From the IMG/VR virus record IMGVR_UViG_3300027851_000001, positions 1-59,658 of that record: a stretch of 59,658 bases of DNA; one strand, given 5' to 3'. The notes below the pieces were generated by a model, which was given only the letters and a program-made list of their open reading frames with translations, ran no database searches and had not been told where the DNA came from. The position numbers and the translations under genes were made by a program. Of this stretch, positions 1 through 59,658 are shown piece by piece. Origin of the DNA: a virus. The first letter of the stretch is position 1; every line of letters starts with the position of its first letter.

Positions 1-127
1 TCTCCACCATGCTGAAGTTGGCGCTCGGCGAGCACGGGCTGGACATCGACCCCTCCAAGGTCAACGACCCCAGCATGGTGCTGCGGCCGGTGGGTACGCA
101 CCACAAAAAGCAGACCCCGTGGAAAGA
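1..127. repeat. Terminal direct repeat (contig-closure overlap), left copy
   Basis: The first 127 bases are identical to the last 127 bases of the window (59532-59658). A single exact repeat of this length lying inside one open reading frame is what an assembler leaves when it closes a circular or circularly permuted genome. I therefore read it as an overlap rather than a biological terminal repeat, giving a unique genome of 59,531 bp. Confidence 0.95.
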
Positions 128-2540
128 TGTGGCGTGCGCGCACGAGGCTGGCCCGTTCGACCTGAAGGACTTGGCGCCGCTGAAGGCGTGGGGTGCGCAG
201 GCGGAGACAGCGAAGCCGGCCGTAGCGCTGGCACCCCGCAAGGCGTCCGGCGTCATGTCCGCGATGAGTAACAGCCGGGATGTGGACCTGAGCCTCGTAG
301 CGCAGAACTGCCAGCAGATCAGGGCGCTGCTGGACTCGGGTGGTGCGACTGATGCGATGGGCCGGCGGGTGGAGGAGCCGCTGTGGCGCCTGTCCATAGG
401 CTTGGCGAAACACTGCGTCGACGACCGCGCGTCCATCGTCATGATCGCCGGGCAGCACCCGGACTTCGACATGAACGCCAACACCGAAAAAATGGCGGCA
501 TGGGTGGGTGGGCCGCCGGTGTGCGCATCGTTCGAGTCGCAGTGCTCCGGCGGTTGCGACGGGTGCCCCAGCAAGGGGCGTGTCACCTCGCCGGCGGGGG
601 TCTCGTACACCAACACCCCACAGGTGCCCGCAGAGGTCGTTGCGGCGTCGAACGGGGGCCAGGGCATACCCACGGTGCCCTCAGGCGTATCGGTGCCTCC
701 GGGCGGCCCCCTGCTGCCCATGCCACCGGGTTACATGATGGGACAGGTAGCAAGGCCCCACCAGCACGTGGTGCGTGAGGAGGTGGACGACTCGGAGGAG
801 GGCGGCGGCATGAAGCAGGTCGCTGTGGCACCCTATGAGATGTACGTCACGGGTGTGTACTCGGACGCGCTGCGCAACCGCACCACGGCCATCTTGCTGG
901 TGCGTTTCCCGAACGACGGCTGGAAAGAGTTCGACATGCCGATCGACGTGCTGGCCACCGCTGGCAAGGAATTTCTCGTGTACATGCTCAGCAAACTGAT
1001 CATGCTCGACACGATCAACTCAGTGAATGAAGTGAGGAAATATCTCATGCGCTACATCGACTTCGTGCAACAGCAGGCACCCGTGGGCGCCGACTTCGAC
1101 GGCTTCGGCTGGCAGCCGGACGGCTCGTTCCTGTGCGGCCACCGCCTGCTGGGCTCTCCCACTGGCAACACCGTGCGCCGCCTGAGCGGCCCGGCCAAGC
1201 TGGTCGGCGACTCCATCATCACCGAGGGCGACCGGGGTGTGTTCGTGGACGCCATGCGCATGCTGGACGAGCCCTGTGCCAACAACGTGTCTGCTGCGGT
1301 GCTGCTGAGCACAGCGGGCATCCTCGGCAAGTACTCCGGCAACTCGTCGTTCCTCGTGTCGATCTACTCGACCGAGACCACCACCGGCAAGTCGCTGGCG
1401 CTGGCCGCGGTGAACAGCCTGATCGGGCGCCACCGCTCCCTGCTGCTGGGCCAGCGCGACACCGCCAACGCGGTGTACAAGATGCGCGGCGTGCTCAACC
1501 AGCTGCCGGCCACCATGGACGAGCTGACGCTGCAGGACGGCGAGGAGGCGGTGTCGCTGGCGTACAACCTGAGCCAGGGGCGCGAGAAGCTGGCCATGGA
1601 CCGCAACCGCGACATCCGCGACCCGGTGACGTGGGAGGGACCCACCATCATCACCACGAACCACTCGATGCACCAGAAGTTCGACGAGTTCATGTCGCAG
1701 GCCGACCCGGTCAAGGCCCGCACGCTGGAGTTGCACCAGCATGACCGCGAGTTCATCCAGGGCATGGACGGCAAGCGCGGCACGATCTTCTACCAGATGC
1801 TGGAGGACAACCACGGCTTCGCCTTCCCCGAGCTGATCGAAGCCATCGTCGCCTACGGCGGCGCGCGCAAGTTCTGGGAGACCGCAGAACAGCAGTTCGA
1901 GTCCCGCGTCGGGTTCACGTTCGAGCCGCAGGAGCGCTTCTACCGCTCGGCCATCATCAGCGGCTGGGCGATCGGCAAGCTGGGCAAGACCCTCGGCCTG
2001 TTCCCGTTCGATGTGGACCGTGTGACCGAGTACCTGTGCGATCAGGTCCGGGCCTACCGCAAGCGCGCCGCTGACTCCCGCGTGGACGCCTTCGACATCG
2101 TGGGCCAGTTCCTGTCGGAGCACAACGACCGCATCATCGTCTGCCGTGAGCAGTATGCCAGCGGCCCGGTGAAGAATCAGGAGCAGGTGCAGTTCCCGGT
2201 GCCCGAGCTGGCCGTGGCCCGCATGAAGGTGGTGTTCGACGGAACCAACCCGGTGATGCCGGGCAGCGTGCTGTCCCTGAACCAGATCACGTTCAAGAAA
2301 TGGCTTAGCCGATCGCGTGACAGTATCCAGCGGGTGTCGGACGAACTGCTCATGGCCGGCGCCCTGGTGGCTGAACGTGAGCGCGTGACGATGTACAAGG
2401 GCTGCCAGCGGGACAACCCGGGGCAGGCGTTCTGCATCACCATCAACCTGAACCATCCACGGTTCGTGGATGCGCTGACGTCACCCAAGGCTCGTATGCC
2501 GAGCCCGGTGACGTTGGCGGTGCTGGGGGGAACGAAATGA
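1..2540 (+). CDS. Primase-polymerase/DUF927-type helicase fusion, C-terminal portion (5' part at 59060-59531)
   Basis: This is the main body of a replication protein of about 1,003 aa whose start is at 59060, at the other end of the circular map. The conserved R-P-V-G-T-H-H-K-K stretch just after the join (about nt 85-115) matches the third motif of archaeo-eukaryotic primases. A DUF927-like segment (G-W-Q-P-D-G-S-F near nt 1105-1130) precedes a P-loop (T-T-T-G-K-S near nt 1375-1395) and a Walker B-like M-D-E-L (about nt 1515-1525). Together these indicate primer synthesis plus an SF3/DUF927-like helicase at the phage fork. The annotated ATG at base 9 is internal: the frame is open to the left edge. 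It overlaps the next gene by 4 bp (ATGA). Exact helicase family is inferred. Confidence 0.85.
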   Translation, partial: STMLKLALGEHGLDIDPSKVNDPSMVLRPVGTHHKKQTPWKDVACAHEAGPFDLKDLAPLKAWGAQAETAKPAVALAPRKASGVMSAMSNSRDVDLSLVAQNCQQIRALLDSGGATDAMGRRVEEPLWRLSIGLAKHCVDDRASIVMIAGQHPDFDMNANTEKMAAWVGGPPVCASFESQCSGGCDGCPSKGRVTSPAGVSYTNTPQVPAEVVAASNGGQGIPTVPSGVSVPPGGPLLPMPPGYMMGQVARPHQHVVREEVDDSEEGGGMKQVAVAPYEMYVTGVYSDALRNRTTAILLVRFPNDGWKEFDMPIDVLATAGKEFLVYMLSKLIMLDTINSVNEVRKYLMRYIDFVQQQAPVGADFDGFGWQPDGSFLCGHRLLGSPTGNTVRRLSGPAKLVGDSIITEGDRGVFVDAMRMLDEPCANNVSAAVLLSTAGILGKYSGNSSFLVSIYSTETTTGKSLALAAVNSLIGRHRSLLLGQRDTANAVYKMRGVLNQLPATMDELTLQDGEEAVSLAYNLSQGREKLAMDRNRDIRDPVTWEGPTIITTNHSMHQKFDEFMSQADPVKARTLELHQHDREFIQGMDGKRGTIFYQMLEDNHGFAFPELIEAIVAYGGARKFWETAEQQFESRVGFTFEPQERFYRSAIISGWAIGKLGKTLGLFPFDVDRVTEYLCDQVRAYRKRAADSRVDAFDIVGQFLSEHNDRIIVCREQYASGPVKNQEQVQFPVPELAVARMKVVFDGTNPVMPGSVLSLNQITFKKWLSRSRDSIQRVSDELLMAGALVAERERVTMYKGCQRDNPGQAFCITINLNHPRFVDALTSPKARMPSPVTLAVLGGTK

Positions 2541-2776
2541 ACCACATGCTCAAGATAGCCCCCGCATATTTCCAGGCGGTGCGGGACGGGCGCAAGACGT
2601 TCGAGATCCGCAAAAACGATCGCCACTTTGAGGAGGGGGATGGCGTAACCCTGCGCGAGTACGACGGGGGGTACACGGGGCGACTTCACGCCGCCACGAT
2701 TGGCTACGTCACCGCATACGAACAGCAGCCAGGGTACGTCGTGTTCTCGCTGCTGCTGGCGAAGGAGCCAACATGA
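2537..2776 (+). CDS. DUF3850 (ASCH-like) protein
   Basis: A 79-aa protein that begins H-M-L-K-I-A-P-A-Y-F and then has G-R-K-T-F-E-I-R-K-N-D, the signature of the DUF3850 family in the ASCH/PUA-like fold. Such domains are thought to bind RNA or modified nucleotides, but the phage role is unknown. The start overlaps the primase-helicase stop by ATGA and its own stop overlaps the next start, so it is translationally coupled within the replication operon. Confidence 0.8.
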   Translation: MNHMLKIAPAYFQAVRDGRKTFEIRKNDRHFEEGDGVTLREYDGGYTGRLHAATIGYVTAYEQQPGYVVFSLLLAKEPT

Positions 2777-2928
2777 TCCGCTTCTACTTCCGCAAGGGCC
2801 GGTGGCGCGTGACGTCCACCACCAAGCAGGTGCCGGCCACGGAGTGGTGGAACGCCATCAACGCCGTGAAGTGCATGAACCATAGGCTGCGTACAGCGCG
2901 GCAGAACACCGCCGATGACCGGCTTTAG
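2773..2928 (+). CDS. Small hypothetical protein (51 aa)
   Basis: A short basic protein (begins M-I-R-F-Y-F-R-K-G-R-W) with ATGA coupling to the DUF3850 gene. I do not recognise it. Its last codons (N-T-A-D-D-R-L-stop) and the sequence that follows are repeated near 46660, where they form the end of a 9-codon mini-ORF. This suggests that the 3' end of this gene travels with the leader repeat behind it. Confidence 0.65.
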   Translation: MIRFYFRKGRWRVTSTTKQVPATEWWNAINAVKCMNHRLRTARQNTADDRL

Positions 2929-2966
2929 TCCGGTCGATTTAAGAGTTGGGCTGATGCCCGGAAAGG
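2918..2966 (+). repeat. Structured leader repeat, copy A
   Basis: A small hairpin (ACCGG/CCGGT around the upstream stop codon, 2918-2934) is followed by GAGTTGGGCTGATGCCCG and an AAAGGA Shine-Dalgarno sequence just before the ATG at 2972. GGGC/GCCC can pair directly ahead of the ribosome site. Related copies are at 3209-3230 and 46671-46720. Confidence 0.6.
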
Positions 2967-2971
2967 AACCC

Positions 2972-3163
2972 ATGGGAAAAGTGCAAAGCGCTGTATGGCG
3001 CGATCTTTTCGACCCCGGATGGCGCGAGCGGGAGGCCGCCCTTGTTGCGAAGTTTTTGGCGCTCATACCAGCGCGCTGCGGCTGCCAACTTGGTACGTGC
3101 CAGAGCAAGCCGGACGGTTGCCGCATGCGCCAGGAAATCAAGCCGGGCAGCGGTGCGCAGTAG
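2972..3163 (+). CDS. Cysteine-rich small phage protein (63 aa)
   Basis: The start at 2972 follows GAAAGGAACCC, a good ribosome site. The protein has four cysteines in its second half (R-C-G-C-Q-L-G-T-C-Q ... G-C-R-M), a pattern I have seen in short phage proteins without known function; metal binding is possible. It lies downstream of leader repeat copy A. Confidence 0.6.
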   Translation: MGKVQSAVWRDLFDPGWREREAALVAKFLALIPARCGCQLGTCQSKPDGCRMRQEIKPGSGAQ

Positions 3164-3208
3164 TTGCCCAACACCACCAATGAGCCGCCTGCGGTCGGCT
3201 CGATTACA

Positions 3209-3230
3209 GAGTTGGGCTGATGCCCTGGAG
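3209..3230 (+). repeat. Structured leader repeat, copy B
   Basis: GAGTTGGGCTGATGCCC followed by TGGAG and the ATG at 3237. It matches copy A base for base over the GGGC/GCCC hairpin, but the upstream ACCGG hairpin is only partly conserved. Confidence 0.55.
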
Positions 3231-3236
3231 AACACG

Positions 3237-3536
3237 ATGGAAACACCAAAACCAATGGCTGGAACTTGGACGCTTACCGCACCAGATGGGCGAGAGTGGA
3301 AAGCAGAAACACCGCTTCGCTGTTGTGGGCTTGAGCAAAGAGAGCGAGTCCCCGCAGATGTTGCGCTAGCAAGAATTCTTGCTGCTGCAAAACTTGGTGC
3401 CGACGACAGAGATAGCGAACTATTGCAAGCCGCTCTCTATGCACTGGAATACCACACCGAACAAACGCGCCCGATCCAGTCAACCAATGATGCTATTGCC
3501 GCACTGCGCAAAAGGCTGCTGCCCAACACCAATTAG
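3237..3536 (+). CDS. Hypothetical phage protein (99 aa)
   Basis: The start at 3237 is preceded by TGGAGAACACG. The motif T-W-T-L-T-A-P-D-G-R followed by L-E-Q-R-E-R-V-P is a recurring feature of small proteins in phages of Burkholderiales, with no assigned function (from memory). It is the last plus-strand gene before the convergent late operon; the 50 bp to 3587 hold only a weak GCCC/GGGC hairpin with a short T-rich tail and no convincing terminator. Confidence 0.65.
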   Translation: METPKPMAGTWTLTAPDGREWKAETPLRCCGLEQRERVPADVALARILAAAKLGADDRDSELLQAALYALEYHTEQTRPIQSTNDAIAALRKRLLPNTN

Positions 3537-3586
3537 GCGACGACGACCGTCGCGTAACACCGGCACAAGCATTTACGCCCGACGGG

Positions 3587-3838
3587 CTATTTCATCCCCG
3601 CCGACTTCGTCCTAGCGAACGACCGGTTCTGCGACGCGGGCACAGCCCGTAGGTTCCCACCCCCGTTGCCGCCGCCCTTGACGATCGGCTTGCGGTGATC
3701 GACGTCGAGCCCGTCTCCTTTGCGGACGAGGCCCTTCTTCTCCATGGTGGCGCGCGCAGCGTTGCGGGCTGCACGATTCTTGATCTGCTCCGGCTTGCCA
3801 CCATAGTTCCGGTACTCATCTGCGTAATTTCTGGCCAT
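3587..3838 (-). CDS. HNH-like nuclease (83 aa), last late gene
   Basis: The start at 3838 was chosen because GGAGAGTAAG lies immediately upstream; the longer ORF to 3859 has no ribosome site. The N-terminal part (A-R-N-Y-A-D-E-Y-R-N-Y ... K-P-E-Q-I-K-N-R) and the core D-V-D-H-R-K-P-I ... G-G-G-N-L-R-A-V match the compact HNH proteins found at the end of podovirus structural operons. The D-H pair and the asparagine in N-L-R would be active-site residues. It starts 1 bp after the giant virion protein stops. A virion or packaging role is inferred. Confidence 0.75.
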   Translation of the reverse strand: MARNYADEYRNYGGKPEQIKNRAARNAARATMEKKGLVRKGDGLDVDHRKPIVKGGGNGGGNLRAVPASQNRSFARTKSAGMK

Positions 3839-3839
3839 C

Positions 3840-6800
3840 TTACTCTCCACGTAGTTCACTGATTTCTTCCTGCATCCGCTTCAGCAGCTCGGTCTGCCGT
3901 TCGGCAAAACGCGCCCAATCCGGGCGCTCGTAGCGGGCCTCGGCGCGGCGCAGCCGGCCAATCTCCTGCTTGTACTCCGACATGATAGCCTTGGCCGCGC
4001 GGCTCTGGGCCACCACGGCTTGGTCCTCGTTGAACGAGTACACCTTCATGCCGAACCACTTGGCGACCTGCACCGCCTCGAAGCCCTCGGGCTTGTCCTT
4101 GCGCCCCTTTAGGATGTCGTCCACGCGTTCACCACGCATGAAGTCCACCACGGGGGGCGGCGCCACCTGGGCGGCGATCTCCCGGCCGCGCGTCAGGAAC
4201 TTCTCCCACATGGTGTCCGTGGGTGGCGACAGCGGCTTGGCGAAGTACGGGTCAACGCCGGCCACCGCGGTGATGATGGTCGACACCAGGGGGCCGGTGG
4301 GGGTGATGGCAGACGGGAACCACTCCTGCCCCATGAACCCGTTGGGCTGGCCGCGCGCCACCGAGGTCCACGGCAGGTAGTCGCCCAGGCGGTAGTACAC
4401 GGGGGACTTGTCGTCACCGAGGAACGGCAGGCGGATGTGCACGTAGGGACCCATGCCGAACATGCGGTCGCGGATGTACTCGGGCCCAGCCTTGCGCAGC
4501 CGCTCGTCCTCCTCATCCCCGCCAGCCATCTCCTGAAACGCATGTTCTAGGATGGCGAACGCCAGCATGATGTTGGCGATCTTCCACGGCTGGTGCACTG
4601 CGATCTTTCCCATGACCGGGATGATGGCGTAGGTCCACGAGATGAAGGGCAGCACCGTCTGGCGCGCCATGCGCACCGCCTTGGAGTCGATGTCGTAGTC
4701 GAGGAAGGCCCAGCGCGCGAAGTCGCCAGCAGCCTGCAGATCCTCGGCCGTCAGCTTGCCGTCGTGCAGGGCGGAGAGGTCGGCCGCGTGCTTCAGGAAG
4801 GCGGCCATGCGGAACACGTTGTCCTCGGCGGAGTACGCCTCGGTGATGATTTCATCCACCCGGCCACCGACGCCCTTGGCTTTGTCGACATGCTTCTGCA
4901 GTGCCTCGGACTTGGCCTTCTCCATTTTGGTCAGCGCCCCCAGGCGGCCCATGATCGTCGTGTCGCCCTCCAGCGACTCGCGCATGGCGTTGTACAGCGA
5001 CTGCTTGACCTCGGCCGAGGAGAAGTCGCCGATCATGGCGTTGGAGTTGATGAAGGCCAGCACCAGCTGGCGCTCGGCCGGCTTCATGGAGTTCGGACGG
5101 AGTTCGTACTGCGCCATAAGGCGCGCGGCTTCCTTCACGGTCGCCAGCGGAATGTCGTGCATCGTCGCCAGGGTGAAGTTGGTCGCCACGTTGGTCAGGT
5201 GGGTGCCGGGGTTGTAGACTGTCTTGGCTTTCTTGAACCAGCGCATGCCGGTGTTCAGCGAACGGAACGAGGTCGCCGGGCGGCGGTCGCTCATGTCCTG
5301 CATCGCCATCCACACGCCACTCCTGATCAGCTTGCCCTTGAGCGTGCCGTATGCGTCAGAGTCCGGCAGCTGCACCCACAGGTGCGGGGAGCGGTACAGG
5401 TGCTGGGTCTGCGTGCTGCGCGCGGCGTCGCTGCCGGCCTTGAGCACCAGCGCCGGGTCGATCTTGATCTTCAGCGAGTCCTCGGCATGGGCGATGCTGT
5501 CGAACGCCACGGCGTTGTCAGGGTGCCCGTCGCTGTGCCCGTATGTGGCCAGTGAGTCCGAGAACTGCTTGGACGCGAAGTTGTTAGCGAGCGCTGACAT
5601 CGTGTTGCGCAGCGCGTTGGACAGCTTCTCCGCCTGCTGGGCCTGCACCGCCTGCTTCACCGTCATCGACGCGCGGAAGGTGTGCTTGCCGTTGGCGAAG
5701 CTGGTGTGGAACCACACGTATTCCTGATCCACCATGTGGCCAGCGGGGGCTCCGACGCGGTCGAACTTTTCCGCGGCCATGAACCCATCGTGCGCCTTGT
5801 TGCCAGCGGCGTCCATGTGGAACACCTCGAAGTACTTGCCGTCCAGCACCGGGTCCCCCTGGGCGTCCAGCATCATCCACGAGGTCTCCAGATTTTCCTC
5901 GACCTGCTTTTTCTCGCCCAGCATGCTGTTGAGCTTGCGCAGGCCGAAGGTCTGGCCCGCCACCTGTTCCTCGGTGTTGGCGAACAGCATGGTCTCGGAG
6001 AACTTGCCGCTGGAGAAGAACCGCGACGCCTTCTCGTTGCCGAGCCGGGACACGTAGAAGTCGCGCCAGCGCACCACCTCGTCGGCCAGTTCGGCGGTAG
6101 CCTTGTCATCGCCCAGCGCCTGCTTGTCGCCGTCGAGGTAGTCGAAGATCGCCTGGATCTTGGCAGGGGACTGGCGCTGCACGAACGTGGCCAAGCGCTC
6201 GGTCAGCTTGTACCCTGCCTGCTTGTCGTCCTTGTACTGCTCGAACGCGGCGCGGGAGTCCACCGGCACGGCGAAGCGCGTGTTGACGTAGGTGAGCCAG
6301 CGGGCGATGCCGGGGAAGTCGTCGCGCACCTTCTCGGCCAGCTTGTCGGACTGCTCCAGCACTTTGTTGGCGCCGTACTTCCACCCCAGCGCGTCGAAGA
6401 TGAACTTCGTGCTGAGGAACGAGGGCAGGATTTTCTTGTTGTAGCGCGACACGTCGGTGTCGGAGGGCAGTTGCGCACCGGGGCGGGCCAGCAGTTCGGG
6501 AATGCTGCTCGTCGGGTCCATGCCGGACATGACCTCGGCCTTGAGGATGTTGCCCTTCCTTTTCCCTGGGGCGTCGATGCCGGGGGCAGCGGCCATCTCC
6601 AGCAGCGCCACGGTGCCGTCGAGCACATCGTTGGCCACGGTGTTGGAGACGCCGAGGAACTTCTGCACCAGTCGCGTGATGCGCAGCCAGATAGCGGACA
6701 ACCCGGACATGCCGGTGTCCTTCTCCTGCACGGTCTCCATGCCCTTGAGCGCCTTGCGGAACTCATACAGCGTGCTGCCGTAGGAGATCAGTTCGAGCAC

Positions 6801-9800
6801 GGCGTCCAGGCGCGCGGTCTTGGACTTGCCCTTGGCGACGTTGCGCAGCACAGCCACCACCTCGGCGGCCTTGGGCGAGAACGTGGCGGGGTCCGCGGCC
6901 AGCACCTTGTCCAGCGCCTGCATGAGCATCTTGACTTCAGCGATGTCCGGGTTCTGGTACACATACCACTGCAGCGCAGTGTGCAGCGTCTCGTGCAGGA
7001 TCTCCTCGGGGGAGGCTTCCTTGTGCAGGTACACGGTATTCGTTTTCGGGTCGTAGTACGCCTTGACGTCCTCGGCCACCCATGCCAGCTGGGGCTCCTG
7101 CGGCGTGCCGATAAAGCGACGCAGCGCGCGACCGACACCGGCAGCCAGCAGCTTCTCATACCCCGTGCCGTGCAGCTGCAGGCGGGAGACGATGCCAGAG
7201 ACACCGAACTCCAGCTGGTCCTCGATGCGCTGCTGGAACTTCTCATCCGACTCGTTCTCGCCCTGCCTCATGGGGCGGCGCGTGGAGCCTTCAGTGGCCG
7301 CCACCACGTTCGGAGGATCGGTCAGCCCGCGTTTCTTCAACTCCATCGACTCGCGGATAGAGCGGGGGCGCACGACGTCCGAGTACTCCACGGTGTCCAG
7401 CGCGCCGTCCTTGAACTGGGCCCATGCCTGCGACAGGTTCACATCGAGCGAGGTGTCGGCCTTGGTCTTGCCAAGATCCTGCTCCTTCAGCTTGCTCTCC
7501 TGAATCCGGCGCTTGAGCGATCCTACAATGGCTTCGACGTTCATGTCGCCACCGGACACATCGCGCAGGTTGTCGATGGCGGTGCGCAGCTGGCCGCGCA
7601 GGGCCGTTGCCTTGGCGTAGCCCTCGTCTGCCTTGCGGTTGGCAAGCGCCACATCGGACGCGATGGGGGAGCGGATGTCCTTCTCGGCGTCTCCGCTCGG
7701 CACCATGCTGGTCTCGTGGGCGGACAGCGCCTTGAACGCCTCGGCCACTTTCTTGGCGGCGTCCACCATGCTGCGCATGCGCTCGGACCACTCGGTCGTA
7801 GTGGCGACGTCCGGGTTCATGGTCTTGTTCTGGTACACCACCGGGCTCTTGTTGCCGCGGACAGCGCGCGCCACACCGGCGAGCACACCCTGCGGGACGT
7901 TCATGCGGCCAGTGACTTTGCCCGGCGTGGAGGCGGCTTGCGCCTTCAGCACCTTGTCGAGTTCGGCTTCAATGTCGGCCGAGTCAGCAGCGGCCGCGTC
8001 CCGCGCCTGTTCTTCTTCAAGGTCTCTGTCCCACTCGGCTTCTAGTTCGTCCAGGGTGGGCGTAAAAGAGTCCGCTGCGGGTTCATTCGCAGCGGACAAA
8101 TCACCTTGGAGGGGTGAGGAGACAACCGTGGCAACGGGTGTTGGGGCAGCAGGGGCTTCGAGGTCCAGTGTAACCCCTTGTAGCGCGCGCTGGAAGCCCG
8201 TCATGGGATCGGGCCCGGCGGCGGCCACCTGCTGGCCAGGGGTGAGCGCACCGGAGACGGGGCGTGCGGGTCCGGCGAGTGCCGCCTGCTGCCCGGGTGT
8301 CAGGTCGTCGCTAACCGCACGTGGAAGGGTTCCCGCCTGGATCTGGTCCATGACCTCGTTGAGTGCAGGCAGGCCGGCAACGACGCGCTGTTCCGGCGTG
8401 AGGCGGGGGCCCTCGAAGGTCTGATCGCGCTCGAACGGGCTCACGCCGAAGCTGGTGTCGGCACCGTAGGTGGGGGCGCCCCCCTCACCGAAAAGTTCGT
8501 CTTGTCCGGGCTGCGCCACGCCGATGGGTTCTTCGGTTTCCAGTGCGGCCGGCTGCTGCACCGTGGTGTCGCCACGCGCGAACAGGTCCCGTTGCGGCGC
8601 AAGATCCAGCAGGTTCACGGCGTCGCCGTTGGCGAGCGCTTCCTTGGCGGCGTTGTCGACGATGAGGGTGTCGATGTACTGCAGCTTCTGGCGGAACTCC
8701 TGCAGCTGCTCGTTGAACAGCGGGTCCTCGGATGAGCCACGCAGCACGTCCTGAGCGCGGCGGGCGGCGGCAACGCGCTGGCCGGATGGCGCCTGCGGGT
8801 TCGCTGCGATCTGCATGTCCTCTTGCAGGTTGGCGATGAAGTTCTTCGCCTGCATGTACTCGGGCACGGAGGCCAGTGGGGACGCAGCCGCGCCGCCCAC
8901 AGCGCCCTTGAATGCGCCGATCGCGTACTCGTCCATGGCACCGTCGCCGGTGAGGTCCTTCTCGGCGCCCCAGCGTTCGATGGCGGACTGCGGCACCTCG
9001 GTGAGGGGGCCCTCCACCGCGCCGCCGATCAGCGCCTGCTTTCCGAGGTACTTGGCCATGCCTCCACCCGTGAGCCGCGCTGCCGCGCCAGTGGTCGTGT
9101 TGAGCGCCTGTTTGGTCATCGCACGGCCGAGCAGGTTGCCGGCGGCGGCTTCAGGACCCAGCAGGGCCTCCAGTGCAGCGGAGCCGGAGCCAGCGGCCAG
9201 GGCCCGGCCCTTGTTGTCGATGCCCGCCTCGCGCTGCTCGCTGCGCACGGAGCCATAGGTTTCTGCCAGCGTGCCGATGAAGCGCCCTGCCGCACCGCCG
9301 AGGAACGCTCCGAGGGGAATGGACGCGCCGCCAGTGACGGGGGCTGCCAGTGCGCCGAGGCCGGCACCGATCTTTGCACCGACCGCCGTCTGTGCGATGG
9401 CCATGGGCACGTCGTATGCCACTTCGCCGAGCGCTTCGGTGGCCGCTTGGCCGGGCGACTCCATGAGGTCCGTGGCGCCGGTGATGTGGCTGGGGTTGCG
9501 CCGGGCGAGCGCGCCGCCCCACTCCTGCATCGACTGGCCGACGCCCTCCATGCCGAGATCCTGCATGGTGGAGCCGACGTTGCCCACCGCTTGGCCTGCA
9601 CGGCGCTGGAACGCATCGACGAGGCCGAGGTCCCCGTACTCCTTCACCAGCTTCTGCTTCACCGAGTCGCCGTACACCGCCGTGAAGCCGGGCGGCAGGT
9701 CAGGGTTGTCCATGTCCAGCAGCGCCGCGTTGGCGGAGCCCTGGTCGAGGTCCAGCCTGAACGTCTTGCCGCCGCTGAACACCTCCTCGGTGTCCGGGTT

Positions 9801-10025
9801 GTAACCCACAACTGGTGGACGCTGCGGCTTCGTGCGTGCAGCCAGCATGTCCTGCGTGCCTTGCTCCATCTCAGCCAGCAAGCTGTCCGCTTGCGCGTTG
9901 CTGGACCCCGGAGCGAAGCTGCCGGGCAGACCTCGCTGAACCGGGATACCGAGCGCGCGCTCGGCGCGGGCACCACCCATCAGCGACTGGTCGGCCTGCT
10001 GGTTGTAGTCAAAGACGTTCTGCAT
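3840..10025 (-). CDS. Giant internal virion/polyvalent protein (2,061 aa)
   Basis: This is by far the largest gene, at the distal end of the tail operon where podoviruses encode proteins ejected with the DNA. An N-terminal third rich in Ala, Gly and Pro with a glycine-rich, membrane-like stretch is followed by a zincin-like H-E-T-L-H motif near residue 1010, preceded by S-P-E-E-I-L. A long helical C-terminus (many Lys, Glu and Arg) follows. Large polyvalent phage proteins often combine such protease-like and uncharacterised domains; a role in genome delivery or takeover of the new host is inferred. Its start is preceded by an inverted repeat (10028-10058) that overlaps the only plausible ribosome site. 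Confidence 0.8.
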   Translation of the reverse strand: MQNVFDYNQQADQSLMGGARAERALGIPVQRGLPGSFAPGSSNAQADSLLAEMEQGTQDMLAARTKPQRPPVVGYNPDTEEVFSGGKTFRLDLDQGSANAALLDMDNPDLPPGFTAVYGDSVKQKLVKEYGDLGLVDAFQRRAGQAVGNVGSTMQDLGMEGVGQSMQEWGGALARRNPSHITGATDLMESPGQAATEALGEVAYDVPMAIAQTAVGAKIGAGLGALAAPVTGGASIPLGAFLGGAAGRFIGTLAETYGSVRSEQREAGIDNKGRALAAGSGSAALEALLGPEAAAGNLLGRAMTKQALNTTTGAAARLTGGGMAKYLGKQALIGGAVEGPLTEVPQSAIERWGAEKDLTGDGAMDEYAIGAFKGAVGGAAASPLASVPEYMQAKNFIANLQEDMQIAANPQAPSGQRVAAARRAQDVLRGSSEDPLFNEQLQEFRQKLQYIDTLIVDNAAKEALANGDAVNLLDLAPQRDLFARGDTTVQQPAALETEEPIGVAQPGQDELFGEGGAPTYGADTSFGVSPFERDQTFEGPRLTPEQRVVAGLPALNEVMDQIQAGTLPRAVSDDLTPGQQAALAGPARPVSGALTPGQQVAAAGPDPMTGFQRALQGVTLDLEAPAAPTPVATVVSSPLQGDLSAANEPAADSFTPTLDELEAEWDRDLEEEQARDAAAADSADIEAELDKVLKAQAASTPGKVTGRMNVPQGVLAGVARAVRGNKSPVVYQNKTMNPDVATTTEWSERMRSMVDAAKKVAEAFKALSAHETSMVPSGDAEKDIRSPIASDVALANRKADEGYAKATALRGQLRTAIDNLRDVSGGDMNVEAIVGSLKRRIQESKLKEQDLGKTKADTSLDVNLSQAWAQFKDGALDTVEYSDVVRPRSIRESMELKKRGLTDPPNVVAATEGSTRRPMRQGENESDEKFQQRIEDQLEFGVSGIVSRLQLHGTGYEKLLAAGVGRALRRFIGTPQEPQLAWVAEDVKAYYDPKTNTVYLHKEASPEEILHETLHTALQWYVYQNPDIAEVKMLMQALDKVLAADPATFSPKAAEVVAVLRNVAKGKSKTARLDAVLELISYGSTLYEFRKALKGMETVQEKDTGMSGLSAIWLRITRLVQKFLGVSNTVANDVLDGTVALLEMAAAPGIDAPGKRKGNILKAEVMSGMDPTSSIPELLARPGAQLPSDTDVSRYNKKILPSFLSTKFIFDALGWKYGANKVLEQSDKLAEKVRDDFPGIARWLTYVNTRFAVPVDSRAAFEQYKDDKQAGYKLTERLATFVQRQSPAKIQAIFDYLDGDKQALGDDKATAELADEVVRWRDFYVSRLGNEKASRFFSSGKFSETMLFANTEEQVAGQTFGLRKLNSMLGEKKQVEENLETSWMMLDAQGDPVLDGKYFEVFHMDAAGNKAHDGFMAAEKFDRVGAPAGHMVDQEYVWFHTSFANGKHTFRASMTVKQAVQAQQAEKLSNALRNTMSALANNFASKQFSDSLATYGHSDGHPDNAVAFDSIAHAEDSLKIKIDPALVLKAGSDAARSTQTQHLYRSPHLWVQLPDSDAYGTLKGKLIRSGVWMAMQDMSDRRPATSFRSLNTGMRWFKKAKTVYNPGTHLTNVATNFTLATMHDIPLATVKEAARLMAQYELRPNSMKPAERQLVLAFINSNAMIGDFSSAEVKQSLYNAMRESLEGDTTIMGRLGALTKMEKAKSEALQKHVDKAKGVGGRVDEIITEAYSAEDNVFRMAAFLKHAADLSALHDGKLTAEDLQAAGDFARWAFLDYDIDSKAVRMARQTVLPFISWTYAIIPVMGKIAVHQPWKIANIMLAFAILEHAFQEMAGGDEEDERLRKAGPEYIRDRMFGMGPYVHIRLPFLGDDKSPVYYRLGDYLPWTSVARGQPNGFMGQEWFPSAITPTGPLVSTIITAVAGVDPYFAKPLSPPTDTMWEKFLTRGREIAAQVAPPPVVDFMRGERVDDILKGRKDKPEGFEAVQVAKWFGMKVYSFNEDQAVVAQSRAAKAIMSEYKQEIGRLRRAEARYERPDWARFAERQTELLKRMQEEISELRGE

Positions 10026-10027
10026 GC

Positions 10028-10058
10028 GAATAGCCCCAGTTGTTACTGCGGGCTATTC
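10028..10058 (-). promoter_or_regulatory. Inverted repeat over the ribosome site of the giant virion gene
   Basis: Two perfect 9-base arms (GAATAGCCC and GGGCTATTC) separated by 13 bases sit 2 bases upstream of the ATG at 10025. On the minus strand the proximal arm contains CTGGGGC, the only Shine-Dalgarno-like stretch for this gene, so folding would hide it. There is no U-tract, so it is not a classical terminator. Confidence 0.5.
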
Positions 10059-10073
10059 TACCGGCGTGTCAAC

Positions 10074-11873
10074 TCACTGGATAGGCCGCAGCGTGCTCGG
10101 GCCCGCCAGATCGCCGACGCCGCCGGGCACCACCTCGAACACCCCGCGCGTGGTGCGCACCATGGCTGCGCCGTTTACCGGGTTGAACTCGACGCCCTTG
10201 ACGTCGTTCTCGCTGAGCTGGTACTTCATCAGCTCGCTCTGCATGTCCATCTGCCCCTTGGCCGCGATCTCGCGCAGCTTGTTGAGGCCCTTGACCTGCT
10301 CGGTGGCGACGCTCTCCTGCACCTTGTATCCGGCCTTGCGGTCCTCGGCGGCGCGTGCGGCCAGCGAACCCGTGAGCACACCGGTGATGTGGGTGATGAG
10401 CGCCATGCGGTCGGCCGGCGGGCTCGCCGCGCGCCAGTTGCCCTGGCCGTCCGGCTTCACCAGCACGAAACCCTCTGGGGTCTGCGTGAACGGAACACCG
10501 GCGGCGCGCGCCAACGAGGTCAGCGCTTGGTCGTTGTCGATCGCCTGCGTGGCCGCGTTGCGGACTTGGATGTCCTGTGCACCAGAGACGATCGTCACCA
10601 GCTTGTCGCGGATGGCCTGTGCCTCGGCGATGTCTTTGGCGTACGGAAGGCGCCGTGCCAGCTCGGAGTGCTGCAGGCGCAGTACACGCAGGGCTTGGTC
10701 GTCCTCGGGGGACAGGCCGGCAACGGTGCCACGGTCCACCGGCTGCGCGCCCTGCGCGACTTGTTGCGGCTGCGGGGCGACGGCTGCGGCGTCCGTGGGG
10801 ATGGGCTGCGCGCCCTGAGCCGCCTGCGCCACCTGCGGTGGTTGTTGCACCGGGAGGCCCGGCGCCGCGGCGGGGGGTTGTGCGCCCATGCGGGCCAGCA
10901 CCTGCTGGGCGTACCCGTTGGTGTCCGGCGCGTTCGGGTTCTTCAGGTCGCGGTAGGTGTTGACTTTGCCGCCCGCGATGGCCTTGGGGCCACCGTAGTA
11001 GTACGCCGCCGCCATGCGGGGGTCGCCGTTCGCAGCCTGCCACGCCTCCTGCATGTACGCCACCGCGCCGGCTTCGTTGTGCTCCGGGTTGCGCCAGTCG
11101 TAGTGCGCCGGGATCTTGCCGTTCGCCTTGAGCCCGTTGAACGTGGACTCCAGAATCTGCCCCTTGCCGAGCGCGCCTGCGTAGTTCGGCCGGCTGGTGT
11201 CCGCAGCGCCGTTGCCCGACTCCTGGCCGAAGATGGCGGCCTTGAACGCGTCGAAGCCACCGCCCTGCTCAGGGGACGCAGGAACCGGTTGTCGCAGCAG
11301 GCGTGCGGATTCCGCCGGGGCTTCACCGCGGCGCGTGTCGGTCGTAGGATTTTTCCGAACCAGTTCAGAAAGTCGGCGCTGCTGCGCGCCGCGGTTCGCG
11401 GTGGCCCGGCTGGGCTCGTCGGCGCGCTGCGCCATGGCGATGGACTGCGCGTCGTAGCCGCTTGTGGCCAGCTTGCCGGGCTTCTGTGGCGGCGCTTGGC
11501 GCGCGAGACGCGACGACTCCGCCATGCTCTGGTCCGGTGCGGCACCGGTGGGCTTGTTGACCTCGCGGTAGCGCGACGCCTTCATCGGGTTCACCTCGAT
11601 GCCGGGCTTCACCGTGGGCTGCGTGGCCGGCGCCTGGGGCGCCGCGGGGGTATTCATGCCCCACGTGCCGCCGGACGGCAAATCGACGAAGCCGGGGATG
11701 TCCTGCTGCGCGTCGGCCTTACCTCGCGCTTGGCGGTCGCGCTCGGTGGCGGCATCTGCGTCCTGCTGGCGCATGCGCTGCAGATTACGGATCTCCTGCT
11801 CCCACCGGCGGTTCGAGGACTCGACCTGCCGCGTCTCGCGGTTGGCTGTACTGATTGCGTTGAGCCAGCTCAT
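10074..11873 (-). CDS. Internal virion protein with lytic transglycosylase domain (599 aa)
   Basis: A central SLT-type domain (roughly residues 205-330) has the catalytic glutamate in F-G-Q-E-S-G (about residue 219), then G-K-G-Q-I-L and A-A-Y-Y-Y-G-G-P, the usual order in soluble lytic transglycosylases. The flanks are Gln/Ala/Pro-rich and partly coiled. This arrangement is known for podovirus virion proteins that locally open peptidoglycan during DNA entry. It lies between two other probable internal proteins. Confidence 0.85.
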   Translation of the reverse strand: MSWLNAISTANRETRQVESSNRRWEQEIRNLQRMRQQDADAATERDRQARGKADAQQDIPGFVDLPSGGTWGMNTPAAPQAPATQPTVKPGIEVNPMKASRYREVNKPTGAAPDQSMAESSRLARQAPPQKPGKLATSGYDAQSIAMAQRADEPSRATANRGAQQRRLSELVRKNPTTDTRRGEAPAESARLLRQPVPASPEQGGGFDAFKAAIFGQESGNGAADTSRPNYAGALGKGQILESTFNGLKANGKIPAHYDWRNPEHNEAGAVAYMQEAWQAANGDPRMAAAYYYGGPKAIAGGKVNTYRDLKNPNAPDTNGYAQQVLARMGAQPPAAAPGLPVQQPPQVAQAAQGAQPIPTDAAAVAPQPQQVAQGAQPVDRGTVAGLSPEDDQALRVLRLQHSELARRLPYAKDIAEAQAIRDKLVTIVSGAQDIQVRNAATQAIDNDQALTSLARAAGVPFTQTPEGFVLVKPDGQGNWRAASPPADRMALITHITGVLTGSLAARAAEDRKAGYKVQESVATEQVKGLNKLREIAAKGQMDMQSELMKYQLSENDVKGVEFNPVNGAAMVRTTRGVFEVVPGGVGDLAGPSTLRPIQ

Positions 11874-11880
11874 AGGAACC

Positions 11881-13134
11881 TCATTTCACACGGCTTTCGG
11901 TGGACGTTCCCAGCGGGTTGCCGAGGTAGTAATTCAGCAGGTCTTGGATGGCGTTGGAGTTACCGGCCGCCTGATCGTTGTAGTAGCTCGCCAAGTCGCT
12001 GTTCGACTGCGCGCTGCTCGGCATGGACATGCTGGGCAGGCTCTGGCTGGCCAGCGCGGTGTAATTGCTGCCGAGCCCCTTGGCGGACGACAGCGCGCCA
12101 CCTTGCGCCGAGCGCCCGGTGTCGAGGCCCTTCATGTAGCCCGTGCTGGCGTTGGTGCTGCCCGCCACCTTGGCGCGGCGCACTTCGGCGTCGATGGCGG
12201 ACTGGCTCTTGCCTTGGCGGGCCATGCGGCTCTGCGTGTCCTGCACCGCGCGCCCGGTGGCGGCGGCCTCGGTAGCGTAGCCGCGAATACCCAGCTCCTG
12301 CGGGTTGTACAGGCTGCGCGCCTCGTTGCCCGACTGCTGCGCCTGCCGGTTCCAGTAATCTGCCTGTGCGTTGTTGCGGTTCACGGCACTGGACTGAGAC
12401 GCCTGCGACCGGTGCTGCGCACCCTGTGCGGCACGCATGTTCTCCAGCTGCGTGCGGTACATCTCCTCTTTCATCTCGCGCTCACGTGCCCGGTCGGCCA
12501 GTGTCTGCTCCATGAGCTGGTCGGAGCGCTTCTGGTCTTTGCGCGCGGCGAACATGCCGGCGACACCGATACCGAGGCGGGCGAGGTCAGCGTTTTCCCG
12601 AGCGAACTCCCGGGTCGCCTTGAAGCCGTCTTTCACTGCCCCTAGCGGCCCGCCGCTCTCGCCATCCCGTGCGGCGACGAGCATGGCCTCGCCCTTCTTC
12701 TCTGCGTCATCATCCACACCAGCGCCGCCCATCATGCCCGTGGTGCTGCTGGATGCAGTCGGCGTGCTGGCGCCGACACTCATGTCGTACCCGCTAGCCC
12801 CGTTCGCGCCAAACTGGCCTTGGCCAGCGGTATACCCGCCCGCCTGCTGCAGCGCGACGCTGTTGGCGTCACCTGCGCCGGACCACCATGCGCCGGTGGT
12901 ATCCGGCTGCGGGTTCCAGTCGGACCAGCCCTGCGTGTCCCAGTTGGTCTGGCCGCCCCAGTCGTAGCTGCCGTCGTCCCAGCCGCCACCGCCTGCGTTG
13001 TAGTCCACGCCGGGGTCGTAGCCGCCGTTGTCGTAGCTGCCCCAGTCGAAGTCAGCGTTCAGGTCCCAGTTGTCGTCCGTTACGGGCTGGCTCCACTCGG
13101 ACCAGCCCATGTCGTCCCAATTGAATTCACCCAT
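11881..13134 (-). CDS. Probable internal virion protein (417 aa)
   Basis: The N-terminal 130 residues are Trp/Asp/Gly/Tyr-rich low complexity (repeated D-W-G and W-D motifs). The rest is long amphipathic helix with many Arg, Gln and Glu (A-R-K-D-Q-K-R-S-D-Q) and an Ala/Ser/Gly-rich end. I infer an ejected protein from its position between the transglycosylase gene and another large Gly-rich gene. No catalytic motif is visible. Confidence 0.65.
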   Translation of the reverse strand: MGEFNWDDMGWSEWSQPVTDDNWDLNADFDWGSYDNGGYDPGVDYNAGGGGWDDGSYDWGGQTNWDTQGWSDWNPQPDTTGAWWSGAGDANSVALQQAGGYTAGQGQFGANGASGYDMSVGASTPTASSSTTGMMGGAGVDDDAEKKGEAMLVAARDGESGGPLGAVKDGFKATREFARENADLARLGIGVAGMFAARKDQKRSDQLMEQTLADRAREREMKEEMYRTQLENMRAAQGAQHRSQASQSSAVNRNNAQADYWNRQAQQSGNEARSLYNPQELGIRGYATEAAATGRAVQDTQSRMARQGKSQSAIDAEVRRAKVAGSTNASTGYMKGLDTGRSAQGGALSSAKGLGSNYTALASQSLPSMSMPSSAQSNSDLASYYNDQAAGNSNAIQDLLNYYLGNPLGTSTESRVK

Positions 13135-13137
13135 GGT

Positions 13138-14940
13138 TTACTCCTGACCCACTTGTGTGTATTTGCGCAGCAGGCCATCGAAGAAATCGCGGCCCTTGGC
13201 CCGCACGACGTGCGCCGGGATGATGTACTCGTCCGTAGCCACCTTCACAGGAGCGCCAGAGGTCTCGTTGACCGTGCCGATGGAATCGCTGCGGCCGGTG
13301 CCCGGACCGCGGATGTAGCCACCGTTGCCGAAACCGGGGACAGGTTGCTCTACCTGCGCCTGATCCATGCCGGGGACCATGCCCGGTTCGGTGGCGGGCA
13401 TCTGCGCCTGCAGCGCCTTGGAGATCACCATGATGTTGGTGATGACGGATGGGTCGAACGCGGCTGGCAGCGGGGTCATGCCCTGCTGCGCCACGAAGGC
13501 GCGCAGTTGCGGGTACAGCGCCGGGTTGTACATGGCGGCCTCGGCCACACGGCCCAGGGTCATGACTTCCTCGGGGGTCAGTTCCCCGGACTCCATGAGC
13601 GACATGGGCAGGGCAAGCAGTTGCTGCACCGCTTGCGGGTCACGCAGGGTCTGCTGCACGCGGGTCTGCACGTCGCGCTCGTCCGGGGCCGAGCCCATGG
13701 GGACGCCCATCGGCACCTGCCCGCCGTTGTTGAAGCGCATCGGGCGCGGCTGCCGGTTGGCTTGGGGGAGTCCGGGGCGAGAGAAGCCGCGCGAGGTAGC
13801 CATGCCGCCGTCCGCAGCGAAACCGCGGTTCCCGGGACCACTGCCGCCGAAGCCGCCGCCCGCACTGTTGTTGGTGCCGCCGAAGTTGCCGGTACGCCCG
13901 CCCTGCCCCCCGCGGTCGGTCATATTGGCGATGTTGCGCTGCGCCTGATCGAGGCTGGCACGGTTCTCGGCGGACATGTCACCCCAGCCCGGTTCTCCGC
14001 CGGGCAGGCTGTCCGGCACGTTTGGCAGGCCGAGGTTTGCACCGCCGTATGATTCGTTGGACACGCGGTTTCCCGGCGTGCCGGCGGGGGCGTTGCGGCC
14101 GACCTGTGCTTGCGCCTGGGCCCGAGCAGCGGCCTGGGCTTGCGCCACGCGCGCCGCGAGTGCTGCACGAGTGGTGACGTTCACACCGGTGGCGCTGGGG
14201 GCACCGGGCTGGCCCTCGTCCTGCGTCGCCATGTTAACGTTCTGCGCCAACCCGAGCACGCCGCGCACCTCGGAGGGAGCCTGCGCCACCGCGTAGCTGG
14301 CCGCCGTTCCGAGCGCGCCTCGCATCGTCGGGTCGTTATCCGGGTTGTCGTCGAACTGCCGGCGCGCGCCGCCAATAGCGTCCGCGCCAAGTTGCAACGC
14401 GCCGCTCGGAGCACCCATGGCGCCGCCGGCCATGCCGAGGAAACCGCTCATGTCCGCATCCTCGCCCGCAGCGAGGGACGCTTGGTGCCGGCGCGTGGCC
14501 GAGTCCATGCCGCTGATCATGCCGGCCGCCATGCCGATGGGGCCCGGGATCGCGCGACCCCACTGCGCCGCGCCGAGGATGCCACGGCTGAGCGCCGTCT
14601 CCGGGCCGCCCGTGCTGCTGATATTGCTGTGCCCACCGGGGGCCTGCATGTTCGGCACTGTGGTGTCCACCGACGTCAGGCCAGCGCCGGGGGCCTCGCG
14701 GTCAGACGCCGCCGGGTTCGAGAAGCCGGGGTCCAGTTGCGTCACGCGCGCTGCCGCACGAGGGGGCGGCTGGCGCCGCGGAGCCATCTGGGCGCCAACA
14801 CCGCCGGGGCGGCGCAGCGAGGCGCCAACGCGCTGGCCCACGTCACCGAAGTAGTCGATGCCGCTCTCGGGTCCACGCATGCCCACCGAGGGCCCCGACA
14901 CAGGACGGGGGTTGAGAGATTGTTCGAGCATGTTGGCCAT
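13138..14940 (-). CDS. Probable internal virion protein, Gly/Pro/Ala-rich (600 aa)
   Basis: The composition is dominated by Gly, Ala, Pro, Asn and Arg in the first 400 residues (glycine-rich runs such as G-G-F-G-G-S-G-P-G). A more ordered helical C-terminus follows, with an N-E-T-S-G-A-P-V-K-V-A-T-D-E-Y-I-I-P-A-H-V-V segment that is common at the ends of podovirus ejected proteins. No enzyme motif is visible. It starts 1 bp after its upstream neighbour's stop, so it is part of the tail operon. Confidence 0.65.
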   Translation of the reverse strand: MANMLEQSLNPRPVSGPSVGMRGPESGIDYFGDVGQRVGASLRRPGGVGAQMAPRRQPPPRAAARVTQLDPGFSNPAASDREAPGAGLTSVDTTVPNMQAPGGHSNISSTGGPETALSRGILGAAQWGRAIPGPIGMAAGMISGMDSATRRHQASLAAGEDADMSGFLGMAGGAMGAPSGALQLGADAIGGARRQFDDNPDNDPTMRGALGTAASYAVAQAPSEVRGVLGLAQNVNMATQDEGQPGAPSATGVNVTTRAALAARVAQAQAAARAQAQAQVGRNAPAGTPGNRVSNESYGGANLGLPNVPDSLPGGEPGWGDMSAENRASLDQAQRNIANMTDRGGQGGRTGNFGGTNNSAGGGFGGSGPGNRGFAADGGMATSRGFSRPGLPQANRQPRPMRFNNGGQVPMGVPMGSAPDERDVQTRVQQTLRDPQAVQQLLALPMSLMESGELTPEEVMTLGRVAEAAMYNPALYPQLRAFVAQQGMTPLPAAFDPSVITNIMVISKALQAQMPATEPGMVPGMDQAQVEQPVPGFGNGGYIRGPGTGRSDSIGTVNETSGAPVKVATDEYIIPAHVVRAKGRDFFDGLLRKYTQVGQE

Positions 14941-14941
14941 A

Positions 14942-15289
14942 TCAGCGCCTCGTGTTGGTGAGCAGCGCGTTCAGCGCATCTTGGATTTTAGCCACGTCGG
15001 TGGCTAGCTGTTGCACATCGTTGAGCAGTTTGACGTAATCCTGCAGCTGCGGCACGTTGATGATGCCAGAACCGGTGTCGATGGCGTAGAAGTCGCCGCG
15101 TGCGGACAGCTGCCGCATCTCCTGGCGCTCCGCCGGCTCCACGCCGATGGTGTCGTTGGTAACGGCCCGGCCGGGGCCGCGCTGCCCCATGAGGATCTCA
15201 AGGTTCTCTTTCAGCGCCAGCAGCAAGTCGTATTGCCACTGCGGCATCTTCTCCATGGGCAGTGCTGGGATGCCTTGGTACTGGGCCAT
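14942..15289 (-). CDS. Small virion-operon protein (115 aa)
   Basis: The protein has a short N-terminus (M-A-Q-Y-Q-G-I-P-A-L-P) and a C-terminal helix (V-Q-Q-L-A-T-D-V-A-K-I) that may be a coiled coil. It overlaps the stop of the nozzle-like gene by one base (TGATG), implying coupled translation with tail components. Function unknown. Confidence 0.65.
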   Translation of the reverse strand: MAQYQGIPALPMEKMPQWQYDLLLALKENLEILMGQRGPGRAVTNDTIGVEPAERQEMRQLSARGDFYAIDTGSGIINVPQLQDYVKLLNDVQQLATDVAKIQDALNALLTNTRR

Positions 15290-17319
15290 CAGGCGCCTCG
15301 CAGTCCAGCAGGGGTCTCTGCGATGTGGATGGCGCGAACGCGCACGTTGGACGACACCTCGACCTCGAACGTGTCGGATCGGTACCCGGTGGGCAGGCGG
15401 AACGGCAGATTGTCCAGCCGCGTGGAGGAGAACACCAGCTGTTTGTCGACGTAGAACTTGAACGACACGAACTTCTGCGGGCTCACGAGGTCGGTCAGGC
15501 GACTGCCGCCAAGGTACAACTCGCCGACGTCGTCACCGCCCAGATCGCCGCCGGCTTCCCCCGTGTCTATGATCGCTTGGTTCGCCGCCTCGATGGCAGC
15601 GTTTTCCGTGGCGATCGCGTCGTCGTCCTGCCCCTCATAGTCAGCAATGACCCGGGCGGCACCGAAGTTCAGGTACTGCTTGACCGTGAACACCTTGGAT
15701 TTCCAGCTCACCGAGGTGAAGCCTACGTTCGGCGAGTTCCACAGGTACAGCGCGCCGTCGTGAGCGTAGTAGAACTCGTCGTTCAGCGCGCGGTAGTGCG
15801 CGGCGGTGAACTTGATGTCCGTCTGCACGAGGTGGCCGCCGACCTCGTCGTTGCGCTCGAACATGAACGTGTGGGTGCCGTCCGAGCCGAAGTACCGGCC
15901 CCGGTAATAGGCTCCGTACAGGGTGTTCGGGTTCACTGCCGCCACCCACGATGGCCAGCTGTGCACGTTCTTGGTCAGGTAGTCGACACCGATGGTGGTC
16001 GAGTACGCAGCCAAGCCGCCGGCAGACGCCCATACCACGCCGAAGCCGACGTTGGTCACAGAGCGCTTGGAGTTGCACGGCAGGATGTAGTCCGTGCGCC
16101 GGATGGAGACCGCTTCGGGGTTGTTGCCGTCCACCACCCATGGCGTGCGGTCTGTAAGCACCAGCAGTGTGGTGCCGTACGCGCCCAGGGCCACAATCGG
16201 GGCGTCCACCGTCTGGCGGAACTTGATGGGCCACGCGTGGGGCTTGCCCGGCTCACAGAAACACAGCGTGTTGCCGAAGAACCCCACCATCATGTTGTTG
16301 TGGATGGAGAGCAGGCCCTGCATGCTTGCGTCCGGGGCGTCGTACTCCTCGGACTCCAGTGTGTTGTCCAGGGTCAGCACGTCCACGTCGTCCACGAAAG
16401 ACGTCGTGCCAAGCGCAACTTCGCCGACGCGGAAGTATGTGGTGCCGTTGACCCCCGCCACGGTGCGGTAGATTCGCACCATCATGCCCGTCGTCTGGTA
16501 CCCGGAGCCGTGCGGCCAGGACGCCGGGAGCCCGGTCACGGTGACGGACTGGCCCTCTTTGATGAAGATGGTGGCGGACGGCTCGGACGGCACAGACTCC
16601 TCGTCCCACGCTGTCAGGTACGTGAACACGTAGTTGCGTGGGAGTGTGTTGCCGGCGAGGTTGATCCGGCCGGCGGTGTCCGCGGTAGACGCCTCGGCGG
16701 CGCCGAAGCTGAAGAACGTGAACGCGGTCGCGTTTTCGACCGTGACGCGCACGTTGGTGAGGTTGTACCCGGTGCCGCCGAAGCTGGTCGTCGTGGCGTA
16801 GTCGCCCGTGGTCAGGCCGTGCGCAGCCGAGGTGACGATGCGCGCCGTGTTGCCTGCGTCGCGCGAGCGGGTGGAGGACGATTTCTGCGTGAACGTGGCT
16901 GCCGTGGCCACCGGGATGTTTGTCGGGAGCGGCAGGCCCAGCACGTAGGAGGCGGCCGGGTAGTTCGGGCCGGATGTAGCCAGATCGTACGTCGTCACCT
17001 TCGGCGCACCGTCGCCGGTGTAGTACATGCGCTGGGTCTCGTCGGCGTCCTCCACCTGCGCCACGGCTACATCCACGTCGGTGGTCCAGTGCAGCCACGC
17101 CAGTTCGCCCGTGATCGGGTCCGCCAGCGGGTAGATGGAGAGGATGTCGCCGACCTTGGTGAACGCCTGGATACGCTCGGCGCGGCGGTACGGCAGCAGG
17201 TCGCCGGAGGACAGGTCGAGGTTGAACGCGTACTGGGCGACGGTGTCGGGCAGCAGCTCGGGGCTGATCTTGGGCGCTTCACCGAAGAAGCGCTGGATTT
17301 TCATTGCTACGCCGGCCAT
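15289..17319 (-). CDS. Tail nozzle/stabilisation-like protein (676 aa)
   Basis: It starts with K-I-Q-R-F-F-G-E-A-P-K-I-S-P-E-L-L-P and continues Q-Y-A-F-N-L-D-L-S-S-G-D-L-L-P-Y-R. This opening recurs in large beta-rich podovirus proteins that cap the short tail, like T7 gp12 or P22 stabilisation protein (family resemblance from memory). The body is beta-strand rich with aromatic patches. The position between the lysis genes and the internal virion proteins fits a tail component. An in-frame ATG at 17304 is an alternative start; GAGGTAAG before 17319 supports the longer form. Confidence 0.65.
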   Translation of the reverse strand: MAGVAMKIQRFFGEAPKISPELLPDTVAQYAFNLDLSSGDLLPYRRAERIQAFTKVGDILSIYPLADPITGELAWLHWTTDVDVAVAQVEDADETQRMYYTGDGAPKVTTYDLATSGPNYPAASYVLGLPLPTNIPVATAATFTQKSSSTRSRDAGNTARIVTSAAHGLTTGDYATTTSFGGTGYNLTNVRVTVENATAFTFFSFGAAEASTADTAGRINLAGNTLPRNYVFTYLTAWDEESVPSEPSATIFIKEGQSVTVTGLPASWPHGSGYQTTGMMVRIYRTVAGVNGTTYFRVGEVALGTTSFVDDVDVLTLDNTLESEEYDAPDASMQGLLSIHNNMMVGFFGNTLCFCEPGKPHAWPIKFRQTVDAPIVALGAYGTTLLVLTDRTPWVVDGNNPEAVSIRRTDYILPCNSKRSVTNVGFGVVWASAGGLAAYSTTIGVDYLTKNVHSWPSWVAAVNPNTLYGAYYRGRYFGSDGTHTFMFERNDEVGGHLVQTDIKFTAAHYRALNDEFYYAHDGALYLWNSPNVGFTSVSWKSKVFTVKQYLNFGAARVIADYEGQDDDAIATENAAIEAANQAIIDTGEAGGDLGGDDVGELYLGGSRLTDLVSPQKFVSFKFYVDKQLVFSSTRLDNLPFRLPTGYRSDTFEVEVSSNVRVRAIHIAETPAGLRGA

Positions 17320-17409
17320 GACTTACCTCGGCGGTTGGGGTGGGCGTAGGTGGGCTGCAGCAACATGCGGAGATTGTATCCGCGCGTCACCGCAGCCGCT
17401 AGTGGGTAC

Positions 17410-18036
17410 TCACTCTGCTGTGGCAGGCGGCACAGCCTCGATGCGGATCTTGTCCGCCGTTGCGCGGTCAAGCGCAGCCGGGTCGTTGCGGGTGCCCACC
17501 AGATCGCGCATGAGCGAGTTGTTGCTCTGCGTGGTGAACGTGGACACAGCAGCGTTGGTCTCGATGCTCAGCTTGGCGATCTCGGACGTCTTGTCGATCT
17601 GGTACCACGGGATCAGCACGGACGCAGCGGTTTCCTTGATCTCGCGCCAGATTTTCAGGCCAGTGGACTCCACCTTGGGAGGGGGAGCGAGCGCGTAGCC
17701 AGCGCCTCCGATCTGTGGCGGTGGTGCGTATACCCGGAACGACTTGGCATCGATGGTGATGGGTTTTCCGTCGTGCGCCTCCATCTCCACCAGGGGCATG
17801 GACGAGCCCTTGGTGCCGACGCCTGCGATGGCCTTGATCGCGCCGTAGTAGTCCCGGTTCATGAGCACCGTGGCCGCGTCCGAGGACGACATGCCGGCAG
17901 TGACGCCCTTGGCCGTGGAGGTGTTCTCGTCGCTGATGGTCTCCGTGACCTTGACGAGGGGGTCGGCGAGGCCGGCAAAGTCGAAGCCGGCGCAGCCGGA
18001 TAGACCGAGGACAGCGATGAGCAGAAAGCGTTTCAT
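17410..18036 (-). CDS. Outer-membrane-type lipoprotein (208 aa)
   Basis: A start at 18036 gives M-K-R-F-L-L-I-A-V-L-G-L-S-G-C, a clear signal peptide with a lipobox (L-S-G-C, Cys15). The preceding AAAGGAACCCC is a good ribosome site. The longer ORF frame to 18144 lacks one and would bury the signal. The gene overlaps the secreted HNH gene by ATGA and ends the lysis cluster. It could be a spanin-like, superinfection-exclusion or late membrane protein; the mature part (about 193 aa) is too long for a typical Rz1. Confidence 0.7.
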   Translation of the reverse strand: MKRFLLIAVLGLSGCAGFDFAGLADPLVKVTETISDENTSTAKGVTAGMSSSDAATVLMNRDYYGAIKAIAGVGTKGSSMPLVEMEAHDGKPITIDAKSFRVYAPPPQIGGAGYALAPPPKVESTGLKIWREIKETAASVLIPWYQIDKTSEIAKLSIETNAAVSTFTTQSNNSLMRDLVGTRNDPAALDRATADKIRIEAVPPATAE

Positions 18037-18416
18037 GGGGTTCCTTTGGTGGGGGTTGGCGGTACGTATCGGCAGTACACCCGGCGTTCCCACCGGTCTT
18101 TGCATAGGCTTCCGCTGCACGTCTTGATCTCGCCCGGCAGCCACTGCAAGTTGGATATGTTATCGCACCCGCCGCATACAAGGGGGATGATGTGGTCTTT
18201 GTACCACCCCGGGCAGCGCCCGGCGGCGGCACCGTTGGCGGGGCACGGGTACACCTGCTGGAAAGCACGCAGCACAGCGCGCGAGCGGAGAATGGTGCCG
18301 TCAGCGTCCCTGGCCGGTGGGCCGCAGTAGCGGGCGTCTTGTGGAAAAACCACGGCCGGGACCAGCAACGCGGCCAGTAGAAGGGCGAACAACAGCGCGT
18401 TGGCAAGGCGGATCAT
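18033..18416 (-). CDS. Secreted HNH-type protein (127 aa)
   Basis: A start at 18416 places a strongly hydrophobic signal sequence (M-I-R-L-A-N-A-L-L-F-A-L-L-L) at the N-terminus. The mature part has Y-K-D-H-I-I-P-L followed by C-G-G-C-D-N and N-L-Q-W-L-P, an HNH/zinc-finger arrangement seen in small exported phage nucleases. It overlaps its neighbours by ATGA on both sides. A periplasmic HNH nuclease could degrade incoming or host DNA at lysis, but this is inference. Confidence 0.7.
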   Translation of the reverse strand: MIRLANALLFALLLAALLVPAVVFPQDARYCGPPARDADGTILRSRAVLRAFQQVYPCPANGAAAGRCPGWYKDHIIPLVCGGCDNISNLQWLPGEIKTCSGSLCKDRWERRVYCRYVPPTPTKGTP

Positions 18417-18892
18417 GGCGCGGTGAGGATTTCGCCTTGGTCCTTGCTGGCCAAGTTCTCGCTGTACCAGCTGACGCCGTACACCACCCACAGGGGGCGC
18501 ACGTACGATAGCGCTTTGAATGCGTTGCGGGGCAGCCACGCCATGCGCGCAGCCACAACCTGCATATCGTTGCGCAGCATCTTCCCCAGCAGCTTGTCAG
18601 CCGCGGCGCGGCCCGCCTTGTCGATGATGCCCAGCTGCCACAGCTGGCACAGCGCGTCGTGCACAAGTGAGGGGCGAACGAACGCCTTGTCGTTGAGCGC
18701 GGGGCCGCTGGCACCGTCCCACGCGTACCACTTGCGGACGATGAGTCGCCCGTCGATGGTCAGGTGCACGAAGTCGTTGCCGCCGGGCTCCACCGGCAGG
18801 ATCATGTCGCCGGCCACATACTGCTCATACTCGGTGACGAGCAGGTGGCGGTACCCCGTCTTGTAGTGGACAACCTGAAACTCGTCGCTCAT
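18413..18892 (-). CDS. DUF1353 family protein (159 aa)
   Basis: Starting at M-S-D-E-F-Q (18892), the protein contains W-Y-A-W-D-G-A-S-G-P followed by R-P-S-L-V-H-D-A-L-C, the hallmark of DUF1353, with a conserved aspartate and histidine. These phage proteins of unknown function usually lie near lysis genes, as here, and a hydrolase-like role has been suggested. Both ends overlap their neighbours by ATGA. Confidence 0.8.
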   Translation of the reverse strand: MSDEFQVVHYKTGYRHLLVTEYEQYVAGDMILPVEPGGNDFVHLTIDGRLIVRKWYAWDGASGPALNDKAFVRPSLVHDALCQLWQLGIIDKAGRAAADKLLGKMLRNDMQVVAARMAWLPRNAFKALSYVRPLWVVYGVSWYSENLASKDQGEILTAP

Positions 18893-19401
18893 TCGGACCC
18901 CCATGCTCGGACAACTTGTTGGGCACGCTCGTGGAAAGCATCCCATGTATCACGGTGCGGGCGACCCGGCCTCCATGTCCTGATATACAAGTTCCACGCG
19001 CCCCGGGTGTCGGTGGTGGCCGGCAGGCGTTTCGGGTCCGTGAACAGCAGCAGGCGCGCGGCGGCGGCGGCCAGCACGTCGTTGGTCTCCAGTGTGTTCC
19101 AGATGGCCGTGGCGTTGAACTGCACATCGTGCGCCTTGCAGATGCCGTGCATCCAGTAGCGGGAAGCTGTGTGGTCCACAACCCCTCTACAACCGCCCAG
19201 GCGCTCGAACTGCCAGAAACCCTTGGCCGGCCCGGTGGGGCGCGGGGGGTTGCCGACAAGCTGGCGCCGGTGCAGGAATCGGCTTTCTTGGAGGCCGATG
19301 GCGATGAGCATGACCCGCGCCTCTGGGCTGTCGAACTGCCCTGGCAACATGGCCAGCGCGGATCGTATGGAACTTCGTACTTCGGCGTCAGGTTGGTTCA
19401 C
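18889..19401 (-). CDS. Endolysin, lysozyme/transglycosylase-like (170 aa)
   Basis: It starts with GTG at 19401, overlapping the stop of the upstream holin-like gene (GTGA). I-G-L-Q-E-S-R-F places a catalytic-type glutamate at residue 39, followed by G-P-A-K-G-F-W-Q-F-E, matching the lysozyme-like (SLT/GH) fold. There is no signal peptide, so release would need the two upstream holin-like proteins. The position within the holin-endolysin cassette supports a lysis role. Confidence 0.75.
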   Translation of the reverse strand: MNQPDAEVRSSIRSALAMLPGQFDSPEARVMLIAIGLQESRFLHRRQLVGNPPRPTGPAKGFWQFERLGGCRGVVDHTASRYWMHGICKAHDVQFNATAIWNTLETNDVLAAAAARLLLFTDPKRLPATTDTRGAWNLYIRTWRPGRPHRDTWDAFHERAQQVVRAWGSE

Positions 19402-19823
19402 TGGTGGCGCTCCTTCTGTTCGTCCTCGGATTCTTCGAGTGCGGCCCAGTCGCTGCGCAGCATGTCTGCCACGTCTCTGGCCGGGTCAGCGATCATCCGC
19501 AGTAGGCCGCGCGTGCGCGCCTGTTGCATCTTGGTCCCGTCGCGTGCGCGACGCGCTTCGCCCATGCGGTTGGCCCGTATCAGCACGCCGACGCAGACCA
19601 GGGCAATGCCGGTGCGGCACGCGAGGCCCACGTTCTGCCACGCCCACGCCGGGCCGCCTTGTAGGGTCAGCGCTGCGGAGGCCAGCAGCGCGAAGATCAC
19701 GACCACCAGTCCGGCCTTGACCCATGCCCCCTCACGGATGCGCTGGTCCAGCACCACGTAGCCCAGCACCGCACTTGAGAATACAGCTGCGACAGCGTTC
19801 ACCGCGTCGAGTGTGTCATCCAT
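19398..19823 (-). CDS. Holin-like membrane protein 2 (141 aa)
   Basis: A start at 19823 (M-D-D-T-L-D-A-V) follows AAAAAGGG. Three hydrophobic segments (about residues 8-24, 35-52 and 60-83) are followed by a highly charged cytoplasmic-type tail ending E-D-E-Q-K-E-R-H-Q. This fits a class I holin or an antiholin partner of the 104-aa protein just upstream. It overlaps the endolysin by GTGA. Confidence 0.65.
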   Translation of the reverse strand: MDDTLDAVNAVAAVFSSAVLGYVVLDQRIREGAWVKAGLVVVIFALLASAALTLQGGPAWAWQNVGLACRTGIALVCVGVLIRANRMGEARRARDGTKMQQARTRGLLRMIADPARDVADMLRSDWAALEESEDEQKERHQ

Positions 19824-19825
19824 GT

Positions 19826-20140
19826 TCAGCCCTTTTTGGTGAACGGCAGAAGGTCGGACAGCTTGGCTTCGCCGATCCACACGACAATCGCCGCGGTGAT
19901 GTTCAGACCGAACAGCCCCACGACGAAGGCTGCCACGTTCCGGTTGGCTTCTGTTTCGGCACCGAAGAACGCTGCCACCGCCGGAGACGTGTACCCGCTG
20001 ATGAGCATGGCGCAGAACAGGTTGAACGCCCGCGACTTCCAGCCGGCTCCGGGCACCCCACGAAGGGCCACGATACCGCCAAGCAGGCCAATAAAAAAGG
20101 GGCTTTTTGTAACAGTTGCGGGGTCAACGTCAAAATTCAT
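19826..20140 (-). CDS. Holin-like membrane protein 1 (104 aa)
   Basis: Three putative membrane spans (about residues 14-28, 40-60 and 70-89) and a short charged end (L-L-P-F-T-K-K-G). Size and topology are typical of class I holins, and it precedes the second membrane protein and the endolysin. Which of the two is the holin cannot be told from sequence. Confidence 0.65.
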   Translation of the reverse strand: MNFDVDPATVTKSPFFIGLLGGIVALRGVPGAGWKSRAFNLFCAMLISGYTSPAVAAFFGAETEANRNVAAFVVGLFGLNITAAIVVWIGEAKLSDLLPFTKKG

Positions 20141-20144
20141 GCCG

Positions 20145-20501
20145 TCATACCCCCTTTTGAGTAGGCCACTCCATCGAGGGCAGTGATTTCAGGAAGGCGT
20201 CGATGGTCGGAACCTTGCGCTTGCCGGCCATCACCTCGGCCAGCGCCTGCGTGCCCTGCTGGTAGCAGGCATCCATCCACTGTGCGAACGCCAGCCCCTC
20301 GGCTTGGTACGGCCCCGGGTACGCAGCGCGCAGCGCGCAGGTGACGCGTGTGTCATATCCGCGCTCTTTGGCTGTGGCGTCGATGTGTGCGTCCAGCGCA
20401 GCGGTGTACTGGGTTTGCAGTCCGGCAGGTGACGGAGGCACAACCGGCAGATCGGCGTGCTCGGTGGTCTTGCCCGTCTGGGCGTTGTATTCGTATCGCA
20501 T
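20145..20501 (-). CDS. Tail-fibre assembly/DUF4376-like protein (118 aa)
   Basis: A start at 20501 (M-R-Y-E-Y-N-A-Q-T-G-K) is preceded by TTGGAGCTGACC. The C-terminal pattern A-A-L-D-A-H-I-D-A-T-A-K-E-R-G-Y-D then W-M-D-A-C and P-T-I-D-A-F-L is the helical domain common in proteins encoded directly after tail fibres. Here too it follows the fibre gene, whose stop it nearly overlaps. Confidence 0.7.
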   Translation of the reverse strand: MRYEYNAQTGKTTEHADLPVVPPSPAGLQTQYTAALDAHIDATAKERGYDTRVTCALRAAYPGPYQAEGLAFAQWMDACYQQGTQALAEVMAGKRKVPTIDAFLKSLPSMEWPTQKGV

Positions 20502-20503
20502 GG

Positions 20504-21544
20504 TCAGCTCCAAGTCGCCCATGCGGCACCAGCGTCAAAAGAGTCAGCCCCGGAACGAGACAGCGCGATGCGATCCAGCGCACCGGGAAGATCGATGTAC
20601 CCCGTGGTCCAACACAGTCCGCCCGCCGTGCGTGACGTCAACCCCTGGCACTCCCACCGGTTTGTGCCGGGCTTCCTGAACAGCGTTACCGTCCCGCGCA
20701 TCGTGGCTGTGGCTGCATTCAGTGGAACTGGGAATCCGGCCGTGATGGCACCTGAGAATGTCCCGGCGAATATGTCATAGGACGCAGATTCAGCGTACCC
20801 GGTGACAACTACACCAGCCGATGTTCCTGCCTGCACCAGCATGGGCTGCGTGCCAGTGGTGCTCACCGCATCCAGATGCAGCTCTACTCGAGTTGCGTAC
20901 GCCGGGATACCAGTGATGGCGTGGGACGTGCCTGACGTCGTAGCAACCACGGCTGACGACTGCCGCTGTAGCTGCACCCACTCGGTGCCGTTATAGTGCT
21001 CGATGCAGTCGAGGTCCGTGTTTTCACCGGTGTCGCCCTGCGTAGGCGCTGCAGGGCGCCCTGCGGTTGCCCACTGCGGAAGGCGGGCCGCGCCGCCCAC
21101 GTTCCAGATGAGCTGATTCGCGCGGCGCGCGTTGTTTCCAGTGGCGTCTACCGGAACCTCGGCGCCGCCGTTCGCGGTCAGCAGCGCGGCCATGGACACA
21201 GCACCAGTGAATGCAGCGCCCGTCAGCATGGCGGTGCCCGTCACCGCGTCGGCGATCGCAGCAGCGACGAACCGCAGTGCCACGATGTCGCCGGCGTTCC
21301 AGCCCAGCGCCGTGGTGTTGTCCTGCGCACGCACGATGGTGAGCGTGTCGACCGCGCGGCCGGTGCACTTCACGATCTCGCGGTCCAGCGCCGCGTTCTC
21401 CAGCACGAGGTAGAAGTAGTCCCCAACGCCAGGGTTCGGGAAGCGCGCGCCGTGGCCGGTCTGCACCGTCAGCGACAAGTCGCCTGCCAGCAGCGGGGCG
21501 GCCAGCTGTGACCGTGCGAAGTTGGTGAACAGAATGCCAGCCAT
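20504..21544 (-). CDS. Tail fibre protein (346 aa)
   Basis: The N-terminus (I-L-F-T-N-F-A-R-S-Q-L-A-A-P-L) resembles the virion-anchoring start of short podovirus fibres. A middle beta/Ala-Thr-rich repeat-like region (T-G-A-A-F-T-G-A-V-S-M-A-A-L) leads to a beta-rich C-terminal region suited to receptor binding. It sits between the adaptor genes and the fibre-assembly gene. No enzymatic motif is visible, unlike the second receptor-binding candidate at 29187-30569. Confidence 0.7.
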   Translation of the reverse strand: MAGILFTNFARSQLAAPLLAGDLSLTVQTGHGARFPNPGVGDYFYLVLENAALDREIVKCTGRAVDTLTIVRAQDNTTALGWNAGDIVALRFVAAAIADAVTGTAMLTGAAFTGAVSMAALLTANGGAEVPVDATGNNARRANQLIWNVGGAARLPQWATAGRPAAPTQGDTGENTDLDCIEHYNGTEWVQLQRQSSAVVATTSGTSHAITGIPAYATRVELHLDAVSTTGTQPMLVQAGTSAGVVVTGYAESASYDIFAGTFSGAITAGFPVPLNAATATMRGTVTLFRKPGTNRWECQGLTSRTAGGLCWTTGYIDLPGALDRIALSRSGADSFDAGAAWATWS

Positions 21545-21552
21545 GTGTTACC

Positions 21553-22200
21553 TCAAGCGAAGGGGCGTGCCTCGACGCGAAGCGCCTGTCGAGTGTAGCC
21601 GGAGTCAGCGCGCCAGCGGGCGTCGGAGACAAGATCTGTCCACATCTTGCCGTGGAAAATGGCATCTTTCGCGCTAGACCAGCCCCGGTTGGGCATGCTC
21701 ATCAGGTCGTGCAGCACGCCGTGGAACAGACACCTGCGAAACTCGTTGTACAGGTCCGTGTCCCACTGGGTTGCCGTGGGCGTGGGGCGCAGGCAGCACT
21801 GCACGTGCAGGTCGCCGGCCGTATCTGGTGCAGGCGCCACGGTTAGCGTGGTCCCGGCGCCGCTGTGGAACAGCCGCGGCGTGCCTTCCTCGCCAGTGGG
21901 CACCTTGGCGCGCAGCAGCGCCAGCGGGAGCCAGCGCAGGTCGTGCCGTGCGGCCGAGACGACGACGTACGCTTCCAGCACATCGAGCGGCTCGGCGTAG
22001 GCCACCGGGGAGGCCAGTGTGTAGCCTTCCTGCGACACCACCAGCGTGATGGCGTCCAGATCCACACGCCACACCTTGGCGCGCTGGCACAGGTCCGTGA
22101 TGATCTTGCGGTACGAGTTCTCGATCACCGGCGCCGGACACCCTTGGAGATGGCCTGACGCCTCGTAGATCATGCCGCTGATATCGATCGGTGCGCCCAT
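21553..22200 (-). CDS. Head-tail adaptor/tail tube-like protein (215 aa)
   Basis: The protein begins I-D-I-S-G-M-I-Y-E-A-S and has the alpha-helical start and beta-rich middle of podovirus adaptor proteins encoded between capsid and fibre genes. W-D-T-D-L-Y-N-E-F-R-R-C is an amphipathic helix typical of ring-forming adaptors. Assignment rests mainly on order and size. Confidence 0.55.
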   Translation of the reverse strand: MGAPIDISGMIYEASGHLQGCPAPVIENSYRKIITDLCQRAKVWRVDLDAITLVVSQEGYTLASPVAYAEPLDVLEAYVVVSAARHDLRWLPLALLRAKVPTGEEGTPRLFHSGAGTTLTVAPAPDTAGDLHVQCCLRPTPTATQWDTDLYNEFRRCLFHGVLHDLMSMPNRGWSSAKDAIFHGKMWTDLVSDARWRADSGYTRQALRVEARPFA

Positions 22201-22209
22201 GGGGTGTCC

Positions 22210-22851
22210 TTATTTCGTCGAACTGCCGCCAGCGGCGGGGTCGTCGGTGATCTGGCGGGTGGTGAGGCCGGCGGCCAGCGCTGAGTCGTAGGCGTCCTTG
22301 TACATCTTGGCGCGGCCGGACTCGGTGTGTTCGGCATCCACGGACTCCAGCAGCCACACGGTGCCGTTGACCACTGTGGACAGATAGGCGTCCTGCAGCG
22401 CGATGGTGTCTCCGAGCGCCGTCACCGGCACGCAGCGGGCGTAGGCGATGGACAGCGCGTCCCCGGCGGTAGCCGGCGGGAACACGTAGAAGCGGTTCGG
22501 GGCGCGCGGGTAGCGCATCCAGTTGGTGGCCGCCGCGGCGTTCTGGCCGGGCCAGCCGGGCGACAGCAGGTCCAGCGCCTCTTGGTTGATTTCCTTGAGG
22601 GACTGGCCGTTCTTGTTGCGCAGCACGTCGACCAGCCGCACGGAGTCTGCGGGGGCTTCCTGCAGCGCGCCGGCGGCGCAGGTGATGTCGGCGAAGTGGA
22701 TGAACAGGTCCGGGCGGATGATCGCCATGCCCCGCACGATCTGGTCGATCTTGCGCAGCACGAACGGGTCCGAGTAGCGGTAGTCCGGGCCCATGCTGTC
22801 TTGCACGAGATCACGGACCTCGGTGAGGACTGCCTGGGCGGTGAAGCTCAT
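22210..22851 (-). CDS. Head-tail adaptor protein, DUF6682-like (213 aa)
   Basis: The opening V-R-D-L-V-Q-D-S-M-G-P-D-Y-R-Y-S and the helix R-K-I-D-Q-I-V-R-G-M-A are typical of the gp4/gp11-type adaptors of podoviruses, followed by a beta domain (P-N-R-F-Y-V-F-P-P-A) and a C-terminal helix with Y-K-D-A-Y. Its start overlaps the stop of the 81-aa gene by ATGA. I expect it to connect portal and nozzle. Confidence 0.6.
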   Translation of the reverse strand: MSFTAQAVLTEVRDLVQDSMGPDYRYSDPFVLRKIDQIVRGMAIIRPDLFIHFADITCAAGALQEAPADSVRLVDVLRNKNGQSLKEINQEALDLLSPGWPGQNAAAATNWMRYPRAPNRFYVFPPATAGDALSIAYARCVPVTALGDTIALQDAYLSTVVNGTVWLLESVDAEHTESGRAKMYKDAYDSALAAGLTTRQITDDPAAGGSSTK

Positions 22852-23093
22852 GGCAGGTTGCGCGAGGCGTCAGCGGACAGGGCGGCTTCGTCGATCATCA
22901 CGACGTCATCGAACGTCACCGGTGCGGCAGCCTTGGGTTTTTCCTTCGGTGCGCGGGGGCCCTTGGCGGGCGGTGCGATGGTTTCTTCGGCTGGCTCGTC
23001 AGGGATCGGCTCGAAGTCGGCGCGCTTGGCGAACACCGCCTGATACGCGTAGACAATGCCGGAAGGTATGTGACGGATGTACTTGGTCTGCAT
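22848..23093 (-). CDS. Hypothetical head-region protein (81 aa)
   Basis: The N-terminus (T-K-Y-I-R-H-I-P-S-G-I-V-Y) looks ordered, while the middle is Pro/Lys/Ala-rich and probably disordered. It lies between the decoration-like gene and the adaptor and overlaps the latter by ATGA. Function unknown. Confidence 0.6.
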   Translation of the reverse strand: MQTKYIRHIPSGIVYAYQAVFAKRADFEPIPDEPAEETIAPPAKGPRAPKEKPKAAAPVTFDDVVMIDEAALSADASRNLP

Positions 23094-23112
23094 GAGGGTT
23101 CTCCATGGAAGT

Positions 23113-23133
23113 CAGGGGGCACGCGGCCCCCTG
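23113..23133 (-). promoter_or_regulatory. Stable hairpin after the decoration gene
   Basis: Perfect 8-base arms (CAGGGGGC and GCCCCCTG) with a 5-base loop lie between the decoration gene stop (23153) and the start of the 81-aa gene (23093). There is no T-run after either arm, so transcript stabilisation or processing is more likely than termination. Confidence 0.5.
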
Positions 23134-23152
23134 ATTCTACGTCTGCAGGGGG

Positions 23153-23602
23153 TCAGGCAGCGATGGCCGAGACCATCTTGCCGAACACGCGCACGCGCAG
23201 CACGCCAGCGCCCAGGCCAGCGGTGTTCTGCTGCAGGCGCACGAACGACGCAGCGCCGGCGTTGACCACCGTGTTGGCGGCCGTGGCCAGTTTCACCAGC
23301 TTGGTGCCAGCAGCGGCGTCGGTGGCCCATGCGGTCAGGCCGGTCACGTCGGTGCCACCAAGCTGGATGTCCACGGTGCCCGTGGCAGTGCCGGGGCGCA
23401 CCACGGTGACGGCAGCGGCGTGAACGATGAAGCCGGACAGGTCCGGGATCTCGAAGAACGACACCGTGTCGGTTGCGGCGACGGCCAGCTTGGAGCCGTC
23501 AATCTCGAAGTCCAGCATGATGTCGCCGGGGAAGCCGGGACGGTCAGTGGAGGCGGGGCCCATGCCTGCAGCGCGCAGGACGGCGATGGTTTTGTCAGCC
23601 AT
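23153..23602 (-). CDS. Probable capsid decoration protein (149 aa)
   Basis: A beta-rich Ala/Val/Thr/Gly protein (G-T-A-T-G-T-V-D-I-Q-L-G-G) directly after the major capsid gene, the usual place for head decoration or stabilisation proteins. No known motif; assignment is from position and composition. Confidence 0.55.
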   Translation of the reverse strand: MADKTIAVLRAAGMGPASTDRPGFPGDIMLDFEIDGSKLAVAATDTVSFFEIPDLSGFIVHAAAVTVVRPGTATGTVDIQLGGTDVTGLTAWATDAAAGTKLVKLATAANTVVNAGAASFVRLQQNTAGLGAGVLRVRVFGKMVSAIAA

Positions 23603-23638
23603 GATTCAGGTTCCTTTTCAGAATTGGGGGTTGAACTA

Positions 23639-23656
23639 CCCCGGCCGAAGCCGGGG
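23639..23656 (-). promoter_or_regulatory. UUCG-tetraloop hairpin after the major capsid gene
   Basis: On the minus strand the RNA reads CCCCGGC-UUCG-GCCGGGG, a 7-bp stem closed by the very stable C(UUCG)G tetraloop, 9 bases after the capsid stop. No T-tract follows, so a partial block or mRNA 3' protection that boosts capsid yield is the likelier role. Confidence 0.6.
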
Positions 23657-23664
23657 CGGTGTCA

Positions 23665-24582
23665 TCACTGGCGGACGTAGCCTTTGGCCAGGGCTTCGGG
23701 CTTCACAACCTTGTAGCCGTAGACCTGCACGCCGCGCACGATGTTGCCGAAGGTGGATTCAGCACGGATGCTTTCCATCGCGGTCATCTGCGAAGCGAAG
23801 GTCAGGCCCATCTTGTGGCCGGCGACGATGCTGAAGCAGGTGTTGCCGGTGTCGGTCACGCGGTTCAGGTTGTGCGACACGTACAGGGTGAACGTGTCGA
23901 TCATGCCCAGGCGGCCGTTGCGCAGGATGGAGGTGGCGTCTCCCGACAGGGAGGCGTCCTTCAGATCCGACTTTTTGATCATGCCGGCCATCCAGGCAGG
24001 GATCACCATGAAGCGGCCCGACTCGGGTGCGTTGGCTTCGGCCAGGACCGTGCCCATGTCGACGATGAAGTCGAGCACGTTGGTCTTGGTCAGCTGCAGC
24101 GGGGTGCCGGCCACGCCCAGGTTGATGTTCTGGCTGATGCGGCCAGCGGTGGCACCCTGGTTCAGGCTGGAGATGTCGGTCAGCATGCCGGTCAGCACTT
24201 CGCGGTCGATGCTGAGCTTCATGTTTTCCGACGCATCCTTGGACCACGTGTCCATCAGGTTGATGTCGGACTGGACCTTGTCCACGTCGTCCTCGATCAC
24301 GGCGAAGTACTCGCCCTGGTCGATGAGCAGCTGGATCTTCGGCTTGTCCGGGCGGTCCACCGTCAGGGTCATGCCCTTCTGGTACGGACGGGTGTTGATG
24401 GTCGGGGTGGTACGGATGTTGACCGTGTCACCTTGCGACTTGATCTCGCCTTCGTAGTCGGTGTTCGAGATCGCCGGCAGCACGGATGCGTCGTAGAAGT
24501 TCTCGATCAGTTTCGAGGACCAGATCTCGGGAATGAAGTTGCCGCTGTATTGCGCGGCGCCGGGGGCAACGGGGTATGCCAT
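23665..24582 (-). CDS. Major capsid protein (305 aa)
   Basis: The sequence runs F-I-P-E-I-W-S-S-K-L-I-E-N-F-Y-D, then G-D-T-V-N-I-R-T-T-P and D-R-E-V-L-T-G, and ends with an F-G-N-I-V-R-G-V-Q-V-Y-G-Y-K-V segment. This is the profile of HK97-fold (P22/T7-like) podovirus capsids. Its predicted scaffold is immediately upstream and a decoration-like gene follows. Length is normal for the family. Confidence 0.85.
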   Translation of the reverse strand: MAYPVAPGAAQYSGNFIPEIWSSKLIENFYDASVLPAISNTDYEGEIKSQGDTVNIRTTPTINTRPYQKGMTLTVDRPDKPKIQLLIDQGEYFAVIEDDVDKVQSDINLMDTWSKDASENMKLSIDREVLTGMLTDISSLNQGATAGRISQNINLGVAGTPLQLTKTNVLDFIVDMGTVLAEANAPESGRFMVIPAWMAGMIKKSDLKDASLSGDATSILRNGRLGMIDTFTLYVSHNLNRVTDTGNTCFSIVAGHKMGLTFASQMTAMESIRAESTFGNIVRGVQVYGYKVVKPEALAKGYVRQ

Positions 24583-24600
24583 GTGGGGCTCCTGTAGGGT

Positions 24601-25641
24601 TTAAGCTGCACTCAGGACAACGCGTCCTTCGTGCTGGGCGGCGTAGATGTCCTGCTCCAGCGCCTGCGCCTGCTGTTCCTTGCCCTTGTACTTGCCGGAC
24701 AGCTTGTCGCGGTAGAAAGCGGCGATGTCCTCGCGCGTCCACTGCTTCTTCTGGGCCGACTGCGGAGGTGCCGTGCCGGTGCTTGCGCGCCCGGGTGCGA
24801 CCTGCCGCTCCAGGCGCTCGCGCGCGCTGGGTGCTTGGGGGGTTACAGCGGCAGCAGGGGCTGCAGCGGCTTGGGGGGTTCCGTTGAGTCGCTTGTACGC
24901 GTTGAAGATGCTCACCACGCGTCCGAGATCGAGGTTGTCGTGCGCGTCCTTCAGCAGGGTGTCGCGTTGCAGGCCCGTGAATTCGTCCTCCTCAACCAGC
25001 CACGCGTGGAACGCGGCGTTGTCGTTGATGGACCGCCAGTCGCCCACAGCCCGGGTGAGGCTGTCGTAGAACTGGTCGCGCGTGTTGGCCACTTGCGTGT
25101 GGGCAACGGACTCCACCACCGGGCCCAGGCGGCGAAGCGCCTGGACTTGTGCGGCCATGGCTTGCACGGCTTGCGCCAAGGGAGCCATCTCGTCGCGGGC
25201 GGCGCGGCGGACGAAGTCCACCATTTCGCCACCGTACTCGGAGCTGTCCTTGTCGGTGATGTGAGAGGCGCGGGGCTTGGCCGGCTGCGCAGGAGTCGAT
25301 TGCATCTGGGCGACCAGCTGCTCAAGATTCCGGCGTGCGGCGTCGGCGTCACGGAGTTTGGCCTGCAGCGAGTTGTGCACCCCTTGGAGGGAGCGCCACC
25401 GCTGGGCGAAGGTTTCACTGTTCTCGTCGTCGGTCTGGGTGTCACCGGCAGCGGGGGCAGGCGAGGGATCAGCAACAGGTGCGGGCGCAACGGCTTCACC
25501 TGCGGGGGCAGGTTGGGCAGAGGGATCGTTGTCAGCTGCGGGATCACCGTCGACGGGGGTGTCGGCGGGCTCACCGGAGAGCTGCTTGATCATCTCGTTG
25601 GCGCGGGCGGCGTTCGCTGCGATCTGCTCTTGGATGGACAT
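24601..25641 (-). CDS. Capsid scaffolding protein (346 aa)
   Basis: The protein is charged, Ala/Pro/Gln-rich and largely helical (A-A-N-A-A-R-A-N-E-M-I-K-Q-L at the start, coiled-coil R-D-A-D-A-A-R-R-N-L-E-Q-L). Its basic C-terminal region ends in short helices, as in scaffolds that bind capsid through the C-terminus. It directly precedes the major capsid gene in the direction of transcription. Confidence 0.75.
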   Translation of the reverse strand: MSIQEQIAANAARANEMIKQLSGEPADTPVDGDPAADNDPSAQPAPAGEAVAPAPVADPSPAPAAGDTQTDDENSETFAQRWRSLQGVHNSLQAKLRDADAARRNLEQLVAQMQSTPAQPAKPRASHITDKDSSEYGGEMVDFVRRAARDEMAPLAQAVQAMAAQVQALRRLGPVVESVAHTQVANTRDQFYDSLTRAVGDWRSINDNAAFHAWLVEEDEFTGLQRDTLLKDAHDNLDLGRVVSIFNAYKRLNGTPQAAAAPAAAVTPQAPSARERLERQVAPGRASTGTAPPQSAQKKQWTREDIAAFYRDKLSGKYKGKEQQAQALEQDIYAAQHEGRVVLSAA

Positions 25642-25676
25642 GGTTCGTACCTTGCTTTCTGCTAAGGAGTTGGGTT

Positions 25677-25877
25677 TCAGGGCTCGATGAGCTGCCGGAG
25701 TTCGGTCAGCATCTGCACCCGCCCTTTGAGGGTGCTGAAAAGTTCAGTGCTGGTGGCGCATAGCCGCTCCATCTCTGCCACGCGCATGCGGGTCAGCAGT
25801 TCGCGCAAGGCGTCATGCTGCCTGCCCAGCTGTTTGAGCAGCTGGCGATCGGCGGGAGAGAGGTCGTACGCGCCCAC
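25677..25877 (-). CDS. Small helical head-region protein (66 aa)
   Basis: I chose GTG at 25877 because ACAAGGCTGATC places a Shine-Dalgarno sequence at good spacing and the start follows the upstream stop by 2 bases; the longer ORF to 25985 overlaps the upstream gene without a ribosome site. The product is one or two helices (L-S-P-A-D-R-Q-L-L-K-Q-L). Function unknown. Confidence 0.55.
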   Translation of the reverse strand: MGAYDLSPADRQLLKQLGRQHDALRELLTRMRVAEMERLCATSTELFSTLKGRVQMLTELRQLIEP

Positions 25878-25879
25878 GA

Positions 25880-26200
25880 TCAGCCTTGTTTCACCAGCAG
25901 GAACGTGTAGGTGCCTGCCGTGGGAGTGAGGGCGCCAGCCGTGGGGTTCACGAACTGCAGCGCCAGCGTACCGGTCGTTGCGCACTTCGCGGACACCAGC
26001 GCGGTGGCGTTGGAGATGGGGTTTTGCATTGGGATGACGCCGGTGCCAGCCACTAGGCCAGCGACCGTGACGTTCTGGTACGCGGCCGTGGCAGCAGCGA
26101 CTTCGGCCGGGGTCAGGGACACGCTGATGTGCGAACCGCCGGCCGGGGTGGCAACGGCGGGGATCAGCAGGTTGTCGGTATCGGTGGTGACGCGAGACAT
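25880..26200 (-). CDS. Small head protein (106 aa)
   Basis: A beta-rich, Ala/Thr/Val-rich protein (A-T-P-A-G-G-S-H-I-S-V-S-L-T-P) that is the first gene behind the promoter at 26251-26278. Its position before the scaffold gene fits a minor head or decoration protein. GGAG lies at good spacing before the ATG. Confidence 0.55.
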   Translation of the reverse strand: MSRVTTDTDNLLIPAVATPAGGSHISVSLTPAEVAAATAAYQNVTVAGLVAGTGVIPMQNPISNATALVSAKCATTGTLALQFVNPTAGALTPTAGTYTFLLVKQG

Positions 26201-26215
26201 GGCAGGCTCCAGGCT

Positions 26216-26236
26216 AGGAAAAGCCGCGCTCCGCGG
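26216..26236 (-). promoter_or_regulatory. Hairpin in the 5' leader of the capsid operon
   Basis: GCCGCG-gag-CGCGGC followed by TTTT lies about 10 bases after the likely transcription start of the 26251-26278 promoter and before the ATG at 26200. It could act as an attenuator-like weak terminator or as a 5' stabilising hairpin. Confidence 0.45.
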
Positions 26237-26250
26237 CGAAGTAAGTGCAC

Positions 26251-26278
26251 ACTATACACGAGGTGTAACAGGTGTCAA
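26251..26278 (-). promoter_or_regulatory. sigma70-type late promoter for the scaffold-capsid genes
   Basis: On the minus strand TTGACA (26278-26273) and TATAGT (26256-26251) are separated by 16 bases. The spacer contains a short direct repeat (ACACCTGTTACACCT). It starts 6 bases after the stop codon of the 69-aa gene and drives 26200 towards the capsid gene. Confidence 0.65.
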
Positions 26279-26283
26279 CGCGC

Positions 26284-26493
26284 TCAACAGGGTTTCTTAC
26301 CCTTGACCATGCCGCCGGCCTTGTACGGCGTGGCTTTCTTGGTCTGGGGGAAGAAAAAGTCCGAGTAGGACATGGTTTTCTCGGGCGCCTTGGGTTTCGG
26401 CGGTGCCGGGGCGGGCGCTGGCTGCGCCGTGGTGGCGGCTTCCTGGGCGGCGAGTTGTTTGCCGCGGAGGCCGGAAAGTTTTTCGGTGGCCAT
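26284..26493 (-). CDS. Small basic protein with C-terminal K-P-C (69 aa)
   Basis: A start at 26493 (M-A-T-E-K-L-S-G-L) gives a Pro/Ala/Lys-rich, probably disordered protein ending G-G-M-V-K-G-K-K-P-C. The last three residues and preceding basic pattern match the unlinked 49-aa protein at 30626-30775. A fixed terminal cysteine may be a crosslink, thioester or metal site in the virion; this is speculation. It overlaps the upstream gene by one base. Confidence 0.6.
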   Translation of the reverse strand: MATEKLSGLRGKQLAAQEAATTAQPAPAPAPPKPKAPEKTMSYSDFFFPQTKKATPYKAGGMVKGKKPC

Positions 26494-26726
26494 CAGAGCA
26501 CCCCGCGGATCTTCGTGGCAGCGGTGCCGGTGGCCAGCACCTCGACAGCACACACCTCCAGCATGGTGCCAGCCGGCACGGACTCGAACAGGGCCGTGGC
26601 ACCGCCCAAGCGGTGGCGGATGGTGATGTTGCCCGCGCCGCCGATCCACAGCTTGCGCACGCGCTGGAAGGTGGTGCCGTCTGCGGGGGTGATGGCGAAA
26701 GATTCTGTTCCGGTTTCGCTGCTCAT
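26493..26726 (-). CDS. Small beta-rich head protein, spike-base-like (77 aa)
   Basis: The protein is a beta sandwich-like pattern (R-V-R-K-L-W-I-G-G-A-G-N-I-T-I) followed by V-P-A-G-T-M-L and A-T-K-I-R-G-V-L. This order recalls head spike-base proteins of transfer agents and phages (from memory, low certainty). Located between portal and scaffold genes. Confidence 0.5.
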   Translation of the reverse strand: MSSETGTESFAITPADGTTFQRVRKLWIGGAGNITIRHRLGGATALFESVPAGTMLEVCAVEVLATGTAATKIRGVL

Positions 26727-26750
26727 GTCAGGCTCCTGTGATTTGGTTCG

Positions 26751-26969
26751 TTACAACAGTGGTTCGCCGGTGTACGTGCACCAGCTTTTGCGCGCTCGTG
26801 CCCACGCGCCCATGAATTTCGCAACCGGCGTTGTTTGTGGCTGCGCATAGAAGCCCTCCGCCGCTGAGTCGAACGCATCCGCGCACAGCCGCAGCTCGTG
26901 CTCCAGAGGGAGATTGTCGGCATTCGCTCTTTCGCGCATGGCGTCGGAGAGGGTGGTCCCGGTTGGCAC
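26751..26969 (-). CDS. Small helical protein next to portal (72 aa)
   Basis: GTG at 26969 is preceded by CAGGAGCTTAACG, and the start comes 2 bases after the portal stop. The sequence is mostly helical with Trp and Cys near the end (K-S-W-C-T-Y-T-G-E-P-L-L). Function unknown; possibly a head-completion factor. Confidence 0.55.
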   Translation of the reverse strand: MPTGTTLSDAMRERANADNLPLEHELRLCADAFDSAAEGFYAQPQTTPVAKFMGAWARARKSWCTYTGEPLL

Positions 26970-26971
26970 CG

Positions 26972-29026
26972 TTAAGCTCCTGTGGTTCGACTGGTTACGG
27001 TGTTGGCGTCGCGGCCACCGGCCACGGACCCATCGGGGTTCTCTGCGCGACCGTTCGGGGCGCTCGGCCCCTGCGGTGCGGCTGCCTCGGCCATGGTTTT
27101 CTGCCGCTGCAGCTCGTCCATGATCTCCAGGCGCTCGTTGGTCGGCACGATGTCGTCGGTGGGCATGGCCAGCCCCTTGGCCACTTCGCGCAGGATGGCC
27201 GCGCGGCCCTTGACGCCCACGATCTGGCTGTCGATCGGGTTGGCGGTGGCTTGCAGGAACTCGACCCGGCGCACGTTGAGTTGTTCGCGGTTGGCCAGCG
27301 TCACAGCGCCGCGCGGAATGACCTCGCAGTCGCCCTTGATGCTCTCGTCGTCCACGTACTGCATGTTCCAGATGTACTGCGCCGTCACGGTCGGGCCGAT
27401 GACGTCGAAGTCAATGTGCATGATGGTCTGGCGGATACCCTTGCCGGCCGAGCCCATGAGCATGGACAGGCCCGACGCGGTGCGCCCGGCGCCGCCCACC
27501 TGCCCGTCGCCGTAGACGTAGGCCGGGATGCCGGACTGTTCGTCGGCCATGCGAGCGAAGCGCTCGTACACGGCCATCAGCTGACCGCTGCGGTCCTCGG
27601 GCTGGTTGAAGCGGATCGCTGGCTGCCCCGAGCCCATCGGGTCGGTCTTGGTCTGCCAGATCTTCCATGGGAACATCTTGGTGATGACCTCCCCCTCGGC
27701 GAGCCGGTCGCGTGTGACTTCCACCTGGGGCCCGGAAGCGATGCCCATGTTGTTGGCCAGCGAGCGCGCGGCGGCGTTGCACATGGCCTGCACGTCCTCG
27801 ATCAGCTCCGGGTAGCTCACGCCCCACAGCGCGCCGGGCGCCTTGACGGCGCTGGTCATGCGGTACGGTTTGTCACCCAGCGGGTCGTAGTTGAGGGTCG
27901 CCTTGATGACCCAGCGGCCCACGACCCACACGTTGGCGTCGTACATCTTGGCGGTGTCCGGCACCTCGGCCGAGGTCAGACCCCAGTCGATCAGGTCCTG
28001 GCCGGAGACACGGCCCCAGAACTCCAGCGCGTCGTACTTGCTGCTGTCGGTGCGCCAGATGCTGTACTTGTTCTCCAGCTGCGCCTTGGTGTGCTCGGCG
28101 GACCACAGCCACTCGGAACTGCTGCCCTCGCTGAGCACCGCGCGGATGGCGCCGTCGTCGTAGCCCGGCACGCCGATGAGGTCGGACAGGTCGGCCTCGG
28201 CAAGGCGGTGGTGCTCCAGGCAGTAGCCCTCGGTCAGGCGGGTCAGGCCCGGCTCCGGGTAGAAGCGGAACGGGTCCACGCGCCTGTAAGTGGGCACTAA
28301 CTTCTCTTGCACCTTCGGTGTGTATGAGCCATCCGTGCCACGTGCCCACTCCAGCTGCCGCACGCGGCGGACCTCGGGGCCCTTCAGCACTGCTGCCGGG
28401 TACGTGGCCAAGTCGCTGATGAAGGCGTTGAACGCGTCCACCATGCCGCCCTCGGCGAACTGGTCGTCGATCTGGCGCTTCATCGCCGTGGCGCGGTCGC
28501 TGGCGTCGTCCAGCACCTGATTGCGGATGTCCTCCTGCGCCTGTTCTTCCAGGGCCGCCATGACCAGCGGGTCCAGCGGCGTGCCGCTCTGGATGAGCGC
28601 GATGACCTTCTGCCCCATCACCTCGGTGACGCGCTGCAGGCTCTCGGGGTTGACGTCAGGGTTGGCGGTCGGCTTCAGGTCGAAGGGGACGATGCCCTGG
28701 TCCAGCAGGATGTCGCGCAGCCAGCTCTCGGCACCGCGGCATTTGGTCGCCGTGACCATCATGAAGATGGCGCTGCCGCCCTCCTCGTTGATGGCGGCCA
28801 GCTTGTCGGGCTCGTACTCGCCGGAGCGCTGGCGCAGCGCCTTGAGCATCTTGGTCTCGATCGGCTGTTTGGCGTCCCGGGCCGCTTCCCAGCAGCGTCG
28901 CACGTGGGCGGCGAGGCCCGTGAGCACCGGGATCTGCTGGCGAAGCTCGGCGTCGCGTGCCTCTTGCGCTCGGGCGTCGTCAGCGTCGAGCTGGCTACCG
29001 GATTTGATGACGACGAGGCCGGGCAT
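26972..29026 (-). CDS. Portal protein (684 aa)
   Basis: Length and order match podovirus portals. The N-terminal helical region has A-A-R-D-A-K-Q-P-I-E-T-K-M-L-K and G-G-S-A-I-F-M-M-V-T-A-T-K; a stem/clip region (G-Y-C-L-E-H-H-R-L-A-E-A-D-L) and P-A-Y-V-Y-G-D-G-Q-V-G-G-A-G-R-T-A-S-G follow, the latter highly characteristic of podovirus portals. It would form the dodecameric DNA gate that docks the terminase. A promoter with a perfect palindrome lies just upstream (29055-29083). Confidence 0.85.
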   Translation of the reverse strand: MPGLVVIKSGSQLDADDARAQEARDAELRQQIPVLTGLAAHVRRCWEAARDAKQPIETKMLKALRQRSGEYEPDKLAAINEEGGSAIFMMVTATKCRGAESWLRDILLDQGIVPFDLKPTANPDVNPESLQRVTEVMGQKVIALIQSGTPLDPLVMAALEEQAQEDIRNQVLDDASDRATAMKRQIDDQFAEGGMVDAFNAFISDLATYPAAVLKGPEVRRVRQLEWARGTDGSYTPKVQEKLVPTYRRVDPFRFYPEPGLTRLTEGYCLEHHRLAEADLSDLIGVPGYDDGAIRAVLSEGSSSEWLWSAEHTKAQLENKYSIWRTDSSKYDALEFWGRVSGQDLIDWGLTSAEVPDTAKMYDANVWVVGRWVIKATLNYDPLGDKPYRMTSAVKAPGALWGVSYPELIEDVQAMCNAAARSLANNMGIASGPQVEVTRDRLAEGEVITKMFPWKIWQTKTDPMGSGQPAIRFNQPEDRSGQLMAVYERFARMADEQSGIPAYVYGDGQVGGAGRTASGLSMLMGSAGKGIRQTIMHIDFDVIGPTVTAQYIWNMQYVDDESIKGDCEVIPRGAVTLANREQLNVRRVEFLQATANPIDSQIVGVKGRAAILREVAKGLAMPTDDIVPTNERLEIMDELQRQKTMAEAAAPQGPSAPNGRAENPDGSVAGGRDANTVTSRTTGA

Positions 29027-29054
29027 GGGCGGTCCTGTGGGTGAAGGTGCCCAG

Positions 29055-29083
29055 AGTGTAACGGAAGTGAGCCCTCACTTCAA
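29055..29083 (-). promoter_or_regulatory. Late promoter upstream of portal, with AAGTGAG palindrome
   Basis: On the minus strand TTGAAG (29083-29078) and TACACT (29060-29055) are 17 bases apart. The region AAGTGAG-GG-CTCACTT, a perfect 7-base-arm palindrome, overlaps the -35 and spacer and may be an operator. The sequence starting CCCTGTTGA is repeated at 30601-30634 ahead of the spike gene. Confidence 0.55.
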
Positions 29084-29104
29084 CAGGGCGACTTCTGGGC
29101 TATC

Positions 29105-29131
29105 AAAAAGCCCGCACTGTGCGGGCTTTTT
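29105..29131 (-). terminator. Bidirectional rho-independent terminator after the spike gene
   Basis: AAAAAGCCCGCA-CTG-TGCGGGCTTTTT is a long perfect stem with A and T runs at both sides, the strongest terminator in the late arm. It lies 55 bases after the spike stop and before the portal promoter, so it would insulate the spike cassette from the head genes. Confidence 0.85.
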
Positions 29132-29186
29132 GGGGGCGTCGGTGCAGACTGGATCGGGGATGGTGGGGGTGCTTGCGGAGGGGCTG

Positions 29187-30569
29187 TCAATTGGCGGCTT
29201 GAGCCGCCATAGCAACATACCCAATAGTCTTCGGATGTGTGCCATCCCCCGTATACCCAGCCTTCCAGATTCCAATGGTGTTTTCTGACTCAACAGCCAG
29301 CGCCACATCCAATACCTCAGAAACATATTGAGGAAAAGAGCGTAACCACTCGTTATATAGATGCCGAATGCTCAATACACCGCCGACAAAGTTTGCCCCG
29401 TTCGGAGTTTGATTTACTTCTGTGACAAAGCCATCCGTCGATGATGTTCTAGGTGGAAGCGTAGCGACTTTTACATCAATACCAGCGGCTGCAAGGTGCT
29501 TCCAAAATGCCGTCATCCTCGCTTGTATGAGCGCAAGTGCAACTCCGTTAATCATGTCGTTTGTGCCAAACTGACAAACTGCATGTGTTGCCCCGTAGGT
29601 AAGATTAATGACCTTGGCTGGATCACTCACCGGGTCAAATGTTGGAACTCCTCTACCTGGGTAACCAAGTTGCAAGAAAGGCACTTTTTTGCTAACGCAA
29701 TATCTTGCAATCCACCCCCCGGAACTGAGATTACTTGAGTCTTCTTGCCCATTCGCAATAGAGTCTCCGAAAGAAACATATACGTCGCCGGAATAGCTTG
29801 ATTTCCCTACGACAGCCAGCGGGGCGTAAATGTACCCGTTACTTGTGCCAAGCCCCGTGTTGTCCAGCAGTGTCCTGTCAACGCCACCATTGTCTGCCCA
29901 TGAATCCCTTAGCCCGGCAGGGAATTGGCTCAAGTCACCAAAGAGTGTTGAGCTTCTACAAGCCATATTTCCAGAAGCCAGCGTAACATACGTGCGCAAA
30001 TATAGTGCGTCTGCAGAAACTGGCGGAGTGGACGGTCCGCTATATTCAATAGGAACAATATTTGTTTTTACAACTTCACCTGGCTTTATCGTTCTACTTG
30101 TAGTGCCATCCGGGAATGTGAGCTGTATCTTTGTTCCGCTTTGCAGTTCAATTGCGGATTTAATGGTTATATCGACACTGCCAGGATTGTCGAAATAAAC
30201 AGCAATTCCTATCAACGCAGTCTGTGGAATGAGCGCCATTCGCACCATGTGCGATGTTACGGCCTTGCTGCTTATGGATAGACCACTTGGGCGACCAAGC
30301 GGAACGCCTCCATCGAAGTAATCTAGACCGCTTTTGAACCCAATCCCCGCCCGCATCTGAACCTTCTGCGCGCTGGTAGGCTCAGACCCGCCGATTGCTA
30401 GGCCGGTGGGGGTCAGGGCGACCATGGCCATGGCCGTGGGGTTCGCATGGTCCAGCACCGCGCCGCCCAGGTCCCGGTCGACCCCCGTGTTGTCCGTGTA
30501 ACCGACGAGCTTGCCGGTGATGCTGTCGTAGAGCAGCGGGCTGCGGGAGTCGGCGGTGTGAACGGGCAT
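29187..30569 (-). CDS. Tail spike/receptor-binding protein with SGNH esterase domain (460 aa)
   Basis: About 65 N-terminal residues are encoded by GC-rich DNA and resemble a phage virion-binding start (L-L-Y-D-S-I-T-G-K). From about residue 66 the DNA becomes clearly AT-richer. The C-terminal half is an SGNH hydrolase: F-G-D-S-I (Ser270), L-G-Y-P-G-R-G (about 301), F-G-T-N-D (334-338) and D-G-T-H-P (His445) provide the Ser, Gly, Asn and Asp/His blocks in order. This suggests deacetylation or ester cleavage of host capsule or O-antigen. The gene has its own promoter and terminator and interrupts the usual portal neighbourhood, so recent acquisition or domain swapping is likely. A host-modifying enzyme expressed in the cell is the alternative to a virion spike. 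Confidence 0.75.
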   Translation of the reverse strand: MPVHTADSRSPLLYDSITGKLVGYTDNTGVDRDLGGAVLDHANPTAMAMVALTPTGLAIGGSEPTSAQKVQMRAGIGFKSGLDYFDGGVPLGRPSGLSISSKAVTSHMVRMALIPQTALIGIAVYFDNPGSVDITIKSAIELQSGTKIQLTFPDGTTSRTIKPGEVVKTNIVPIEYSGPSTPPVSADALYLRTYVTLASGNMACRSSTLFGDLSQFPAGLRDSWADNGGVDRTLLDNTGLGTSNGYIYAPLAVVGKSSYSGDVYVSFGDSIANGQEDSSNLSSGGWIARYCVSKKVPFLQLGYPGRGVPTFDPVSDPAKVINLTYGATHAVCQFGTNDMINGVALALIQARMTAFWKHLAAAGIDVKVATLPPRTSSTDGFVTEVNQTPNGANFVGGVLSIRHLYNEWLRSFPQYVSEVLDVALAVESENTIGIWKAGYTGDGTHPKTIGYVAMAAQAAN

Positions 30570-30600
30570 GGTGGAGCGCTCCGGGTGGTGTGACCCGGCT

Positions 30601-30629
30601 ATGTTACACGGAGTGGGCGCTCACATCAA
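30601..30629 (-). promoter_or_regulatory. Promoter upstream of the spike gene
   Basis: TTGATG (30629-30624) and TAACAT (30606-30601) are 17 bases apart on the minus strand, 31 bases before the spike ATG. It aligns with the portal promoter (CCCTGTTGA, then A/T, GTGAG, G/C, GC, and CCGT further on). The -35 overlaps the Cys-stop codons of the 49-aa gene. Confidence 0.5.
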
Positions 30630-30775
30630 CAGGGCTTGCGGCCCTTGGCCGGCGTCTTATGCAAACCCTCCTTCTTTTCGCCTCGGGCGTAGGCGGCCTT
30701 GCCCATCTTTTTCTCGGCGGCTTCTTCGCGCTTGGACTCTTTGGCGGCGAAGGGGAACGGTTTTTTCGTGGCCAT
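30626..30775 (-). CDS. Small basic protein with C-terminal K-P-C (49 aa)
   Basis: A Lys/Ala/Glu-rich product starting M-A-T-K-K-P-F-P-F and ending K-G-R-K-P-C. It shares the start (M-A-T) and the K-G-x-K-P-C end with the 69-aa protein at 26284-26493. A GGAGCCCCCC ribosome site precedes the ATG. Too short for a family call; conservation of the ends suggests a virion-assembly tag or small structural protein. Confidence 0.6.
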   Translation of the reverse strand: MATKKPFPFAAKESKREEAAEKKMGKAAYARGEKKEGLHKTPAKGRKPC

Positions 30776-30810
30776 GGGGGGCTCCTTAAAGAGGGTTGGT
30801 TGTGGCGCAG

Positions 30811-31209
30811 CTACGCTGCTGTCTGCCGGGCGTATTCTGCCATCAGCTCCTGCGCGATGGACTGTATCGCGTACGCCTCCTGCTCGGTACCTGGGTGGGT
30901 CTCTCCGATGCGTTCGGCGTAGTTCTGCCAGATGTGCACGGCCTCGTGCACCAGCAGTCCGGCGATCTCGATGCCCGAGCGCCCCTCGCAACTGCCCAGA
31001 CACACGACGCACACGAGGTTGTTCTGTTTGTTGGTCATCACATGCGCGGTGGCGTCCGCATGCGTCGAACTGAGAAAGGGCGCGGAACCAGCCGGGATGC
31101 CGCAGTGTCGGAGCGCGTCGTGGAACTGCTCCTCGCTCAGGCACAGCGCCAGATAGGGCCCGGGCGCCGCGATGCGCCTGTCTAGCCATGTTACTTTTTG
31201 TTTTGCCAT
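30811..31209 (-). CDS. Small metallopeptidase-like protein (132 aa)
   Basis: A start at 31209 (M-A-K-Q-K-V-T-W) is chosen over the longer ORF whose N-terminus is encoded by the GTGTGTGC repeat. The core G-L-L-V-H-E-A-V-H-I-W has an H-E-x-x-H zinc motif, with a downstream E-Q-E-A-Y-A-I-Q helix that could give the third ligand. Such proteins occur next to terminases in some podoviruses; a prohead-maturation role is possible but unproven. Confidence 0.65.
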   Translation of the reverse strand: MAKQKVTWLDRRIAAPGPYLALCLSEEQFHDALRHCGIPAGSAPFLSSTHADATAHVMTNKQNNLVCVVCLGSCEGRSGIEIAGLLVHEAVHIWQNYAERIGETHPGTEQEAYAIQSIAQELMAEYARQTAA

Positions 31210-31236
31210 GTGCGTGTGTGCGTGTGTGCGTGTGGT
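31207..31236. repeat. GTGTGTGC microsatellite-like tract
   Basis: About three short tandem units of GTGTGTGC or TGCGTG lie at the junction between the end of TerL (31236) and the start of the metallopeptidase-like gene (31209). Slippage here would alter only the spacer. Confidence 0.6.
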
Positions 31237-32681
31237 CAGGTCCAGGCGGCGTACGATTTGCGTTGTATGGGGAGAGCCCGCTGGTCGTCCATGGCGCCGG
31301 AAATCTGTGCATCCGCGTGCAGGCACAGGTACTGGGCCGCATCCGAGATGTGCGAGGAGTTGTTCTTCTCCGGCGTGTCCTCGAACTCGCCGTTGGTTTT
31401 CAGCTTATACCGGTACCCGCCACGCATGGCGTTGATCAGCACACGGCAGCTGGGGTCCACGAGGAAGCCGGCACCTGCGTCCACCTGCCTGTTGAGGAAC
31501 TGCTCCACCGCGGTGATGCGCGCGATGATCGAGTTGGTCTTGGCCGGGATCGCTTTGAACCCTTCCTTGCGTAAGACGTCGTACACCGTCTGCTCGTCGG
31601 TCTGGGCTCGGGCCGTGCCGGCGGGGTCTCCGATGACCAGCACTGGGCAGCCGGGGAACGAGCTCGCGAGTTCGGGTTTCAGGATGGTCCGCAGGAACCT
31701 CAGCAGCCCCATGCCGTCCGAGGTCAGCGAGCGGAAGATCAGCAGGCGGCCCATGGCGTCCAGCTGTCCGATGACGGCGGACGGGTTCAGGCCGAAGTCC
31801 ATGCCGATGAGCAGCGGGCGCAGACCGTTGGCGATGTGGCGCAGCGGCTGCTTGGCGACGTGGAAGTCGGTGTCGAACGAGCGGAACACGGCCTGCCCGG
31901 CAAGACTCTTGCCGAACTTGCTGTGGATGTACACGTCGATGTAATCCTGGCTCTTTCCCTTGGCCAGATCCTCGTAGTAGTTCGAGGGCAGGTAGTGCAC
32001 CCAGTCGGCTTCCTGCGACATGCCCGAGGGCTGGATGGTGATGTGCACGTTGTCCGGCGGCGCGCTCAGCAGGCGCTCCCAGTACGTGTCCATGTCCGGC
32101 GGGTTGCTCATTCCCCACACATGCCGGTTGCTCGCGCCCGTGTCGGTGACGCAGCCCTGGATGGGGTGCCCCTTGGCGTCGGTGCCCCACTCCGGCTTGT
32201 GCGGCACCATCATACCGTCCGGGTACCGGCCGAGACGACCCTGGAGCGCCTCGAACACGTCCGGGTTCAACTCGCGGAATTCCTCCACCACGGCGAAACT
32301 GGCCTGCAGCGAGAGCAGCCGGCGCACGTCGTTGGAGTCGTCCAGGCCCCGGAACATGACCTCGCACTCCACGTCGTCCATCCGGAGAATGAACCGGTAG
32401 CCCGTTTTCTCGTAGACACCCGCCAAGCCGTCCGGGAACCACTTCAGAAAGTCGGGGATCGAGGTGTCCCGCAGCTGTTCACGCGTCTGCCGGATCCAGA
32501 TGCAGCGGGAACGACGGATGCCGTCGCGACAGGGCGCCATTCGCTTGGCATGATACAAAATCTTTATGATGCCGGCAGTTGTTTTGGTGCTCCCCACACA
32601 TCCCACGGCGAGGGATATGAACGATTCGCTCAAAAAGAAGGGGGTTAGCGACGGAACGGGTGAGTAGGCCGTGTTGCTCAC
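31236..32681 (-). CDS. terL: Terminase large subunit (481 aa)
   Basis: GTG at 32681 overlaps the TerS stop (GTGA) and removes a 95-residue out-of-frame tail from the longer ORF. The ATPase domain has a Walker A-like G-C-V-G-S-T-K-T (residues 27-34) and a V-V-E-E Walker B (F-A-V-V-E-E-F). The nuclease domain has M-D-F-G-L, V-I-G-D-P-A-G and S-H-I-S-D-A, giving the acidic triad. The protein packages DNA through the portal. Length is normal for podovirus TerL. Confidence 0.9.
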   Translation of the reverse strand: MSNTAYSPVPSLTPFFLSESFISLAVGCVGSTKTTAGIIKILYHAKRMAPCRDGIRRSRCIWIRQTREQLRDTSIPDFLKWFPDGLAGVYEKTGYRFILRMDDVECEVMFRGLDDSNDVRRLLSLQASFAVVEEFRELNPDVFEALQGRLGRYPDGMMVPHKPEWGTDAKGHPIQGCVTDTGASNRHVWGMSNPPDMDTYWERLLSAPPDNVHITIQPSGMSQEADWVHYLPSNYYEDLAKGKSQDYIDVYIHSKFGKSLAGQAVFRSFDTDFHVAKQPLRHIANGLRPLLIGMDFGLNPSAVIGQLDAMGRLLIFRSLTSDGMGLLRFLRTILKPELASSFPGCPVLVIGDPAGTARAQTDEQTVYDVLRKEGFKAIPAKTNSIIARITAVEQFLNRQVDAGAGFLVDPSCRVLINAMRGGYRYKLKTNGEFEDTPEKNNSSHISDAAQYLCLHADAQISGAMDDQRALPIQRKSYAAWT

Positions 32682-33289
32682 GAAATTGCGTCCTCGCCGG
32701 CGTATTCGTACTCCGCATCTTCCTCGAAAAACACGTTGGAGGAGCGTTTTTCGGTGGGCGGAGGGATATCCGGTGCTTGTGCAGCCTCTCGAGGGGCTCC
32801 GGGGAGGGTGATTGTCGGCACCTCGATCACATCCTGCAGCTTTTTCACCGCCAGAGCGTTCTGGTTCGACTGAATTTCGAGCCCCGCGCTCGGGATGTTG
32901 ATCGTGATGCTGTATCCGGCACCTGCGGACTGCACTGCGGCCGCTTTTGGCTTCAGTCCGGCCCATTCGACGAGGTTTTCGAGCATTTTCACCCGCGCAG
33001 GACCGGCAACGTCCGGGTCTTTGACCAGCGCATGGGCGATCGGCAGCAGATCCTCGGCCAGCACCTGTGATTTGGCGGCAAAGGAGAACCCGTTTTCGGT
33101 GAGATCCTTGGTGTACGCGCCCACGTACCGTTGAAAGGTCGGGTTGGTTTCAATCCGGGCGTACTCGGACGGCAGGATGGCCTCTGCAGCCAGCACGGTG
33201 GCGATGGGTTCGTTGGCCCCGACCGCGTTTCGGGCGACAGCCAGCGCCAGCTCACGCAGGGTTTGGTCGGCAATCAGGGCATGGTTCAT
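32678..33289 (-). CDS. Terminase small subunit-like protein (203 aa)
   Basis: First gene of the late arm, coupled to TerL by GTGA. The N-terminal helical half (L-A-L-A-V-A-R-N-A-V-G-A-N) would hold DNA binding, and an acidic end (E-E-D-A-E-Y-E-Y-A-G-E-D) would contact TerL. Identification is mostly by position and general character. No Shine-Dalgarno sequence is visible before the ATG; see the possible leaderless promoter. Confidence 0.65.
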   Translation of the reverse strand: MNHALIADQTLRELALAVARNAVGANEPIATVLAAEAILPSEYARIETNPTFQRYVGAYTKDLTENGFSFAAKSQVLAEDLLPIAHALVKDPDVAGPARVKMLENLVEWAGLKPKAAAVQSAGAGYSITINIPSAGLEIQSNQNALAVKKLQDVIEVPTITLPGAPREAAQAPDIPPPTEKRSSNVFFEEDAEYEYAGEDAIS

Positions 33290-33295
33290 GCGTGG

Positions 33296-33324
33296 AATGT
33301 ATCAAAAATCTCGGCGGCTGGGAA
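33296..33324 (-). promoter_or_regulatory. Possible leaderless promoter of the terminase operon
   Basis: TTCCCA (33324-33319) and TACATT (33301-33296) are 17 bases apart on the minus strand. Seven bases after the -10 box is the A of the TerS ATG, so transcription could begin at the start codon. This would explain the missing ribosome site. The -35 is weak. Confidence 0.35.
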
Positions 33325-33507
33325 ATGTGAGTGGTCACACCGGACTCGAAAAATAGCCGGGCGGATTTTTTGCGCATCTTTGTACGCAAACGCGTGTAAA
33401 CGAAGCGGACTCTATTTTTTCCGGGCGCTCTACGCGGAGGGGATAAGACACCCGGGGTGGGGTGGCCGCTTGACGGGTGTGCCCCCTCCCCCCCCCCTAC
33501 CCACCTT

Positions 33508-33520
33508 AACTACTATCACC
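33508..33520 (+). repeat. AACTACTATCA repeat, copy 1
   Basis: AACTACTATCACC, the first of five copies of an 11-14 bp direct repeat (others at 34134, 34156, 35395 and 35439). It is located about 30 bases upstream of the -10 box at 33551, where a regulator would act. Confidence 0.6.
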
Positions 33521-33527
33521 ATTCCAC

Positions 33528-33556
33528 TCGCAAGTCAAGCCAGCCTGTCATATAAT
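33528..33556 (+). promoter_or_regulatory. Promoter for the first early genes
   Basis: A consensus TATAAT at 33551-33556 lies 42 bases before the ATG at 33599. The -35 at 33528 (TCGCAA) is poor, so an activator may be needed; the nearby AACTACTATCACC repeat is a candidate site. Confidence 0.4.
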
Positions 33557-33598
33557 CAAGGCTCGGGACCACTACTTATTCACGTAAAGGAAACCACC

Positions 33599-33784
33599 AT
33601 GAAAAGCCCTACCCTTTTCCCTTCCATTGTCTCGGACGACAACACCTCCACGCGCGCCCTGATCGCGGATGACGTCATGACATTCGGGTACCATGATGCT
33701 GCCGTTATCGCACGTAGGCAGCGCAAGCTGTGTTTCACGCTTGCGTACTTTCTTATTTTCGGCCGCGCACCTCGGAGCCTATGA
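33599..33784 (+). CDS. Small early protein (61 aa)
   Basis: The start follows ACTTATTCACGTAAAGGAAACCACC, a variant of the recurring early ribosome leader. The product has a helical C-terminus with basic residues (A-R-R-Q-R-K-L). Function unknown. It overlaps the next gene by ATGA. Confidence 0.6.
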   Translation: MKSPTLFPSIVSDDNTSTRALIADDVMTFGYHDAAVIARRQRKLCFTLAYFLIFGRAPRSL

Positions 33785-33960
33785 TGTCCATATCCAGCCA
33801 GAACATCCGGAGTATCAACAACATCAGGCGCGAGACGCTGCGCCGGCGCGAGACGGAGCGCACGAGCGAGGTGGCACGCATGGCCACCGACCTACAGCGG
33901 CAAGGGCTAACCCGCACCGAAGCGCTAAAAACTGCAGAGCGGCTGGTCCCCCATGTTTAA
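33781..33960 (+). CDS. Small basic helical protein (59 aa)
   Basis: Very Arg-rich (R-R-E-T-L-R-R-R-E-T-E-R) with a G-L-T-R-T-E-A-L-K-T-A-E segment resembling a short helix-turn-helix. It could bind nucleic acid, but I recognise no family. The start overlaps the upstream stop (ATGA). Confidence 0.55.
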   Translation: MMSISSQNIRSINNIRRETLRRRETERTSEVARMATDLQRQGLTRTEALKTAERLVPHV

Positions 33961-34030
33961 GGACGTCGCCCTCGCGGTCGTCATCGGCCTTGCGCTCGCC
34001 GCCCTCGCGGTGCGATACTTCACCACCTGA
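33953..34030 (+). CDS. Tiny membrane protein (25 aa)
   Basis: An ATG overlapping the previous gene by 8 bases encodes a 25-residue peptide that is almost one hydrophobic helix (L-A-V-V-I-G-L-A-L-A-A-L-A-V) with a basic end. It resembles other single-span peptides of this phage (39549, 48662). Real translation is likely because of coupling. Confidence 0.45.
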   Translation: MFKDVALAVVIGLALAALAVRYFTT

Positions 34031-34065
34031 TCCACTCACTCCCTGGGGCATATCGCTGCCCTTTC

Positions 34066-34097
34066 GCCCCCGCGCCGCAAGGTTCGGGGGCTTTTTT
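34066..34097 (+). terminator. Rho-independent terminator
   Basis: GCCCCCG (34066-34072) and CGGGGGC (34085-34091) form a strong stem, followed by TTTTTT. It ends the short transcript of the three genes from 33599 to 34030. Confidence 0.8.
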
Positions 34098-34133
34098 ACG
34101 TCCGAGCAGTACGCGACGAGCTAAGGCCCGGGC

Positions 34134-34169
34134 AACTACTATCACTTCGCTAGCAAACTACTATCACCC
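34134..34169 (+). repeat. AACTACTATCAC repeats, copies 2 and 3
   Basis: AACTACTATCAC at 34134-34145 and AACTACTATCACCC at 34156-34169, 22 bases apart (two helical turns). They lie between the terminator and the promoter of the 234-aa gene, suggesting cooperative binding of a regulator or initiator. Confidence 0.6.
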
Positions 34170-34188
34170 GGCGGGGCTCGGCGAGCCG

Positions 34189-34204
34189 TAATCCCATGGG
34201 ATTT
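34189..34204 (+). promoter_or_regulatory. TAATCCC palindrome, site 1
   Basis: TAATCCCATGGGATTT, matching the consensus at 15 of 16 bases, lies 15 bases upstream of the -35 of the 34220 promoter. That puts its centre near -58, where an activator site would be. Confidence 0.75.
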
Positions 34205-34219
34205 GCCCTCACATAACGC

Positions 34220-34248
34220 TTGCACCACATGTGTCATAGGTATATAAT
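34220..34248 (+). promoter_or_regulatory. Early promoter of the 234-aa gene
   Basis: TTGCAC (34220-34225), a 17-base spacer and TATAAT (34243-34248). The spacer contains the palindrome CACATGTG. A 65-base leader follows, ending in ACTTGTTTACTGGAG before the ATG at 34314. Confidence 0.75.
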
Positions 34249-34313
34249 TGGCACATGCCACGAAGGCATACCGACCCGGCGGACCCGGACACTTGTTTAC
34301 TGGAGTACTTATC

Positions 34314-35018
34314 ATGGCCATCGCCACCGCTATCAAAGCCCCCGTCACTCGCGCCCAGAAGGACGCAGCCCGCGCCACCAAAAAGGCCGCTGCTGTTGTC
34401 GCCACCCGCGACGCGAACGTGGGAACCCTCATCAACAAAGCTGGACAAGCTGCAGCTTCCATGTACACCCTGTGCCGGGAGGCTGCACAGGCGGCCGCAA
34501 AGCAACTCAACCCGGCCAAGCCTCTGCAGGAACGTCTCTCCGAAGTGGTGAGCCTGTATGCGGCCGACTTCGCTGCAGCGGGTCATAACGTCAAGGCCGT
34601 GTTCTCTGATGCACTCATGCTGCACGCATGCGCTCAGACCCCGGTGAGCGTCAACGCCATCGGCACCGATGGCAAAAAATGCGAACAGCATGTGACCGCA
34701 GCAGACGCGGTCAACATGAGCAAACATGCCATGCGCGATGCCGCAAAGCAAGTGCGCGAAGCCCATGGTATCGGCCGCAAAGCGGGTGCCGGCCGCAAAG
34801 CTGCAGTCCCGGCCGCAAAGCCCACGTCCAAGGTGGCGCAGCCCGCGACCGTGACGGCATCCGAGGTGGACCGGTTCACATCATGGTTGGATGACATGGA
34901 CGCCTATATCGGCGACGCGGTTTACCACCCGCGGATTGTGGCCCACCTCATTACGCTGGGCTTCACGCTCAGCAAAGCCGCCAAAGGTCGCACCGTGACA
35001 GGCGCGGCCAGCCACTAA
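34314..35018 (+). CDS. Abundant-type early protein, Ala/Lys-rich (234 aa)
   Basis: A strong ribosome site (CTGGAG) and a near-consensus promoter suggest high early expression. The protein is helical and Ala-rich with a basic N-terminus (R-A-Q-K-D-A-A-R-A-T-K-K-A) and a linker of three R-K-A/G-A-G-like repeats near residues 155-165. I recognise no family; DNA binding is possible from charge. Confidence 0.6.
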   Translation: MAIATAIKAPVTRAQKDAARATKKAAAVVATRDANVGTLINKAGQAAASMYTLCREAAQAAAKQLNPAKPLQERLSEVVSLYAADFAAAGHNVKAVFSDALMLHACAQTPVSVNAIGTDGKKCEQHVTAADAVNMSKHAMRDAAKQVREAHGIGRKAGAGRKAAVPAAKPTSKVAQPATVTASEVDRFTSWLDDMDAYIGDAVYHPRIVAHLITLGFTLSKAAKGRTVTGAASH

Positions 35019-35028
35019 ACCACAACAT

Positions 35029-35050
35029 ACCCGCCCCACATGGGGCGGGT
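35029..35050 (+). promoter_or_regulatory. Strong hairpin before the 87-aa gene
   Basis: ACCCGCCCC-acat-GGGGCGGGT is a perfect 9-bp stem immediately ahead of the ribosome site TAAAGG. There is no T-tract, so it more likely protects or separates the mRNA of the next gene than terminates. Confidence 0.6.
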
Positions 35051-35062
35051 AAAGGATCAACC

Positions 35063-35326
35063 ATGAAAAATTTTTTCTACATCGAGGTGACCGACACGTT
35101 CGCGGGTGAAGCGAACTATGGTTGGATGACCCGCCACAAGGTGCGCGCATCCACACCACGTGGTGCCATGGTGCGCCTGGGCCGCATGTCTGGCATGTCA
35201 TGGCGCAAGGTCGGCGACTATGGCGATACGCTCCGGTATGACAGCGCCAGCGGCGCCACGTGCGCGTTTATCGAGCCGTGGGAGGATGAGCACGCCGACC
35301 TGCCCCGCGTGCGCGAGCTGTTGTAA
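35063..35326 (+). CDS. Hypothetical early protein (87 aa)
   Basis: The pattern F-F-Y-I-E-V-T-D-T-F then G-E-A-N-Y-G-W and H-K-V-R-A-S is conserved among small proteins of phages and plasmids without an assigned function (memory, moderate). It is followed by a terminator. No enzyme motif. Confidence 0.65.
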   Translation: MKNFFYIEVTDTFAGEANYGWMTRHKVRASTPRGAMVRLGRMSGMSWRKVGDYGDTLRYDSASGATCAFIEPWEDEHADLPRVRELL

Positions 35327-35346
35327 GCCCCGCGAATCCCCACCGA

Positions 35347-35377
35347 GGGCCCAGGCGCAAGCCGTGGGCCCTTTTTT
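35347..35377 (+). terminator. Rho-independent terminator
   Basis: GGGCCCA (35347-35353) pairs with TGGGCCC (35365-35371), followed by TTTTTT. It closes the 34314-35326 unit. Confidence 0.85.
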
Positions 35378-35394
35378 GCGTCCACCAAGGGGGT

Positions 35395-35449
35395 AACTAC
35401 TATCACCCGCGTTCGGCGCTCACAGGCCCGATACGCTGAACTACTATCA
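35395..35449 (+). repeat. AACTACTATCA repeats, copies 4 and 5
   Basis: AACTACTATCACCC at 35395-35408 and AACTACTATCA at 35439-35449, 44 bases apart (about four helical turns), just after the terminator. Confidence 0.6.
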
Positions 35450-35501
35450 GGGCAACGTGCCCGCAGCGGGCGATGAGTGGGGATGCGGCCCACGGGGCCG
35501 C

Positions 35502-35517
35502 TAATCCCGTGGGATTA
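35502..35517 (+). promoter_or_regulatory. TAATCCC palindrome, site 2
   Basis: TAATCCCGTGGGATTA in the gene-free region. A TTGCAC box follows 13 bases later, as at site 1, but no -10 is visible. Confidence 0.75.
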
Positions 35518-36109
35518 AGTCCTACATATGTTGCACAGATACATGAGCCTAGCAAACCCCGTGCCAACTGAGGTATGAGCGAGGCAAAAAGGCATACTGC
35601 TGGGGGTTTAACGAAAGTACTACAGTTTTTGGAAGGAAAATATCGCTCGGAACCCGCATAAACACTGGGCCTCTGAAAACTAACTAAAAGTTGTGCCGCA
35701 TCGTGAGATGAATGAGCCGCGATGTGAAACGGCGGAAGCCGGAGAAAACGCGGAATCGGCATGAACAAAACAACGTAAGTACTTGATTTATATAGAGAAT
35801 GTGGCTGCGGGCGGGCGGTTCCCGCACAGGTGCCAAGGGACAGCCCGGAGGGTGGGGGGTATAGAGTTAGTTAATTAGATAGATAGATGATAATAATTGG
35901 GTTACGCGGGCAACTTTTTGGTCTGTCCCCAATTTCGGCGCGGAGAGGTGCCGATGGAGGCTGCCGGCTTCCCGCAGTGTCTCTCTACCCCCGGAAAATC
36001 TATCTATTTGTCTAATCCTTATAAATCAACGACTTGCAAGCGTTTCTTCGAGCTAAACTCGAACGTCTGCAATCTATGGTTACGTTTCGTCCGCGCACAT
36101 CAGAAGCAC

Positions 36110-36300
36110 ACGACACTAGTGCTTCGGTTCAACACAGTAACAACGCCGACATCTACGCACCTTGCTTCGGATACACACACGCACAACCCTTCGGGTTTCC
36201 AACAAACCGCACGTGCAACACACACACAACCGAAGCGTTGTACTAGCCTGTCCACGTGCAACACACGCATAACCACATCATCTACGCACAACCGAAGCAC
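36110..36300. repeat. Cluster of short direct and inverted repeats
   Basis: GCTTCGG(TT) occurs at about 36121 and 36163 and its complement AACCGAAGC at about 36230 and 36291. ATCTACGCAC occurs at about 36150 and 36280, and ACGTGCAACACAC twice (about 36208 and 36255). The array could be initiator-binding iterons. Confidence 0.5.
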
Positions 36301-36302
36301 CT

Positions 36303-36318
36303 TAATCCCGTGGGATTA
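36303..36318 (+). promoter_or_regulatory. TAATCCC palindrome, site 3
   Basis: TAATCCCGTGGGATTA, 21 bases upstream of the -35 of the promoter at 36340; centre near -64. Confidence 0.75.
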
Positions 36319-36339
36319 GCCCTGCCTCGTACGCAACTA

Positions 36340-36368
36340 TTGCGCTCCGCGCTTTTTGTTGGTACATT
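36340..36368 (+). promoter_or_regulatory. Promoter of the ribbon-helix-helix gene
   Basis: TTGCGC (36340-36345), 17-base spacer, TACATT (36363-36368), 29 bases before the ATG at 36397. Palindrome site 3 lies just upstream. Confidence 0.6.
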
Positions 36369-36396
36369 GCAGCTTTCCACCCACCCAGGAGCCACG

Positions 36397-37194
36397 ATGG
36401 CTAAGACCGTTACCACCCCAATCACCCTCCGCGTCCCCATGGATGTGTTCGAGTCGCTGCAGAGACTGGCCACTTTGCGGGGCGTGTCGCCCAGCGCCGC
36501 TGCCCGAGAGGTGCTGCACCGCGCCATGATCGAGGGCCGCCTGCAGAGCTACGTCGACCCTGCAGCCACCTCAGCGGCTCCCGCCGCACCCACCAAGCCA
36601 GCACCTGTGCTGGACATGAGCCCGGAGGCAGTAGCCCTGCGTGCAAAGCTCGACGCACTGTTCGACGGTGCCGACGAACCCGCTGCACCAGCCCCTGCGC
36701 ACACTGCGAGCACCCCTGCACCCGCGTCGCCACCCGCCAACCCGCGCGACTGGCTGTTACTTGACGGCAGCGAGCCGGACCCTGACACGCTGGAGCAGCT
36801 GGTGTTCTGCTTCGACACACCGGAGAAGTTCGCGGCGCACAACGCACGCGAGCGCAAGCGCCTGGAGCAGGAGCGCATAAAAGCAACCATCCTCACCCCC
36901 GAGCAGACCATGGCACGCATTGCCGAGGGCATGGCGGCCGTGCGGGCACAACCCGGCCACGGCTACATCGAGCCTTACGTCCGCGTGGACCACGCCCCCA
37001 AGCGGGAGCCCCTCACCGCAGCCAACTCCGCCGAACTTCCCGAGGCCGGCACCCCCGCATGGATAGCCATGGCGGAACGTCAAGGGCTCCCGCCTGAAGC
37101 CATCGCCGAGGTGGTTGCAGCCACGCAGCCGAGCCCTGCACCCGAGGCCAAGGTGGTGTCGGGCTCCTTCGACTTCGACGCCTGGGGGGATTGA
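36397..37194 (+). CDS. Ribbon-helix-helix DNA-binding protein (265 aa)
   Basis: A start at 36397 follows CCAGGAGCCACG. Residues 1-50 (T-T-P-I-T-L-R-V-P-M-D-V-F-E-S-L ... G-V-S-P-S-A-A-A-R-E-V-L) fit the Arc/CopG ribbon-helix-helix fold: a beta strand, two helices and a conserved turn. The rest is a Pro/Ala-rich linker and a mixed C-terminal domain of unknown role, ending D-F-D-A-W-G-D. As the most obvious DNA-binding protein of the early region, it is the prime candidate for binding one of the dispersed operators, possibly with autoregulation through site 3. That link is inference. Confidence 0.75.
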   Translation: MAKTVTTPITLRVPMDVFESLQRLATLRGVSPSAAAREVLHRAMIEGRLQSYVDPAATSAAPAAPTKPAPVLDMSPEAVALRAKLDALFDGADEPAAPAPAHTASTPAPASPPANPRDWLLLDGSEPDPDTLEQLVFCFDTPEKFAAHNARERKRLEQERIKATILTPEQTMARIAEGMAAVRAQPGHGYIEPYVRVDHAPKREPLTAANSAELPEAGTPAWIAMAERQGLPPEAIAEVVAATQPSPAPEAKVVSGSFDFDAWGD

Positions 37195-37421
37195 TGGACA
37201 CCGACACCGAACGGGTTGTGCTTCTGGCACAGATCGCGCTGGAGGGCGTCACCCTGAGCCCGGAGGTGCAGGACGCGTGCAGCACCGCGACGCTGCGGGC
37301 CATCCTCGACGTAGCAGTGCGCAGGAGCGCCCGAGGGCTTGAACCTATGCAGTATGTTGCGCGGACTACAGGGCTAAAGCCGCGCGTGTACCCGGCGTAT
37401 GGAGCCCTGCCGTGCCCATAG
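37194..37421 (+). CDS. Small protein, tandem paralogue 1 (75 aa)
   Basis: Overlaps the RHH stop (TGATG). It contains V-L-L-A-Q-I-A-L-E-G-V then L-S-P-E-V-Q-D-A, closely matched by the next gene. Helical; function unknown. The pair arose by duplication. Confidence 0.65.
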   Translation: MDTDTERVVLLAQIALEGVTLSPEVQDACSTATLRAILDVAVRRSARGLEPMQYVARTTGLKPRVYPAYGALPCP

Positions 37422-37648
37422 CACCCGACGAAACCCGCCTCACCTTGCTGGCGCAGATCGCGCTGGAGGGCGTGCGGATGACACCGGAAGCGCAGGAGCT
37501 GGCGAGCATGGAACGGCTGGAAACCATCCTAGATGCAGCGAGGTACAGGAGCCGGTACAACCGGGCGCAGGCCGAGTACGGCGTAGAGCGCAATGCGGAC
37601 GGCACTGGCCCAATCGTTGTGGGCGTAGCCAAGTTTCCCACGACTTGA
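37412..37648 (+). CDS. Small protein, tandem paralogue 2 (78 aa)
   Basis: A GTG start at 37412 overlaps paralogue 1 by 10 bases. T-L-L-A-Q-I-A-L-E-G-V then M-T-P-E-A-Q-E-L and a similar third helix mark it as a diverged copy. The C-terminus differs. Followed at once by the operator-bearing promoter at 37645. Confidence 0.65.
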   Translation: MPIAPDETRLTLLAQIALEGVRMTPEAQELASMERLETILDAARYRSRYNRAQAEYGVERNADGTGPIVVGVAKFPTT

Positions 37649-37673
37649 CACGTACACCACATAGTGGTACAAT
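37645..37673 (+). promoter_or_regulatory. Operator-bearing promoter 1
   Basis: TTGACA (37645-37650), 17-base spacer, TACAAT (37668-37673). The spacer holds ACCACATAGTGGT (37656-37668), a perfect 5-3-5 inverted repeat. The -35 and whole spacer are identical to promoter 2 at 40958. A protein bound there would block RNA polymerase. Confidence 0.85.
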
Positions 37674-37769
37674 GTAGTCTGTGTAGGGGAAGAACGCCTG
37701 AACGATGGCGCCCCTGCACAGTTACCCTAATCCCGTGGGATTAACTTGTTCACTTATTGGAGAATCACA
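37674..37769 (+). promoter_or_regulatory. Structured leader behind promoter 1
   Basis: TGTGTAGGGG pairs with CCCCTGCACA (one wobble), with an inner CGCC/GGCG hairpin, then palindrome site 4 and ACTTGTTCACTTATTGGAG. Promoter 2 has a shorter version with the same order of parts. Confidence 0.6.
37728..37743 (+). promoter_or_regulatory. TAATCCC palindrome, site 4
   Basis: TAATCCCGTGGGATTA within the transcribed leader, 26 bases before the ATG at 37770. Confidence 0.8.
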
Positions 37770-37952
37770 ATGGCCCACATCGCCTACCTCATCCGCGAGA
37801 CTCTGACGTTCGCCTACCTCTGCGGGCTCTATGAGTGCCTGCGCTACGGCAACGAGTCTGGCCGCACACACCGCTTCAACCAAGACTGGAACGAGGCGTA
37901 CGACACGGGTATGAACCACGCGGACTGGCTGTGCCGTCGCAGCACCTACTAA
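37770..37952 (+). CDS. Small early protein (60 aa)
   Basis: The start at 37770 is preceded by TATTGGAGAATCACA. Aromatic and charged residues alternate (F-A-Y-L-C-G-L-Y-E-C-L-R-Y-G-N). First gene behind promoter 1; function unknown. The stop codon lies inside palindrome site 5. Confidence 0.6.
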   Translation: MAHIAYLIRETLTFAYLCGLYECLRYGNESGRTHRFNQDWNEAYDTGMNHADWLCRRSTY

Positions 37953-37965
37953 TCCCACGGGATTA
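37950..37965 (+). promoter_or_regulatory. TAATCCC palindrome, site 5
   Basis: TAATCCCACGGGATTA. Its TAA is the stop codon of the 60-aa gene. Confidence 0.8.
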
Positions 37966-37996
37966 GGGGTCCACTACTCATTCACTGGAGATTCTC

Positions 37997-38251
37997 ATGG
38001 CCAAAGCCAAACGCACCTGCGCGTTCACCCCCGACGACATTCGGCAAATGCTGCCCGTAATAACCAAAGATGGGGCGTTCACACGATCGGATTTAATCCT
38101 CCTCTACACCGTCGTCACCTCCCGCATCGCCATGCTGGCCCTGAACCCGGACCTGCCGGAAGATGCCGCGTACAGGCAGTCCTTGGTGCACCTGTCCCTG
38201 CGCATCGAGAACATGGTGTACGACATGGACACACCGCGAGGTGCCGCATGA
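37997..38251 (+). CDS. Small early protein (84 aa)
   Basis: Start behind CATTCACTGGAGATTCTC. Helical (F-T-P-D-D-I-R-Q-M-L then S-L-V-H-L-S-L-R-I-E-N-M); could be a small adaptor or anti-host protein. Not recognised. Coupled by ATGA to the next gene. Confidence 0.6.
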   Translation: MAKAKRTCAFTPDDIRQMLPVITKDGAFTRSDLILLYTVVTSRIAMLALNPDLPEDAAYRQSLVHLSLRIENMVYDMDTPRGAA

Positions 38252-38610
38252 GCACCGGGCTCCCACTTCCACTGTCCATCGCCGACTTGCCCGTGGGCGC
38301 CACGTTCACCCACAAGGGTGTGGAGTACCGAAAGGTGTTCAACAAGGGTGTCGTGGACGCTGCCATCATCATGGCCGCGCGGCACCCGGACCACGAAGGC
38401 GTGTTCCCACTTGGTGGGCAGCTGGGTGCGCCGCCGTCACTGAGCATCTGCGCAGAGTGCCCCGCGAGTGGGTCCAATAACCACCGCCGGATGTGCTCGG
38501 ATGTGTACACCACGGTCCCGTGCCACACGCCTGACCAGCGCGGCTCCATGCTGATCCTCACCGTGGATACCGCCTACGAAATGGCCTTGGCCGGGTGCGT
38601 GTCATGGTAG
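38248..38610 (+). CDS. Hypothetical early protein (120 aa)
   Basis: The second half has cysteines (C-A-E-C-P, R-M-C-S, P-C-H-T) that could bind zinc, following G-V-E-Y-R-K-V-F-N-K. Overlaps the previous gene by ATGA. Function unknown. Confidence 0.6.
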   Translation: MSTGLPLPLSIADLPVGATFTHKGVEYRKVFNKGVVDAAIIMAARHPDHEGVFPLGGQLGAPPSLSICAECPASGSNNHRRMCSDVYTTVPCHTPDQRGSMLILTVDTAYEMALAGCVSW

Positions 38611-38627
38611 CAACGGCCCACCACAAC

Positions 38628-38643
38628 TAATCCCGTGGGATTA
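38628..38643 (+). promoter_or_regulatory. TAATCCC palindrome, site 6
   Basis: TAATCCCGTGGGATTA, 51 bases before the ATG at 38695, between two genes. Confidence 0.8.
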
Positions 38644-38694
38644 CCGGGTTCCCACACACCCGTACCCGGCGCACTTGTTTACTGGAGAATTCAC

Positions 38695-38922
38695 ATGGCC
38701 AAACCCCCTGTCAAAATCACCGCCCCCACGGCGTACCACGGTTTCATCCTTCGCCCTCGCAAAGACGGTGGCATGGACCTGATCGACCCCGAGACCCACC
38801 GCTGGGCAGCCTTCCCGACGCAACGGTATGCGAAATGGAGCGCTACGCTCTTGACCAACATGGCCACCCGGTTCGGCGCATCGGCACCACTGAAAACCCT
38901 GCCTATTGTGGATGCACCATGA
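38695..38922 (+). CDS. Small early protein (75 aa)
   Basis: Begins after ACTTGTTTACTGGAGAATTCAC, a clear early leader. G-F-I-L-R-P-R-K-D-G-G-M-D-L and H-R-W-A-A-F suggest a small beta-rich fold. Function unknown. ATGA overlap with the next gene. Confidence 0.6.
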   Translation: MAKPPVKITAPTAYHGFILRPRKDGGMDLIDPETHRWAAFPTQRYAKWSATLLTNMATRFGASAPLKTLPIVDAP

Positions 38923-39137
38923 AAGCCACTGACCGCCCCCCACTGCCCCTGGGCAACGCCGAGTACCTGTCGTGGTACGCACTGAAGCAAGCCGCCCGCG
39001 CCGATGGACTGGATGACACCGGCTACTGCCTCGACGCCCCATGCCGCATCCCATGCGGCTGCCACGCTAACGAGTACACACTGCCCCGCACCGCCCCCAC
39101 GGTCGACCGGGAGCCCGGAGCAAGGGTGCACGCATGA
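38919..39137 (+). CDS. Small Cys-containing protein (72 aa)
   Basis: Y-L-S-W-Y-A-L-K-Q-A-A-R then C-L-D-A-P-C-R-I-P-C-G-C-H has four cysteines and a histidine, suggesting a metal site. Coupled at both ends by ATGA. Not recognised. Confidence 0.55.
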   Translation: MKATDRPPLPLGNAEYLSWYALKQAARADGLDDTGYCLDAPCRIPCGCHANEYTLPRTAPTVDREPGARVHA

Positions 39138-39310
39138 ACCCGCTCACCCGCGAGTACCTGCTGCTGTGGCTGCGCATCCGTGCCGCCTACTGGCGCTGGG
39201 TGCTGGACAACATCGACCCGTGCCACGAGGATGTGCCGCTCGTGATGCGCACCGCGTGGACCATCAACGACAGGATTGACGCCCTAGAACGGGCAAGGGG
39301 TACGACATGA
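39134..39310 (+). CDS. Small helical protein (58 aa)
   Basis: ATG overlapping the previous stop; M-N-P-L-T-R-E-Y-L-L-L-W-L-R-I-R followed by an acidic stretch and a C-terminal helix. It lies in frame with tight overlaps on both sides (ATGA), which argues it is real despite its size. Confidence 0.55.
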   Translation: MNPLTREYLLLWLRIRAAYWRWVLDNIDPCHEDVPLVMRTAWTINDRIDALERARGTT

Positions 39311-39552
39311 GCACCAACACCCACACCCACACCATCTGCATCGACGTCAAGGTGCACGACATTACCAAGCTCTACGACGCCGCGTGCTTGCGGTACCGGG
39401 AGGAGAACACCGAAGCCGACCGCGACGAGGTATGCGACATGCTGGGCGACGGGCCCCCGGGCTACGTCGATGTGACCGCGTGCCTGATCATGCTGCTGGA
39501 CCCGGGCACGCTGCCGGGCTGCGCCATCCTTGAGAGTCGAGGTGCAACATGA
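39307..39552 (+). CDS. Small acidic early protein (81 aa)
   Basis: A His/Thr-rich start (T-H-T-H-T-I-C-I-D-V-K-V) and an acidic middle (E-A-D-R-D-E-V-C-D-M). Overlaps both neighbours by ATGA. Function unknown. Confidence 0.55.
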   Translation: MSTNTHTHTICIDVKVHDITKLYDAACLRYREENTEADRDEVCDMLGDGPPGYVDVTACLIMLLDPGTLPGCAILESRGAT

Positions 39553-39650
39553 CCTCCGACGACTTCATCATCATTTCGCTCGGCTTCGCTGCCGCGCTCT
39601 GGTTCCTGTGGGACGCGTACTGCCGGACCCCACCCGACGATAAGGAGTAG
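39549..39650 (+). CDS. Tiny membrane protein (33 aa)
   Basis: Start overlaps the previous stop (ATGA). One hydrophobic span (I-I-I-S-L-G-F-A-A-A-L-W-F-L-W) with acidic ends. Its last codons carry the AAGGAG that serves as ribosome site for the next gene. Confidence 0.5.
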   Translation: MTSDDFIIISLGFAAALWFLWDAYCRTPPDDKE

Positions 39651-39654
39651 CACC

Positions 39655-40089
39655 ATGACCATACCCACCCTGCACACTTTTGCTGCCTGGGCACACCTGC
39701 CCAATGCGCGCACTGCAGCCATGCTGATCAACCACGCGTCGACACACATCCCCCTGTGGGAAGCGGCGTGGTACGAGGCCCGAGGGATGACCACCTACAC
39801 GCGGCTCACGCTCGCCTGGGATGCGGCGTGGCACGTCCACCGCGCCGACAACGCCAACGACGCAGCCCGCGCTGCACTGCGTGACTCCCGCTGGGACGTG
39901 CCCAGTGCCCTGGTGCGAGACGCCCTGCGTGGCCCCTGTGCCGCACTGACCACGTGGGAGCACTGCGCAGCGTACCTGACACGGCCGCACCGGGAACTTG
40001 TCACTATGGCCGACGCCGGGGACCACGCTGCCGCGCTTCTGATACCTGCCGTGCTGGCCGCCGAAGCCGCTCGCCGGGCGAAGGAGTAA
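39655..40089 (+). CDS. Ala/Trp-rich helical protein (144 aa)
   Basis: Start behind AAGGAGTAGCACC. Repeated A-W-x-A motifs (W-E-A-A-W-Y-E-A-R, L-A-W-D-A-A-W) suggest a repeat helical protein, like small protein-binding scaffolds. Not recognised. The stop codon starts palindrome site 7. Confidence 0.6.
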   Translation: MTIPTLHTFAAWAHLPNARTAAMLINHASTHIPLWEAAWYEARGMTTYTRLTLAWDAAWHVHRADNANDAARAALRDSRWDVPSALVRDALRGPCAALTTWEHCAAYLTRPHRELVTMADAGDHAAALLIPAVLAAEAARRAKE

Positions 40090-40102
40090 TCCCATGGGAT
40101 TA
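40087..40102 (+). promoter_or_regulatory. TAATCCC palindrome, site 7
   Basis: TAATCCCATGGGATTA. TAA ends the 144-aa gene and the central ATG (40094) can start the next one. Confidence 0.8.
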
Positions 40103-40360
40103 AAAGCTGCTGATCTTCACACCTTCAACGACCCCCACCGGGGCCTGCTTGCTTTCATCATCTCCACCCGCGACGGTCACCCCACCGGTGTGCTGTACGC
40201 GGGCTCCACCAAAGCGGCGCAACACCGGGCGCAAGCCCTCGCCGGCCGCGGCGCCACTGCTTCCCTGACCCACACCACTCACTCATTTACTGGAGAACAC
40301 CATGGCTATGAACCAAGAAAATCCCCTCGCCCCCATCCCCGAGGGCGCCTGCACCGATGA
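40094..40360 (+). CDS. Possible small protein starting inside palindrome (88 aa)
   Basis: ATG in the middle of palindrome site 7, preceded by AAGGAG at good spacing. The first 60 residues (F-N-D-P-H-R-G-L-L-A-F-I-I-S-T-R-D-G-H-P) look like a folded protein, but the last 20 are out-of-frame translation of the following gene, which it overlaps by 59 bases. Real translation is uncertain. Confidence 0.4.
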   Translation: MGLKAADLHTFNDPHRGLLAFIISTRDGHPTGVLYAGSTKAAQHRAQALAGRGATASLTHTTHSFTGEHHGYEPRKSPRPHPRGRLHR

Positions 40361-40961
40361 CCCCGTGGAGTTCGTCTACAAAGGCCGCCGCTTCCGTGTG
40401 GAGTTGCAGTTCGACGACGACGCCGGGCCGCCGCAGAATGAGTGCGGTGGGCATGGTGTTATAACCCACCAATCCGAGACGTGGGCGCACCGGCACAGTG
40501 GAGACCCGGACGACATGGAACTGGCGTCTGATCTGCACGCGCTGGAGGATATTGACGACGAGGACTTGGCCGCTGCGTCGCTGATGCGTGAACTCACCTG
40601 CGGGTGCCCGAGTTACGATCGGTTGTGGTACGACGTCCTTCGAACCCTGCAGAAAGCCGAGGCCGAAGGCTGGGGCATGGACGCTGCGTGGCACGCCGAG
40701 CACCCTGGCGCCACCCCGGCGGAGATCCGCATGGCCGCGGTCGAGAAGGACTTCGCGTACCTGCAGGGCTGGTACGACGACGACTGGTGCTACGTCGGTG
40801 TGGTGGTGACACTGTTGGACGCCGAGGAAGATGGCGACGACGCGGAGATTGATGAAACCTCCTGCTGGCGCTTTGAATCCACCGACACCGAGGGGCAGAA
40901 CGAGTACGTCCGTGACGCCGTGGAAGAATTACTGTCATCGAACGGCGGAGCCTTGGTTTGA
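40302..40961 (+). CDS. Acidic early protein (219 aa)
   Basis: Start behind CATTTACTGGAGAACACC. Strongly acidic (E-D-I-D-D-E-D-L-A-A and D-A-E-E-D-G-D-D-A-E-I-D), the usual character of DNA mimics or host-factor inhibitors, with an ordered middle (Y-D-R-L-W-Y-D-V-L). Function unknown. Confidence 0.6.
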   Translation: MAMNQENPLAPIPEGACTDDPVEFVYKGRRFRVELQFDDDAGPPQNECGGHGVITHQSETWAHRHSGDPDDMELASDLHALEDIDDEDLAAASLMRELTCGCPSYDRLWYDVLRTLQKAEAEGWGMDAAWHAEHPGATPAEIRMAAVEKDFAYLQGWYDDDWCYVGVVVTLLDAEEDGDDAEIDETSCWRFESTDTEGQNEYVRDAVEELLSSNGGALV

Positions 40962-40986
40962 CACGTACACCACATAGTGGTATAAT
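40958..40986 (+). promoter_or_regulatory. Operator-bearing promoter 2 (perfect sigma70 consensus)
   Basis: TTGACA (40958-40963), 17-base spacer, TATAAT (40981-40986): all twelve box positions are consensus. The spacer contains ACCACATAGTGGT (40969-40981) as in promoter 1. It would be very strong unless repressed, and it drives the DUF3150-like/MoxR/VWA genes. Confidence 0.9.
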
Positions 40987-41036
40987 ACAGGCTATGTAGG
41001 GGAGATGTGCTCCCACGCAGCTGACCCACCCCACGC

Positions 41037-41052
41037 TAATCCCGTGGGATTA
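41037..41052 (+). promoter_or_regulatory. TAATCCC palindrome, site 8
   Basis: TAATCCCGTGGGATTA in the leader behind promoter 2, 27 bases before the ATG at 41080, as at site 4. Confidence 0.8.
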
Positions 41053-41079
41053 ACTTATTCACTTATTCAGGAGAATGCA

Positions 41080-41955
41080 ATGAGCATCAAAGATCACGCC
41101 TTGTTGGTGTCGCTTAACGTCGGTAAGCCGCAGTTGACGGCAAAAGACGCCAAGGCAACCTTCGACGCCGAGCTGGCCAACAACGCCTCGGGCGCGGGCC
41201 AGTACCGCAAGGACCTCTACCCCAAGTCGCTGGTGGCGCCCATCCTGGCCGTCGAATCCGCGGCCCGGGCCTACATCGAGAACACCACGTACCCGTGGAA
41301 CCGTGGCGAGAACCTGCTGCCGGTGACGCGCTTCATGGAGTTCACCGACCGCATCGGCAAATACCAGATCGAGTTCGATCAGGCCGTAACCGCGTTCCTC
41401 AACAACTGGACCGGCGTCATGGCACAGGCCCAGCAGCAGCAGGGCACCATGTTCGACCCGGGGTCCTACCCCGACGTGTCGGACCTGCGCAGCGACTTCC
41501 GCTTCCGCATCGCCTACCGCCCGGTGACGGACGCCGGCGACTTCCGCGTGCAACTGCAGGAGGACGACCTGAACACCGTGCGCGCCGCTGTCGAGGAGCA
41601 GGTGCGGGAGAGCACGAACGAGATGCTGCGAGCGCCGCTGGAGCGGCTGCGCAGCGTAGTCGCCCGGCTGCATGAAGTCGCCGGCAAGACCGACCGCGTG
41701 GTCGACGGGTCCAAGGGTGTGCAGGTGAAAGCCCCCATCTTCCGCGACTCCGTGGTGGAGAACATCTCCGAGGAAATCGCCCTGTTGCACGACTTCGCCG
41801 ACATGCTGCCCGACACCCACTTGGCGCTGGCCAAACAGGTGGCCGACGCACTGCCGCACCCGCAGCAACTGCGTGACGACCCGGTGCAGCGCAGCGAGAC
41901 CCGCAAGAACATGGGCGACCTGCTGGCACAGATCAACGGCATGTTGGGGGAATGA
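41080..41955 (+). CDS. DUF3150-like protein of the MoxR/VWA module (291 aa)
   Basis: Start at 41080 behind TTCAGGAGAATGCA. Helical, with L-L-V-S-L-N-V-G-K-P and K-D-L-Y-P-K-S-L near the N-terminus. Proteins of this type accompany MoxR-like ATPases and VWA proteins in phages (family call from memory). The three genes lie in order here, at 41080, 42420 and 44219. A structural partner in that complex is inferred. Confidence 0.65.
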   Translation: MSIKDHALLVSLNVGKPQLTAKDAKATFDAELANNASGAGQYRKDLYPKSLVAPILAVESAARAYIENTTYPWNRGENLLPVTRFMEFTDRIGKYQIEFDQAVTAFLNNWTGVMAQAQQQQGTMFDPGSYPDVSDLRSDFRFRIAYRPVTDAGDFRVQLQEDDLNTVRAAVEEQVRESTNEMLRAPLERLRSVVARLHEVAGKTDRVVDGSKGVQVKAPIFRDSVVENISEEIALLHDFADMLPDTHLALAKQVADALPHPQQLRDDPVQRSETRKNMGDLLAQINGMLGE

Positions 41956-42206
41956 GCATGGATGCACCAACCCCCGCCAATGTTGTCGTAGCCATCAACG
42001 CCTCGGCCTTGTTGCTCACTGAGCCGGACGCTGTGGCTCTGGCCATGTTGATCCTCAAGTCACGCCACGTCGAACGCGACTGGTCCAACTCGGCGAGCAG
42101 CACCTGCAGGTGGAAGTACCGCGCGTCCGCCGAGGGCGGGGCCACTGTGGAGCTGTCGATGATGTCCCCAGCCCAGCTTGCCGAGCTGGCCCTGAAAGAA
42201 ACCTAA
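41952..42206 (+). CDS. Small hypothetical protein (84 aa)
   Basis: Start overlaps the previous stop (ATGA). P-A-N-V-V-V-A-I-N-A-S-A-L-L-L then a basic patch (K-S-R-H-V-E-R-D-W). Ends in palindrome site 9. Function unknown. Confidence 0.55.
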   Translation: MSMDAPTPANVVVAINASALLLTEPDAVALAMLILKSRHVERDWSNSASSTCRWKYRASAEGGATVELSMMSPAQLAELALKET

Positions 42207-42219
42207 TCCCACGGGATTA
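42204..42219 (+). promoter_or_regulatory. TAATCCC palindrome, site 9
   Basis: TAATCCCACGGGATTA; TAA is the stop of the 84-aa gene, 18 bases before the next ATG. Confidence 0.8.
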
Positions 42220-42237
42220 GCACCCAGGAGAACCACC

Positions 42238-42348
42238 ATGTTCATCATCGCCGCGGCGCTGCTCGCCATCTCCATGCAGCACTACAACGACACACGCCCC
42301 TACGTGTTTGTCCCCGAGCCCTACGTCTGCTACGATCGCTGCGCGTAA
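42238..42348 (+). CDS. Tiny exported or membrane protein (36 aa)
   Basis: Start behind CAGGAGAACCACC, a strong site. Hydrophobic N-terminus (F-I-I-A-A-A-L-L-A-I-S) then Tyr/Pro-rich segment with two Cys near the end (Y-V-C-Y-D-R-C-A). May be a secreted or membrane-anchored peptide. Confidence 0.5.
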   Translation: MFIIAAALLAISMQHYNDTRPYVFVPEPYVCYDRCA

Positions 42349-42370
42349 AGCAGCGCAAAGCATAACCGGC

Positions 42371-42389
42371 GCCACAGCGGTCCTGTGGC
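42371..42389 (+). promoter_or_regulatory. Hairpin before the MoxR gene
   Basis: GCCACAG-cggtc-CTGTGGC is a perfect 7-bp stem, 30 bases before the GTG at 42420. No T-tract; possibly a leader structure. Confidence 0.5.
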
Positions 42390-42419
42390 ACAACCCTACG
42401 TAATCACTGGAGCATCATC

Positions 42420-43430
42420 GTGAGAATCAGCCATATCACCCCCGTCATCGTCAAGCGCTATCTCGACAAGCAGACCCGTGCCCGCACGCTGTTCCTCAAG
42501 GGCAAGTCCGGCATCGGCAAGTCCGAAGTCGTGTTCCAGGCTTCCGAACTGCTGTCCCAGCATGTTGACAACTGGAAGGGCGTCGTTGACCTGCGCCTCG
42601 CCCAGATGGACCCGACCGACCTGCGCGGCATTCCGCACGTCACCGACGAGGGCCGCACCGCGTGGGCCCGGCCTGACTTCATCCCCAGCGAGGGCGCCGG
42701 CATCATCTTCTGCGACGAGATCACCTCGGCCCCGCCCGCTGTGCAGGCGTCGGCCTACCAGCTGTGCCTGACCCCCTGGGACTTCGGCATCCCGCGTGAG
42801 TGGATGGTGATCGCGGCTGGCAACCGCAAGAGCGACCGTGGTGTGACGTTCAATATCGCCGCACCCCTGCAGAACCGCCTGTGCGACATCGAGGTGGTAT
42901 CCACGCTGGACGACTTCACCAACTACGCCATCACGGCCGGCATCCGCCCCGAGATACTGTCATTCTTGCGGGACCGCCCGGACTTCCTGCACAAGTTCGA
43001 CCACAAGGCCGAGCCCGGCCCGTTCTCCTCGCCACGTTCGTGGTTCGCTGTCAGCGGCACGCTGGGCCTCGACCTGCCGCAGGCTGACCGCCTGGAGATG
43101 ATCCGCGGTGACGTCGGCGAGGAAGCCGCCGTCTCGTTCGAGACCCACCTGCGCGTCTGGGAGTCGATGCCCCGCATCGACGACATCTTGGAGGGCAAGC
43201 CGGTGGAGCTGCCCAAGGACCTGTCGGTGCGCTACTGCGTGGCCATGGGCTTGGCGACCCGCCTCGACAAGGACAACTTCGGCAAGGCGTGGCCGTTCAT
43301 GGAGAAGATGCCCGGCGACATCCAGACGCTGACCATCAAGCTGGCCTACACCCGGGACCGCACGCTGACCACGTGCTCGGCGTTTGCAAAGTGGGCTGTG
43401 GCGAACGCAAATGCGTTTTCCGCACGGTGA
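42420..43430 (+). CDS. MoxR-like AAA+ ATPase (336 aa)
   Basis: GTG start behind CACTGGAGCATCATC. Walker A is G-K-S-G-I-G-K-S (about residues 27-34), Walker B I-I-F-C-D-E-I, and sensor 1-like I-A-A-G-N-R. This is the MoxR/RavA branch of AAA+ ATPases, which act as chaperones with VWA partners, one of which lies downstream at 44219. In phages the client is unknown. Confidence 0.85.
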   Translation: MRISHITPVIVKRYLDKQTRARTLFLKGKSGIGKSEVVFQASELLSQHVDNWKGVVDLRLAQMDPTDLRGIPHVTDEGRTAWARPDFIPSEGAGIIFCDEITSAPPAVQASAYQLCLTPWDFGIPREWMVIAAGNRKSDRGVTFNIAAPLQNRLCDIEVVSTLDDFTNYAITAGIRPEILSFLRDRPDFLHKFDHKAEPGPFSSPRSWFAVSGTLGLDLPQADRLEMIRGDVGEEAAVSFETHLRVWESMPRIDDILEGKPVELPKDLSVRYCVAMGLATRLDKDNFGKAWPFMEKMPGDIQTLTIKLAYTRDRTLTTCSAFAKWAVANANAFSAR

Positions 43431-43735
43431 TGGAACCGCTGCGCTGGCAGACGGAGACACCCGGGGTTTGGTTAGCCCTGACCCCGGGGAAACTGTACCG
43501 GGTGATGCCTACTCGCCGTGACCCCGCCGGGTCCAAGCTGTTGTACCGCTTCGCGGTGGTCCGCGCTGCCCGGGACGCTGGGGGGCTGCACAACCCGGCT
43601 ACGGGTACGTGGGTCGCTTCGCTGGTCGGCAAGATGCCGGCCGGCGCCACGGCCTTCGACATGCTCACCGAGCACGAGACGCTGGACGCGGCAAAGCTGC
43701 ATGTTGAGGCGTTATATGCCTTGGAAGGGGGATAG
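43430..43735 (+). CDS. Hypothetical protein in the MoxR/VWA module (101 aa)
   Basis: ATG overlaps the MoxR stop (TGATG). Beta-rich start (G-V-W-L-A-L-T-P-G-K-L-Y-R-V) suggests a small barrel. Function unknown. Confidence 0.6.
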   Translation: MEPLRWQTETPGVWLALTPGKLYRVMPTRRDPAGSKLLYRFAVVRAARDAGGLHNPATGTWVASLVGKMPAGATAFDMLTEHETLDAAKLHVEALYALEGG

Positions 43736-43736
43736 C

Positions 43737-44159
43737 ATGGCAACGACCTATGACATGGATAAGCAGGTGACGTGCACCACCTGTCGAGGCGAGGGCACCA
43801 TCGACGAAACACTCGGTGGTGAACCGTTCAGCAATCGCTACGCGAAGTGTCCCGACTGCGATGGCCGTGGGCACGGCTTCGCCACTTCCCCCAACCGCGT
43901 GCAGCGCGTCGGCCCGCTGGAGGTGCTGCGCGAGGAGCTGGACGTGTACACCACATGGTCGGCTCGCCTTGCCAAGGACAAGCACGCCTACTACACATGG
44001 GTGCTGAGCCACAACCGGCGCGACGGCTACCTATTCGCCGGGTACCGGGACCGCAACAGGACCAATGGGAACATGCTCGTGGAGCCCGGTGAAGCCGAGA
44101 ACGTAGCCATGGCGTTGCTGGCACTGAACACTGATGCCCTCGTCGAACGCCTTCGCTAA
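43737..44159 (+). CDS. DnaJ-type zinc-finger protein (140 aa)
   Basis: Start at 43737 just after the previous stop. C-T-T-C-R-G-E-G and C-P-D-C-D-G-R-G-H-G are two C-x-x-C-x-G-x-G zinc-binding repeats like those of DnaJ. The rest has Y-T-T-W-S-A-R-L. A chaperone-linked zinc finger fits the MoxR/VWA module. The stop codon lies in palindrome site 10. Confidence 0.65.
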   Translation: MATTYDMDKQVTCTTCRGEGTIDETLGGEPFSNRYAKCPDCDGRGHGFATSPNRVQRVGPLEVLREELDVYTTWSARLAKDKHAYYTWVLSHNRRDGYLFAGYRDRNRTNGNMLVEPGEAENVAMALLALNTDALVERLR

Positions 44160-44172
44160 TCCCACGGGATTA
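44157..44172 (+). promoter_or_regulatory. TAATCCC palindrome, site 10
   Basis: TAATCCCACGGGATTA, overlapping the stop of the zinc-finger gene and followed by ACTTGTTCACTTACTTCTGGAG for the VWA gene. Confidence 0.8.
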
Positions 44173-44218
44173 GATATACTCACCACTGTTACTTGTTCAC
44201 TTACTTCTGGAGACCTTC

Positions 44219-45373
44219 ATGTCCTCAAACCTCGACGACCGCATCGCGCTCGCCTACTCCAAAATGGGCCTGCGTGAGCCCTTCATCGCCGCTGTCATGG
44301 CCCGCGTCAAGCGCGAAGTCAGCGACACTGTGCCCACCGCCGGCACCAACGGATCGTGGGTTCGCTTCAACCCAACGTTTTGTTCCGCGCTCACCGACGA
44401 GCAGCTGTTCGGCGTCGCACTGCACGAGTCGCTGCACATCGTGTTCATGCACTCGTGGCGCCGTGAGGGCCGCGACCCCTCGCTGTGGAACGTGGCCAAC
44501 GATGCGCTGATCAACCAGTACATCCGCGAGCGCAACTACCAGCTGCCGGACGGCGTCGTGAACATCGGCTGGGTGACGGCCACCATGGATTCGGAGGCTG
44601 TGTACGAACGGCTGCGGCAAGAGCAGAAGCAACAGCAGGCAGGCGGCGGTGCCAAGGGCCAAGGGTCCGGCAAGGGCACACCCGATTTCGGCGCCGGTGG
44701 TTTCGACGGCACGGGTGATCTGGAGGACGCCGTGGACGAGGCTGGCCGCACAGACATGGAAGCCAGCATCCAGGCTGCTGCGTCGATGGCCAAGGCGTGT
44801 GGCCAGGGCAGCTCCATTGTCGACCGCGTGCTGGGCAGCGTCGCCAAGTCCGACGCGCCGTGGTACGAAGTCACCCGCAACATGCTGACCGAGAAGTCGG
44901 CCGCTGATTACACCTACCTGCGCCCCTCGCGCCGCCACATCGCCGCCGGCCTGTATCTGCCCTCGCTGCACAGCGAGGACCTGGGCGGGCTGATCATCGG
45001 CTTCGACACTTCGGGCTCCATGGGCCCGAAGGAGTGCGATCAGGTGGCGGCCGAGCTGCGCGCCATCGTCGACGACGTCAACCCCGCGTTTGTCGAGGTG
45101 GTGTACTGCGATTACGACGTCACCGCTGTGGAGCGTTTCGAGCGCGACGAGCCGCTGGACCTGCACCCCAAGGGTGGTGGCGGCACCCGATTCCAGCCCG
45201 TGTTCGAGCACGCTGCGCGGAGCGAAGACAACTACTGCGGCATGATCTTCTTCACCGACCTCGAAGGCAATCTCTCCGAGTGCGAGGAGCCCTCGTACCC
45301 CGTCATCTGGGCCGACATCGGCCGTTCACACCCCGAGGTGCCCTTCGGGCTTCGGGTGCAAGTTAATTTTTAA
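44219..45373 (+). CDS. VWA-domain metallopeptidase-like protein (384 aa)
   Basis: The N-terminal part has L-H-E-S-L-H-I-V, an H-E-x-x-H zinc motif, then N-D-A-L-I-N-Q-Y, as in DUF2201-type putative metallopeptidases. The C-terminal VWA-like domain has F-D-T-S-G-S-M-G (MIDAS D-x-S-x-S). A Gly/Lys/Gln linker joins them. Partner of the MoxR ATPase; may remodel or process host or phage proteins. Confidence 0.8.
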   Translation: MSSNLDDRIALAYSKMGLREPFIAAVMARVKREVSDTVPTAGTNGSWVRFNPTFCSALTDEQLFGVALHESLHIVFMHSWRREGRDPSLWNVANDALINQYIRERNYQLPDGVVNIGWVTATMDSEAVYERLRQEQKQQQAGGGAKGQGSGKGTPDFGAGGFDGTGDLEDAVDEAGRTDMEASIQAAASMAKACGQGSSIVDRVLGSVAKSDAPWYEVTRNMLTEKSAADYTYLRPSRRHIAAGLYLPSLHSEDLGGLIIGFDTSGSMGPKECDQVAAELRAIVDDVNPAFVEVVYCDYDVTAVERFERDEPLDLHPKGGGGTRFQPVFEHAARSEDNYCGMIFFTDLEGNLSECEEPSYPVIWADIGRSHPEVPFGLRVQVNF

Positions 45374-45382
45374 GGGAACACC

Positions 45383-45700
45383 ATGAGCACCGACAACGAA
45401 ATTCTGTCCCGCCTGCGAGACCTTCAGGTGGCCACCCGCGACCTGCAGACCAAGGCCACCCGCGCCGAGACCAAACTGGTGCGGGGCTTCGAGGAACTGG
45501 GCGTCAACATCAGCACGGGCGACGACTGGCTGACCGTCGACGACATCGACCGCACGGTTACTGTCACGACTCTGGGGCGCAGCACCCTCGTAATGCTGAC
45601 CGACATGGCCCGCCGCGGCGCGACGCAGGTGGGCAAGGAATACACGATCCTGCACCGCGGCCGCGTGGCGGGGTCCGTGGTGTTCAACCCGACACGGTAA
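45383..45700 (+). CDS. Small coiled-coil/beta protein (105 aa)
   Basis: Start behind TAAGGGAACACC. N-terminal helix (L-S-R-L-R-D-L-Q-V-A-T-R-D-L-Q) then a beta-rich half. Function unknown; last gene of the MoxR/VWA unit. Confidence 0.6.
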   Translation: MSTDNEILSRLRDLQVATRDLQTKATRAETKLVRGFEELGVNISTGDDWLTVDDIDRTVTVTTLGRSTLVMLTDMARRGATQVGKEYTILHRGRVAGSVVFNPTR

Positions 45701-45710
45701 GGAGAACGAT

Positions 45711-46064
45711 ATGAAGCACGAACAACCCGAGCCGCAGCCCCACCTGTGGGACGGCACCCCGATGGCCGCGATGCCCTACGTCATCAGCAAGGAGAACTCA
45801 GTGCCAACCAACCACGACGAAACCCTGTGTGGTGAGCGAGAGCTTGCGCTGGTGGCGAAAGTTGAGGCGCAGGCTCGGCGTATTGCTGCGATGGAGAAAG
45901 ATGCTGCTCGGTATTTGTGGCTGCGCAATAACTGGTTCACCATGGGAGCGGCTTACCCGGATGAAAAGGTTAAGTTCTACACCAATTGCACTCGTTGGTC
46001 AGATCAACCGGAAACGAACATTGACGAGGCCGTTGACGCCGAACTTTTGAAGGATCAGAAATGA
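45711..46064 (+). CDS. Hypothetical protein with R-Y-L-W-L-R motif (117 aa)
   Basis: The second half (E-K-D-A-A-R-Y-L-W-L-R-N-N-W) matches a short domain frequent in Burkholderiales phages, of unknown role. GTG at 45801 behind CAAGGAGAACTCA is a credible alternative start and would give an 87-aa protein; both may be used. Confidence 0.6.
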   Translation: MKHEQPEPQPHLWDGTPMAAMPYVISKENSVPTNHDETLCGERELALVAKVEAQARRIAAMEKDAARYLWLRNNWFTMGAAYPDEKVKFYTNCTRWSDQPETNIDEAVDAELLKDQK

Positions 46065-46348
46065 CTGAAAAACTGAGGGCGATTGCCATGTTGGACGAGA
46101 TAGACCGGCTGAAGGCGGAGAACGCGGGGCTTCTGGCCATGAAAAGCGATCTGGCCTGCCTCGTTCAACGGCTGGCACGCAAGCACCACGACACCGCACT
46201 GGCGACCAAGGCGATGCAGTACGTGGTTAGAAAAGACCTGATCGGGGACTACATGCGAAACACGGAATTCGGCGTTACCGATGGCGAACTGCAACGACTC
46301 GTGGACACCATCAAGGGCCACGCAGCAAAGGGAGAAAGCCATGAGTGA
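46061..46348 (+). CDS. Small coiled-coil protein (95 aa)
   Basis: ATGA overlap with the previous gene. Leu-zipper-like N-terminus (L-D-E-I-D-R-L-K-A-E-N-A-G-L-L). Function unknown. Confidence 0.55.
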   Translation: MTEKLRAIAMLDEIDRLKAENAGLLAMKSDLACLVQRLARKHHDTALATKAMQYVVRKDLIGDYMRNTEFGVTDGELQRLVDTIKGHAAKGESHE

Positions 46349-46655
46349 AGCACTGAGACTGGCGGAATACTGTGAAGGGCTTGCATCCGAGATTGACCAC
46401 TCACATTTCACGCACGACCTGCTTGCGTCAGCAGAAGCGCTTCGCCGCCTCGCCAGCGTGGAAGACGAGCTCCACCAGGCGCGGGAAGAGCTTGCAGCGC
46501 TGAGGGCCTCGCTGGGTGAGCCTGTGCCTGAAGTTGTCATCGCCCACTACGGTGGGCAAACCCGAGGTATTGGTTACAGCAAGCTGCAGGCTTTGGTAGA
46601 CCCTGAAAAACTACCTATAGGCGCGAAGCTATACGCCATCAAGGACAAATCATGA
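46341..46655 (+). CDS. Hypothetical protein (104 aa)
   Basis: Start behind GGGAGAAAGCC, 8-base overlap with the previous gene. Coiled helix (V-E-D-E-L-H-Q-A-R-E-E-L-A) then a C-terminal segment G-A-K-L-Y-A-I that recurs at the ends of many small phage proteins. Function unknown. Confidence 0.6.
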   Translation: MSEALRLAEYCEGLASEIDHSHFTHDLLASAEALRRLASVEDELHQAREELAALRASLGEPVPEVVIAHYGGQTRGIGYSKLQALVDPEKLPIGAKLYAIKDKS

Positions 46656-46681
46656 GCAACACCACCGATGACCGGCGCTAG
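46652..46681 (+). CDS. Mini-ORF/leader peptide (9 aa)
   Basis: ATG overlapping the previous stop encodes M-S-N-T-T-D-D-R-R and stops within the leader hairpin. It mirrors the last codons of the 51-aa gene before leader copy A, so it may be a remnant of such a gene or a coupling peptide. Confidence 0.35.
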   Translation: MSNTTDDRR

Positions 46682-46720
46682 TCCGGTCCATGAATGAGTT
46701 GGGCTTAGGCCCGGAGAGGA
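46671..46720 (+). repeat. Structured leader repeat, copy C
   Basis: ACCGG-CGCTAGT-CCGGT hairpin, then GAGTTGGGCTTAGGCCC and GGAGAGGAACAACATG. Same arrangement as copy A at 2918, 16 kb away on the circular map. Confidence 0.6.
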
Positions 46721-46725
46721 ACAAC

Positions 46726-47073
46726 ATGACCTTGGAAGAATTCGTCCGATCTGACATGCAGATGCTGCGAAAGCTGGCCGCTCGCGGAGTGGTAGAAAAA
46801 TCGTACCTGGAAGAAACCGCTGACATGCGGTTGCTGGACCTGGCGCAACGCGCAATGCGAGAGAAACTGAGTCTCGCCAGGCGCAAGGGGCGCGGCGGCT
46901 GGTGGAACCAAGCTGAGTGCTCTATCGACCACCTCAAAGCACTGCTGAGCGATCACGTCGAGAAGGGCGACATGCGCGACGTGATGAACCTGGCCGCGAT
47001 GGTGTACCTGCGTGAGGTCGCCGACGAGCAGCCCAACACCACGATGACCACCGCGCCGCGTGCGGTCGATTAA
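46726..47073 (+). CDS. Hypothetical protein with G-W-W-N motif (115 aa)
   Basis: Start behind GGAGAGGAACAAC. Residues G-G-W-W-N-Q-A-E-C-S and L-L-S-D-H-V-E-K-G-D-M-R-D-V-M match a small domain repeated in phage accessory genes, unknown role (from memory). Confidence 0.6.
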   Translation: MTLEEFVRSDMQMLRKLAARGVVEKSYLEETADMRLLDLAQRAMREKLSLARRKGRGGWWNQAECSIDHLKALLSDHVEKGDMRDVMNLAAMVYLREVADEQPNTTMTTAPRAVD

Positions 47074-47104
47074 CCAGTTCGGCACTGCCGACAGAAAGGA
47101 AACC

Positions 47105-47356
47105 ATGAGCCAAACGCTGGAAGAACTGGGAGACGCGATCACAGACGCGCTGGCGACCAACCCCGTGCAAGACGTGCTCGGCGTGCTGTGCGGCGCGCTG
47201 GTCGGGCTGGTGCGCGAATTGACGATTCGGAGCGGCAACGACCCGGATAAAACCATCACGCTTGATGCAGGTCCGGGGCAACGCAAGATCGAGATTCACG
47301 CGCTGCCGAACACCGAAGTTGACCGGGCCAGCGGGTCCGGTCGGACGCAGAGTTAA
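47105..47356 (+). CDS. Small hypothetical protein (83 aa)
   Basis: Start behind AGAAAGGAAACC, with a GTTCGGCACTGCCGA hairpin-like leader just before. Hydrophobic middle (V-L-G-V-L-C-G-A-L-V-G-L-V) and short charged end. Function unknown. Confidence 0.55.
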   Translation: MSQTLEELGDAITDALATNPVQDVLGVLCGALVGLVRELTIRSGNDPDKTITLDAGPGQRKIEIHALPNTEVDRASGSGRTQS

Positions 47357-47387
47357 ACAGGAGCCCGAACGGGCAGAAGGAACCGAA

Positions 47388-47810
47388 ATGCAGATGTGGA
47401 TTGACACCGAGTTCAACGAATACAAGGGCGCGCTGATTTCCATGGCGCTGGTGGCAGAAGACGGGCGCGAGTGGTACGGCGTGCGCTTCTGCGATGACCC
47501 CGGCTGGTGGGTTGGCGAGCATGTGATGCCTTTCCTGAACAAAGAGCCGCAGCGCGACGACTATTTGCGCGCGTCCCTGCACGACTTTTTGGAGCAGTTT
47601 GACAGCGTGCAAATCGTGTCGGATTGGCCCGGAGACATCGCGCACTTCTGCAACTTCTTGGAGTACCGGCCAGGGGACCGCATCGGCCCGGACACGATGA
47701 CTTTTGAGGTGCGCCGCGACTTGCCGGACACAGCGAAAACATCGGCGATCCCACACAACGCACTTGAAGACGCCCGGGCGCTGGCGCGCGGTGCATTGGC
47801 TGCTGTTTAA
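47388..47810 (+). CDS. DEDDh-type 3'-5' exonuclease (140 aa)
   Basis: Start behind AGAAGGAACCGAA. W-I-D-T-E-F-N (D-x-E), S-D-W-P-G-D-I (D) and H-N-A-L-E-D-A-R (H-x(4)-D) form the DEDD triad of DnaQ-like exonucleases in a minimal domain. It could act on small RNA or DNA ends. No polymerase domain is attached. Confidence 0.75.
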   Translation: MQMWIDTEFNEYKGALISMALVAEDGREWYGVRFCDDPGWWVGEHVMPFLNKEPQRDDYLRASLHDFLEQFDSVQIVSDWPGDIAHFCNFLEYRPGDRIGPDTMTFEVRRDLPDTAKTSAIPHNALEDARALARGALAAV

Positions 47811-47911
47811 CACAAATTCGGGAACACCACCCGTCGCATAACACCGCCACCACCTGACGCAAGCCATTGATCCACAAGGCTTCACCGAATAACAGAACTT
47901 GGAAACACAAC

Positions 47912-48241
47912 ATGAGCAACACAACAATCATCAGAGGACTTGCGGAGCGGATCGAGCGGGAAGCGCCCGCTGTGCCGGAGGTTGAATTTCGAGTCGCGGT
48001 AGCCAACCTGATTACCTCTATAGACGACCACCTACCAGACGAGGCATTTGCAATGATTCCTACAGCCGATTGGAACCGGGTGACCGCCCACCTTGCCGCA
48101 CCCCAGCAGGCACCACAAGCCGCGCCCATTGCGCGACCACTGAGCGATGAGCAGATCAAGCACCTAGAAGTCTGGCCCCTGATGACCATCACAGAAGTCG
48201 TTCGCGTTATCGAGCGTGCCCACGGCATCAAAGGAGATTGA
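47912..48241 (+). CDS. Hypothetical protein (109 aa)
   Basis: Start behind ACTTGGAAACACAAC. Helical, acidic (R-I-E-R-E-A-P-A-V-P-E-V-E); a P-Q-Q-A-P-Q-A-A-P linker and L-S-D-E-Q-I-K-H-L end motif seen in many small phage proteins. The 100 bases before it contain CCCGTCGCATAACACCG, related to a stretch at 3548. Confidence 0.55.
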   Translation: MSNTTIIRGLAERIEREAPAVPEVEFRVAVANLITSIDDHLPDEAFAMIPTADWNRVTAHLAAPQQAPQAAPIARPLSDEQIKHLEVWPLMTITEVVRVIERAHGIKGD

Positions 48242-48242
48242 G

Positions 48243-48665
48243 ATGACTCTTACCCCCGGACCCAAAGAGGTTGAGTTCAACGACTGGTATGACACGAAGT
48301 TCAAGCCGGCAATGGAACGAGGGCCGCTGGATAAATATGTCGCCAGACAGGCATGGTTCGCCAGCGCCCGCGCAATCGAAGCCGCAGCCATCGAGAGCTT
48401 CCTGAACGACAGCGGCCAGTACCTGACCAACGACGCGACACGCGAGGCAACCATTGCCGCAGCAACAGCCCCGCTGCTGGCACGCATCGCCGAACTTGAG
48501 CGACAGCTTTCGCAGCCTGTGGGTGAGCCCGTCTACCAATATCAGCGCGCTGATGGCTCTTGGATTGATCAGACTAAAGCCAGTCACGACTACAACGTTA
48601 GCCACGGGCAGGCCACTGTTCGGACGCTCTACACCCACCCAGCACACGGAAAGGATGCGCCATGA
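48243..48665 (+). CDS. Hypothetical protein (140 aa)
   Basis: Start 1 base after the previous stop. F-N-D-W-Y-D-T-K-F then R-Q-A-W-F-A-S-A-R-A-I-E-A-A and a C-terminal V-R-T-L-Y-T-H-P-A are modules commonly found in phages of Burkholderiales, role unknown. Confidence 0.6.
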   Translation: MTLTPGPKEVEFNDWYDTKFKPAMERGPLDKYVARQAWFASARAIEAAAIESFLNDSGQYLTNDATREATIAAATAPLLARIAELERQLSQPVGEPVYQYQRADGSWIDQTKASHDYNVSHGQATVRTLYTHPAHGKDAP

Positions 48666-48763
48666 CCTACCTCGCCTTCGCGTTGGGCCTCACGGCCGGC
48701 GCCTGCCTCGGCGTGGTCGTCGCGGCCATGGCGTTCGTATCCAAGCAGGAAGATGACAAATGA
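48662..48763 (+). CDS. Tiny membrane protein (33 aa)
   Basis: ATG overlaps the previous stop and its own stop overlaps the next start. One hydrophobic span (L-A-F-A-L-G-L-T-A-G-A-C-L-G-V-V-V) then K-Q-E-D-D-K. Resembles the tiny proteins at 33953 and 39549. Confidence 0.5.
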   Translation: MTYLAFALGLTAGACLGVVVAAMAFVSKQEDDK

Positions 48764-49122
48764 CCAAACTCGTACCCAACAGACGTACCATGGTGAAGAT
48801 CAACCGCTTCACACAGGCCAACCTGATCGCCCTCCTTCTGGAGGGCATGTACACCTGCCAGGAACTGGCCGAGGAGACCGGGCTGCACTACGTCACCGTG
48901 CTGGATTACACCCGCGAGCTGCACCGCGCCAAGGCCGCCTTCATCAAGTGCTGGGAGCCCGACAAGCGGGGCCGGTACAACCGCAAGGTGTATCAGGTGG
49001 GCATCGGCAAAGACGCTGTGCCCCCGCGGCGCACCGCCGCCGAGCGGCAGAAGGCGTACAGGGACAAGCTGGCCGAACACAAGAAGCTGACCGCGCTGGG
49101 GGTGACATGCGCTTCCGAGTAG
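48760..49122 (+). CDS. HTH DNA-binding protein, transcription-regulator candidate (120 aa)
   Basis: L-I-A-L-L-L-E-G-M-Y-T-C-Q-E-L-A-E-E and G-L-H-Y-V-T-V-L-D-Y-T-R-E-L-H-R form a helix-turn-helix with wing-like R-G-R-Y-N-R-K-V-Y. A basic C-terminus (R-R-T-A-A-E-R-Q-K) follows. Together with the RHH protein it is the main candidate regulator; overlaps the membrane peptide by ATGA. Confidence 0.7.
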   Translation: MTKLVPNRRTMVKINRFTQANLIALLLEGMYTCQELAEETGLHYVTVLDYTRELHRAKAAFIKCWEPDKRGRYNRKVYQVGIGKDAVPPRRTAAERQKAYRDKLAEHKKLTALGVTCASE

Positions 49123-49526
49123 TCACTGGCAACACCGCCCGCAACCCGGTGGCGAGAGCCATCGCCCGGCAGAAGGTGCACGACATCCTGCTGACAACCA
49201 AGCTGCGGGTGTATGTGCTGGAGGATGGCATGGACGACTCCCGCTTCATGCACGGGGTACTGAAATCTCTAGTCACCGTGGCGAGAGCCATTGAGCTGGG
49301 CCGCCAGCGGGGCTACCACCAGCTGACTCGCGACGAGACCCGGGACTTCAACGTCCTTCGCGGTGGGGTCTCCGCTCTGGAGCAGAACCTCACGTGCTGG
49401 AACAGCGCCAACGCCGTGGCCATCGAGGCTGCGGTGGACGCCTGCGAACGACTGAACAAAATCGCCCGGACCGACTGCATCGCCGATGCGGCCGAGGAGT
49501 TCGGCGTAACGATAACGAATAGGTAG
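49107..49526 (+). CDS. Hypothetical protein (139 aa)
   Basis: Starts 16 bases inside the HTH gene. Helical, basic N-terminus (N-P-V-A-R-A-I-A-R-Q-K). Function unknown; ACGATAACGAATAGGTAGGAG follows for the next gene. Confidence 0.55.
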   Translation: MRFRVVTGNTARNPVARAIARQKVHDILLTTKLRVYVLEDGMDDSRFMHGVLKSLVTVARAIELGRQRGYHQLTRDETRDFNVLRGGVSALEQNLTCWNSANAVAIEAAVDACERLNKIARTDCIADAAEEFGVTITNR

Positions 49527-49535
49527 GAGAACAAC

Positions 49536-49940
49536 ATGAGCGAACTCATCAAGTGGGGCGGCGGCCCCTGCCCGTGCGGGAAGGACGACACCGTGGATAT
49601 TGAGTTGCGCGCTGGTATTTTCCAGCGAGGGGTGGCAGGAGAACTCAGCTGGGGGCACCAAGACCGTGGCTCGGACATCGTCGGCTGGCGCATGGTGAAG
49701 GAAGCCAACCACCCGGATCCTCTGCAGGTGCAGGTCGGTGGCGGGCACTACAAGGACATGGCCATCCAGCCCGTGGAGTTCATCCACGCCAACGGCATCG
49801 GGTACTTCGAGGGCAACGTCGTCAAGTACGTCTCCCGCTGGAGAAAGAAAAACGGCGTCGCTGATCTGGAGAAGGCCCGGCACTACATAGACCTGCTGAT
49901 CGAGCTGGAGGGGCGCCGTAATCCCACGGGATTAAAGTGA
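49536..49940 (+). CDS. DUF3310 (SaV-like) protein (134 aa)
   Basis: The C-terminal half (G-G-G-H-Y-K-D-M-A-I-Q-P then N-V-V-K-Y-V-S-R-W-R-K-K-N-G) is the DUF3310 domain, sometimes labelled nucleotide-kinase-like though the activity is unproven. The N-terminus has C-P-C-G-K. The last codons before the stop are palindrome site 11 read as N-P-T-G-L. Confidence 0.8.
   Translation: MSELIKWGGGPCPCGKDDTVDIELRAGIFQRGVAGELSWGHQDRGSDIVGWRMVKEANHPDPLQVQVGGGHYKDMAIQPVEFIHANGIGYFEGNVVKYVSRWRKKNGVADLEKARHYIDLLIELEGRRNPTGLK
49919..49934 (+). promoter_or_regulatory. TAATCCC palindrome, site 11
   Basis: TAATCCCACGGGATTA inside the DUF3310 coding end, 2 bases before the GTG at 49937; the last site before the replication genes. 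Confidence 0.8.
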
Positions 49941-50179
49941 CGGCCTTCGCCATGGGCGAGTACCACCCCGAAGTCACCATCGTTGCCTTTTCCCGTGACG
50001 ATCTCTGCGACATCGCAGACCTCGTTGCGGCGGGGCAACCCCTCGACGGTGTGCATTTGCAGCTGCACCTGCGGGGCAGTACACTGATCTTTCCCACGGG
50101 GGTGAGCGAGGCTCAGCTCCGACGACTTGTTGACTATGCTTCCGTGCTGGATTGGTCCGGCATGGAGAGGAGTAATTGA
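49937..50179 (+). CDS. Small hypothetical protein (80 aa)
   Basis: GTG overlapping the previous stop (GTGA). Mixed alpha/beta (D-L-C-D-I-A-D-L-V-A-A-G and H-L-Q-L-H-L-R-G). Function unknown. Confidence 0.55.
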   Translation: MTAFAMGEYHPEVTIVAFSRDDLCDIADLVAAGQPLDGVHLQLHLRGSTLIFPTGVSEAQLRRLVDYASVLDWSGMERSN

Positions 50180-50631
50180 TGAACGAACCGAAAATACAAA
50201 TGTCCGACGAGGACTGGGACGCCATGCGACTCGATATGCAGGCGAAGGCCGCAGCGAACGGGCGGGCGAACCTCACAGGAACCAGCCTGATCCAGCAGAT
50301 GGAAGAAGCGCGGCGGCGGATGTGGAAAGACCCGTTCGCAACGGGCTACGACCCGCGAGAACAACAGCTTCAGCGGTCGATACGCTACGAGCAGGAGAAG
50401 ATGGAGGGGGTGGTTCGCGACATGGTGCGCCGCGGTGTCCGTGCGGAACTCGACCGCATGAACAGCACCCGCACGGCCATGGTGCAGCTGGAAGTCTGTG
50501 CCGAGGGCGGGTTCACCGTGGTCCACAACGGCGCCAAGTACGCCTGCGCTGACACACAGGCGATGACCGAGCGCATCGTCGCCATCACCGCCGTCATGGC
50601 ACTGGAACAGATGGATAAGGAAAAATCATGA
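50179..50631 (+). CDS. Hypothetical helical protein (150 aa)
   Basis: ATG at 50179 behind AGGAGTAATTG (a TTG at 50176 is possible). Helical, basic middle (E-E-A-R-R-R-M-W-K-D). Coupled to the next gene by ATGA. Function unknown. Confidence 0.6.
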   Translation: MNEPKIQMSDEDWDAMRLDMQAKAAANGRANLTGTSLIQQMEEARRRMWKDPFATGYDPREQQLQRSIRYEQEKMEGVVRDMVRRGVRAELDRMNSTRTAMVQLEVCAEGGFTVVHNGAKYACADTQAMTERIVAITAVMALEQMDKEKS

Positions 50632-50924
50632 GACTTGAAATACTCCGGGCCGAGAACGGCTATGTGATGGTGCTCAGCGACGACGCCACTGGGCGAGGGA
50701 AGCGTTTCATCGCCGACGACATCGCCAAGGTGGGAGAGCTTGTTGTGTCGCAGCTCGCCGCTGCCGAACTCGATCGCCAAGATTGGAAGGCCACGGCGGA
50801 CAAGTACGGCCCCGTCGAGGGCGTTGCAGCCAATATCCAGAAACCGCTGTGGCAGACCCCTATCCATGGGGCCGGCGCGCGGGATGACCCGTTGATGGTC
50901 GGTGGTTCCACCGGGGGTTACTGA
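50628..50924 (+). CDS. Hypothetical protein (98 aa)
   Basis: ATGA overlap upstream and TGATG overlap with the polymerase. Short beta-alpha start (L-R-A-E-N-G-Y-V-M-V-L-S-D-D). May accompany the polymerase; function unknown. Confidence 0.55.
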   Translation: MRLEILRAENGYVMVLSDDATGRGKRFIADDIAKVGELVVSQLAAAELDRQDWKATADKYGPVEGVAANIQKPLWQTPIHGAGARDDPLMVGGSTGGY

Positions 50925-53740
50925 TGCCAGATATTTATACGGTGGATTTTGAGTCGATGTACGACACCGACTACTCCCTGTCCAAGATGCAGACCGAGGC
51001 GTATGTGGAGGACGCCCGGTTCGAGACCATCGGCATGGGTATCGGTAAGAACGACGGCAACATCCACTGGTTCACTGAGCCCTCCGACATCACCCACGTG
51101 CTGGACCGCATCAACTGGGACAACTGTGCTGTGCGCGCGCACAACACCCACTTCGACGGGCTGATCCTCTCGCACCGGTACGGCAAGAACCCGGCGCAGT
51201 GGCGCGACACCCTGGCCAGCGGACGCATGATGCGACCCCACTACCGCCAGCACTCGCTGGGCTACATGGCCAAGGCGCTCGGCCTCCCGGACAAGGGCAA
51301 TGAGGTGATCGCTGCCAAGGGCAAACGCCGCGCGGACTTCACGCCGGCCGAGCTGCACGCCTACGGGGAGTACTGTAAGCTGGACACGGCCCTGTGCCGC
51401 ACCATCGGCGACATCTTCGACCCCTACACGCCGGCGCTGTACGAGTACCTGATCGACATGACGGTGCGCATGTTCACGGAGCCCGCGCTGGTGGGCAACC
51501 GGCAGAAGATGCAGGAGTTGTACCAAGCCGAGCTGGACCGCAAGGCGCGCCTGCTGCTGGACGCATCCGTGGACCGCTCGATCATCATGTCGGGCGACAA
51601 GCTGGCCCGCGCGCTGCTGGACCTGGGTGTGGTGGCGCCGCGCAAGGTGAGCCCCAAGACAGGTAAGGAAACATGGGCGTTCGCCAAGACCGACAAGGTG
51701 TTCTGCGACCTGCTGGAGCACGAGGACCCACAGGTGCAGGCACTGGTCGCCGCGCGACTGGGTGTGAAGTCCACCATTGCCGAGACGAGGGCGAAAACTT
51801 ACGCGGAGATGACGGACCGTGGCCCGCTGCGTGTGTTCCTGTCGATGTGGGGCGCCAAGACCACGGGAAGATATTCAGGAACCAACAAGGCGAACTGGCA
51901 GAACCTTCCGGCCCGTGGCCCGGCCGCCGGCCTGCGTGAAGCCATCTGCGCGCCGGTAGGGCACCAGCTGGTGGTGGGCGATTCGTCGAACATCGAGCTA
52001 CGTACTGTCATGTGCTTGGCGGGGCAGTGGGACGTGGTTGAGAAGATCCGCAACGGGGTGGACCTGTACTGCGACTTCGCCTCGCGCCTGTTCGGCCGCA
52101 CCATCACCAAGGCAGACAAGGCCGAGCGGCAGCTGGGCAAGGTCGCGTGCATCGCCGAGGGGCAACTGGTGCTTACGGACAAGGGCCTCGTCCCTATAGA
52201 AGAAATAACGCTGTCCCATTCAGTATGGGATGGGGTAGACTTCGTTCACCACGACGGTGTGGTGTTCAAGGGGGTGCGCGATGTCATCGAATACGACGGG
52301 ATCACGGCAACAGCAGACCATGTCGTTTGCCTGGAGAACGGTGCGTGGTGCAAGCTCGGCGACGCCGCCGGTGCGGGTGCGCGAGTCGCTACAACCGAAC
52401 GAGGTGGGGCGCCGGTTTGGTTCATGGGTTGTGCAATCTACGGAGCTGCGCGAGATGCGCGCGAAGGTGGATTGCCTGTGCGACTGCGGGCGGCGGACGT
52501 GGGTCGGGTTGGAGAGCCTGCTGAACGGAACATCGACACGATGCAAGGGCTGCGCTACGACGGCGCGGCACGCGCGGGACGGGGAGCTGCTGCACGCGAC
52601 TCCGTTGGTGGCGGCGTTGGCACGGCGGGCGCAGGCCATGCGGGCTCGTTGCACACAGCCACAGAATCCGCGATGGGAGTCGTACGGAGGGCGAGGGATA
52701 GAGTTTCGGTTCTCGTCCGTGAAGGAGTGCGTGGAGCACTTGCTCACGCTTCCCGGGTGTTCTATGGAGCTGGAAGTGGATCGACGGGAGAACGCTGGGC
52801 ACTACGAGCATGGGAATCTTCGCTTCGTCACGCGGGTGGAGCAGCAAGCGAACCGGAGAAATACGGCGCGGGTGCAGACCTCCGGTGGCCCAGTGCCGCT
52901 GGTGGATTGGCCCAGCCCGTACAGCCCTGGGCGCACGTACATCTACGCGGTGAAGCTGGACATGCCAGCCGAGGCGATCATTCGGCGGGCACAAACAGCC
53001 GTGGCAGAGAAACGGAAGAACTGGCGGGGGCTGCGAGACCGGCTGGCCGCGCTCGGGTATACGACATAGTCAACGCGGGCCCTCGGCACCGGTTCACCGT
53101 GTCCGGCAAGCTGGTCCACAACTGCCTGTCGCTCCAATATGGGGCGGGTGCCCCCCGCTTCCAAGAAATGGTCAGGATGGAGTCGACGCGGAACCCCGAC
53201 ATGAAGCCGATTTCTATAGAACGGGCAATGGAAGTGGTCGCGCTGTACCGTCAGATTCACCACAAGGTGGTCGACCTGTGGAACTACTGCAACGACGTTG
53301 TGCTTCCCGCCATCGCCCGCGGCGACTTCGGCCGCAACGTGGACGTCAACGGCTGGTTCATCGTGCAGAACGAAGGCTTCGGCCGCCCGGGTGAGCCCGG
53401 CGTCATGTACCATGACCTGCGCTACGACGCCAAGGAACGCGAGTGGACGTACCAGATGGGCAATGAGCGCGTGCGCATATTCGGGCCGAAATTGGTGGAG
53501 AATCTTTCCCAGCACGCTGCTATGATCATAGTCATGTGGCAGACCGCACGGATCAACACCAAGTTCCCGGTGAAGCTGTCGGTGCACGACGAGGCCGTCA
53601 CGGTTCCGGAGGACGCGCGGGTGGCCGAGGCCAAGGCATACGTGCTGGAGTGCCTGTCGCTGGCGCCAGTGTGGTGCCGCGGTGTGATACCCGTGGCGGG
53701 GGAGGTCGGGGTTGGAACAACGTATGCAGGAGCGAAATAA
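50924..53740 (+). CDS. Family A DNA polymerase precursor with intein (938 aa; 613 aa after splicing)
   Basis: The N-terminal 3'-5' exonuclease has D-F-E-S (D8, E10), H-N-T-H-F-D and Y-C-K-L-D-T. Polymerase motif A is V-V-G-D-S-S-N-I-E-L-R (about residues 349-359), motif C is V-H-D-E-A-V (about 886-890). Motif B (O-helix) is interrupted: R-Q-L-G-K-V-A is followed by an intein at Cys409 and resumes with C-L-S-L-Q-Y-G-A-G at Cys734. After splicing the motif is R-Q-L-G-K-V-A-C-L-S-L-Q-Y-G-A-G, a normal family A O-helix. Mature length suits phage Pol I enzymes. The unspliced protein should be inactive. Confidence 0.9.
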   Translation: MPDIYTVDFESMYDTDYSLSKMQTEAYVEDARFETIGMGIGKNDGNIHWFTEPSDITHVLDRINWDNCAVRAHNTHFDGLILSHRYGKNPAQWRDTLASGRMMRPHYRQHSLGYMAKALGLPDKGNEVIAAKGKRRADFTPAELHAYGEYCKLDTALCRTIGDIFDPYTPALYEYLIDMTVRMFTEPALVGNRQKMQELYQAELDRKARLLLDASVDRSIIMSGDKLARALLDLGVVAPRKVSPKTGKETWAFAKTDKVFCDLLEHEDPQVQALVAARLGVKSTIAETRAKTYAEMTDRGPLRVFLSMWGAKTTGRYSGTNKANWQNLPARGPAAGLREAICAPVGHQLVVGDSSNIELRTVMCLAGQWDVVEKIRNGVDLYCDFASRLFGRTITKADKAERQLGKVACIAEGQLVLTDKGLVPIEEITLSHSVWDGVDFVHHDGVVFKGVRDVIEYDGITATADHVVCLENGAWCKLGDAAGAGARVATTERGGAPVWFMGCAIYGAARDAREGGLPVRLRAADVGRVGEPAERNIDTMQGLRYDGAARAGRGAAARDSVGGGVGTAGAGHAGSLHTATESAMGVVRRARDRVSVLVREGVRGALAHASRVFYGAGSGSTGERWALRAWESSLRHAGGAASEPEKYGAGADLRWPSAAGGLAQPVQPWAHVHLRGEAGHASRGDHSAGTNSRGRETEELAGAARPAGRARVYDIVNAGPRHRFTVSGKLVHNCLSLQYGAGAPRFQEMVRMESTRNPDMKPISIERAMEVVALYRQIHHKVVDLWNYCNDVVLPAIARGDFGRNVDVNGWFIVQNEGFGRPGEPGVMYHDLRYDAKEREWTYQMGNERVRIFGPKLVENLSQHAAMIIVMWQTARINTKFPVKLSVHDEAVTVPEDARVAEAKAYVLECLSLAPVWCRGVIPVAGEVGVGTTYAGAK
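52148..53122 (+). mobile_element. Intein in DNA polymerase motif B (325 aa)
   Basis: Block A at the N-terminus: C-I-A-E-G-Q-L-V-L-T-D-K-G-L. Block B: T463-A-D-H466. Block F/G at the C-terminus: V-Y-D-I-V-N-A-G-P-R-H-R-F-T then H732-N733 followed by Cys734 of the host protein. All splice residues (Cys1, T-x-x-H, His-Asn, Cys+1) are present. Between about residues 485 and 710 the intein frame is Ala/Gly/Arg-rich and looks like out-of-frame translation, because the same DNA encodes an HNH endonuclease in the +1 frame. Confidence 0.88.
52341..53069 (+). CDS. HNH homing endonuclease in the +1 frame inside the intein (242 aa)
   Basis: The frame is open from 52257. GTG at 52341 is chosen because CTGGAGAACG precedes it; ATGs at 52281 and 52320 lack ribosome sites. 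The protein has a zinc-ribbon start (G-R-R-F-G-S-W-V-V ... C-L-C-D-C-G ... C-K-G-C) then R-R-A-Q-A-M-R-A-R-C, Y-G-G-R-G-I-E-F and D-R-R-E-N-A-G-H-Y-E-H-G-N-L-R-F, typical of free-standing phage HNH endonucleases. It would cut intein-less polymerase genes to drive homing. It lies one base ahead of the intein frame and both frames lack stops throughout. Confidence 0.85.
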   Translation: MRGASSATPPVRVRESLQPNEVGRRFGSWVVQSTELREMRAKVDCLCDCGRRTWVGLESLLNGTSTRCKGCATTARHARDGELLHATPLVAALARRAQAMRARCTQPQNPRWESYGGRGIEFRFSSVKECVEHLLTLPGCSMELEVDRRENAGHYEHGNLRFVTRVEQQANRRNTARVQTSGGPVPLVDWPSPYSPGRTYIYAVKLDMPAEAIIRRAQTAVAEKRKNWRGLRDRLAALGYTT

Positions 53741-53741
53741 T

Positions 53742-54482
53742 ATGACCGCCAACCCACAACGGGTTATTCCCATCATGCCGCTGTCGTACAGCCGGCTGTC
53801 CGTGTTTGAGCAGTGCGAGGCGCGCTTCGACTACCAGTACGTGTCCAAGCGGGTGCAGGACTCCATGAACGAGGCGTCGGCCTACGGGGACCGGGTGCAT
53901 AAAACGTTGGAAGCGTTGGGCAACGCCGGAAAGCAGGGGCCAGAGGCAGTCGAACGCCTGAAGTCCGAGCGGACATCGGCTGAGGAACTGCAGACCATCA
54001 CCCGCTGGGGCCCACTCGTGGAGCGCATCCTGGCGCAGCCCGGGGAGAAACTGTTTGAGTTTCAGATGGCAGTCAACAAGGCCCTGCAGCCCGTGGGTTG
54101 GTTCGCCAAAGATGTGTGGGTGCGGTCGATCGCCGACGTGTTAGTACGTGATGGGGATACTGCCTACGTCCTAGATTTCAAAAGCGGCAAGGTCAAGGAC
54201 AATCCGACGCAGCTTCAGCTTTTCGCCGCCATGGTTCTGTGGCATTATCCAGAGGTGCAGAAGGTCAAGACGTCGTTCGTCTGGCTGGCGCACAACGAAG
54301 TTACGAATTCACATTACGAGCGCCGGTTTCTGGGCGCGCTCTGGCGCGCGCTGGAGCCCCGGTTTTTGCGCGTGCAGGAGACGATCGAGCTGGGCGTGTT
54401 CAAGACGAAGCCGTCAGGCCTCTGTGGTTGGTGCCCAGCCAGTCAGATCTGCCCGGACGCTCGTCCACCGAGAAGGAAATGA
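53742..54482 (+). CDS. PD-(D/E)XK nuclease, Cas4/RecB-like (246 aa)
   Basis: Start at 53742 behind GCAGGAGCGAAATAAT. S-Y-S-R-L-S-V-F-E-Q-C, G-D-R-V-H-K, then I-A-D-V-L and V-L-D-F-K-S-G-K give the PD-D/E-x-K core. C-terminal C-G-W-C-P-A-S-Q-I-C-P with the first Cys suggests an iron-sulphur cluster. Likely a recombination or replication exonuclease. Confidence 0.85.
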   Translation: MTANPQRVIPIMPLSYSRLSVFEQCEARFDYQYVSKRVQDSMNEASAYGDRVHKTLEALGNAGKQGPEAVERLKSERTSAEELQTITRWGPLVERILAQPGEKLFEFQMAVNKALQPVGWFAKDVWVRSIADVLVRDGDTAYVLDFKSGKVKDNPTQLQLFAAMVLWHYPEVQKVKTSFVWLAHNEVTNSHYERRFLGALWRALEPRFLRVQETIELGVFKTKPSGLCGWCPASQICPDARPPRRK

Positions 54483-54483
54483 G

Positions 54484-54807
54484 ATGGAAATGCACTCCGA
54501 AGCGGATGTGAAGAAAGCGGTCAAGTCCGTGTTCTCCAAGGTGTCGGTGCAGTACCCCAACAAGCTGTGGTTCTTCATGCCGCCCGCCAACGGCTACGGC
54601 CGCAGTGGTATCCCCGACTTCCTCGGGGTGTTCAACGGGAGGGCGTTCGCCGTGGAGACCAAGTTCGGCGCCGGCAAGGTGACGGCGCACCAGATGCGCG
54701 AAATCGAGGGGCTGACGCAGGCGGGCACACAGTGCTGGGTTGTGCGTGAGGCGTCGTTCGACGGCTTCGAGCTGGAGTTCCAAGGATGGGCGGCCCTATG
54801 CTCGTGA
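54484..54807 (+). CDS. VRR-NUC domain nuclease (107 aa)
   Basis: P-P-A-N-G-Y-G-R-S-G-I-P-D-F-L then F-A-V-E-T-K-F-G-A-G-K-V-T is the VRR-NUC pattern (catalytic Asp and E-x-K). These single-domain enzymes cut branched or flapped DNA and usually accompany helicases, as here. Start behind GAAGGAAATGAG. Confidence 0.85.
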   Translation: MEMHSEADVKKAVKSVFSKVSVQYPNKLWFFMPPANGYGRSGIPDFLGVFNGRAFAVETKFGAGKVTAHQMREIEGLTQAGTQCWVVREASFDGFELEFQGWAALCS

Positions 54808-56345
54808 TCCCTGAGAAGCGCCGCCTGATCATCGACACGACCGAACCCAAGACCATCACCACGGTGATTCCCCATGCCCGCACGATGGAGCACGAAGGCC
54901 GCACACTGGTGGCCGTGCCCTACGGGGTTGACGAGTCACTGGTGCTGCACAACCTCGGCTACAGCGTGCCGGCACCCATCCTGCACTACTACAGCTGGCC
55001 CGGGCGGTTCGCGCCCATGGACCATCAGAGGGATACGGCAGCGTTTTGTACGACGCATAAGCGGGCGCTGGTGCTCAACGCGCCAGGGAGTGGCAAGTCG
55101 ATCAGCGTGCTCTGGGCTGCCGACCACCTGCTGGAGGAGGGCATCGCCAAGCGCGTGCTGATCGTTGCGCCGCTGTCCACCGTGAAGGTTGTGTGGGGGC
55201 GGGAGATCAAGCACCACTTCTCGCACCGCTCGTTCGTGCTGTGCACGGGCTCCCGGGCCCGGCGCATGGAGTTGCTGAAACGCCCCGGCGTGCAGTACGT
55301 GGTGATCAACCACGACGGCTTCAGCACCATGGCGTCCGAACTGAACGACTTCGACGTGGTGATCTACGACGAGGCCACAGCCCTGAAAACGCCCGGCTCG
55401 CGCAGGTACAAGATCTTCGCCAAGTGGATGGACAAGTACCAGCCGTGGCTGTGGATGCTGACCGGCACGCCGATCTCGCAGACCCCCGCTGACGCGTGGA
55501 CGCTGGCCCGGCTGGCGAACTCGCCGATCGTGCCCAAGAGCTACACCACATTCAAGGACATGGTGATGCAGAAGGTGAGCCAGTTCCGGTGGATACCACG
55601 GCCAGACGCGCTAGTGACATGCCAGAAGGTGCTGCAGCCCTCCATCCGGTTCTCCCTGGACGAGTGCAAGGACCTGCCACAGACCAACTTCGTCGGCCGC
55701 AAGGCGGAGATGACACCGCAGCAGACCAAGGCGTTCAAGGAGATGCAGGACAAGGCAGTGACGGTGTTTTCGCACGGGCAGGTGACGGCGGCCAACGCGG
55801 CGGTGGCGCTCAGCAAGCTGCTGCAGATCATCTGCGGCGTGGTGTACGGCGACAACGGCACGTTTGCCATCGACGCCTCGGAGCGGTACAATGTACTCAC
55901 TGAACTGATTGACGAGATAGGCGACAAGGTGATCATCTTCGTGCCGTTGCGCGGGGTGCAGGATTGGCTGGAGCAGGCGCTCAATGCGTCCGGCTACACG
56001 GTAGGCAGCGTGCACGGCGATGTGGGCACCACGGCGCGGAACAAGATCTTCGAGGATTTCCAGCACACGGACCAGCCGCGCATTCTGCTGGCCCACCCGA
56101 AGGTGGCGGCACACGGGCTGACGCTGACGAGAGCCAAGGACATCATCTGGTACGCACCGATTTTCTCCCTCGAAATGTATGAACAAGCCTGCGCTCGCGT
56201 TCGTCGGTTGTCCACGGTGGGACGTACAACCGTGTGGCACATCTGGTCGACACCGTTCGAGGCTGAGCTGTACCGCAGGCTCCGCACGAAGCAAGCAACT
56301 CTCGCGGCCTTTCTTGAACTTGTTAACGGAATCAACGAGGACTGA
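54786..56345 (+). CDS. SNF2-family helicase (519 aa)
   Basis: Motif I N-A-P-G-S-G-K-S, motif II Y-D-E-A-T, motif III L-T-G-T-P, and C-terminal motifs H-G-D-V-G and Q-A-C-A-R-V-R-R. This is a compact SF2/SNF2 DNA translocase common in phage replication modules, often next to a VRR-NUC gene; it overlaps that gene by 22 bases. An ATG at 54798 is an alternative start. Confidence 0.88.
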   Translation: MGGPMLVIPEKRRLIIDTTEPKTITTVIPHARTMEHEGRTLVAVPYGVDESLVLHNLGYSVPAPILHYYSWPGRFAPMDHQRDTAAFCTTHKRALVLNAPGSGKSISVLWAADHLLEEGIAKRVLIVAPLSTVKVVWGREIKHHFSHRSFVLCTGSRARRMELLKRPGVQYVVINHDGFSTMASELNDFDVVIYDEATALKTPGSRRYKIFAKWMDKYQPWLWMLTGTPISQTPADAWTLARLANSPIVPKSYTTFKDMVMQKVSQFRWIPRPDALVTCQKVLQPSIRFSLDECKDLPQTNFVGRKAEMTPQQTKAFKEMQDKAVTVFSHGQVTAANAAVALSKLLQIICGVVYGDNGTFAIDASERYNVLTELIDEIGDKVIIFVPLRGVQDWLEQALNASGYTVGSVHGDVGTTARNKIFEDFQHTDQPRILLAHPKVAAHGLTLTRAKDIIWYAPIFSLEMYEQACARVRRLSTVGRTTVWHIWSTPFEAELYRRLRTKQATLAAFLELVNGINED

Positions 56346-56346
56346 C

Positions 56347-56373
56347 ATGAATTACGAACGGAGAAAGACATGA
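56347..56373 (+). CDS. Mini-ORF/leader peptide (8 aa)
   Basis: ATG encodes M-N-Y-E-R-R-K-T and stops on TGA overlapping the next ATG. Its codons include the next gene's ribosome site (CGGAGAAAG). Could mediate coupling; uncertain. Confidence 0.3.
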   Translation: MNYERRKT

Positions 56374-56555
56374 AAGAGTGGAACGTACACGTTGAAAGAG
56401 TTGGCTACATCGGCACCGTGCAGGAAGACAACGAAGAGCTTGCGCGCTGTGCGGCGCTCTACAAGTTCAGTGAAGAGGGTGACCGTCCACTGACCGGCGC
56501 ACTGCCGATTCCTCGGATTTTTGAGAACGACGAGTTCGGGGTTCGTGAGCGATGA
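56370..56555 (+). CDS. Small hypothetical protein (61 aa)
   Basis: Start behind ACGGAGAAAGAC. Beta-like (W-N-V-H-V-E-R-V-G-Y-I-G) then acidic. Function unknown; ATGA overlap with the next gene. Confidence 0.55.
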   Translation: MKEWNVHVERVGYIGTVQEDNEELARCAALYKFSEEGDRPLTGALPIPRIFENDEFGVRER

Positions 56556-56842
56556 GCCTAGACCACTGGCTGTTCAGGTGCATCCAGACGATGGATGACC
56601 CGCGAATGAATCTTGTCCCGAAGACGGACAAGGAAAAACTGCAGCTGATTCGATCCGCCCTTGCAAGCTACATCGCGGGCGTTAAGCAGGCCCCAATTTT
56701 CGGGTGGTACTGCGAACTTGTCCACGATGCGTCAGGAGAAGTAATTCGGGATGAGTTCACGAGGTCGTCGCCTCTCAATGGGCCTGACAGAGTGCGTGGC
56801 TTCACTTGGCGCGCGACACCACTTTACGAAAGCAAGCAATGA
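56552..56842 (+). CDS. Hypothetical protein (96 aa)
   Basis: Trp-rich (H-W-L-F-R-C, F-G-W-Y-C-E-L). Coupled by ATGA on both sides. Function unknown. Confidence 0.55.
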   Translation: MSLDHWLFRCIQTMDDPRMNLVPKTDKEKLQLIRSALASYIAGVKQAPIFGWYCELVHDASGEVIRDEFTRSSPLNGPDRVRGFTWRATPLYESKQ

Positions 56843-57165
56843 ACCACACCGACCAAACTGAATACGAAGTTAACCAACGTGACGACGGCACCTTTCATGT
56901 CACCGGGCCGAACGACATGGAACTGCTGATTGTTCCAGCCAAGACCGACGCGCAGAGAAAAGAGTCGGAGCGACTCGATTGGCTGTTGCTGCACAACTCA
57001 GCAGAAGCGGACAAGGATTCGCGAGGCTGCTACATCGTGGCATGGGTGAGCGACGGAGCGCCCGGGAACGAGCGCGGTCCGTCAGGCCGGTTCGTTGCTT
57101 CAGGAGCAACACACCGCGAATGCGTCGACCGCTTCCTATCCGGCGACATCAATCGCGTCGACTAA
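56839..57165 (+). CDS. Hypothetical protein (108 aa)
   Basis: ATGA overlap with the previous gene. Ends with F-V-A-S-G-A-T-H-R-E-C-V-D-R-F. E-S-E-R-L-D-W-L-L is a short motif of many small phage proteins. Function unknown. Confidence 0.55.
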   Translation: MNHTDQTEYEVNQRDDGTFHVTGPNDMELLIVPAKTDAQRKESERLDWLLLHNSAEADKDSRGCYIVAWVSDGAPGNERGPSGRFVASGATHRECVDRFLSGDINRVD

Positions 57166-57175
57166 CGGAGCACAG

Positions 57176-57574
57176 ATGAACTACGAGCACGCTGGGCAGG
57201 TGTATCTGGACACCGAGCGCGAACTCGCGCTGATGGATGCTGACCACAAGGCGCGCATCGCGCCGCTGAAAGAGAAGCTGGTCCTGCTGGAACAGTGGAT
57301 CACCGCCCGGGCCCAGGAGGACGGGCTGGAGAACGTCAAGACTGCTGCCGGCACGGTCTACTGGTCCAACCACCAGAAGGCCACCGTCGCAAACCGTGAC
57401 GCGTTTTTCTCGCACTGCCAAGCCACTGGGGCATGGGATCTGCTGGAAGCGCGCGCCGCGAAAACCGCCGTCAAGAGTTTCGTCGAAGCTCACGGCACCC
57501 CACCCCCGGGCGTGGACTACGCAACCGTCCGGGTTTTCAACTTCAGAAAAGCGGCAACGAAGGAATCAACATGA
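57176..57574 (+). CDS. Phage protein, possible replication accessory (132 aa)
   Basis: Start behind AACGGAGCACAG. N-terminal coiled coil, then G-L-E-N-V-K-T-A-A-G-T-V-Y-W-S and D-A-F-F-S-H-C, then W-D-L-L-E-A-R-A-A-K-T-A-V-K; this small domain is widely present near phage recombination genes (memory). Function unknown. Confidence 0.65.
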   Translation: MNYEHAGQVYLDTERELALMDADHKARIAPLKEKLVLLEQWITARAQEDGLENVKTAAGTVYWSNHQKATVANRDAFFSHCQATGAWDLLEARAAKTAVKSFVEAHGTPPPGVDYATVRVFNFRKAATKEST

Positions 57575-58008
57575 ACAACATGGAACAGGCAATCGCGCGC
57601 GTGTGTCACGAGGTGAATCGCGCTTACTGCCACGCACTGGGCGACAACAGCCAGCCCGCGTGGGAGGATGCGCCACAGTGGCAGCGCGACAGCGCGATGC
57701 TCGGTGTGAAGCTGCACGTCGGCAACCCGGACGCTGGCCCACAGGCGAGCCACGAGAGCTGGATGGCGCAGAAGCTGGCCGAAGGCTGGGTGTACGGCCC
57801 TGTGAAAGACCCCGAGAACAAGCAGCACCCCTGCATGGTGCCATTCGATCAACTGCCGCGCGAGCAGCAGGCCAAAGACTTCATCTTCCGTGGGGTCGTT
57901 CACGCCCTCACTGGGGCAACCGACGCTGGTCCCGTCGTGTTGACCGACGCAGACGCCCTTGCCGACCTCGGCGGGTATCCGCGCCCTGACCACCCCACCA
58001 CCCCGTAA
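57571..58008 (+). CDS. RyR-domain protein (145 aa)
   Basis: Start behind GAAGGAATCAAC, with ATGA overlap. C-H-E-V-N-R-A-Y-C, then P-Q-W-Q-R-D-S, H-E-S-W and G-W-V-Y-G-P-V-K-D, then H-P-C-M-V-P-F is the RyR domain as found in phage and bacterial proteins. Its role in phages is unknown; nucleotide or ligand binding is possible. Confidence 0.85.
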   Translation: MNNMEQAIARVCHEVNRAYCHALGDNSQPAWEDAPQWQRDSAMLGVKLHVGNPDAGPQASHESWMAQKLAEGWVYGPVKDPENKQHPCMVPFDQLPREQQAKDFIFRGVVHALTGATDAGPVVLTDADALADLGGYPRPDHPTTP

Positions 58009-58040
58009 CCACAACTTCACCTGAACCACGAGTCCATACC

Positions 58041-58997
58041 ATGAGCAACAACACCCCTTCCCTCAACGTGATGACCAACGTCCCCGCCCACATCGCCGCG
58101 CGCATCGCCGCCCGGCAGAACTCGGGCGTCAAGTCCGCAGTGACCGCAGCCGTGGGCCTCGACGGCCCGCAGATCCCCCGCATCAGCATCAAGGCCGGGC
58201 GCTATCGCCTGATCGAGAGCGGCGTGGAGACCGTCGTCGGCATCACCCTGGACACCATCGTCATCGGCGCCAACCCGCGCGTGTCCAAGGTGTTCTACGC
58301 CAAGGCGTACGACTCGGCCGCCGACAACGTGCGCCCGGACTGCTTCTCCAACGATGGCCTGCACCCCGACGCCTCGGTGACGAGCCCCGTGGCCAACGGC
58401 TGCGCCAACTGCCCCAACAACGTGCTGGGTTCCAAGGTGCTGCCTTCCGGTGCCAAGTCCAAGCTGTGTGCTGACCAGCGCCATCTGGCCGTGGTCCCTG
58501 CCGCCGACGCCACCAAGGTGTACAGCCTCACGGTGCCCGTGTCCGGCATGAAGGCCATGCGCGAGTACTTCAAGGAGCTGGACAACTACGGCATCACCCC
58601 CGAGGAAGTCGTGACCCAGCTGGGCTTCGATGACAGCGCGAGCTACCCGAAGATCACCTTCAAGCAGGTCGGGTACGTGCCGGAGAAGATGGTTGGCAAA
58701 ATCGAGGCACTGTCGCTCAGCGACGACACCAAGGTCGCCACCCGCCAGCTGGCACCGAAGGACACCCATGTCGCGCTGCCCGGCGTCGCAAGTCAGCCAG
58801 CGCTCACTTCTGCTCCGGCCCCGGCACCTGCTCCAGCGGCGCCTCCGGCTCCGACGTTTGATGACGCCTACGAGGATGAGGCCGCTGCCGTGACGCCTGT
58901 GATCGCTGCACCGACCGTGGTGGCCAAGCCGACGGTGGCACCGGTGCGCAGTTCGGATGAGCTGTCCAAGAAGCTCGACGACCTGTTCGGGGCGTAA
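58041..58997 (+). CDS. Single-stranded-DNA-binding-like protein (318 aa)
   Basis: The beta-rich core has K-V-F-Y-A-K-A-Y-D and cysteines (C-F-S-N-D-G, G-C-A-N-C-P-N-N, L-C-A-D-Q-R) that could bind zinc. After a Pro/Ala linker it ends L-S-K-K-L-D-D-L-F-G-A, an acidic tail like those of SSB proteins. It is the last gene before the terminator and the primase; SSB function is inferred from these features and location. Confidence 0.65.
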   Translation: MSNNTPSLNVMTNVPAHIAARIAARQNSGVKSAVTAAVGLDGPQIPRISIKAGRYRLIESGVETVVGITLDTIVIGANPRVSKVFYAKAYDSAADNVRPDCFSNDGLHPDASVTSPVANGCANCPNNVLGSKVLPSGAKSKLCADQRHLAVVPAADATKVYSLTVPVSGMKAMREYFKELDNYGITPEEVVTQLGFDDSASYPKITFKQVGYVPEKMVGKIEALSLSDDTKVATRQLAPKDTHVALPGVASQPALTSAPAPAPAPAAPPAPTFDDAYEDEAAAVTPVIAAPTVVAKPTVAPVRSSDELSKKLDDLFGA

Positions 58998-59020
58998 TAC
59001 ACTCCCCTCTCGGACCACCG

Positions 59021-59046
59021 AACCCCGGCACCGGCCGGGGTTTTTT
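59021..59046 (+). terminator. Rho-independent terminator after the SSB-like gene
   Basis: AACCCCGG (59021-59028) pairs with CCGGGGTT (59035-59042), followed by TTTT. It should cut expression of the primase-helicase relative to the SSB-like gene. Confidence 0.85.
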
Positions 59047-59059
59047 CATCTAGGGGCAT

Positions 59060-59658
59060 GTGTTGGATACCAAGAACTTTCTTACTCGTGTGCTTGCCCA
59101 ATCCAATGAAGTTGTCATCAGCCTGCACAGGTCAGATCCGCACGACCCGACCGCTCGGGGTATGTTCTGGAACGAGACCTTTGCCGATATAGACGATGCT
59201 GTCGCCGCCATCCAGAGGCAGGATGCGCAGCAGTACGTCACGGTGTACTTCAGCGTTGGGCGGCACAGCAATAACAAAACAACTGACGCACAAACCAACA
59301 AGACAAAGATTCTCAGAACCCAGGCAACCGCAACCAGTTTCCGCTCTCTCGCCATCGACATCGACGTTGGCCCCACCAAGCCGTACAAGACCCAGGGGGA
59401 GGGGTCCCGCGCTTTGCAGGCTGCGGTAAACGCCATCGACATACCCTTCCCGCTGCTGGTTTCGTCCGGCAACGGGCTCCACGCTTACTGGCCGCTGACG
59501 AAGGACCTCGACACCGCGACGTGGGTGCTGCTCTCCACCATGCTGAAGTTGGCGCTCGGCGAGCACGGGCTGGACATCGACCCCTCCAAGGTCAACGACC
59601 CCAGCATGGTGCTGCGGCCGGTGGGTACGCACCACAAAAAGCAGACCCCGTGGAAAGA
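59060..59658 (+). CDS. Primase-polymerase/DUF927-type helicase fusion, N-terminal portion (continues at 128-2540)
   Basis: GTG at 59060 follows TAGGGGCAT; TTG at 59063 is equally well spaced, and the ATG at 59058 is in another frame that soon stops. The catalytic motif D-I-D (D100, D102 in L-A-I-D-I-D-V-G) and S-G-N-G-L-H-A-Y-W (about 136-144, His141) are motifs I and II of archaeo-eukaryotic primases. The frame continues through the repeated 127 bases into position 128, giving about 1,003 aa in total. Confidence 0.85.
   Translation, partial: MLDTKNFLTRVLAQSNEVVISLHRSDPHDPTARGMFWNETFADIDDAVAAIQRQDAQQYVTVYFSVGRHSNNKTTDAQTNKTKILRTQATATSFRSLAIDIDVGPTKPYKTQGEGSRALQAAVNAIDIPFPLLVSSGNGLHAYWPLTKDLDTATWVLLSTMLKLALGEHGLDIDPSKVNDPSMVLRPVGTHHKKQTPWK
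59532..59658. repeat. Terminal direct repeat, right copy
   Basis: Exact copy of bases 1-127. Confidence 0.95.

Follow-up and report, generated by a model that had tools for sequence, protein, structure and literature searches.

A phage DNA polymerase intein with a putative homing endonuclease gene in an overlapping reading frame, and its relatives in phages and prophages

The stretch of DNA considered here, called the window below, is the 59,658-base virus record IMGVR_UViG_3300027851_000001. On its plus strand, an ORF of 938 aa at 50924-53740 encodes a polA-type DNA polymerase, matched by Pfam DNA_pol_A (E 1.3e-13) and by phrog_17 (3.6e-42); it reads without internal stops through an insertion in polymerase motif B, after RQLGKVA and before CLSLQYG. 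The insertion, 325 aa in the polA frame (52148-53122, plus strand), extends from Cys409 (52148) to Asn733 (53122) and is followed by Cys734 as the +1 residue (codon 53123-53125). The complete set of splice blocks reported at this site in the preliminary description (Cys409, T-x-x-H, His-Asn and Cys734) was confirmed from sequence: the motifs are CIAEGQLVLT, TADH, VYDIVNAGPRHRF, and LVHN followed by the +1 Cys. These fit the signature of class 1 inteins: an N-terminal Cys or Ser nucleophile, TxxH in block B, a C-terminal Asn (mostly as His-Asn) and a +1 Cys, Ser or Thr. By these motifs and its modeled fold the insert is a class-1-type intein, expected to splice. The polymerase gene is one continuous ORF, not a fractured gene with the halves of a split intein in separate ORFs. 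Elsewhere in the window, a listed ORF of 257 aa (48753-49526) looks like shadow coding in its first half; the probable gene start there is the internal MRFRVVTGN.

The intein falls into three parts. The N-terminal splicing half (residues 1-80; 52148-52387, plus strand) contains Cys1 (52148-52150) and the block B residues T55 to H58 (52310-52321), and is modeled by AlphaFold at pLDDT about 96-98; the C-terminal half (residues 294-325; 53027-53122, plus strand) contains blocks F and G and the His-Asn end, at about 95-98. In an alignment of 64 such inteins the invariant columns all lie in these two ends: C1, T55, H58, D306, N325 and a few others. Between them is a passenger segment (residues 81-293; 52388-53026, plus strand), Ala/Gly/Arg-rich and free of stops, just as first noticed; it is predicted to be disordered, with pLDDT about 37-62 through most of its length, and residues 85-271 are mostly below 50, with secondary structure absent. 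In Foldseek searches of the PDB the best matches of the intein model are solved inteins, led by NpuDnaE (E 3e-4) and Mtu RecA. The two halves are thus modeled as a HINT fold, and the expectation that structure prediction would give a splice fold interrupted by disorder was borne out. The family phrog_26005, of unknown function, matches 59/64 of these inteins and probably contains intein sequence.

The second gene lies across the passenger, in the +1 frame relative to polA: an HNH endonuclease gene of 262 aa (52281-53069, plus strand; stop TAG at 53067-53069), whose ends overlap both splicing halves. An HNH endonuclease in this frame had been proposed from the letters alone, and the proposal stands: the frame is open, and its product matches the PHROG HNH family phrog_374 (E 8e-25 and 1.2e-24 in separate searches), as do the products of 38/38 HNH relatives. 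Invariant among those 38 are the zinc-binding cysteines Cys67, 69, 88 and 91, a Y-G-x-R-G motif and residues of the HNH region. From these the protein is a putative zinc-finger homing endonuclease, which would cleave DNA and promote homing. A PDB sequence search with the HNH profile gave no match; the AlphaFold model has a mean pLDDT of 84.7, and a fold search with it gave no meaningful match to a solved structure. A Pfam search named neither the intein nor the HNH of the window, which may help explain why such elements have been overlooked.

Relatives place this arrangement in context. The best HNH matches in annotated phages fall within genes annotated as DNA polymerase: those of Streptococcus phages Javan113 and Javan255, Gardnerella phage AB1, EBPR siphovirus 2 and Shigella phage EP23; Salmonella phage FSL SP-101 was found through its polymerase match. 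In each of these the polymerase frame is open and the HNH is out of frame. Further loci came from profile searches of viral and genome contigs.

These relatives bear directly on where the nuclease begins. The start suggested initially, GTG 52341, is unlikely; comparison with relatives replaces it with ATG 52281, which is probably the start in the window, being the site used by relatives such as L003. This ATG sits within the block B region of the intein. Five bases upstream, within intein codons, is a Shine-Dalgarno-like sequence, AAGGGGGT (52268-52275, plus strand), weak in that by strict count it is a 4-nt match only. The signals are plainer across the family. In 42 of 46 offset-1 relatives an HNH-frame ATG falls within a narrow section of block B, mostly 9 or 13 codons upstream of its His, and the two positions never occur in one locus; a Shine-Dalgarno match of at least 5 nt precedes the corresponding ATG in 39/48 relatives, against 3.9% of 633 background ATGs. 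Synonymous codon choice in the start region favors GAG (z 3.9) and TAT (z 3.3), from which the Shine-Dalgarno sequence and the ATG are built, beyond their usage in the same genes. Since nuclease-less mini-inteins retain both the ATG and the Shine-Dalgarno-like sequence, these signals may partly reflect intein codons, or recent loss and ancestry. For the offset-2 class, candidate starts near -18 were considered as well; they apparently follow from a conserved intein-frame Trp codon, and prove little.

The same observations weigh on the most serious rival, that the nuclease is reached not by internal initiation but by programmed +1 frameshifting from the N half of the intein, yielding an N-intein-HNH fusion. 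Frameshifting likewise needs no promoter of its own, and in some loci the HNH frame is open for a few codons upstream of the ATG. In many relatives, however, the HNH frame is closed by a stop one or two codons before the conserved ATG, which marks that ATG as the natural start of the nuclease; the Shine-Dalgarno-like enrichment and the mutual exclusion of the -9 and -13 positions also speak against a shifted fusion. Frameshifting is therefore improbable. The most likely account is that a single mRNA would serve for two products: a polymerase that splices, and a homing nuclease translated separately from an internal start.

The layout itself was surveyed in 140 loci that have both splice blocks. 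A single uninterrupted intein ORF with the HNH out of frame is present in 126 of them; the HNH offset is +1 in 87, +2 in 39 and zero in none. Fourteen loci are exceptional (L020, L055, L064-L066, L074, L076, L077, L080, L081, L089-L091 and L102), and seven of these were inspected. In five (L020, L055, L064, L074 and L089) the intein is split and the HNH gene lies between its halves; in L077 a single frame change fuses the HNH to the N half, and L102 has a deletion and a broken polymerase frame. The split inteins of L064, L074, L089 and similar loci occupy another polA site, where in L064 and L074 the intein ends at HN|S ahead of DSVNLQNLPSR; their C half seems to begin with a Met of its own. 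The splicing residues are well kept: Cys1, the final Asn and a +1 Cys or Ser occur in 77/77 non-redundant relatives, and TxxH in nearly all. The stop and codon-position tests described below took loci with one continuous ORF, leaving split types out; a second survey is free of that choice. It consists of loci found through the intein N half together with five annotated phages, 78 distinct cases in all: 66 inteins of at least 200 aa whose HNH is out of frame, 6 shorter inteins that keep an HNH remnant, and 6 mini-inteins. Among these 78 there was no in-frame endonuclease and no interrupted intein.

These counts speak against an artifact, in which paired indels from sequencing or assembly, or the decay of a pseudogene, make an in-frame endonuclease look out of frame. 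Frame breaks do occur in the family, as L077 and L102 attest; yet these two are the only, and damaged, exceptions to set beside the suggestion that relatives might carry the endonuclease in the intein frame, and no intact example was found. The out-of-frame layout recurs in isolated phages and in prophages of several phyla, and the in-frame form is absent from the intein-only survey. A 100% identical copy is also present on a second IMG/VR contig, IMGVR_UViG_3300006033_000637, one not necessarily assembled independently. Indels or decay are a very unlikely explanation.

A further possibility is that the open second frame is a by-product of GC-rich coding sequence. The window alone gives this some room: when the synonymous codons of the HNH were shuffled and stops counted in the intein frame, 3.25 were expected, with P(0) = 0.02, weaker evidence than the 'few in a thousand' estimated at first. 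In the window alone the absence of stops is no more than suggestive; several GC-rich relatives are individually unremarkable. Chance is ruled out by the family-wide counts, not by the window sequence. Over 77 loci, non-redundant at 90% nucleotide identity (52 offset 1, 25 offset 2), the intein frame across the HNH contains 0 stops where about 528 are expected (444.9 for offset 1 and 82.9 for offset 2). In the third frame, which has nothing to protect it, stops are about as frequent as predicted, 921 against 916.5 expected (603 against 578.2 for offset 1, 318 against 338.3 for offset 2). Relatives at 38-44% GC expect about 4 to 14 intein-frame stops each and have none. Nor can HNH codon bias account for the openness, because the open frame differs between the two offset classes while the nucleases are homologous: both offset phases are open. 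The GC by-product explanation can be set aside as most improbable.

A self-splicing RNA intron, with the HNH gene nested in it inside the intein gene, is just as remote: HNH genes are common in phage group I introns, but an Rfam search up to E 1 matched no intron family, there would be no need for a stop-free intein frame in an RNA intron, and the HNH gene and splice blocks leave little space for a group I or II core.

Which of the two frames is constrained, and how, can be read from substitutions in 32 independent pairs of relatives. At HNH codon positions 1/2/3 they number 359/251/944 for offset 1 and 169/95/486 for offset 2; of these, a fraction of 0.60-0.67 is synonymous for the HNH, as against 0.15-0.20 for the intein frame and 0.13-0.18 for the third. 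The excess at third positions and the high synonymous fraction indicate that the HNH is a working gene under purifying selection. No amino-acid constraint was seen in the intein frame over the overlap, where the synonymous fraction is at chance level among the relatives. The product of that frame across the HNH is a passenger, held only to be stop-free, and full dual constraint applies only where the ends of the HNH overlap the splice blocks. The idea that selection keeps both frames open thus holds in part: the intein frame is kept free of stops and the HNH is under purifying selection, but no constraint on the intein-frame amino acids was seen over the overlap.

The history first imagined, of a mini-intein invaded by a free-standing HNH gene, gains no support as a local event. 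Nearly all phrog_374-type nucleases of these inteins fall into a single clade (100/98) that excludes 33 other HNHs; the clade contains the split forms and several switches of offset, and the window nuclease adjoins offset-2 members. Three rows labeled 'free' in the tree need correction: L185 is really an offset-2 intein, and L183 and L184 are inteins of the APSE type. As the insertion site and HNH lineage of APSE-1 (L184) differ, the APSE type is probably an independent invasion. Mini-inteins of 122-140 aa (L182, L214, L216, L251 and L260) have lost the nuclease; they look derived, since they still carry the ATG and Shine-Dalgarno-like sequence of the lost gene.

Horizontal movement of the element is suggested by several observations. 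The N-intein is more similar than the extein in 98% of distant pairs (median identity 0.51 against 0.25); insertion sites vary within polymerase motif B and extend to SF2-type helicases; and some polymerases, those of Pseudomonas phage Rollin and Rhizobium phage RHph_TM3_14A, are intein-free. This pattern of sharing fits horizontal movement, which we take to be homing. The helicase inteins (L044, L057, L058, L069, L088, L093 and L052) are of the same type, and in several of those loci lie near GRVMRG or GRGLR motifs; the helicase of L093 (284-2401) also matches Hom_end_hint, and a second, classical intein may sit in the same gene. Two PolA ORFs that carry the intein (L030, 1192-3747; L145, 1687-3804) have an N-terminal uracil-DNA-glycosylase domain.

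These observations are best brought together as a mobile intein with two separate products from overlapping frames, a reading to which we assign a probability of about 0.88. It builds on what was computed here: the two frames and their layout, the depletion of stops, purifying selection on the HNH, the predicted fold and the start signals of relatives. The splicing, internal initiation, DNA cleavage and homing that it calls for would run as follows. A ribosome in the polA frame would read the N-extein, the N half of the intein, a disordered passenger of about 213 residues, the C half and the C-extein; the two intein halves would fold as a normal intein, excise and join the polymerase. In the +1 frame, ribosomes would restart on the same mRNA at ATG 52281 and make the free 262-aa zinc-finger HNH endonuclease. 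The endonuclease would cleave polA alleles that lack the intein in co-infecting phages, and the whole element would be copied during repair. Over the nuclease, selection would keep the intein frame stop-free and no more, as a stop would truncate the polymerase.

The layout thus holds up; it is widespread and maintained by selection. It occurs in over a hundred related phage and prophage genes, so that holding a single stretch of DNA open for two products looks less like an accident than like a widespread design. More broadly, we think it probable that in a large family of phage inteins the homing nuclease regularly has an overlapping gene to itself instead of being a domain; that the family keeps to nonzero offsets, passing between +1, +2 and split forms but never coming to rest in frame, so that separate translation is selected; and that many cases have been overlooked since annotation expects in-frame endonucleases. 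The family provides a large natural set for the study of overlapping genes, in which homologous nucleases occur in two phases relative to one host frame and the third frame is a built-in control; the mini-intein and split relatives sketch a life cycle. It also allows one to test directly how a selfish gene can come to be expressed separately while the essential gene that hosts it stays intact.

The usual description of an intein is of a single polypeptide that combines a splicing domain with an endonuclease domain. In bifunctional inteins such as PI-SceI the endonuclease domain is inserted between blocks B and F of that polypeptide; as in the window, splicing halves flank the endonuclease, but here a gene of its own, overlapping the intein, encodes the nuclease. 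Fractured genes with split inteins, having a free-standing endonuclease gene between the halves, were reportedly described by Dassa et al. in 2009; that form is seen in L055, L064, L074 and L089, whereas the window and most relatives keep one continuous intein ORF.

The closest published parallel is the ShiLan domain, an out-of-frame HNH insertion in a mycobacteriophage DNA methylase (Arsenault, Gosselin and Gogarten 2025, PMC11855218). Its in-frame product is predicted to have no HNH or zinc-finger structure, and the element spreads like a homing element (PMC11855218). In both cases the HNH is hidden out of frame and the insertion adds no stop to the host ORF. ShiLan, however, has no splicing domain, and its insert is thought to be retained in the protein. 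In the present family the nuclease is flanked by two splice halves, polymerases and helicases take the place of the methylase as hosts, and the phages are more diverse. For overlapping frames, PMC11855218 cites a 2025 preprint on non-canonical actinophage inteins (bioRxiv 10.1101/2025.01.02.630785), whose title, with that citation, suggests similar architectures. A literature search, whose reach did not extend to this preprint, returned no readable paper that treats out-of-frame nucleases of splicing inteins. Part of the layout may already have been described, and priority is uncertain; the additions here are the family-wide selection test, the start signals and the intein-only census.

In Hamiltonella phage APSE-1 (GenBank AF157835), P46 is annotated as an ORF within the P45 polymerase; at that locus (L184, 2501-3658) P46 is an HNH endonuclease, encoded at +1 within a PolA intein, a layout shared by Shewanella phage SFCi1 (L183). 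Their HNHs belong to a different subfamily, and they account for 2 of the 66 survey inteins; the APSE-1 insertion site and HNH lineage differ from those of the window. The Felix O1 genome paper (PMC3185647) took an out-of-frame HNH as ruling out an intein; judging by the present family, an out-of-frame HNH is an unsafe argument against one.
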